Part shown: positions 1 through 23,069 of the stretch, one piece after another | Numbering within the stretch: position 1 is the first letter of the stretch | Layout of the letters: every line of letters starts with the position of its first letter | From: a virus | Virus record (IMG/VR): IMGVR_UViG_3300046006_002404 | Span: 1-23,069 of that record | Strand: one strand, 5' to 3' | DNA: 23,069 nt | Made by a program: the position numbers and the translations under genes | Notes under the pieces: generated by a model | The model's input: the letters and a program-made list of their open reading frames with translations, nothing else | Database searches by the model: none | Told to the model about the DNA's origin: nothing

Positions 1-1316
1 TCAGTGAACATAATCGAAAGCTCTCTTGATTCTCCGCCGAGTTTCAAGAGGTCTGGTTGTCTTTGCAATCTCGCAACCAGATCTGGACTCAGATATGTGC
101 CAAACTGTTTCTTAATCTGCTGCTTCTGAAGGAATTCAGAGATAAACTTTACGGTATAAATATGCATGTAGATGATAGCGATGGCCATTACGTTAAACGT
201 CACATCTAACAAGATTCCTTTACTCGCGAATAAATACATCGGTAAATAAAGGTATCCACCTAGAATCAAACCTATCCAAACGATAGAGTATTTTAATCGA
301 GAGATAATGATCAATGACAGAGCTAAAACAAGTAGAGCAGCCAAATCTACAAGCTGAGTCCAATTCGGAATCGAAACAGAATCACCATTTATCAGAGTCT
401 CAAGAATACTCGCCTGGAGCTGATGGGGATGCTGCGCACCTGACGGAGTCGCTACGGGATTACTTACTCCAGCTGCAGTCACGCCGAGAATCACGATTTT
501 ACCTGTCAGATCAGGCAAAGGACTCGCATCAATTTCGTATGACTGGAATCGATAGTTCGGATTGATGAACACTCTTCCATATTCGTCTGTTTTAATTGTT
601 TCAAAAGAAGGAATTCGTAATGCTTCAACCCCAGTCTGATTTATCTTGGCTTGATACGAAGAGTCTCCTGCAGCTACACGCAGCATCTCTAGAGCAAATG
701 CGGGATAGTATTCGCCTGATGACTCAGATAGAAGAGGAACTCGCCTTACAACCCCATCAGTCTCGGGTAGGGTTGACGTTATCCCAACACCGGCTGCGGC
801 TTCTTGAAGAACTGAGACATTACTTAGAACGCATGGGTATTGAGGAAGAAATTCAGTTGCTTCTCCATCGCCGATTACGGCAACGCCTGTTTTCCGAATT
901 GTCGCACTTGCCCGAGAGCAAGAATCACTCACAGTCTGACTGAGAACGACTGGATATTTGTTTAAGCTACTCGCAAGAACTCTATCAGTACCCATCCGAT
1001 CAGGCTCAGGCATAAGTATAGTGCTGCCAACAAGAGCAGCCCCTCTGCTATAGACATCATCCAAAATTTTAGCGTGGACTTCGCGCGGGAAAGGCCACTG
1101 GCCATATTTTTCAATTGATTTCTCCCCTAAATTAATGACTACAATCTGCTCAGATTGTTTTGCTTTATCAAGCATGATATAGTCATAGAATTTAAGACGA
1201 GTCGCTTCAACTAAATACGGATCTTGTAATTTAAAAGTAAGTAATAGTGCAAATGTAAAAAGAGCAAGCCATGGGCTCAATAGAATCTTTTTAATTTTTT
1301 GTGTAAGTATATCCAT
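1..1316 (-). CDS. CHASE2-domain transmembrane adenylate/guanylate cyclase (3' end outside window)
   Basis: Reading the minus strand from the ATG at 1316 gives 439 residues without a stop before the left edge. Residues about 14-30 form one membrane segment. Residues about 35-320 are an extracytoplasmic CHASE2 sensor: the block around 60-106 has the typical GQWPFPRE followed by GAALVGSTI, and residues 183-192 read PETDGVVRRV, followed by a YPAFALE block. Residues about 322-393 hold three membrane helices, followed by a short linker. GGESRELSIMFTD at 427-439 is the canonical opening of a class III nucleotide cyclase catalytic domain, whose first metal-binding Asp is the last visible residue. The rest of the catalytic domain lies off the window, so activity and ATP/GTP preference cannot be judged. 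The start overlaps the preceding gene by 26 nt, so translation is probably coupled. Known family members sense extracytoplasmic cues and make cAMP or cGMP. The domain call is strong; the role in a phage is inference. Confidence 0.9.
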   Translation of the reverse strand, partial: MDILTQKIKKILLSPWLALFTFALLLTFKLQDPYLVEATRLKFYDYIMLDKAKQSEQIVVINLGEKSIEKYGQWPFPREVHAKILDDVYSRGAALVGSTILMPEPDRMGTDRVLASSLNKYPVVLSQTVSDSCSRASATIRKTGVAVIGDGEATEFLPQYPCVLSNVSVLQEAAAGVGITSTLPETDGVVRRVPLLSESSGEYYPAFALEMLRVAAGDSSYQAKINQTGVEALRIPSFETIKTDEYGRVFINPNYRFQSYEIDASPLPDLTGKIVILGVTAAGVSNPVATPSGAQHPHQLQASILETLINGDSVSIPNWTQLVDLAALLVLALSLIIISRLKYSIVWIGLILGGYLYLPMYLFASKGILLDVTFNVMAIAIIYMHIYTVKFISEFLQKQQIKKQFGTYLSPDLVARLQRQPDLLKLGGESRELSIMFT

Positions 1317-2751
1317 TACAAGGTCCGGTCGTACATGTGATTGACATTAAGACTGAGTCAGTAGCACTCGCAACAGTTTGCGATACAGTGACTCCAATTC
1401 CAGGATTATTTATTATTAGTTTAAACAGCTTCTGCGCTGCACCAGATTGGGTGATGTTTGCATTCAATCCTCCATACGGCGCGCTGATATCAAGGAAATG
1501 ATTACCAGTTCCTTGTTGAAGAGTCGTGACAACATTTGAGTTACCCAAGATGTTGAAGAACGCAGACTTTCCACCAGCATCTTTTTGCTGAGCAGTCAGT
1601 TGATTTCCTGTTCCATTTATTACCAACTCTGCATACTTGCCATTATATTGCTGAGTCAGAGATACAGTGTTGTTGTTTCCTGTCACAGATACTTCAGCAA
1701 GATTGTTTCCAAGAACTGCAGCTGCAGTGCCTTGATTGATAGTAATAGCGTTGTTGCTACCGTTGATCAACATCGATTGAGAACCATTCACACCTCTGAT
1801 AGCGTTAAACCTTGAGAACTGTTCAATGTTGACGGTGTTATTATCACCAATGTTTTGAATGTAAATCGAGTTGCTTGCAATAGCATTTGTCTGACCAAGC
1901 TTAATAGTTTGATTAGTGGCAATTGATGTAGTTGGATATGTTGGTTCTGCAGGAGGCGGAGGTGGAGCAGTCGGCGCCGAAGATCCTTCGTTAGGTGCAA
2001 CAGGAGCAAACGTAGTACCATTCAGTGCTGTAGCGCCTTGCAACTGATCGATGAACAAGATAGGAGATAGCGCGGTATCGCCAAGATTGAAAGACGAGAA
2101 GCCAAGCATATAGTTGCCATCTGCTGGAACTGTGAACACAGCAACCTGCCATCCAGTAGCACCATATGAATTGGTCGAGTAGTTGCCCGTTCCAGGATTC
2201 GTAAATCCTAATAGCGCAAAGTTCTGTGTTTGACCGTTAAGCGTTGGCGTTCCTGGTCCACCTGTCAAGGTGATGAGAGAACCGTCGTTATACGGAACAT
2301 AGTCTGTCGACAGGTACTGCCAACCAAATGAGTATGTAATCCCTGCTTGTAGGAATACTGTTCGACTGACGGAAGAAGCGTTCGTAGGATTCATCGATCC
2401 GTTCGAATAGATCGTATTACGAATAGATGTGATGTCTGAAGAGGCAAGGCCGAGAGTCGTCATCGCAGTGTTGAATTGCGGAGAATTTCCTCCTGCTTGA
2501 ACCGATAGCATGTACGATCCATACGGAGTAATCGTCCAACATTTGCCACCGCCCGGGCAATAGTTCTGCATACCAGTCGTCACTTGTACGCCGCTACCGT
2601 TATCACTCCATGACGTACGAAGTGTAGTAGATCCATTAGAAGCTGTCCAGCCGCCATAGTTTCCATCTTCAAAACCATAGTTCGAAGGAGTCTGGGCGTT
2701 AGCTAATGATCCCCACATTAACATCATCAATGCTAAGATTAACTTCTTCAT
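1291..2751 (-). CDS. Secreted lectin-like/curlin-repeat fusion protein
   Basis: This 486-residue protein has a clear signal peptide (KK, hydrophobic core, cut near residue 19 in the ANAQ context). Residues about 21-245 look like a beta-sandwich of the carbohydrate-binding/jelly-roll kind, with NYGFEDGNYGGW near the start and DGNYMLGFSSFN plus FIDQL at the end. A proline-rich hinge at about 250-277 contains PPPPP. Residues about 290-470 are roughly seven imperfect repeats of 20-25 residues rich in Asn, Gln and Gly, with cores such as IGDNNTVNIEQ, TGNNNTVSLTQQ and GTGNQLTAQQ, matching the curlin (CsgA/CsgB) repeat pattern. The ATG overlaps the FecR-gene stop by 4 nt. It is probably exported through the CsgG-like pore encoded upstream and carries a binding head on an amyloid-like base. 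The sugar or ligand bound is unknown, and the beta-sandwich call is pattern-based. Confidence 0.78.
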   Translation of the reverse strand: MKKLILALMMLMWGSLANAQTPSNYGFEDGNYGGWTASNGSTTLRTSWSDNGSGVQVTTGMQNYCPGGGKCWTITPYGSYMLSVQAGGNSPQFNTAMTTLGLASSDITSIRNTIYSNGSMNPTNASSVSRTVFLQAGITYSFGWQYLSTDYVPYNDGSLITLTGGPGTPTLNGQTQNFALLGFTNPGTGNYSTNSYGATGWQVAVFTVPADGNYMLGFSSFNLGDTALSPILFIDQLQGATALNGTTFAPVAPNEGSSAPTAPPPPPAEPTYPTTSIATNQTIKLGQTNAIASNSIYIQNIGDNNTVNIEQFSRFNAIRGVNGSQSMLINGSNNAITINQGTAAAVLGNNLAEVSVTGNNNTVSLTQQYNGKYAELVINGTGNQLTAQQKDAGGKSAFFNILGNSNVVTTLQQGTGNHFLDISAPYGGLNANITQSGAAQKLFKLIINNPGIGVTVSQTVASATDSVLMSITCTTGPCNGYTYTKN

Positions 2752-3884
2752 CTTGCACCTGATTCTTGTATTACGGTAATGTTGCCTTGAGGTCTACCAG
2801 TTCCAGATGAAGTCCACTTATCGTCCATAAAATTATACACATCTACAATGTTATTCTGAGAAGAAACAACTTGCACTTCTGTATCTTTCGGTAACCATAT
2901 CACAACAGCTTGATTTTTATCTTCAGATAATCTAGCATAAAACCAACCAATTTGTTGCATCTTCTTGAAAATAGGAGACACGTTTGTATAGACAGTTTCT
3001 GTTGGTATGTTTCCAGAATTATATTCGGCATAGATTTCTTGGAGTTCTTGCTGATTGGGCAATCGAACAGTAGCTACAGTAACTTCCTCATTACTATCTG
3101 ACCCAGTATTAGGATCTTGGTTGTCGTCAGATGCCGCTTTTGCAGGATTGACAAACTTCTTAAGCGCTTCGCGAGCAGCAGTGATCAGTGATTGACCGTC
3201 ATCAGTTTCGAGAGGAGAGATTTGAATATTGTTATCCATACCCTTCATCGAAGGATTAATGACAACAGGCGGCGCAGGAGGAGCATAAGAATTCTCGACC
3301 ATCGTTGCTTGGAACGGCTGAGTCAGAGTTACGATGCCCGCAGCAGTGATCACGTCGATAGCTCCTGAAGGGCATTCGAAGTTAATCTTTGTAATATCTT
3401 TATCGTTGTAGCATTCAGGAACAAGAACGACAGTCGATCTGCCTGCTTCGTCAACAGACATGACAAAATCTGTACCTCTTACAGCAATCGTCGCAGTCGG
3501 TGTACGTATACCAACACCCTTTGAATTTCCCTTTGCGATCGCGCCAGAAGTATATCTTGCCGTTCCTAAGGCAAGCTTCAGGCCAATCTTGCCTTTACTC
3601 TTGTTGTTTCCATCATATACGAAGTCGTCGATGACTAGCCGTGAATTCTGTGTAATGTTCACAGTGGTGGCATCGACGAATCGAATCTTAAATTTACCTT
3701 GAGAATTGGTCGACACAGTATCGTTCTTCTCGATACTCGAGCCTTTAACAGCAGGTGCAACCTTTGCACCACGCTTTACAGAACCTCCACCCTGAAATTC
3801 TGATATCGATCCCACACCTGCAAAGGCGGGAACCGATATCAGAAAGAGTGCATTAATGGCCAGTTTTAATATTAAACGTACCAT
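2748..3884 (-). CDS. FecR-domain periplasmic protein
   Basis: This 378-residue protein begins with a signal peptide (residues 1-22, ending AFA). Residues about 25-190 match the FecR domain: the segment GKFKIRFVDATTVNITQ is followed by SRLVIDDFVYD, LALGTARYTSG and the hallmark RTPTATIAVRGTDF at about 127-140. The C-terminal half (about 200-378) is hydrophilic, has no recognised domain, and includes DDNQDPNTGSDSNEE. FecR domains sit in the periplasm. Some are anti-sigma regulators; stand-alone versions lacking the N-terminal cytoplasmic part, as here, are often encoded next to CHASE2 cyclases. Here the cyclase lies one gene downstream. The gene overlaps the curlin gene before it by 32 nt and the next by 4 nt. 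I infer that it passes a periplasmic signal to the cyclase or anchors the fibre; neither is shown by the sequence. Confidence 0.85.
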   Translation of the reverse strand: MVRLILKLAINALFLISVPAFAGVGSISEFQGGGSVKRGAKVAPAVKGSSIEKNDTVSTNSQGKFKIRFVDATTVNITQNSRLVIDDFVYDGNNKSKGKIGLKLALGTARYTSGAIAKGNSKGVGIRTPTATIAVRGTDFVMSVDEAGRSTVVLVPECYNDKDITKINFECPSGAIDVITAAGIVTLTQPFQATMVENSYAPPAPPVVINPSMKGMDNNIQISPLETDDGQSLITAAREALKKFVNPAKAASDDNQDPNTGSDSNEEVTVATVRLPNQQELQEIYAEYNSGNIPTETVYTNVSPIFKKMQQIGWFYARLSEDKNQAVVIWLPKDTEVQVVSSQNNIVDVYNFMDDKWTSSGTGRPQGNITVIQESGAR

Positions 3885-4626
3885 TTGAACCCGCCGAGTT
3901 AATATTGATTACGGTTTCAGAAGCTCCGTACTGTTGGGTTGTAATGGTGTTCAGTGTACCTGTGAGGTTCACATACAGAGAATGGCCGAATGTTCCGCCG
4001 AGACCTGTTTGTGTCACGTCGAAGTCATTGTAATCACCAGTCACGAGAATGGTTTGAGTTGCGTTAGGTGAGAGTGCATCGATATTGAATGCATTGTTAT
4101 CACCAGTGACATCCATCGAGTTACGAATGTTTTCGCCAGAACCGCGAAATGTAAGAGCATTTGAATTGCCAGTAAATTTCGCATTCAGATCAAACTTATT
4201 ACATATGGCATCGCCTTGTAGTACACCGCAACGAATGTCTGCAGTATTCAGATTGCCGATTTGACGAACTGTTACTGTTGCGATTCCTGTTGCTCCTGTA
4301 GCGGAGACCACGCCCATGTAGAGTTGGTTTCCGTTACCGGTTTGAACAGCGATGACACTTTGATTATCACCTCGTAAATAGATAGGATCATCATTGTCGC
4401 CAATGATATTAGCAGTACCAGTTTGAACAACGTTAACATCTACATTGCCACCTTCTTGATCGATATATACTTTGTTTGTTGTAGCTACTGCACCTGCAGT
4501 CACCTCATTCGGTGACGTAGTTACAATTGCTGGTGGAGTTGGGGCTGTCGGTAGCACGGTTTGTGCAGTCACAGATGTTCCATAAAGAAGAGCAGCTCCA
4601 ACTAATAAAAACTTACTTAGTTTCAT
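3853..4626 (-). CDS. Secreted curlin-like repeat protein (CsgA/CsgB type)
   Basis: The ATG at 4626 is preferred over an upstream one at 4671 because AAGGA lies 8 nt before it and a signal peptide (about residues 1-21, ending SVTA) then begins at residue 1. The mature part is a series of about eight repeats of 20-28 residues with cores such as YIDQEGGNVDVNVVQTG, VQTGNGNQLYM, VRQIGNLNTADI, VTGDNNAFNID and VTGDYNDFDVTQTG. This is the strand-turn-strand Gln/Asn/Gly pattern of curlin amyloid subunits. An alanine/proline/threonine-rich segment separates the signal peptide from the repeats. The gene overlaps the end of the CsgG-like gene by 14 nt and is the natural export substrate of that pore. The repeats are more degenerate than in Escherichia coli CsgA, so it could be a minor or nucleator subunit. 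Fibre formation is inferred. Confidence 0.8.
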   Translation of the reverse strand: MKLSKFLLVGAALLYGTSVTAQTVLPTAPTPPAIVTTSPNEVTAGAVATTNKVYIDQEGGNVDVNVVQTGTANIIGDNDDPIYLRGDNQSVIAVQTGNGNQLYMGVVSATGATGIATVTVRQIGNLNTADIRCGVLQGDAICNKFDLNAKFTGNSNALTFRGSGENIRNSMDVTGDNNAFNIDALSPNATQTILVTGDYNDFDVTQTGLGGTFGHSLYVNLTGTLNTITTQQYGASETVININSAGSNGTFNIKTGH

Positions 4627-5437
4627 TTGTCGTTTCCTTTTGCTTGAATCTCCATAGTCCTTTACGTTCACCGTCCTTGATTAATTCCACGACTGCCGTT
4701 TCTATGGCTGAACGGATCGCATAACTACCGGCTTCATTTGATGTTTGTTGTCCATCAAATTCAAAAGCTTTTGTTCCCATATCGAAAAACTTAAATGCTG
4801 TGATTCCCTCGGACGTAGAGAGTAAATTCTTCTCAACGGTGACAGAAGTTAAAACTTCACCTGTCTGAACCGAAACGAGTCGCATACTAATAGTAACTTG
4901 ATCTTCTGAATACTGTTGATAAGGACCGATTCCGAGGAATCTTGCGCCGTTACCACCAGTTTTGGTATTTGAACTATAGTCAATAATACCACCTTCAAGG
5001 ATGATACCTGCAACCATCAAAGGAGGAAGCGGTTCTGCGCTTTCGCCGAGTTGTTGCTCTCTCATCTGTCTTACGAGCTGACGTTCTTTGATCAAAGAAT
5101 CAATGCCTACACGCTCGACTGGTTTAAACCATTTGCCATCGCCAGCATCTGCCAATGTTTTGATAACATAAGCGTCTGCGCCTTGAGTGACGGCTGTCGA
5201 GAAACTGGCTTGAGTAGCAGAAGGTTTGCGTTGTCCTGTTCTATCAGTGAACGAGTAGATGGCAATCGGAATTACCTGACCATCAAGTTCTGGTAGAGTT
5301 CTGAACAACTTAGGATTTGCAAATCTTTCTACTTCAGCATCTTCTCTTGCGAGATATGACTGATTGAGATGAGGATGCACTCCTCCTGCGCAAGCGGTTG
5401 TAATAAGAAGTAATGGAAGTAATAAAAGCTTTTTCAT
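4613..5437 (-). CDS. csgG: CsgG-like outer-membrane amyloid secretion channel lipoprotein
   Basis: At 274 residues it is nearly the length of Escherichia coli CsgG (277). It starts with a lipoprotein signal (Cys16 in TTACAGG, although Thr at -3 is not ideal). The body follows CsgG closely: VIPIAIYSFTDRTGQRKP corresponds to the IFVSVYNIQDETGQFKP region, SFSTAVTQGADAYVIKTL to the constriction-loop region, KWFKPVERVGIDSLIKER to WFIPLERQGLQNLLNER, and GGNGARFLGIG to GGVGARYFGIG. The C-terminal end also matches (SAIETAVVELIKDG, then GLWRFK). In the constriction loop the Phe is kept but the Tyr and Asn of the E. coli pore are Ser here. CsgG forms a nonameric outer-membrane channel for curlin export. 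It follows the CsgF-like gene by 9 nt and runs into the curlin gene. No csgE is seen in the window. Confidence 0.93.
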   Translation of the reverse strand: MKKLLLLPLLLITTACAGGVHPHLNQSYLAREDAEVERFANPKLFRTLPELDGQVIPIAIYSFTDRTGQRKPSATQASFSTAVTQGADAYVIKTLADAGDGKWFKPVERVGIDSLIKERQLVRQMREQQLGESAEPLPPLMVAGIILEGGIIDYSSNTKTGGNGARFLGIGPYQQYSEDQVTISMRLVSVQTGEVLTSVTVEKNLLSTSEGITAFKFFDMGTKAFEFDGQQTSNEAGSYAIRSAIETAVVELIKDGERKGLWRFKQKETTNETK

Positions 5438-5446
5438 GACTTCTCC

Positions 5447-5887
5447 TTAAAATGCAAATGTTGCGATAGGAACAGTCACGACTGTCGTATTACCAAATTT
5501 ATCGACAACTGTCAACGTCACAGATGTACCAGTCTTTACATAGCTAATCGTATTACCATCAAGATTAAACATACCTTGTTGAGCAGAACCTTCGGCAAAC
5601 AGATTGTTCGACAATTGAGTGGCTAGCTGAGCATATACCTGCGAGGTAAACAGCGCCATAAACTTTGCAAGCGGAGTGTTTGAAGCTTCAGCTCTTGCAA
5701 GAGCAATCTTTGCGGCTTCGGCATCTCTAATTGCCTGCTCACGAGAACGTTCTTGTGCATCGATTGACTGCACATGTGACGACCATCCATATCCATTGAA
5801 GGATGGACTTTTAAACTGTTGTACGAGAGGATCAGCTTTTACTGGGCTGCTTAGTATCAGAGCTAGCAGGAGCAGACTCTTTTTCAT
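5447..5887 (-). CDS. csgF: CsgF-like curli assembly factor
   Basis: This 146-residue protein has a signal peptide (residues 1-18, ending VKA). The mature N-terminus LVQQFKSPSFNGYGW matches the CsgF segment FQFRNPNFGGN that inserts into the CsgG pore. A helical, Ala/Gln/Glu-rich middle (about 42-95) resembles the linker and helix of CsgF, and the C-terminal part (YVKTGTSVTLTVVDKFGNTTVVTVP) matches the CsgF beta-rich tail with its VTDRKTGQT-type hairpin. CsgF (138 residues in Escherichia coli) couples secretion to nucleation at the cell surface. AAGGA lies 8 nt before the ATG. It lies 9 nt before the csgG-like gene, a fixed pairing in curli systems, which supports both calls. Confidence 0.88.
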   Translation of the reverse strand: MKKSLLLLALILSSPVKADPLVQQFKSPSFNGYGWSSHVQSIDAQERSREQAIRDAEAAKIALARAEASNTPLAKFMALFTSQVYAQLATQLSNNLFAEGSAQQGMFNLDGNTISYVKTGTSVTLTVVDKFGNTTVVTVPIATFAF

Positions 5888-5984
5888 CTTTCTTTTCCTT
5901 CTTTAAAGGCATATCTTTGTTTGAAGAAAGACTAAATTCAAGCGAGAAGATCTTAATGATTTCAATCTTTAGATTTATGTTCAC
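5832..5984 (-). CDS. Possible 50-residue overprinted ORF ahead of csgF
   Basis: A GTG at 5984, with AGGA 8 nt upstream, opens a 50-codon frame. It overlaps the end of the preceding membrane-protein gene by 23 nt and the start of csgF by 56 nt in another frame. It would encode an Ile/Leu/Phe-rich N-terminal half (LKIEIIKIFSLEFSLSS) and a highly charged, then Ser/Pro/Ala-rich, tail (KKEKKDEKESAPASSD). The frame fills a gap of about 75 nt in an otherwise tightly packed operon, and the composition is not what a random frame would usually give. No homologue is recognised. It could instead be leader sequence for csgF. There is no independent evidence of translation. Confidence 0.4.
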   Translation of the reverse strand: MNINLKIEIIKIFSLEFSLSSNKDMPLKKEKKDEKESAPASSDTKQPSKS

Positions 5985-6225
5985 TGTGATCTTCCTTTAT
6001 CTGCAATACAACACTCACCTTCTGGTTCAATCGAATAAGATCATTATCCAACATACGGACACGATCAATCAAAGCAATTAAAATCCCATTGGTTTCGCCA
6101 ATCAATGGCATTAGTTTATCTGTGACAAACTTATAAATGAACCACACAAAATAACCCATGCCGACCGCTGCGACAATTGGAAATCCGTATTGTTTTACAA
6201 GTTCTGCAATGAGTTGTGGATCCAT
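5962..6225 (-). CDS. Small membrane protein, holin-like (first of two paralogues by coordinate)
   Basis: This 87-residue protein has an N-terminal stretch MDPQLIAELVKQYGFPIVAA followed by one strong membrane helix (about 13-36, ending FVWFIYKF). A predicted amphipathic/coiled segment (about 45-78) and a charged C-terminus (EDHSEHKSKD) come next. The layout (short N-terminal region, one transmembrane helix, coiled tail) resembles BhlA/UviB-type phage holin-like proteins. The start overlaps the stop of the preceding paralogue by 1 nt (TAATG). Neighbours are the paralogue upstream and csgF downstream, so it could act in lysis or help the curli-like cassette. I cannot tell which from sequence. 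Confidence 0.7.
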   Translation of the reverse strand: MDPQLIAELVKQYGFPIVAAVGMGYFVWFIYKFVTDKLMPLIGETNGILIALIDRVRMLDNDLIRLNQKVSVVLQIKEDHSEHKSKD

Positions 6226-6512
6226 TAATCTTTCCGAGCATCGTTCTTCCCGTCTGCTCGTGCGATTCTGTCGAGATCTGGTTTCAGACCAAGAGCGGAA
6301 CTTACAACTGCATCAACGCGAATAATATCATGGTTCATTGTCTTGACTCTGTTGTCAAGCCCCATAATAATACCCTGCATTCCCCTGATTGCCTTGACGA
6401 CGCTCTCGAGAATGTAGTTGATAACAAAGTAAACAAAAACCCCACCGAGCAAAGCTGCTGCGATGGGGAATCCGACATCTCCAATAAGTTTAAATATAGT
6501 ATCGTAACCCAT
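6225..6512 (-). CDS. Small membrane protein, holin-like (second paralogue)
   Basis: This 95-residue protein matches its downstream neighbour in layout and in pattern: GDVGFPIAAALLGGVFVYFVINYI against KQYGFPIVAAVGMGYFVWFIYKFV, and later GIIMGLDNRVKTMNHDIIRV against GILIALIDRVRMLDNDLIRL. One membrane helix is seen at about 13-33, then a coiled segment and a charged tail (ARADGKNDARKD). The pair arose by tandem duplication. The ATG has no visible ribosome-binding site and lies only 5 nt after a TATAAATA box, so a transcript starting there would be leaderless. The function is unknown; holin or anti-holin is a reasonable guess because such pairs are common in phages. Confidence 0.7.
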   Translation of the reverse strand: MGYDTIFKLIGDVGFPIAAALLGGVFVYFVINYILESVVKAIRGMQGIIMGLDNRVKTMNHDIIRVDAVVSSALGLKPDLDRIARADGKNDARKD

Positions 6513-6517
6513 AGGAT

Positions 6518-6525
6518 TATTTATA
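6518..6525 (-). promoter_or_regulatory. Candidate T4-type late promoter (TATAAATA)
   Basis: The minus strand reads TATAAATA, an exact match to the T4 late -10 box recognised by gp55 with the gp45 clamp. It sits just upstream of the two holin-like genes and the curli-like cassette, in the 37-nt gap after the 42-residue ORF, so it could drive the whole cassette late in infection. The expected start site falls on or beside the ATG at 6512. Confidence 0.5.
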
Positions 6526-6549
6526 CTATCTTCAAAATGCTTAAGCTGT

Positions 6550-6678
6550 TTATTCAGCTTTCAGGAATAGCTCGTCAAACTTTTTTACCCACATTTGTTT
6601 AAATGCTGGATTCTCTGCCCGCTGAGATGCAACGAGAACGTTCTTCAGGCGCCGAGCGAGGACAGGATCAAACTTCAT
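6550..6678 (-). CDS. Small basic protein, 42 residues
   Basis: The ATG at 6678 is preceded by AGGAG with 7-nt spacing and overlaps the stop of the upstream gene (ATGA), a typical coupled arrangement. The product is short and positively charged (MKFDPVLARRLKNVL, then NPAFKQMWVKKFDELF) with no membrane segment. No family is recognised. It ends 24 nt before a TATAAATA box, so it is probably the last gene of the early transcript that begins at the promoter near 7345. Confidence 0.65.
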   Translation of the reverse strand: MKFDPVLARRLKNVLVASQRAENPAFKQMWVKKFDELFLKAE

Positions 6679-6956
6679 ACAATAACTCCTACAATTAAAA
6701 TACCAACAACAAGTGCGTTTACAGCAATCAGTGCTTTATCTCTCATTGCAATTGCAGCATAACCCCAAAGACCAGCGCCGGCGATCGAGATCAAAAGATC
6801 TGCCGCATGGAAATCAAATGCTCGACAAGTTGCAGCCACAATGACGCAGGATGTGCCTGTCCATTTGATGATTTCGAGAAAAAGTTCGGATTTCCGACGG
6901 GCCAAAGCCGCCCGCTGAGTTGGAAACCGACTTAAGTCATTTGAAAGTTTAAGCAT
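6675..6956 (-). CDS. Small multi-pass membrane protein
   Basis: The 93 residues comprise a charged N-terminus (about 1-27, with RAALARRKSELF) and three hydrophobic segments at about 28-45, 49-70 and 74-93. The last one runs to the C-terminus (VVGILIVGVIV). The overall plan resembles small three-helix inner-membrane proteins seen in many phages, but no named family is certain. It lies 2 nt after the upstream gene, so it is part of the same transcript, and overlaps the next by 4 nt. Phage membrane proteins of this kind often alter the host envelope or exclude other phages; that is only a possibility here. Confidence 0.65.
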   Translation of the reverse strand: MLKLSNDLSRFPTQRAALARRKSELFLEIIKWTGTSCVIVAATCRAFDFHAADLLISIAGAGLWGYAAIAMRDKALIAVNALVVGILIVGVIV

Positions 6957-6958
6957 AA

Positions 6959-7303
6959 TTAATCCTTTTGATAATTTTCAAGAAGTGTGAAACCTGCCGA
7001 AGCGCAGCGATAAAGTTTACCGTCAACGTCAAGAATATCACCAACTGACATCGAAGAGCAAGGACCGAGCTTAAAAATATCCTCGAAGTATATGCTTTCT
7101 TCCCAGAGATTCATCGCTTCGAAGGCATTTTCCATATCGTTGGTATCAACGTTAGCAACGTGAGTGTAATATTGGAAATTCTCAGCTTTAAATTTACCTT
7201 CGAAACCACGATCAAAGTAAGCCTTGATGCGTACGCTGGTTTCACCGCTATTGACCATATCGATCTCTGCATCGGTAAGCTGAATCTGATAAACCTTAAT
7301 CAT
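6959..7303 (-). CDS. Conserved-looking phage protein of unknown function, 114 residues
   Basis: This is a soluble acidic protein with a regular mix of beta and helical segments (KVYQIQLTDAEIDMVNSGE at the start, VRIKAYFDRGFEGKF, then GDILDVDGKLYRCASAGFTLL near the end). The type is common among T4-like accessory genes, but I cannot name a domain. GAAGGA lies 7-8 nt before the ATG. It is the first gene after the TGTACA promoter and the bidirectional terminator at 7363-7400, so it is probably expressed early. Confidence 0.7.
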   Translation of the reverse strand: MIKVYQIQLTDAEIDMVNSGETSVRIKAYFDRGFEGKFKAENFQYYTHVANVDTNDMENAFEAMNLWEESIYFEDIFKLGPCSSMSVGDILDVDGKLYRCASAGFTLLENYQKD

Positions 7304-7331
7304 TTTTTTCTTCCTTCTTTATTATAGTTCC

Positions 7332-7360
7332 ACCTTACACTGTTTTGATAATAATGTACA
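7332..7360 (-). promoter_or_regulatory. Phage TGTACA-type promoter 1
   Basis: The -35 box TGTACA (7355-7360) and the -10 box TAAGGT (7332-7337) are separated by exactly 17 bp. The flanks GTGTACATTATT and TCAAAAC are shared with the copies near 13040 and 11440. A second TATAAT lies a few bases downstream. It starts the unit 7303 to 6550 and abuts the U-run of the terminator just before it. Confidence 0.65.
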
Positions 7361-7362
7361 CC

Positions 7363-7400
7363 AAAAAACGCACTCAGAACAAGTCCGAATGCGTTTTTTT
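7363..7400 (-). terminator. Rho-independent terminator, bidirectional
   Basis: AACGCA and TGCGTT arms are extended by wobble pairing of TTCGGA with TCTGAG around a CTTGT loop. They are flanked by a run of A on one side and T on the other, so it can act on both strands. It ends the unit that contains the peroxiredoxin and the 57-residue membrane protein. Confidence 0.8.
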
Positions 7401-7416
7401 TCGAAAAGATTAGCGA

Positions 7417-7590
7417 TTATGTATCGTTATTTTTCTTTGGATATTTCTGATAGTATGATTCTTCGATATTCTCTCCGAAGAAATCGAGCTCGAGCTCGTT
7501 GAGTTCTTTCACAACACGATAGCCAAGATAGGAAAGGATTCCTACGACTGCTATTCCTGCAACTCCAGCTACGACTTTCTTATTATCCAT
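7417..7590 (-). CDS. Small single-pass membrane protein, 57 residues
   Basis: The ATG at 7590 lies within the last codons of the peroxiredoxin gene (8-nt overlap). Residues 1-5 are MDNKK, then a membrane helix rich in Gly/Ala/Val/Ile (about 6-24), then a charged acidic and aromatic tail (KELNELELDFFGENIEESYY). It ends 17 nt before the terminator. No family is recognised. The overlap suggests coupled expression with the peroxiredoxin, but the sequence gives no functional link. Confidence 0.65.
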   Translation of the reverse strand: MDNKKVVAGVAGIAVVGILSYLGYRVVKELNELELDFFGENIEESYYQKYPKKNNDT

Positions 7591-8170
7591 TTTCTTTCAA
7601 CCAGTTTAAGATGTTTTCTGGAGAGGTTTCACCATAAGGATCTACTGGACAGTTATCTTCTGCACCTGGTTCGATAAACCATTTCTCGATCTTACCGTTA
7701 TTGACGACACACGCATAACGCCATGAGCGTTCACCAAAACCAAGGTTATCTTTATGAACTAGCATACCCATCTTACGAGTGAACATACCTGATCCATCAG
7801 GAATTACTTTGACCTTCTTCACCTTCTGTGCTTTGGCCCATGCATTCATGACGAAGGCATCATTGACCGATACACAGTAGATGTCCTTGATTCCGAGCGC
7901 CTTGAATTCAGCAAACTTCTCTTCGAAACCAGGAAGCTGATAAGTTGAACACGTCGGAGTGAATGCGCCTGGAAGAGAGAAGAGAACTACACGCTTACCT
8001 GCGAATAAGTCCCACGTCGTCACATCTTCCCAGCGATAAGGATTATCTCCTTCAATTGAGTCATCTCTAACACGAGTTTTAAAAGTTACACTTGGAACAA
8101 GAGTTTTCAGTTCATCGCCTACATTCTCATCAATATCCCAAAACCTTTTGATCTTAATACGTTCTACCAT
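7583..8170 (-). CDS. Prx5-type peroxiredoxin
   Basis: The 195-residue protein carries the Prx5 active-site block LPGAFTPTCSTYQLPGF with the peroxidatic Cys at residue 74, the conserved Thr three residues before it, and the catalytic Arg in the GERSWRYACVV segment near 151. Cys174 (EDNCPVDPYG) is placed where some Prx5 enzymes carry the resolving Cys. Cys154 is an alternative. These enzymes reduce peroxides with thioredoxin or glutaredoxin as electron source. The extra segment at about 30-50 (VRDDSIEGDNPYRWEDV) is typical of Prx5 proteins with a longer strand region. AGGAG lies 6-7 nt before the ATG. In a phage it would protect the infected cell or phage DNA from oxidative stress, which is inference. 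Confidence 0.92.
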   Translation of the reverse strand: MVERIKIKRFWDIDENVGDELKTLVPSVTFKTRVRDDSIEGDNPYRWEDVTTWDLFAGKRVVLFSLPGAFTPTCSTYQLPGFEEKFAEFKALGIKDIYCVSVNDAFVMNAWAKAQKVKKVKVIPDGSGMFTRKMGMLVHKDNLGFGERSWRYACVVNNGKIEKWFIEPGAEDNCPVDPYGETSPENILNWLKENG

Positions 8171-8179
8171 AATTTACTC

Positions 8180-8341
8180 CTACCAATGATGAATTGCATT
8201 TGCAATTAGAAAAATGTTTGCTATGACAGCTTGTACGATAAAAAGAGTCCGGATCAAAGCGACTCTATCAGACTCGCGATCACAAGGAGTTGCTTTCTCA
8301 CCTAAAGCTTTTGCCCAAATACGCCACATAATAATTTCCAT
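8180..8341 (-). CDS. Small membrane protein, about 50 residues
   Basis: The frame opens with ATG at 8341. A second ATG four codons later (8329) has GGA 8 nt upstream and may be the true start, giving a 49-residue product. The N-terminal part reads WRIWAKALGEKATPCDRESDRVALIRT, and the C-terminal half is one hydrophobic helix (about 31-48) ending in NAIHHW. I recall short proteins with an IWAKALGEK start and an IRHW-like end in T4-like phages, but give no name. It ends 9 nt before the peroxiredoxin start, so the two are probably cotranscribed. Confidence 0.7.
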   Translation of the reverse strand: MEIIMWRIWAKALGEKATPCDRESDRVALIRTLFIVQAVIANIFLIANAIHHW

Positions 8342-8350
8342 GAATAAAGC

Positions 8351-8408
8351 GAAGCGACAGACCTATTGCTGGTTGGGCAAGAGTACCACTCCTTAGATCT
8401 GTCGCTTC
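8351..8408. repeat. Long-loop inverted repeat (11-bp arms)
   Basis: GAAGCGACAGA at 8351-8361 and its perfect reverse complement at 8398-8408 enclose a 36-nt loop. A smaller TTGC/GCAA hairpin can form inside the loop. It lies in a non-coding stretch of about 170 nt between the beta-barrel gene and the small membrane protein. No T-run follows, so a simple Rho-independent terminator is unlikely. It could be an RNA processing signal, a protected 3' end or a small RNA. The rest of the stretch (8409-8512) shows no gene. Confidence 0.6.
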
Positions 8409-8512
8409 ATCAATGGTTCAGCAGTTCGGGTTCTAGTTATAGCGACCCTCATAGTGTGCCTTGAATCCAGAGATGCACCTCCATCATCTTCCACTGATTT
8501 CTATGTGTTAAA

Positions 8513-8989
8513 TTAGAACCTTACACCGAGTCCTACAAGACCGCCGTGCTGGCCAATGCCACCATTAAAATCGGTGTAACGATATTCTGCTTTGCCATAA
8601 ACTGGGCCAAATAGATTGGCTTCAACGCCGCCTCCTACACGGAGACCTTCGAGTTCAGCAGCAGTAGTCTGCTTCCAGTTGGAATAACCAACTTTCGCGT
8701 ATACGAGTGCCTTATCAGCAACTACATAACCAAGACGAGCTGATGCACCGATATTACGACGATCAAAGACATTGTCAAGTGTGGCTTCTACACCAACTAC
8801 AACGTTCTTATATAGCTCAGCATCGAGACCAATGCCTGCACCGTACGCTACTTTTGTGGTATCTACACCACCAGTAACGTCGTCTAGACCTGCAGTCACT
8901 TCTGCACGAACACCCGCAAAATCATTTGCCATTGCAGGTGTAGTTACAAACGCCGCTGCGGCGGCAAGAGGAAACATATACTTTTTCAT
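8513..8989 (-). CDS. Outer-membrane beta-barrel protein
   Basis: The 158 residues include a signal peptide (1-21, ending PAMA), then alternating amphipathic strands typical of an eight-stranded barrel. Examples are VRAEVTAGLDDV, VAYGAGIGLDAEL, VVGVEATLDNV, IGASARLGYVV, ALVYAKVGYSNW, RVGGGVEANL, VYGKAEYRYTDF and GGLVGLGVRF, ending in the C-terminal Phe that BAM recognises. The pattern fits the OMP_b-brl (porin/Opa-like) family. Phage members such as lambda Lom are displayed on the infected host surface. AAGG is 7 nt before the ATG. The gene lies just after tRNA-Asn and has no partner in an operon. Possible roles are host-surface change or exclusion of other phages. Confidence 0.85.
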   Translation of the reverse strand: MKKYMFPLAAAAAFVTTPAMANDFAGVRAEVTAGLDDVTGGVDTTKVAYGAGIGLDAELYKNVVVGVEATLDNVFDRRNIGASARLGYVVADKALVYAKVGYSNWKQTTAAELEGLRVGGGVEANLFGPVYGKAEYRYTDFNGGIGQHGGLVGLGVRF

Positions 8990-9068
8990 ATTTTTACCTT
9001 TTGTTATTAACGTGATCGGTAGTTTCAGACTTGCCGAGGTCTCATGAATGTAATCATTACACTCAAAC

Positions 9069-9143
9069 TGGCTCCCCGAGATGGGTTCGAACCACCGGCC
9101 AGGTGATTAACAGTCACCTGCTCTACCACTGAGCTATCGGGGA
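9069..9143 (-). tRNA. tRNA-Asn(GTT)
   Basis: The acceptor pairs TCCCCGA with TCGGGGA, the D-arm is GCTC/GAGC, and the anticodon stem GGTGA/TCACC carries loop CTGTTAA, giving anticodon GTT. The T-arm carries TTCGAAC. The CCA end is encoded. Confidence 0.95.
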
Positions 9144-9150
9144 ATAAACT

Positions 9151-9342
9151 TTATTTTAAATTCTTTAATTCTGTATTGATATACAACTGAGCCGAATTCA
9201 TAATAGTGCGAATCGCTACTTTCTCGGCCGGCGTTGCACCGAGTGCTTGAACATAAAGATTGATATCAATCGACTGTGCACCAGGACCACCATCTTCGTC
9301 GAGAGTGTGTTCACTGACATGCATTTCAACTTTCTTAATCAT
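9151..9342 (-). CDS. Small acidic protein, 63 residues
   Basis: The ATG is preceded by GGATTATATT, and a TATAAATA box lies 11-18 nt upstream. The protein begins MIKKVEMHVSEHTLDEDGG and ends in a helix with LYINTELKNLK. It has no membrane segment and no recognised family. The end lies only 7 nt from the 5' end of tRNA-Asn, so the tRNA can be cut from the same transcript. Placement behind a late-type box suggests expression from both early and late transcription. Confidence 0.65.
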   Translation of the reverse strand: MIKKVEMHVSEHTLDEDGGPGAQSIDINLYVQALGATPAEKVAIRTIMNSAQLYINTELKNLK

Positions 9343-9352
9343 AATATAATCC

Positions 9353-9360
9353 TATTTATA
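9353..9360 (-). promoter_or_regulatory. Candidate late promoter (TATAAATA)
   Basis: This is an exact TATAAATA on the minus strand. It overlaps the stop codon of the upstream gene and precedes the ATG at 9342 with room for a short leader. The overlap with coding sequence makes a chance match possible. Confidence 0.4.
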
Positions 9361-9607
9361 TGCTGTTACTATCTTTGTTCATTTCCATTTGCTTCATGAT
9401 ACGCTGCTCTTCTTTCAAGCGAGCAGCTTTCGTAGCAGGAGTTTCCATTGTCTTTTCTTTATGTGCTTGGCGTTCTTCGGGTGTCATCTTGTTTGTCATA
9501 TCAAGGATGATGTTAAACAAGCGGCTGAACTCAGAAGAGTTCGGAAAGTAGCGTTGAACCGATGCGAAGCGAGTTTCAGCCATCGTCAAGTAATCAGAAT
9601 TAGTCAT
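9356..9607 (-). CDS. Small helical protein, 83 residues
   Basis: The ATG at 9607 is chosen because GGAG lies 6 nt upstream. An earlier in-frame ATG at 9619 has no such site. The product (TNSDYLTMAETRFASVQRYF at the start; PEERQAHKEKTME and KAARLKEEQRIMKQMEMNK later) is almost wholly helical and rich in Lys, Glu and Met, and its C-terminal half may form a coiled coil. No family is recognised. It is the first gene after the TGTACA promoter at 9632-9660. Confidence 0.65.
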   Translation of the reverse strand: MTNSDYLTMAETRFASVQRYFPNSSEFSRLFNIILDMTNKMTPEERQAHKEKTMETPATKAARLKEEQRIMKQMEMNKDSNSI

Positions 9608-9631
9608 TATAATCTCCATTTCTTATTATTC

Positions 9632-9660
9632 AATCTACTACAGTTTACATAATTTGTACA
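9632..9660 (-). promoter_or_regulatory. Phage TGTACA-type promoter 2
   Basis: TGTACA (9655-9660), 17 bp, TAGATT (9632-9637), then GAATAATAAG downstream, which is shared with the copy near 11440. The stretch upstream reads TGCGTTATTTAG, a relic-like version of the terminator tail seen at other copies. It lies between tRNA-Thr and the 83-residue gene. Confidence 0.65.
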
Positions 9661-9688
9661 CTAAATAACGCATACAATGAAAAATAAA

Positions 9689-9764
<76 letters not shown>

Positions 9765-9781
9765 ATTGTCTATTATATATC

Positions 9782-9857
9782 TGGCGGCGGGTGGTAGGAA
9801 TTGAACCTACTTCTCAAGGTTTTGGAGACCTGCGGATTGCCGTTTTCCTTCACCCCC
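9782..9857 (-). tRNA. tRNA-Trp(CCA), with a flawed acceptor stem
   Basis: Anticodon loop CTCCAAA on a CAGGT/ACCTT stem gives CCA. The T-arm GTAGG/CCTAC carries TTCAATT, and the D-arm is GGA/TCC. The acceptor pairs GGGGGTG with CACCCGC except for a G-G clash at position 2-71. An extra C precedes the GCCA tail. Upstream it is fused directly to a second, broken tRNA-like sequence. It may fold poorly or need correct trimming, and could be non-functional. Confidence 0.75.
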
Positions 9858-9899
9858 GTAAACAGAGTCTGTTGTCCTCTACCGCTAGACGATCGAGGA
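9858..9899 (-). pseudogene. Broken tRNA remnant fused to tRNA-Trp
   Basis: From 9899 the minus strand follows tRNA numbering: acceptor 5' strand TCCTCGA, then TC, D-stem GTCT/GGAC with loop AGCGGTAGA, then ACAGA, a single C, and TCTGT. The last three are a 5-bp anticodon stem with the loop reduced to one base. TTACGGGGG follows, as a variable loop and T-stem 5' strand would, but the rest is replaced by tRNA-Trp. No matching acceptor 3' strand is found. The anticodon is lost, so its identity is unknown. The first 15 bases also encode the last four codons and stop of the methyltransferase gene. Confidence 0.6.
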
Positions 9900-10445
9900 A
9901 TTTGAAGAATATTCTCCGTGTATACCTTTAATATGTGCATAATGATACATCATATTACCAAAATTTTCTAACGGAACCTTTTGATAAAATGTAATGTCAA
10001 ATCTAATGAGATCAGATAACTTCATATTAGACTTATGTTTCTCATATGGGTTATTTTCCCAGTGACCCTGACTAACATTTGTTGGCCATGCAATAATAAT
10101 ATTGCGAGCACAATACGTCAAAGTCTCAAGTGTATCAATCGCTTCACTTAGATAAAGATGTTCAAGGATATCAAAACAAATAACAAGATCGTACATCTTA
10201 GCATCTGTTTTAGTAAAATCCTGCACAGTCATCTTATGAAGAACATCATACTTGTTCTCTAGATCAAACTTGGTCCAGTATCTTTCAGTCGGCTCGATAG
10301 CTTCAATTGTTGCACCAAGAGGAGCAACAGCTTTCATATGCCTATAGTTACCAGAACCACAGCCGACATCTAAAATAGTATGCGGCTTGATTTGAGTAAT
10401 ATGCTCAACAAGTAACTTATCAAATAGCCCTACAGATCCTGGCAT
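9885..10445 (-). CDS. Class I SAM-dependent methyltransferase
   Basis: The 186 residues hold motif I ILDVGCGSGNY (about 24-34), the acidic residue ending strand 2 in EAIEPTERY, and the post-motif strand YDLVICFDILEHLYL. A Trp/Asn/His-rich segment follows (WPTNVSQGHWENNPYEKH). These show a Rossmann-type SAM fold. The overall pattern resembles the Methyltransf_11/23 group, which acts on small molecules, sugars or proteins. The substrate is not evident and no DNA-methylase NPPY motif is seen. AAAGGA is about 6 nt before the ATG. The gene sits alone between tRNA-Tyr and the tRNA remnant, and its last four codons lie in the remnant, so the C-terminus was probably altered by the same event. Confidence 0.85.
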   Translation of the reverse strand: MPGSVGLFDKLLVEHITQIKPHTILDVGCGSGNYRHMKAVAPLGATIEAIEPTERYWTKFDLENKYDVLHKMTVQDFTKTDAKMYDLVICFDILEHLYLSEAIDTLETLTYCARNIIIAWPTNVSQGHWENNPYEKHKSNMKLSDLIRFDITFYQKVPLENFGNMMYHYAHIKGIHGEYSSNSSIV

Positions 10446-10460
10446 AATTTATCCTTTGTT

Positions 10461-10545
10461 TGGTGGGCCAGTGAGGTATCGATCCTCCCCCGCAAACGGA
10501 TGAGATTTACAGTCTCACTGCCAGAGCCACTAGCTTTACCGACCC
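10461..10545 (-). tRNA. tRNA-Tyr(GTA)
   Basis: The acceptor pairs GGGTCGG with CTGGCCC (G-T wobbles). Anticodon stem TGAGA/TCTCA carries loop CTGTAAA, giving GTA. The variable arm is long, as expected for a class II tRNA. The T-arm loop is ATCGATA. CCA is encoded. Total 85 nt. Confidence 0.92.
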
Positions 10546-10551
10546 AAAAAA

Positions 10552-10627
10552 TGGTAGACCATGTAGGATTCGAACCTACGACCTAAGGATTAAGAGTCCC
10601 GCGCTCTACCAACTGAGCTAATGGTCC
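10552..10627 (-). tRNA. tRNA-Lys(CTT)
   Basis: The acceptor pairs GGACCAT with ATGGTCT, the D-arm is GCTC/GAGC, anticodon loop CTCTTAA gives CTT, and the T-arm GTAGG/CCTAC carries TTCGAAT. CCA is encoded. It starts 6 nt from tRNA-Tyr, so the two are processed together. Confidence 0.93.
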
Positions 10628-10633
10628 ATAAAA

Positions 10634-10765
10634 TTAAAATTGGTACATTACCCAATAGTATGCTACTGCACCACTGGACCAAGTCACTTTACTACCTCTG
10701 TACTTTTTGTTCGGTACGAGAGGGGACTCTGGCAATGGAAGTAAAATCCAATCTTCGTATTTCAT
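10634..10765 (-). CDS. Small protein between two tRNA-Lys genes, 43 residues
   Basis: ATG at 10765 follows AAGAG by about 6 nt. The product is Pro/Leu/Tyr-rich at the start (KYEDWILLPLPESPLVP) and aromatic at the end (SGAVAYYWVMYQF). No family is recognised. The frame fills the space between tRNA-Lys(TTT) and tRNA-Lys(CTT) almost exactly, which supports it as a real gene. Confidence 0.55.
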   Translation of the reverse strand: MKYEDWILLPLPESPLVPNKKYRGSKVTWSSGAVAYYWVMYQF

Positions 10766-10782
10766 AATATACTCTTTCAAAT

Positions 10783-10858
10783 TGGTGGACACTCCGGGGC
10801 TCGAACCCGGGACCTACAGGTTAAAAGCCCGTTGCTCTACCTACTGAGCTAAGTGTCC
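10783..10858 (-). tRNA. tRNA-Lys(TTT)
   Basis: The acceptor GGACACT/AGTGTCC is perfect, anticodon stem ACGGG/CCTGT carries loop CTTTTAA (TTT), and the T-arm CCGGG/CCCGG carries TTCGAGC. CCA is encoded. It is a second lysine tRNA, so both Lys codons are covered. Confidence 0.95.
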
Positions 10859-10866
10859 GTTAAACT

Positions 10867-11043
10867 TTAATACATTGGTTCTTCTGGATCGACGTCCTCA
10901 GCTGAGTAGGTAGGATACCAACCAGGAGTCTCGCGTTCCAAGAAGTTGATCATCTCGCTCGCTTTCTCTTCAGACGAGTAGATTCCGACCATAATCGAGT
11001 GATCTCCTTCAGGAGATTCATTATTCACGACATAAACTTGCAT
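10867..11043 (-). CDS. Small phage protein with VYSSEEKA-type core, 58 residues
   Basis: The start is the ATG at 11043. Longer in-frame readings give an implausible hydrophobic leader that overlaps the preceding gene. The start QVYVVNNESPEGDHSIMVGIYSSEEKASEMI follows a small alpha/beta pattern seen in many phage proteins, in which a surface turn IYSSEEKA precedes a helix. It is a distant paralogue of the next gene upstream (GVYASEEELRSAHDEY). The C-terminus is acidic (SAEDVDPEEPMY). The function is unknown. Confidence 0.65.
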   Translation of the reverse strand: MQVYVVNNESPEGDHSIMVGIYSSEEKASEMINFLERETPGWYPTYSAEDVDPEEPMY

Positions 11044-11059
11044 AATAATATTCTTTCTT

Positions 11060-11257
11060 TTAGATGTAGATCCGATCTGGTTCATGATCGATAGGAGCGC
11101 CAAGTACTCGACGCTCGATGAAGTAAAAATCGATGAAACGATCACCGTCACGAGTATACTCATCATGAGCAGAGCGAAGTTCTTCTTCAGAAGCGTACAC
11201 ACCCAACAAAGTAGAACCTTCGTATTCCCAACCACCTAATAATGCAAAAACTTCCAT
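11060..11257 (-). CDS. Small phage protein with VYASEEE core, 65 residues
   Basis: The start is the ATG at 11257, with GGAG 7 nt upstream. An earlier ATG at 11296 lacks such a site. The core LLGVYASEEELRSAHDEYTRD resembles that of the next gene (MVGIYSSEEKASEMINFLERE), so the two look like a tandem pair. The protein is acidic and soluble, with a C-terminal FIERRVLGAPIDHEPDRIYI. No function is known. It overlaps nothing and lies 1 nt after the preceding stop. Confidence 0.65.
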   Translation of the reverse strand: MEVFALLGGWEYEGSTLLGVYASEEELRSAHDEYTRDGDRFIDFYFIERRVLGAPIDHEPDRIYI

Positions 11258-11258
11258 A

Positions 11259-11399
11259 TCACATCTCCACAATTTCAAACCGAGCATCAAATACATCGTT
11301 TAATTTCATTACAAATTCATCATAATCAGCAGCTGCTTCTTCGCAGGCTTTGCGCATTAGTTTTTCAACGTCAGCAACAATTTCGTCATATGTCATCAT
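11259..11399 (-). CDS. Small helical protein, 46 residues
   Basis: The start is taken as the ATG at 11399, because AAGGA lies 7-8 nt upstream. ATGs at 11402 and 11405 are too close to it. The product (MTYDEIVADVEKLMRKACEEAAADYDEFV) is acidic and probably a pair of helices. No family is recognised. It is the first gene after the TGTACA promoter at 11425-11453. Confidence 0.6.
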   Translation of the reverse strand: MMTYDEIVADVEKLMRKACEEAAADYDEFVMKLNDVFDARFEIVEM

Positions 11400-11424
11400 A
11401 ACCATTTCCTTTAGCTTATTATTC

Positions 11425-11453
11425 ATACTACCAAAGTTTTGATAAAATGTACA
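11425..11453 (-). promoter_or_regulatory. Phage TGTACA-type promoter 3
   Basis: TGTACA (11448-11453), 17 bp, TAGTAT (11425-11430) with TGG just before it (extended -10). TGCGTTTTTTAG lies immediately upstream, as at promoters 1 and 6, but without the other arm of a hairpin. It drives three small genes and tRNA-Lys(TTT). Confidence 0.68.
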
Positions 11454-11481
11454 CTAAAAAACGCATCGAAATAAAAATAAA

Positions 11482-11557
11482 TGGTAGGGGCAGTGAGACT
11501 CGAACTCACACTGGAAGGATTTTAAGTCCTTTGTCTCTGCCGTTGGACTATGCCCCC
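11482..11557 (-). tRNA. tRNA-Leu(TAA) lacking a long variable arm
   Basis: The acceptor pairs GGGGGCA with TGCCCCT. The D-arm contains GTCC and AACGGCAGA. The anticodon stem AAGGA/TCCTT has loop CTTAAAA, giving TAA. The T-arm GTGAG/CTCAC carries TTCGAGT. CCA is encoded. Only five bases lie between the anticodon and T stems, so it is class I in shape, unlike ordinary bacterial tRNA-Leu. Confidence 0.85.
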
Positions 11558-11558
11558 C

Positions 11559-11717
11559 TTACCATTCGGTGATCGCCTCAATTCCTTTCTTCCGATAATG
11601 CTGCCTCCAGTAGAAGCATTCATCCATCATAGCATGACCGCTGTGGTTCTTATACTCAATCTTACGAAGAACCTTGTTGGTTTTAGCGTTGCGAATGGTG
11701 AGAGTGTAATTGAGCAT
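11559..11717 (-). CDS. Small basic protein, 52 residues
   Basis: The ATG at 11717 follows GAAAGGAAACGAAG, with AAGGA 8 nt away. The product begins LNYTLTIRNAKTNKVLRKIEY, an amphipathic beta hairpin, and ends in a basic/aromatic helix (CFYWRQHYRKKGIEAI). It may bind nucleic acid, but no family is recognised. It ends 2 nt from the 5' end of tRNA-Leu and is the first gene after the TGTACA promoter at 11745-11773. Confidence 0.62.
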   Translation of the reverse strand: MLNYTLTIRNAKTNKVLRKIEYKNHSGHAMMDECFYWRQHYRKKGIEAITEW

Positions 11718-11744
11718 CTTCGTTTCCTTTCTGATTATAGATTC

Positions 11745-11773
11745 ATCTTACATCAGAAATGAAATAATGTACA
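11745..11773 (-). promoter_or_regulatory. Phage TGTACA-type promoter 4
   Basis: TGTACA (11768-11773), 17 bp, TAAGAT (11745-11750), with TATAAT a few bases downstream exactly as in promoter 1. It follows tRNA-Arg and drives the 52-residue gene and tRNA-Leu. Confidence 0.62.
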
Positions 11774-11781
11774 CAACAAAA

Positions 11782-11858
11782 TGGTGATCCCGGCAGGATT
11801 CGAACCTGCGGCCCCAAGCTTAGAAGGCTCGTGCTCTATCCAGCTGAGCTACGGGACC
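11782..11858 (-). tRNA. tRNA-Arg(TCT)
   Basis: The acceptor pairs GGTCCCG with CGGGATC (one G-T wobble). Anticodon stem CGAGC/GCTTG carries loop CTTCTAA, giving TCT. The T-arm GCAGG/CCTGC carries TTCGAAT. CCA is encoded. It reads AGA/AGG, codons often rare in hosts. Confidence 0.94.
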
Positions 11859-11866
11859 TTTAACTT

Positions 11867-12040
11867 TTATGCAATACGACCTATTCGATGAAGAAGGTTA
11901 GCCACCTTCATGAGTTCGATTGAAGCATTTCGTTCGCTCTCTTCGGTACTCACAAGCATATCTTTATAATAACGAAGAGCACGCTTCAACAAATCCATAT
12001 CTGCAGGAGCAAACGTTCCACCTTTATTTTCATTCGGCAT
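11867..12040 (-). CDS. Small helical protein, 57 residues
   Basis: The ATG at 12040 overlaps the preceding stop by 1 nt (TAATG), so translation is coupled. The product is helical and mixed-charge (ADMDLLKRALRYYKDMLVSTEESERNASIELMKVANLLHR, split here by eye into two helices). No family is recognised. It ends 8 nt before tRNA-Arg in the same transcript. Confidence 0.62.
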   Translation of the reverse strand: MPNENKGGTFAPADMDLLKRALRYYKDMLVSTEESERNASIELMKVANLLHRIGRIA

Positions 12041-12201
12041 TACTTCGACTCCAATAACCAGTTATTCGCGGTGTCCATCCAATCGAGCGCTTCGACAGGA
12101 ATCGATTCTCCACGACGCTTCGCGTTCAGAAGATCGCAAAATGTATCTTCGACCGCCTTCGGATTTTCCATTGTAGGAAATGCAAAAAGTTCGACGTTCA
12201 T
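12040..12201 (-). CDS. Small acidic protein, 53 residues
   Basis: The ATG at 12201 follows GGAG with 8-nt spacing. The product begins NVELFAFPTMENPKAVEDTF and ends LDWMDTANNWLLESK. It is acidic, with several Trp residues near the end. No family is recognised. It overlaps the next gene by 1 nt and follows the 101-residue gene by 30 nt. Confidence 0.62.
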   Translation of the reverse strand: MNVELFAFPTMENPKAVEDTFCDLLNAKRRGESIPVEALDWMDTANNWLLESK

Positions 12202-12231
12202 AAAATAATCTCCTAATAATATATATTCAAC

Positions 12232-12537
12232 TTATCGCGATGTATAGTCGTAAACAGTAAAATGAGTTGCGTCGGCAATCAAACAATCTTGCATCGCACG
12301 ATGGCGCGAACGAAGATAAGTAGTCTTATCGTTACGAGTCATTTCGCGGCCGATTGCAATAGAACGTGGGCCGCGATAGCGAAGACGGACACGAGTATTG
12401 GTTTCGCGATAGGCGGCCAAAACTTGTTCGCGAAGTTCAATCGGTACCCAATAGGCACGTACGGGATAATAGTTTTGACGCGTCGCGTCGGCAGGTACGG
12501 CGTAAGTGGATTCGATTTGTTCAATGGTAAGAGTCAT
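12232..12537 (-). CDS. Basic protein of unknown function, 101 residues
   Basis: The start at 12537 is chosen for AAGGA 8 nt upstream. The longer frame (from 12618) would run through the promoter. The product is Arg-rich (RVRLRYRGPRSIAIGREMTRND, then YLRSRHRAMQDC) with a Thr/Tyr-rich start, and has no membrane segment. The charge suggests it may bind nucleic acid or a nucleotide, but no domain is recognised. It is the first gene after the TGTACA promoter at 12566-12594. Confidence 0.68.
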   Translation of the reverse strand: MTLTIEQIESTYAVPADATRQNYYPVRAYWVPIELREQVLAAYRETNTRVRLRYRGPRSIAIGREMTRNDKTTYLRSRHRAMQDCLIADATHFTVYDYTSR

Positions 12538-12565
12538 AATATATTCCTTTTCAACTGATAATATC

Positions 12566-12594
12566 ATTCTACCACAGTTTGGCATTATTGTACA
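12566..12594 (-). promoter_or_regulatory. Phage TGTACA-type promoter 5
   Basis: TGTACA (12589-12594), 17 bp, TAGAAT (12566-12571) with TGG before it. The closest fit in the set to an extended -10 sigma-70 promoter. Confidence 0.7.
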
Positions 12595-12602
12595 CCGGTA
12601 TT

Positions 12603-12995
12603 TTACTCTGATAACCACTTGGAGATTGAACCAAACTTAAGATTAAGTTCATGCTCAAGAATCTCGAGGCCATAGAAATCGAACTCGCGCTGACGAATGC
12701 CTTCGGCTTCGGCGATGATCTCGATCGCGCGCTCGCGAGTTGTACCTTGAACGATTTGCATCGTCTCTTCAACGCGAGCAACAAACTTGTCGAAGTAGAT
12801 CTGTTGATACTCAGCTTCACTCTCGATTTCCTTATCAAGCAAACGCGAGAGCGCTTCGAAGTCAGCATCAAATGCTTCGACCGACTCAAAGGTAGGATTA
12901 TAAGGGCGGCATCCGTATACTTCTTTATAGAGGTCGGAATAAATCGAACCGTCTTTTGAGTTGGTTGCAACATCAATATCACGAAGAGTAAGCAT
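12603..12995 (-). CDS. Acidic protein of unknown function, 130 residues
   Basis: The start at 12995 has AAGGA 8 nt upstream. A longer frame from 13067 begins within the promoter and is rejected. The product (LTLRDIDVATNSKDGSIYSDLYKEVYGCRPYNP at the start, split by eye; later a long acidic helix with EIESEAEYQQIYFDKFVARVEETM) is acidic and helical. No domain is recognised. It is the only gene between two TGTACA promoters, so it forms its own short unit. Confidence 0.68.
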   Translation of the reverse strand: MLTLRDIDVATNSKDGSIYSDLYKEVYGCRPYNPTFESVEAFDADFEALSRLLDKEIESEAEYQQIYFDKFVARVEETMQIVQGTTRERAIEIIAEAEGIRQREFDFYGLEILEHELNLKFGSISKWLSE

Positions 12996-13025
12996 ATCAT
13001 TTTTCCTTTTCATCATCATATACCT

Positions 13026-13054
13026 AGGATACAATGTTTTGACAATAATGTACA
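13026..13054 (-). promoter_or_regulatory. Phage TGTACA-type promoter 6
   Basis: TGTACA (13049-13054), 17 bp, TATCCT (13026-13031). The spacer shares TTATT and TCAAAAC with promoter 1. It begins one base after the U-run of the regA terminator. Confidence 0.65.
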
Positions 13055-13055
13055 C

Positions 13056-13090
13056 AAAAAAACGCACTCAGAATCATCCAAGTGCGTTTT
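13056..13090 (-). terminator. Rho-independent terminator after regA
   Basis: ACGCACT and AGTGCGT arms with extra inner pairing (TGGA with TCTG, loose) are followed on the minus strand by a run of seven T. It shares arm sequence and the TGCGTTTTTT tail with the terminator at 7363-7400, so the two are copies of one element. Confidence 0.82.
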
Positions 13091-13112
13091 AGTTTCGATT
13101 TAAATCAATAAC

Positions 13113-13508
13113 TTATTTTTTGCGACCAATATTATATTTCGTCACAAGACTCCATTCATTTTTTTCTTTGAATGGAAGGATCTTAATCTGATTGAGTGGT
13201 GTCAGAGGATCAACGATATTATCCGGATCAACAATCGCAATCAATCCCCAGTCGGAGAGAAGTTTGGTAATTGTATTTCGACGACCTTTATCTTCTTCAG
13301 AAAAATCTGATGGCTTACCGTCAAGAGCAAAGAGCTCTTTAAAGTGGACGATATAATATTTGCCTTGTTTGTGTAAGATATGGCAAGACTGATAAAGAGT
13401 CTTGTCCTTACGAGAAGCTACGCCGATACGAGTCAAAGTCTCGCGAACTTTTAAGAAATCGTCTTCTTCTCCAAGCCTCACTTCAACTAAAGTTTCTAAA
13501 ATATTCAT
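13113..13508 (-). CDS. regA: RegA translational repressor
   Basis: The 131 residues align along their whole length with T4 RegA (122). The segment DDFLKVRETLTRIGVASRKDKTLYQSCHILHKQGKYYIVHFKELFALDG (split here by eye) mirrors T4 DFLKVKETLTRMGIANNKDKVLYQSCHILQKKGLYYIVHFKEM. Later blocks SEEDKGRRNTITKLLSDWGL and PFKEKNEWSLVTKYNIG also match. RegA binds the start regions of early phage mRNAs, including the clamp and clamp-loader genes, and blocks ribosome access. It overlaps gp62 by 4 nt (ATGA) in the T4 gene order and ends the replication unit at a strong terminator. Confidence 0.97.
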   Translation of the reverse strand: MNILETLVEVRLGEEDDFLKVRETLTRIGVASRKDKTLYQSCHILHKQGKYYIVHFKELFALDGKPSDFSEEDKGRRNTITKLLSDWGLIAIVDPDNIVDPLTPLNQIKILPFKEKNEWSLVTKYNIGRKK

Positions 13509-13840
13509 GTTTCACCCTTCTGAATCTTTTTCTTTATTATTTTTATATGTTCAGAGGAGAGGATATCAAGAGCTGCCTTGGCAGCACGGCGGTTATAACC
13601 GTAATACTCTGCAACCGCTTCGAGATCTCCATCCTTTTCTTTTTTCACCCACTTCGCAAAGCGTTTGCTAGGTCGTATGATATTTATCAAAAAAGAATAT
13701 TGGAGTTTGTTGTCGAGGTGGTGGTTGCAGTTCATCATGTTGGCGGCATGAATGGAATCGGCGAAGTAAGATAAGGATCTATTTGTTAGCCAAGGACTGT
13801 ACGTCTTCTCGGCAAGGGTATCATTCTCCGTACCTTTCAT
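13505..13840 (-). CDS. 62: gp62-like clamp-loader small subunit
   Basis: The start at 13840 (111 residues) is chosen because the upstream alternative (13891) would overlap the previous gene by 71 nt. Matches to T4 gp62 lie in the block RPSKRFAKWVKKEKDGDLEAV, against PRGKRYGKWAKLVEDSTEVL in T4, and in the helical end that follows. Gene order (44 - 62 - regA) settles the call. It is much shorter than T4 gp62 (187 residues), as in other divergent T4-like phages. The protein joins four gp44 subunits to load the sliding clamp. The stop overlaps the regA start. Confidence 0.85.
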   Translation of the reverse strand: MKGTENDTLAEKTYSPWLTNRSLSYFADSIHAANMMNCNHHLDNKLQYSFLINIIRPSKRFAKWVKKEKDGDLEAVAEYYGYNRRAAKAALDILSSEHIKIIKKKIQKGET

Positions 13841-14069
13841 CAGGTTCTTCTTGGTCGAGTTGATCGATGTCACGAAGTCGAACGGTTTCATCTTTACGGC
13901 CTTTCATAATCACATCTGCAGACTTATCAAAGAAGTCTGCGCATTTATCACAAATCTCAAGAGAAATCATGCCATCATCAGTATTTACTTGTACTTCATG
14001 AAATGGCACGCTCTTCAGATACTTATCTTCACAGACGGCACATGTTTTATTTCGATTGAACCAGATCAC
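13821..14069 (-). CDS. Small four-cysteine (zinc-ribbon-like) protein between gp44 and gp62
   Basis: The start is a GTG at 14069 overlapping the gp44 stop (GTGA). The 82 residues contain CAVC at 10-13 and CDKC at 40-43, spaced as in a zinc ribbon, with a beta hairpin between them (FHEVQVNTDDGMISLEI). The rest is charged (VIMKGRKDETVRLRDIDQLD). T4 has no gene at this place, so it is an insertion into the 44-62 unit. It could bind the clamp loader or nucleic acid; no name is certain. It overlaps gp62 by 20 nt, so all three are coupled. Confidence 0.75.
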   Translation of the reverse strand: MIWFNRNKTCAVCEDKYLKSVPFHEVQVNTDDGMISLEICDKCADFFDKSADVIMKGRKDETVRLRDIDQLDQEEPDERYGE

Positions 14070-15001
14070 AAGAACTCACAGTCGGCCATAATTTCTGTGA
14101 GACATGCCATTAGATTAATCTCAGGATCAGCGGCGAATGCATTCTGATACTGATACTTTGCAAGATGGAGTACGAGTTGAGGCATGCTACCTTTACCGAT
14201 ATAATCTTCGGCCTTATCGAAGAAGGCACGAAAGAATTCTGTTGGTTCGATGTCAGACTCTCCAAGCCACTTACGTACGGCTGTGAAGTTCTTGTCCTTC
14301 ATATAACCAATCAGCTTGGCAAGAGCAGAATCCGAGAAATTCCTAAGAATCCCAGTGTCAATCCCGCCAGTAGCACTATAACGTTGGAGCTCATTAATAA
14401 CACGTCGCCAATCTGGAAAGTGTGTCTTGATGACTTCAGCAACGACCGCTTTTTCATAAGAAACCGATTCAGTCTCGAGGATTCCACATACTCTTTGCAT
14501 AAATTGTTTGGCAAGAGATGGGAGTTCCGACTTAGGAATCTTAAATTTGATAACCGAGCATCGAGAATGGAGCGGCTCAATAATCCGATCGACAAAATTA
14601 CAAGTAAGAATGAATCCACAGTTTGCACTGAATTCCTCCATAAAGTTACGTAGAGCTGGCTGAGTGGACTGAGGGTTGAGATAGTCGGCCTCATCGAGGA
14701 TTACCATCTTTCTGCCACCCATCAGAGAGACAGAACTGGCAAACTGTGAGATGTCGTTACGCAGCATATCGATGTTGCCATTCATCGAACCGTTAATAAC
14801 GATGTAGTCACATTGTAGTTCTTCACACATGGCTTTTGCCACAGTTGTCTTACCAACACCTGCGGTACCAGAGAGAATGAGGTTAGGAATGTTTTTCTGA
14901 TCTACGAACTGTTGAAATGTCTTCTTCAGTTCGTCAGTCAGGATAGTGTCGGACACGGTCTTTGGGCGATACTTCTCTACCCACAAAAAATCTTCAAGCA
15001 T
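14066..15001 (-). CDS. 44: gp44-like clamp-loader ATPase large subunit
   Basis: The 311 residues include WVEKYRPKTVSDTIL at the start (as in the T4 and archaeal RFC small subunits), Walker A GTAGVGKTT (45-53), Walker B ILDEADYL (101-108), sensor 1 TCNF, and the SRC motif at 147-149 that contacts ATP in the next subunit. Sensor 2 lies near DWRRVINELQ. T4 gp44 (319 residues) forms a pentamer with gp62 and opens the gp45 clamp using ATP. A terminator lies between gp45 and this gene, so it is expressed at a lower level than the clamp. Confidence 0.97.
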   Translation of the reverse strand: MLEDFLWVEKYRPKTVSDTILTDELKKTFQQFVDQKNIPNLILSGTAGVGKTTVAKAMCEELQCDYIVINGSMNGNIDMLRNDISQFASSVSLMGGRKMVILDEADYLNPQSTQPALRNFMEEFSANCGFILTCNFVDRIIEPLHSRCSVIKFKIPKSELPSLAKQFMQRVCGILETESVSYEKAVVAEVIKTHFPDWRRVINELQRYSATGGIDTGILRNFSDSALAKLIGYMKDKNFTAVRKWLGESDIEPTEFFRAFFDKAEDYIGKGSMPQLVLHLAKYQYQNAFAADPEINLMACLTEIMADCEFL

Positions 15002-15016
15002 AATATATCTCCGTCA

Positions 15017-15047
15017 CAAAAAGTGGGCGATGCCGAAACACCGCCCA
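15017..15047 (-). terminator. Rho-independent terminator between gp45 and gp44
   Basis: On the minus strand, TGGGCG and CGCCCA arms, with extra TG/CA pairing, enclose a TTTCGG-containing loop. A run of five T follows after one C. It would reduce gp44/gp62 expression relative to gp45, which T4-type phages need in large amounts for replication and late transcription. Confidence 0.8.
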
Positions 15048-15053
15048 TTATAA

Positions 15054-15713
15054 TCAAGCCTCGAAAGCCGAGTTGGATTCAACAGCAATCCAGTATTCTA
15101 CTGTTGCACCTTTCCAGTGGCTAAGGCCCTTGGAAGAGATTGATACGTCGTAAGAACCTGGAATCAACTTCATGCAATCCGAACGGAATACCATGCGGAA
15201 GCGAGCTTCAGTTTCACCAACTTCGATACTAAACGAATCGTTGCTAGTTCCACGTGTATCGACTGCTTGAAGCAAGATCTTACCGTTCTTACCGACGATG
15301 GCAATCTCAGGCAACTGAGAAACTGCCAACGCCTTCATCACTCTATTGAGTGCTTCTTCAGAAATCAAACAGTTGACTTCAGGATTTGGCAATTCAATCT
15401 CGCGATCTGGTGGAACGATGATCAGCGAAGGATCAGTGACAGCGTACTGAAATCGATTGTTGCCTTCGATGAGTTCGACGTACGAATCCTTGATTTCAAT
15501 CTCAGGATCATTAAACAAGGAGAGAGTGCCGATAAACCGTGAGAGGTCATATACGGCAAAACCTTTCTCGAAGTCTTGTTTAATTGTTGCTTTTGCAAGA
15601 ACAGATTTTGTACTCGAAATAGTACGAATCACATTTCCAGGCTTGAACATAATGTTCTTGTTAATAGCCGAGAAGTTCTTGAGTACTTGCAACGTATCAT
15701 TATCTAATTTCAT
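15054..15713 (-). CDS. 45: gp45-like DNA sliding clamp
   Basis: The start is ATG at 15713, with GGAG 7 nt upstream. The in-frame ATG at 15743 lies within the promoter. The 219 residues match T4 gp45 (228): MKLDNDTLQVLKNFSAINKN against MKLSKDTTALLKNFATINSG, AVYDLSRFIGTLSLFNDPEI against AIYDLNGFLGILSLVNDDAE, and the C-terminal GSYDVSISSKGLSHWKGA followed by VEYWIAVESNS. The trimeric ring holds the polymerase on DNA and activates late promoters with gp33 and gp55. It heads the 45-44-62-regA unit under its own TGTACA promoter. Confidence 0.96.
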   Translation of the reverse strand: MKLDNDTLQVLKNFSAINKNIMFKPGNVIRTISSTKSVLAKATIKQDFEKGFAVYDLSRFIGTLSLFNDPEIEIKDSYVELIEGNNRFQYAVTDPSLIIVPPDREIELPNPEVNCLISEEALNRVMKALAVSQLPEIAIVGKNGKILLQAVDTRGTSNDSFSIEVGETEARFRMVFRSDCMKLIPGSYDVSISSKGLSHWKGATVEYWIAVESNSAFEA

Positions 15714-15741
15714 AATAAATCTCCATATGTTCGGAATATTC

Positions 15742-15770
15742 AATATACCAACGATTGTATTAATTGTACA
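15742..15770 (-). promoter_or_regulatory. Phage TGTACA-type promoter 7 (gp45 unit)
   Basis: TGTACA (15765-15770), 17 bp, TATATT (15742-15747) with TGG before it. It overlaps the last codons of the glycosyltransferase gene by no more than a few bases and drives the sliding clamp and clamp loader, which fits early expression. Confidence 0.7.
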
Positions 15771-15773
15771 CCA

Positions 15774-16748
15774 TTATTTGTTTTTACCGAGTGCAGAAGG
15801 ATCTGCAGTTGCAGCTGCACCGATACGTGCAATATCTGGTAGAGAACCACCAAAGACATACGAACCAACGTGCTTCAGTTCCATCCATGGGCAAAGCCAT
15901 ACATGCATACCAGCATTGCGAACCCACTGACAGAACATGTAATCTTCAGAGAGGTAGCGCTTCGAGTAATCTTTGATCAAACCATTGTTCGGATCTTTCA
16001 CAAAGTCTACAATCTCTTTTGCTTTTGCTTTTGGATTCTTTTTCAAGTATTCTTCAAGCTCGGCATTGATGTTCGTACGCTTATGATCGATCGGCGTATC
16101 AAAGTAAGCCATGATTTCACGACTACCATCGAAGTGTTCTGTACGAACGTGATCAGGTTTGTAGAACTGCTGAGGATAAGCTTCTTGAAATTTCTCAAAA
16201 GTTTGGCGGCGAATCATCATGAATCCAGTTCCGGATTCAAGTACTTCGACTGGTTGACCAAGAGCAATCTCTCGGGTTTCACCTGTTGGATTGAAGACGT
16301 AATCACCAACAAACTTTTCAAGATCGTTTGGATTTTCGTCAGCCATGCCCTTATCGACAGCAAGCTTAATCTTTTCCCAACTGATGCACTTCTTAGGATA
16401 TGGACCAGCGATGATGTCGTAGTTATCTACTGATGGATCAGGATTTTGTAGAGCAAGTAGCGCGATCACGTCATTCGGATTGAATCCAATATCAGAGTCG
16501 ATGAACATCAAGTGTGTATCGCCTGAACGCATGAACTCATCGGCGCAGTAGTTGCGTGCTCGAGTAATCAGAGACTCGTTAAACAAGAAGTAGAATCTGA
16601 CTTGGATTCCGTAGTGTGTGCAGAGTGCAGAGAGATCTGCAATCGAACGTGTAAACATACCTGCGCATTGACCGCCATACATTGGTGCGGCGATGAAGAG
16701 CTTGCGCTTTCTGAGCTCTTCCATTGGAACATTAATTTCAATACCCAT
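15774..16748 (-). CDS. GT-A-type glycosyltransferase
   Basis: The 324 residues start with a Rossmann-like segment (RKLFIAAPMYGGQCAG) followed by NESLITRARNYCADEFMRS and the metal-binding DxD-like block THLMFIDSDIGFNP (DSD at 84-86). A later block VLESGTGFMMIRRQTF is typical of the acceptor side of family 2-like enzymes, and LSEDYMFCQWVRNAGMHVWL contains the ED catalytic-base position. The enzyme should transfer a sugar from a nucleotide-sugar donor. Lying in one strand with the gp42-like hydroxymethylase, it is a good candidate to glycosylate hydroxymethylcytosine in phage DNA. Lipid, protein or polysaccharide acceptors are not excluded. AAGGA lies 6-7 nt before the ATG. Confidence 0.82.
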   Translation of the reverse strand: MGIEINVPMEELRKRKLFIAAPMYGGQCAGMFTRSIADLSALCTHYGIQVRFYFLFNESLITRARNYCADEFMRSGDTHLMFIDSDIGFNPNDVIALLALQNPDPSVDNYDIIAGPYPKKCISWEKIKLAVDKGMADENPNDLEKFVGDYVFNPTGETREIALGQPVEVLESGTGFMMIRRQTFEKFQEAYPQQFYKPDHVRTEHFDGSREIMAYFDTPIDHKRTNINAELEEYLKKNPKAKAKEIVDFVKDPNNGLIKDYSKRYLSEDYMFCQWVRNAGMHVWLCPWMELKHVGSYVFGGSLPDIARIGAAATADPSALGKNK

Positions 16749-16750
16749 AA

Positions 16751-17212
16751 TTAATCCTTATTTTCAGTATCATGAACGTGGAGTTGCATAATTGCGTAGT
16801 GGATAACCTTCATCAGGTCCTTTCGCCATTCGGCGGGATCACCCTTACGACCGTATCGTTGAGTGTACTTCATCATATTCCCGATATTGAAACCAGTCCC
16901 ATGACCAGCATCAATGATGAATTCCGTTGCTTGAAATTTATTTCGGGAATAATGCTGTTCGTAAGTAGCATCGATGTAAGACTGAATTTCTTTGATTGAT
17001 TCGCCTTCATTGTATTTATACACACTGAGATGCTTCGCTGTAATTCCTGGAATAAAATTCGCGTGCGTGCCCGAAGGATTCTCAACGTACATACCTGGAG
17101 GACCATTTAATCCTGCCATACTTTCGAGCTGTGGTCCACCAGTTGGACCTTTCTTAGCGATAGATACTGTATTATCATCATTTTCATTCATTATATACTT
17201 ACTAGTTTTCAT
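16751..17212 (-). CDS. DUF3310-like protein
   Basis: The 153 residues comprise a Gly/Pro-rich, apparently disordered N-terminus (about 1-60) and a C-terminal domain ATEFIIDAGHGTGFNIGNMMKYTQRYGRKGD, followed by WRKDLMKVIHYAIMQL, the DUF3310 pattern. Some members, such as T7 gp1.7, act as nucleotide kinases; that activity is not shown here. The start overlaps the SGNH-like gene stop by 4 nt. A role in nucleotide metabolism would suit the neighbouring base-modification genes. Confidence 0.75.
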   Translation of the reverse strand: MKTSKYIMNENDDNTVSIAKKGPTGGPQLESMAGLNGPPGMYVENPSGTHANFIPGITAKHLSVYKYNEGESIKEIQSYIDATYEQHYSRNKFQATEFIIDAGHGTGFNIGNMMKYTQRYGRKGDPAEWRKDLMKVIHYAIMQLHVHDTENKD

Positions 17213-18240
17213 GCAAAGAAATCCTCTAGAGTTGCGGGTTTGTTTTCAGATAGACCAGACCACTTGCGGCCTTGCCAATGTGGGTAAGAGTTGCGAGAAA
17301 GATGTACTGACTTCGGTTTCTCCATGCATTCAAAGTCGAGCTCACCCCTCTCATTCAGAAGCGGATCAACCCATTCAATGAGGTTGACACTGCCTTGAGC
17401 ACATAGCTTTCTCATCTCATCTTTAAAGACGAGACGGGCTGTGTTGCGTTGATCCCATGATCCGTAGAATGGTGTGCCTTTGTAGTAACCCGTTTTTGGA
17501 AGGACTCGCGATTCATGCTCGATAGGAAGCAACTCGTATGCATAGACCTTTGCAAGATCGAGCTGAGAGAGTTGTTCATAGTATCTATTCGCCAAATCTC
17601 GTGTTGCTTGTTCAGGATTTGGTTGACGGCAAAGATGATGACGTACGTCGATGTTACCGAAGTAGAACTCTGCGATCTCATGTTCAGGATTAATGAAAGA
17701 ACTCAATCCTTCTTTGAGTGCTCCGTGGAGAGTTTTAAAAGGAACAGAATTGACAAACCAACCGGGGCGATACATGCAAATAGCATGGCTATCACCTGCA
17801 ACAACTCTATTGACAACTTCTATCTCCTTTACTGTAATGGCAGTATCTTCAAGCTTCTTTAGATTTTCCCAATCAACGAGATGCCAATCAGGATGAATAT
17901 CACCATCGAGCCGAGGCTTTAACATCTCGCTGTATTTCGGATGATCGATCCACAACGAGTAGATAGGAGCTTTCAGCTTCGAGTATCGAATCAGCTTATC
18001 GATGTTTCCATAATTCTTCATCCCTCCGAAGAGATTCAAAGAACCAAACCAATCATTGCCATGATAGGCATAGACTCGATTAAACGATTCTGGATCTGGA
18101 TGAATATCACCAGTACGATCGAGGTGAACGTTACCGAACTCAACGCTTAACTGCTCAGCATAGATGGCAGCTTGTGCTGCTCTATGTGAGTGAATATTCG
18201 AAGAGACGGGAGTGAATGGGGATGTAACTAAGATGTTCAT
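17209..18240 (-). CDS. SGNH-hydrolase-like protein
   Basis: The 343 residues hold a GDSH block at 149-152 in the context RVVAGDSHAICMY, a GNIDVRHH block near 195-202 (block III-like, Gly/Asn), and a C-terminal HLSRNSYPHW segment that can supply the catalytic His. This is the block order of SGNH/GDSL hydrolases, which often work as acyl esterases or acyltransferases. The first 140 residues are not typical and may bind the substrate. AAGGG lies 5 nt before the ATG. In this operon it may process an acyl or amino-acyl group in base modification, which is inference from neighbours. Confidence 0.6.
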   Translation of the reverse strand: MNILVTSPFTPVSSNIHSHRAAQAAIYAEQLSVEFGNVHLDRTGDIHPDPESFNRVYAYHGNDWFGSLNLFGGMKNYGNIDKLIRYSKLKAPIYSLWIDHPKYSEMLKPRLDGDIHPDWHLVDWENLKKLEDTAITVKEIEVVNRVVAGDSHAICMYRPGWFVNSVPFKTLHGALKEGLSSFINPEHEIAEFYFGNIDVRHHLCRQPNPEQATRDLANRYYEQLSQLDLAKVYAYELLPIEHESRVLPKTGYYKGTPFYGSWDQRNTARLVFKDEMRKLCAQGSVNLIEWVDPLLNERGELDFECMEKPKSVHLSRNSYPHWQGRKWSGLSENKPATLEDFFA

Positions 18241-18248
18241 ATTATCCC

Positions 18249-19151
18249 TTATATATCAAGTTGCCTATATTGTACATCATTTTTTAGCCAGTCGCGGTAA
18301 CTATTTACGCGATCATATATCGTAGGATCATTAAGTACTGGCTCTTTGCCGACATTCCAGAACAAGATGTTCTTACCAGTATTTTTTGGAATGTATTTCC
18401 AAACCTTGCCGTCGTAAGTATCTATGCAAGGGAAAGGTGGAAGGTTCTCTGCCTTCTCGCTCTGTTGAAATGGCATCGGCTCAGAGATGACTTCGGCTCG
18501 ACCGAGTTCGCCAGCTTTCAGGTTACGAGACACTGCAACCGAATGGAACTTGGCATTTGGCCATGCGATCTGCATTGCTCGTGACAAAACACCTGTCGAG
18601 ATGGCTACGTACACTTCGTCAGGTGCTTCGATCTTTGATGCAGCCTTCACGATACCAGCAGTGACGAGTTCATGCTTCAGCCCAAGAGGAACGAAGAAGG
18701 CATCTTCTTGAGAATCTGCCCAATCTTTGGCGATCTTGTTCAGATTTGGCATCGCAGCGATACGATGGAACGAAGCTTCTGCTCCTTGCTCGATGCAACA
18801 TGCCTGATGATGAGAGATGGTTTGTGATGAAGGCATGAACAACTTTACCTTCTTATTGTGGCGTTTTGCTACATCGAGAAGCGAGACACCAGCGAGACCA
18901 GTACGAGGTTGGACATACACGATAGTCGACTGATTGATTCTTGAGAGTAGACAATCGCCGCCGCGAACCTTCGTTCCTGTAATCAAATCGTCTCGTACGC
19001 ATCGAATGCCATCGTGTATTGTTACGACTGGATCAGGATAGGGATCAGTCCATGTCTCTGCAAGGTTGAGGTAATATTCTCTGGCTTGTTCCCATCCGTA
19101 CAAGCCTACGTCTTTGTTGACTCCGTCGATAACATGTTTGTTATGCGCCAT
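18249..19151 (-). CDS. Fold-type-II PLP-dependent enzyme-like protein
   Basis: The 300 residues carry VRDDLITGTKVRGG at 52-65, close to the ACC-deaminase/D-cysteine-desulfhydrase pattern in which the Lys (here Lys61) binds PLP. A segment QPRTGLAGVSLLDVAKRHNKKVKLFMP follows, equivalent to the SNHARQ/SGNHG helix and strand. Residues about 185-200 (VYVAISTGVLSRAM) fit the phosphate-binding glycine-rich loop. The C-terminus diverges from known enzymes. PLP enzymes occur in several phage DNA-hypermodification pathways. The gene overlaps the 335-residue gene by 11 nt. The family is probable; the reaction is unknown. Confidence 0.65.
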   Translation of the reverse strand: MAHNKHVIDGVNKDVGLYGWEQAREYYLNLAETWTDPYPDPVVTIHDGIRCVRDDLITGTKVRGGDCLLSRINQSTIVYVQPRTGLAGVSLLDVAKRHNKKVKLFMPSSQTISHHQACCIEQGAEASFHRIAAMPNLNKIAKDWADSQEDAFFVPLGLKHELVTAGIVKAASKIEAPDEVYVAISTGVLSRAMQIAWPNAKFHSVAVSRNLKAGELGRAEVISEPMPFQQSEKAENLPPFPCIDTYDGKVWKYIPKNTGKNILFWNVGKEPVLNDPTIYDRVNSYRDWLKNDVQYRQLDI

Positions 19152-20148
19152 TCGTTAGCCTATCATAATTATTAGTCCGAAGAGACCATTCAATGGGATA
19201 TACCCAATCATATGGGATTTGCATCGTCTGTGACTTCACGCCAAACTTGACTGCCATATACTTATAATGCATGCACAACTTGTCTTCAAGATTGAGATAG
19301 TTGTGCGTATGAATTGGATTGGAAGGATGTGCCTTCAGATAATCCATATGCTCGACTTGCATTTTCGCTGCATCGTTCAGAGGAACATAGTCACCGAACT
19401 CGTTGATCTCGTACTTACTCTTGCTCATGAGGTTCGGACAGTCGAACACCTGACTCAGACCATCGAAGTAACCTGTACCGCCATGAAGAAACGAGTCAGG
19501 ATCCACCCATTCAGGATGGCTCATGGCAACATGTCGAGCCGCATTCTTGCAAGGATACATGGCATTACGAAATCCATACTCCTTCACAAAGATCTCGTTC
19601 AACTTCTTGGCAAACTCCATCATCGTATAAGGACGATTACGAGAAGCAAAGATTTGATCAGCATGTATGTGAGCAAAATCATTCGGCACATCGCACAACC
19701 AATCTTTTACACTCGTATCCTTTGGATAATAGATTTGAAAAAGATCTGATCGAGCATGCCGTTCAGTCATAAATCGAGTACGCATGGCTTCGGGACCTCC
19801 AGATCTCCATGCTCTGAAAGTCTTCCAGTGTTCATTACTAAACGAGAAGATGAGACAAGCTTCAAGCACAGTTCGAGGATCGTCGACTTCTTTCATCTCA
19901 TCGACGAACGGACACTCGTGCCAATGCAAGCGATGGCTAAACTGCTGATAGTTGTCACGAAGAAGCGAGTCGCGACGTAAGTCATACTCTCGACAGAACT
20001 CAAAGAACTTTTCAGTCCTCTCCTCTTGAGTCCAATCTTTCATCCATGATTGTTTAGGTTTACCTTTGTCGTCATACTCGACTTCGGCAATATTAGGATA
20101 CTGAATATCAAACTCATGTTCACCCAGCAATTCAGTTAACAAGTTCAT
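19141..20148 (-). CDS. Large protein of unknown function in the modification operon, 335 residues
   Basis: No family is certain. The protein is soluble and rich in aromatic, Asp and His residues, with blocks such as RLHWHECPFVDEMKEVDDPRTV, EAMRTRFMTERHARSDLFQ and AMYPCKNAARHVAMSHPEW (split by eye) and GTGYFDGLSQVFDC. The CxxxAxxxA helix and the Trp/His-rich strand look like an enzyme core. It is overlapped by both neighbours (17 and 11 nt), so it is made with the 382-residue protein, and the two may form one complex. An amino-acid or nucleoside-transfer role is conceivable but unproven. Confidence 0.7.
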   Translation of the reverse strand: MNLLTELLGEHEFDIQYPNIAEVEYDDKGKPKQSWMKDWTQEERTEKFFEFCREYDLRRDSLLRDNYQQFSHRLHWHECPFVDEMKEVDDPRTVLEACLIFSFSNEHWKTFRAWRSGGPEAMRTRFMTERHARSDLFQIYYPKDTSVKDWLCDVPNDFAHIHADQIFASRNRPYTMMEFAKKLNEIFVKEYGFRNAMYPCKNAARHVAMSHPEWVDPDSFLHGGTGYFDGLSQVFDCPNLMSKSKYEINEFGDYVPLNDAAKMQVEHMDYLKAHPSNPIHTHNYLNLEDKLCMHYKYMAVKFGVKSQTMQIPYDWVYPIEWSLRTNNYDRLTNGA

Positions 20149-21280
20149 GGACTTTAGCCTTATATTCTGCTACACTCATGCCTGCTTGCTTGAGGATAGT
20201 ATCGTCTGATGGATGATTTGTCATGCCGTTAAAAGTTCTTACGAGGCCCAGATCCAGCATCGCACGTTGGCGCCCATACGGGTGATCCTTAATTTTGCAG
20301 GATGACCAGACGGAGTCGAAATCAAGATGGTTGTATCCCGATCCTGGCTTAACATAGTTCTCGACCCATCGGATAAAGTCGCAACATACATCTTCCGCAT
20401 TGTAGGGGAACGCACCTGTGTCTGCATAGATCTTCTCCATTACCTTGTCGAGGAACTTTTCTTTTTGCAACTTACCAGTGTTGTTAGCAAGATACGAGAT
20501 ACACTCGACTGCATTCGTGCCATAATAAAATGGACTTTCAAGATTGACATATTGCGGATACCAATCGGCGATGTCTGCTACGAATGCCGCATACTGGAAT
20601 CGATAAACACGAAGTCCATTCTTGGTATTCCAATCAAACATCCATTCTCCGATTTCGCGAAGATCTTTCTTGGAGTTGTTGCCTTCGAGCCACTCTGCCA
20701 TTTCTCGGCAAAGACGCGGTGCATACTCAGAAAGGTAATAGTCTCCACCTCTCTTGTAACCAGCAGCTGGCTTTGGAAATGAAGGAAACTGATAACCTAC
20801 CGAGGTATAGAACGGATATGGATAAACGTTGATGAACCGTGTCATCTCTTCGATAGTTTTAAACTTGTAGAGATGTGGAAGAACCGTATTCGAATAGCCC
20901 GAAGGTTTCACCGAGTAGTTGATACCAGAACCAGTTACACGATGGAGAAGGAAGACGTAGAGCCATTCGGCAAGCTTGAAGTCAGCGTGTTTGCCAGTCC
21001 AGTCGGTTGCAATCGTTTTCCTTTGATATGTATGATGGCCTTTTTCCATCTTGTCCCAGTACGGATGTTCAGGAGTCCAACCATAAAACACGTCATTGAC
21101 GATTTGTGAGAAACCCGCAAACTTACGTTCGACGACGTCATAGAGCTCTACGTTCTCTAAGAGGTCGTCGTTCATATTTGATTCGAGATATGGAACAGAA
21201 CCGAGATTACACTTGGCTTGCTGATCTTTTGCTAGATGAAAATATCGGATATACTCGTCATAATACTGGGTTAATTCCAT
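20132..21280 (-). CDS. Large protein of unknown function directly after the hydroxymethylase, 382 residues
   Basis: The stop codon of the gp42-like gene overlaps this ATG by 1 nt (TAATG). Strong blocks are LAEWLYVFLLHRVTGSGINY, KPSGYSNTVLPHL, GLRVYRFQYAAFVADIADWY and FYYGTNAVECISYLA. The helical HRVTGSG-type block followed by a GYxNTxxPHL segment reminds me of the alpha-glutamyl/putrescinyl-thymine pyrophosphorylase group proposed for phage base hypermodification, but I cannot confirm that by eye. If so, it would act on an activated hydroxymethyl base. Its place in the operon supports a link to modified pyrimidines. Confidence 0.7.
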   Translation of the reverse strand: MELTQYYDEYIRYFHLAKDQQAKCNLGSVPYLESNMNDDLLENVELYDVVERKFAGFSQIVNDVFYGWTPEHPYWDKMEKGHHTYQRKTIATDWTGKHADFKLAEWLYVFLLHRVTGSGINYSVKPSGYSNTVLPHLYKFKTIEEMTRFINVYPYPFYTSVGYQFPSFPKPAAGYKRGGDYYLSEYAPRLCREMAEWLEGNNSKKDLREIGEWMFDWNTKNGLRVYRFQYAAFVADIADWYPQYVNLESPFYYGTNAVECISYLANNTGKLQKEKFLDKVMEKIYADTGAFPYNAEDVCCDFIRWVENYVKPGSGYNHLDFDSVWSSCKIKDHPYGRQRAMLDLGLVRTFNGMTNHPSDDTILKQAGMSVAEYKAKVHELVN

Positions 21281-21930
21281 TACTTTACCTTATCAAAGTG
21301 TCTTTCGTATACGTGAAGACTACCAACATGCCAAATAATTTTTGGTTCTTTTGTTAGTCCTAAGTCTGCTGTCAAAGTATCAGCAACATGCTTTTGCCAT
21401 GCATAGTCGTTACGATAACCGAAGACAACATCATTCGAACGCATCTGAACGATTGCAACAAGCTGCTCATTACGAATCATGTACTGTACAGTATTAGTGC
21501 ACATGAAGTCGCTCATACCATCACGCTTGTAATCTTCCCACATAGTAGGTCGAGTGTAGATCATGACTGCGCGACGACTATTTGGTAAATGTAATAATTC
21601 ATTGAAGACACGAACATATTGCAAACCGTTATCTTTGTGATAGATAGCCCAACCATAATTCGAGTTGATCTTACCAGCACGATCAGCGACTTGCTGCCAA
21701 ATAGCAGGAGTAACACCAGGTATGTCATCAACATACAACGACATTGACTCGTACCATTCAAGCTCACGTTGAATGTAGTCATCATTTACATCACCGAAGA
21801 TGGTTGGTTCATCAGCTTCGAAGGTAGCACCGATCATCTCGATGGTCTTGACACCAGTTTTGTCAGTAACAAAATTGCTATCCATCAGTTCGCCGATAAA
21901 GTGGTTACGGATATCTTGTACTTTAAGCAA
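21280..21930 (-). CDS. 42: gp42-like dCMP hydroxymethylase
   Basis: The product is very close to T4 gp42: FVTDKTGVKTIEMIGATF against FVVDKTGVKTIEIIGASF, INSNYGWAIY against INSNYGWAIW, RDGMSDFMCTNTVQYMIR against KDGMSDFMCTNTVQYLIR, and MRSNDVVFGYRNDYAWQK. The nucleophile is Cys144 (T4 Cys148). Asp175 sits where T4 Asp179 selects dCMP rather than dUMP, so the enzyme should make 5-hydroxymethyl-dCMP from methylene-tetrahydrofolate. The start is set at a TTG (21930) with GGAGG 5 nt upstream, matching the T4 N-terminus. An ATG at 21954 lacks a ribosome site. The C-terminus is about 25-30 residues shorter than in T4. Confidence 0.95.
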   Translation of the reverse strand: MLKVQDIRNHFIGELMDSNFVTDKTGVKTIEMIGATFEADEPTIFGDVNDDYIQRELEWYESMSLYVDDIPGVTPAIWQQVADRAGKINSNYGWAIYHKDNGLQYVRVFNELLHLPNSRRAVMIYTRPTMWEDYKRDGMSDFMCTNTVQYMIRNEQLVAIVQMRSNDVVFGYRNDYAWQKHVADTLTADLGLTKEPKIIWHVGSLHVYERHFDKVK

Positions 21931-22297
21931 GATTGCCTCCAACGTTAGCGCCATCAATTTTCACGGGACGATTGAGGAAATCACGCTTAGGATCTTGACC
22001 ATCCATCTTGCCACGAGAATACGCCACAACGAACGACGCATAGTTAATTAGATCCATTGCAGAGTCTACAATGGATTCGAAGTTAGGTGTATATGTAGGA
22101 TCTTTTTCCATCGCTTCGATGACTGACTGCATACGCAAAGTCTTGGCATAGATGAGATCGGTAATGGTTGCTACACCACGAGGATAGTAGTCAGCTTGGC
22201 GAATGCGTGATGCTTCGTTCTGATAGTCTTTCGACTTCTTCAGCTGAATCTCAGCACATTCTTGGAGGACTTTAATTGATTCACGTTCTTTAGACAT
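21923..22297 (-). CDS. DUF1599/Nmad1-like protein
   Basis: The 124-residue helical protein has KSKDYQNEASRIRQADYYP near the N-terminus, then ATITDLIYAKTLRMQSVIEAM and ESIVDSAMDLINYASFVVAYSRG. The KxxDYxN, K/R-helix and acid-(x)-LINY segments match the DUF1599 (nucleotide-modification-associated domain 1) pattern, related to all-alpha MazG-like nucleotide-handling proteins. It ends inside the start region of the gp42-like gene (8-nt overlap with the chosen TTG). A role in trimming or sensing unmodified nucleotides would fit. AAGGA is 8 nt before the ATG. Confidence 0.75.
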   Translation of the reverse strand: MSKERESIKVLQECAEIQLKKSKDYQNEASRIRQADYYPRGVATITDLIYAKTLRMQSVIEAMEKDPTYTPNFESIVDSAMDLINYASFVVAYSRGKMDGQDPKRDFLNRPVKIDGANVGGNLA

Positions 22298-22874
22298 TTA
22301 CACAATCCTTAATCATAATGGTTTTACTTGCGTGGTGATTATAATAATACTGTTGTCGACCTTTTTCAATATCTTCTGCAGATCGAATTTTACATGACTT
22401 CATATTAGCTCTAAAGTTTTGTGGATTACTCATAAGAAGCCACTTAACACTGACCATATTATCTTCCATGATTCTATAGTCACCTACGATTAATAGCTGA
22501 ACGATGTCCAAATTATTACACATCGTTTTAACTTGTTCTGGATAAAAAGTAAACCAATTTGTGCGATCATCCATACCACACCGTTTAACTTCTGTTAGAT
22601 GATTGTGCCAATCAACATCCCAGCAATAGCTGTATCTATCAGTTTTATCAAACTTTGCAGGATTTTTAATGGCTCCTTGAAGTACGAGCGCGTGCTCTAA
22701 AAATACACCAGACAATGCATTGTTACGCTTCTGTTCAAGAGACTGTGTATTGCCAGGTTGGTTAAATGTTCCTTGCGCGAGTTCTTCTTGCCATTCTTTA
22801 AGATCTTGAGTAAATTCAAAAGTTATTGGCTTCGGCGCCGGTGGTAAAACCACAATTGTTTCATTTTTAGTCAT
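22290..22874 (-). CDS. Protein of unknown function, 194 residues
   Basis: It begins TKNETIVVLPPAPKPITFEFTQDLKEW and contains ALSGVFLEHALVLQGAIKNP, a His/Trp-rich WDVDWHNHLTEVKRCGMDD, then LLIVGDYRIMEDN. No domain is named. The ATG at 22874 has no visible ribosome site and lies 6 nt after a TGTACA-type -10 box, so the mRNA may be leaderless. It overlaps the DUF1599-like gene by 8 nt and is the first gene of the modification operon. Confidence 0.7.
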   Translation of the reverse strand: MTKNETIVVLPPAPKPITFEFTQDLKEWQEELAQGTFNQPGNTQSLEQKRNNALSGVFLEHALVLQGAIKNPAKFDKTDRYSYCWDVDWHNHLTEVKRCGMDDRTNWFTFYPEQVKTMCNNLDIVQLLIVGDYRIMEDNMVSVKWLLMSNPQNFRANMKSCKIRSAEDIEKGRQQYYYNHHASKTIMIKDCVNV

Positions 22875-22880
22875 AATTTT

Positions 22881-22909
22881 AATCTATCACATCTTTCATA
22901 ATATGTACA
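22881..22909 (-). promoter_or_regulatory. Phage TGTACA-type promoter 8 (weaker call)
   Basis: TGTACA (22904-22909), 17 bp, TAGATT (22881-22886) with TGA before it. Spacing and -10 match the other copies, but the ATG follows the -10 box by only 6 nt, and the box overlaps the end of the upstream gene. It is either a promoter for a leaderless message or a chance match. Confidence 0.45.
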
Positions 22910-23069
22910 TCAAATTTTTTCCCAACGAGGAAAAAGTCTTTTAGTTTTTCCATCCCAATGGCCAAAAATTGGGATGATACCGTTTATGTCATCTTTCGTA
23001 AATGAAAGACTAGAACGTCCACCCGCGCCGTTTTTCCAATCAGTAGTAGTATCATCTAAATTTACTTTT
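22910..23069 (-). CDS. C-terminal end of an unidentified protein (5' end outside window)
   Basis: A frame open from the right edge ends at TGA (22910-22912) after 52 visible residues, including DWKNGAGGRSSLSFTKDDING and FGHWDGKTKRLFPRWEKI. It is on the same strand as all neighbours and has the charged, aromatic look of a real C-terminus. No family is recognised from this fragment. It ends just at the TGTACA box of the next unit. Confidence 0.6.
   Translation of the reverse strand, partial: KVNLDDTTTDWKNGAGGRSSLSFTKDDINGIIPIFGHWDGKTKRLFPRWEKI

What the first reader, a model, noticed from the sequence alone, without database searches (positions are those of the whole stretch)
9782..9899. Chimeric tRNA locus: a broken tRNA joined to tRNA-Trp at a GGGGG run
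Seen: 9899-9858 follows positions 1 to the variable loop of a tRNA, with the anticodon loop reduced to one base. It then runs into GGGGGTG, which serves as the acceptor of tRNA-Trp. That acceptor has one clash at position 2, as if its original first bases (probably GCGGGTG) were replaced. Inference: recombination between the T-stem G-run of one tRNA and the acceptor of tRNA-Trp removed the rest of the first tRNA. The small anticodon deletion could come from a short GACT repeat.
Basis: partly seen in the sequence, partly recalled or inferred. Interest (0 to 1): 0.6.

Follow-up and report, generated by a model that had tools for sequence, protein, structure and literature searches.

The report
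Half tRNA-Gln relic before tRNA-Trp
In a virus of bacteria, the front half of a broken glutamine tRNA gene sits directly before an apparently intact tryptophan tRNA gene, a leftover of gene shuffling in the tRNA cluster; it is a tidy but ordinary genomic scar.

Summary
The window is a 23 kb virus record with T4-type clamp and clamp-loader genes and a minus-strand tRNA array. Bases 9899-9863 match the 5' half of tRNA-Gln(CTG): an Azospirillum tRNA-Gln(CTG) matches from position 6 to the end of the anticodon, 28 of 30 bases plus a 2-nt AG insertion. So the anticodon loop was not shrunk to one base; the copy stops after anticodon base 36. The next bases, (G)TTTAC, resemble this tRNA-Trp's usual leader (GTTTATAC in L048, GTTTGT in L007). 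The Trp acceptor was not replaced by this junction: L007 has the identical 76-nt Trp gene, GGGGGTG included, straight after tRNA-Lys without the Gln half. One bulged G gives a full 7-bp acceptor with G73. The half also supplies the last four codons and stop of a methyltransferase gene. No intact donor was found. Covariance models do not recognise the half; its tRNA origin rests on homology and a motif test. Best reading: an inert scar of array shuffling.

The parts
9863..9899 (-). 5' half of a tRNA-Gln(CTG)-type gene, positions 1-36 with a 2-nt AG insertion in the D arm; ends right after the anticodon CTG
   Evidence: Aligns to Azospirillum tRNA-Gln(CTG) positions 6-35; motif test; not scored by covariance models
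9858..9863 (-). GTTTAC, most likely the leader of tRNA-Trp (G at 9863 can belong to either side of the junction)
   Evidence: Leaders of the same tRNA-Trp in relatives: GTTTATAC (L048), GTTTATAA (L038-L040, L042-L044, L047), GTTTGT (L007)
9782..9857 (-). tRNA-Trp (CCA anticodon) with encoded CCA; 7-bp acceptor if G9788 is bulged, discriminator G9785
   Evidence: Rfam 45.1 bits; identical in L007; core conserved in all 16 records compared; energies
9885..10445 (-). class I SAM-dependent methyltransferase gene; last four codons (SSIV) and TAG stop lie inside the tRNA-Gln half
   Evidence: ORF list; Pfam Methyltransf_23 1.8e-7; alignment to relatives' homologues, which end GEYTSLI or GEYISLI and stop 6 bases before tRNA-Thr
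10461..10545 (-). tRNA-Tyr (GTA) with long variable arm, upstream neighbour; in L013 an intact tRNA-Gln(TTG) follows it directly
   Evidence: Read from the sequence; missed by ARAGORN and below Rfam's gathering score
9689..9764 (-). tRNA-Thr (TGT), downstream neighbour; the Trp-Thr spacer is shared with L023

Best explanation
The locus is an intact tRNA-Trp gene preceded by the relic of a tRNA-Gln(CTG)-type gene. The relic is a non-functional 5' half, cut directly after the anticodon and joined to the Trp leader by illegitimate recombination while the phage's tRNA array was reshuffled and a methyltransferase gene entered between tRNA-Tyr and tRNA-Trp. The methyltransferase gene now ends inside the relic and uses its D-arm TAG as stop. 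The relic is probably transcribed with the array and removed as leader when RNase P matures tRNA-Trp. Shown: homology of the half to tRNA-Gln(CTG), the junction position, identity of the Trp gene in a relative without the half, the stop codon overlap. Inferred: the recombination route, that the relic is inert, and processing.
For: Homology to Azospirillum tRNA-Gln(CTG), 28/30 plus a 2-nt insertion; E 0.5 for the fragment as it is, 6e-4 for a query with the AG taken out, 0 of 20000 shuffles as good. Roseobacter phage DSS3P8 tRNA-Gln(CTG) also matches. Motif test 0.025 expected. L007 has the identical Trp gene after tRNA-Lys. L023 has Lys-Trp-Thr with the window's Trp-Thr spacer, so the block Lys(CTT)-Tyr-methyltransferase-Gln half lies where Lys abuts Trp in L023. 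L013 has Lys-Lys-Tyr-Gln(TTG), so the half sits in the slot Gln takes after Tyr. In L007 the methyltransferase lies downstream of Trp instead, showing that its slot changes. No 3' half TCGAGGANCCA without a mismatch in the window or in record G001.
Against: No intact donor: patterns found only the same virus in viral contigs. Those patterns and the two genome-contig scans required the AG insertion, so they could not have found a normal donor. Covariance models do not recognise the half, although held-out tRNA-Gln and tRNA-Glu halves also score low (10.5 and 9.7 bits). Acceptor bases 2-5 do not match the Azospirillum gene. The record is partial, so a 3' half elsewhere in the genome is not excluded.
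Confidence: 0.75

Rival explanations
1. One reading: a complete 5' part up to the variable loop, with a 6-base slippage deletion in the anticodon loop, recombined in its T-stem G-run with the acceptor G-run of tRNA-Trp and replaced the Trp 5' acceptor bases.
For: ACAGA/TCTGT can pair around a 1-base loop, and GACT...GACT slippage is possible in L013-type tRNA-Gln (GGACTTTGACTCC). A hairpin over the same bases (AACAG/CTGTT) is in the predicted fold.
Against: The closest homologue shows ACTCTG as the intact anticodon side of the loop. GTTTAC matches Trp leaders. GGGGGTG is present in L007 without the half. The 3' acceptor also differs from relatives.
Confidence: 0.1
2. The fragment is not tRNA-derived: it is the native 3' end of the methyltransferase gene plus a spacer with two hairpins that happens to resemble a tRNA half.
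For: Covariance models miss it. It folds as two simple hairpins, z -2.19.
Against: Homology to tRNA-Gln(CTG) reaching exactly to the anticodon, 0 of 20000 shuffles; motif expectation 0.025 per window; it abuts a tRNA in the same orientation; homologous methyltransferases end without it.
Confidence: 0.1
3. The half is functional: a split or trans-joined tRNA-Gln, or a stable tRNA half that acts on the host, for example as a decoy for tRNA-targeting defence.
For: It ends exactly after the anticodon, the classical position for tRNA halves (own knowledge), and folds somewhat better than shuffles (3 of 200 as good).
Against: No exact partner 3' half in the window or in the 32.8 kb record G001. Only one virus has it. 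It overlaps a protein-coding end. The D arm carries a 2-nt insertion.
Confidence: 0.05

Closest known systems
tRNA pseudogenes in the tRNA arrays of T4-like phages
   Same: Broken tRNA genes within a phage tRNA array; predicted tRNA pseudogenes are tabulated for T4-like phages, 3 in one genome and 1 in another (PMC1524935).
   Different: Here the relic is a clean 5' half cut after the anticodon, fused to the leader of another tRNA, and it supplies the stop codon of an upstream gene.
tRNA-Tyr/segB repeat junctions in T6 phage
   Different: That event is an amplification tied to a homing endonuclease under selection; the window proteins searched here gave no homing endonuclease match, and nothing is amplified.
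Bacterial and phage tRNA-Gln(CTG), e.g. Azospirillum chromids and Roseobacter phage DSS3P8
   Same: Shared sequence from position 6 or 7 to the anticodon.
   Different: Those genes are complete; the window copy lacks everything after base 36 and has a 2-nt insertion in the D arm.

Membership tests
tRNA-Gln(CTG) gene fragment (pseudogene) | Sequence homology to tRNA-Gln(CTG) over the retained part | tested here: met
   Azospirillum tRNA-Gln(CTG), positions 6-35, 0 of 20000 shuffles as good
tRNA-Gln(CTG) gene fragment (pseudogene) | Conserved 5'-half residues and D-stem pairing | tested here: met
   Motif test; the motif was written after seeing the fragment
tRNA-Gln(CTG) gene fragment (pseudogene) | Recognised by a tRNA covariance model | tested here: not met
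   Rfam truncated search; own model R1; a positive control half was found by Rfam. Not strictly defining for a degenerate fragment.
tRNA-Gln(CTG) gene fragment (pseudogene) | 3' half absent | tested here: met
   Sequence runs into the Trp leader; no exact TCGAGGANCCA in the window or in G001
Functional tRNA-Trp | Cloverleaf scored by Rfam tRNA model above gathering threshold | tested here: met
   45.1 bits against 29
Functional tRNA-Trp | Paired acceptor stem with G73 and CCA | tested here: met
   7 pairs with one bulged G, G73, CCA; the bulge is unusual
Functional tRNA-Trp | Expressed and charged | not testable with these tools
   Needs tRNA-seq or Northern blot
Split or trans-joined tRNA | A matching 3' half encoded elsewhere in the genome | tested here: inconclusive
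   No exact match in the window or G001, but the genome is incomplete

The most novel reading that the evidence does not exclude
The half is kept because it acts: the phage makes a stable 5' tRNA-Gln half ending at the anticodon, or joins it to a 3' half encoded elsewhere in its genome.
Probability: 0.04. Interest if true: 0.75.

Novelty: new member of a known kind. Interest (0 to 1): 0.2.

Why it matters
It is a clear snapshot of how phage tRNA arrays change: a methyltransferase gene has shifted among tRNA genes and a broken tRNA now supplies its stop codon. It also shows that a standard tRNA finder misses an apparently good tRNA-Trp and a partial tRNA here. It opens no new mechanism.

Tried and rejected
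Exact and degenerate patterns for the half in viral contigs found only the same virus, and two scans of genome contigs found nothing; all of these patterns demanded the AG insertion, which was recognised as an insertion only afterwards. Wider scans for the methyltransferase gave the same seven loci. A sequence HMM from local tRNA halves did not list the fragment at E<50; covariance model R1 did not either. Rfam truncated search failed on the half but found a control half. A search for a 3' half gave only one-mismatch matches (chance level in the window). Relatives of a virus record cannot be drawn with the genome search. Considered: that the Trp acceptor G-run was copied from the tRNA-Tyr variable arm (GTTTGCGGGGG, 10497-10487); the resemblance to L007's leader and acceptor is 10 of 11 bases, too short to claim. 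Considered and not supported: assembly chimera, since three other assemblies carry the same junction.

Full report
What the window is. The window is a 23,069-base virus record. It encodes a T4-type sliding clamp, clamp-loader subunits and translation repressor and a minus-strand array of tRNA genes: Arg, Leu, Lys(TTT), Lys(CTT), Tyr, then a methyltransferase gene, the locus in question, Thr and Asn.

The observation. tRNA-Trp lies at 9857-9782 on the minus strand. Rfam scores it 45.1 bits; ARAGORN does not report it. Upstream, 9899-9858 reads TCCTCGATCGTCTAGCGGTAGAGGACAACAGACTCTGTTTAC. Three other assemblies (L005, L006, L008) carry the identical 118 bases and are identical to the window through 9600-10900 where they cover it. 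That excludes an assembly artefact but adds no independent lineage.

Is the upstream part a tRNA half? Evidence is mixed but favours yes. A fixed-position tRNA motif is passed by five called tRNAs and by this fragment, and by nothing else in the window; chance expectation is 0.025 per window and 85 of 146 real tRNAs pass. The motif was written after seeing the fragment. Against it, Rfam's tRNA model does not score it even when the stretch is cut so that a truncated match is allowed, though a tRNA-Thr 5' half treated in a similar way scores 23.4 bits. A covariance model built from 29 tRNA 5' halves of relatives gives the region at best 3.4 bits; held-out Gln and Glu halves also score low, 10.5 and 9.7 bits. 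The stronger evidence is homology. A blastn search of plasmid records matches tRNA genes on Azospirillum chromids. ARAGORN calls that gene tRNA-Gln(CTG). Its sequence TGGGGGATCGTCTAGCGGTAGGACTCCAGACTCTGACTCTGG aligns with the fragment from position 6 through the anticodon, 28 of 30 bases plus a 2-base AG insertion, with 0 of 20000 shuffles as good. E was 0.5 for the fragment as it is and 6e-4 for a query with the AG taken out. The tRNA-Gln(CTG) of Roseobacter phage DSS3P8 matches too.

What this changes. Read against these genes, the fragment ends with a complete 5' side of the anticodon loop, C32 T33 and anticodon CTG, and stops there. No loop deletion is needed. The next bases GTTTAC resemble the leader of this tRNA-Trp in relatives: GTTTATAC in L048, GTTTATAA in L038-L040, L042-L044 and L047, GTTTGT in L007. 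G9863 may belong to either side.

The Trp acceptor. Relative L007 has the same 76-base Trp gene, with GGGGGTG, directly after tRNA-Lys and without the half. So the G-run does not depend on this junction, unless L007 later obtained the gene from the window's lineage; the perfect identity of this gene against 90-99% in flanking blocks leaves that open. Other relatives have GTCGGTG and CACCTTC, so both strands of the acceptor tip differ. With one bulged G (9788) the window gene makes seven pairs and leaves G73 before CCA; this structure evaluates to -20.7 kcal/mol against -19.2 for the clash version and -14.4 for the relatives' form. The gene looks intact.

Array history. L023 has Lys-Trp-Thr with the same Trp-Thr spacer as the window. 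L013 has Lys-Lys-Tyr-Gln(TTG). L007 has Lys-Trp-methyltransferase-Thr, and L009 and L012 have Lys-methyltransferase-Thr. The methyltransferase therefore occupies different slots, and the window's copy is only 67% identical to the others. Homologues end GEYTSLI or GEYISLI with the stop 6 bases before tRNA-Thr; the window copy ends GEYSSNSSIV, with SSIV and the TAG stop read from the tRNA half. The half sits in the Gln slot after Tyr, separated from it by the methyltransferase.

Mechanism. The best account is illegitimate recombination during array reshuffling that kept 37 bases of a tRNA-Gln and joined them to the Trp leader. The relic is probably removed as 5' leader by RNase P (inference). 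Its only visible role is to give the methyltransferase a stop codon. No exact 3' half was found in the window or in the overlapping 32.8 kb record.

Known parallels. tRNA pseudogenes are tabulated in T4-like phage genomes (PMC1524935). Recombination at the border of a tRNA gene and a protein gene in the T-even tRNA region is described for T6, with microhomology between tRNA-Tyr and segB (PMC13096335). The finding is a new example of a known kind.

Noticed in passing
L013, L014, L017, L021, L023, L024, L025, L038-L044, L047, L048: The tRNA-Trp of most relatives has acceptor GTCGGTG against CACCTTC, with positions 2-71 and 3-70 unpaired in all of them; this double mismatch is kept across rather different array layouts.
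   Followed up: partly
1291-5887 (-): CsgG-like and FecR-like genes with neighbouring proteins of repetitive, curlin-like character, next to T4-type replication genes.
   Followed up: partly
7583-8170 (-): A redoxin/AhpC-TSA family (peroxiredoxin-like) gene in a phage record.
   Followed up: no
10461-10545 (-): A tRNA-Tyr with long variable arm, missed by ARAGORN and below Rfam's gathering score. Its GTTTGCGGGGG resembles GTTTGTGGGGG at the start of the Trp gene of L007 (10 of 11).
   Followed up: partly
L013 7289-7457, L017 7269-7438, L019 6659-6827: manA RNA motif above Rfam's gathering score in relatives; not found in the window.
   Followed up: no
L007 1633-2178, L009 5304-5849, L012 5183-5728: A methyltransferase gene changes its slot within the tRNA array between relatives and in each case ends against a tRNA.
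   Followed up: partly
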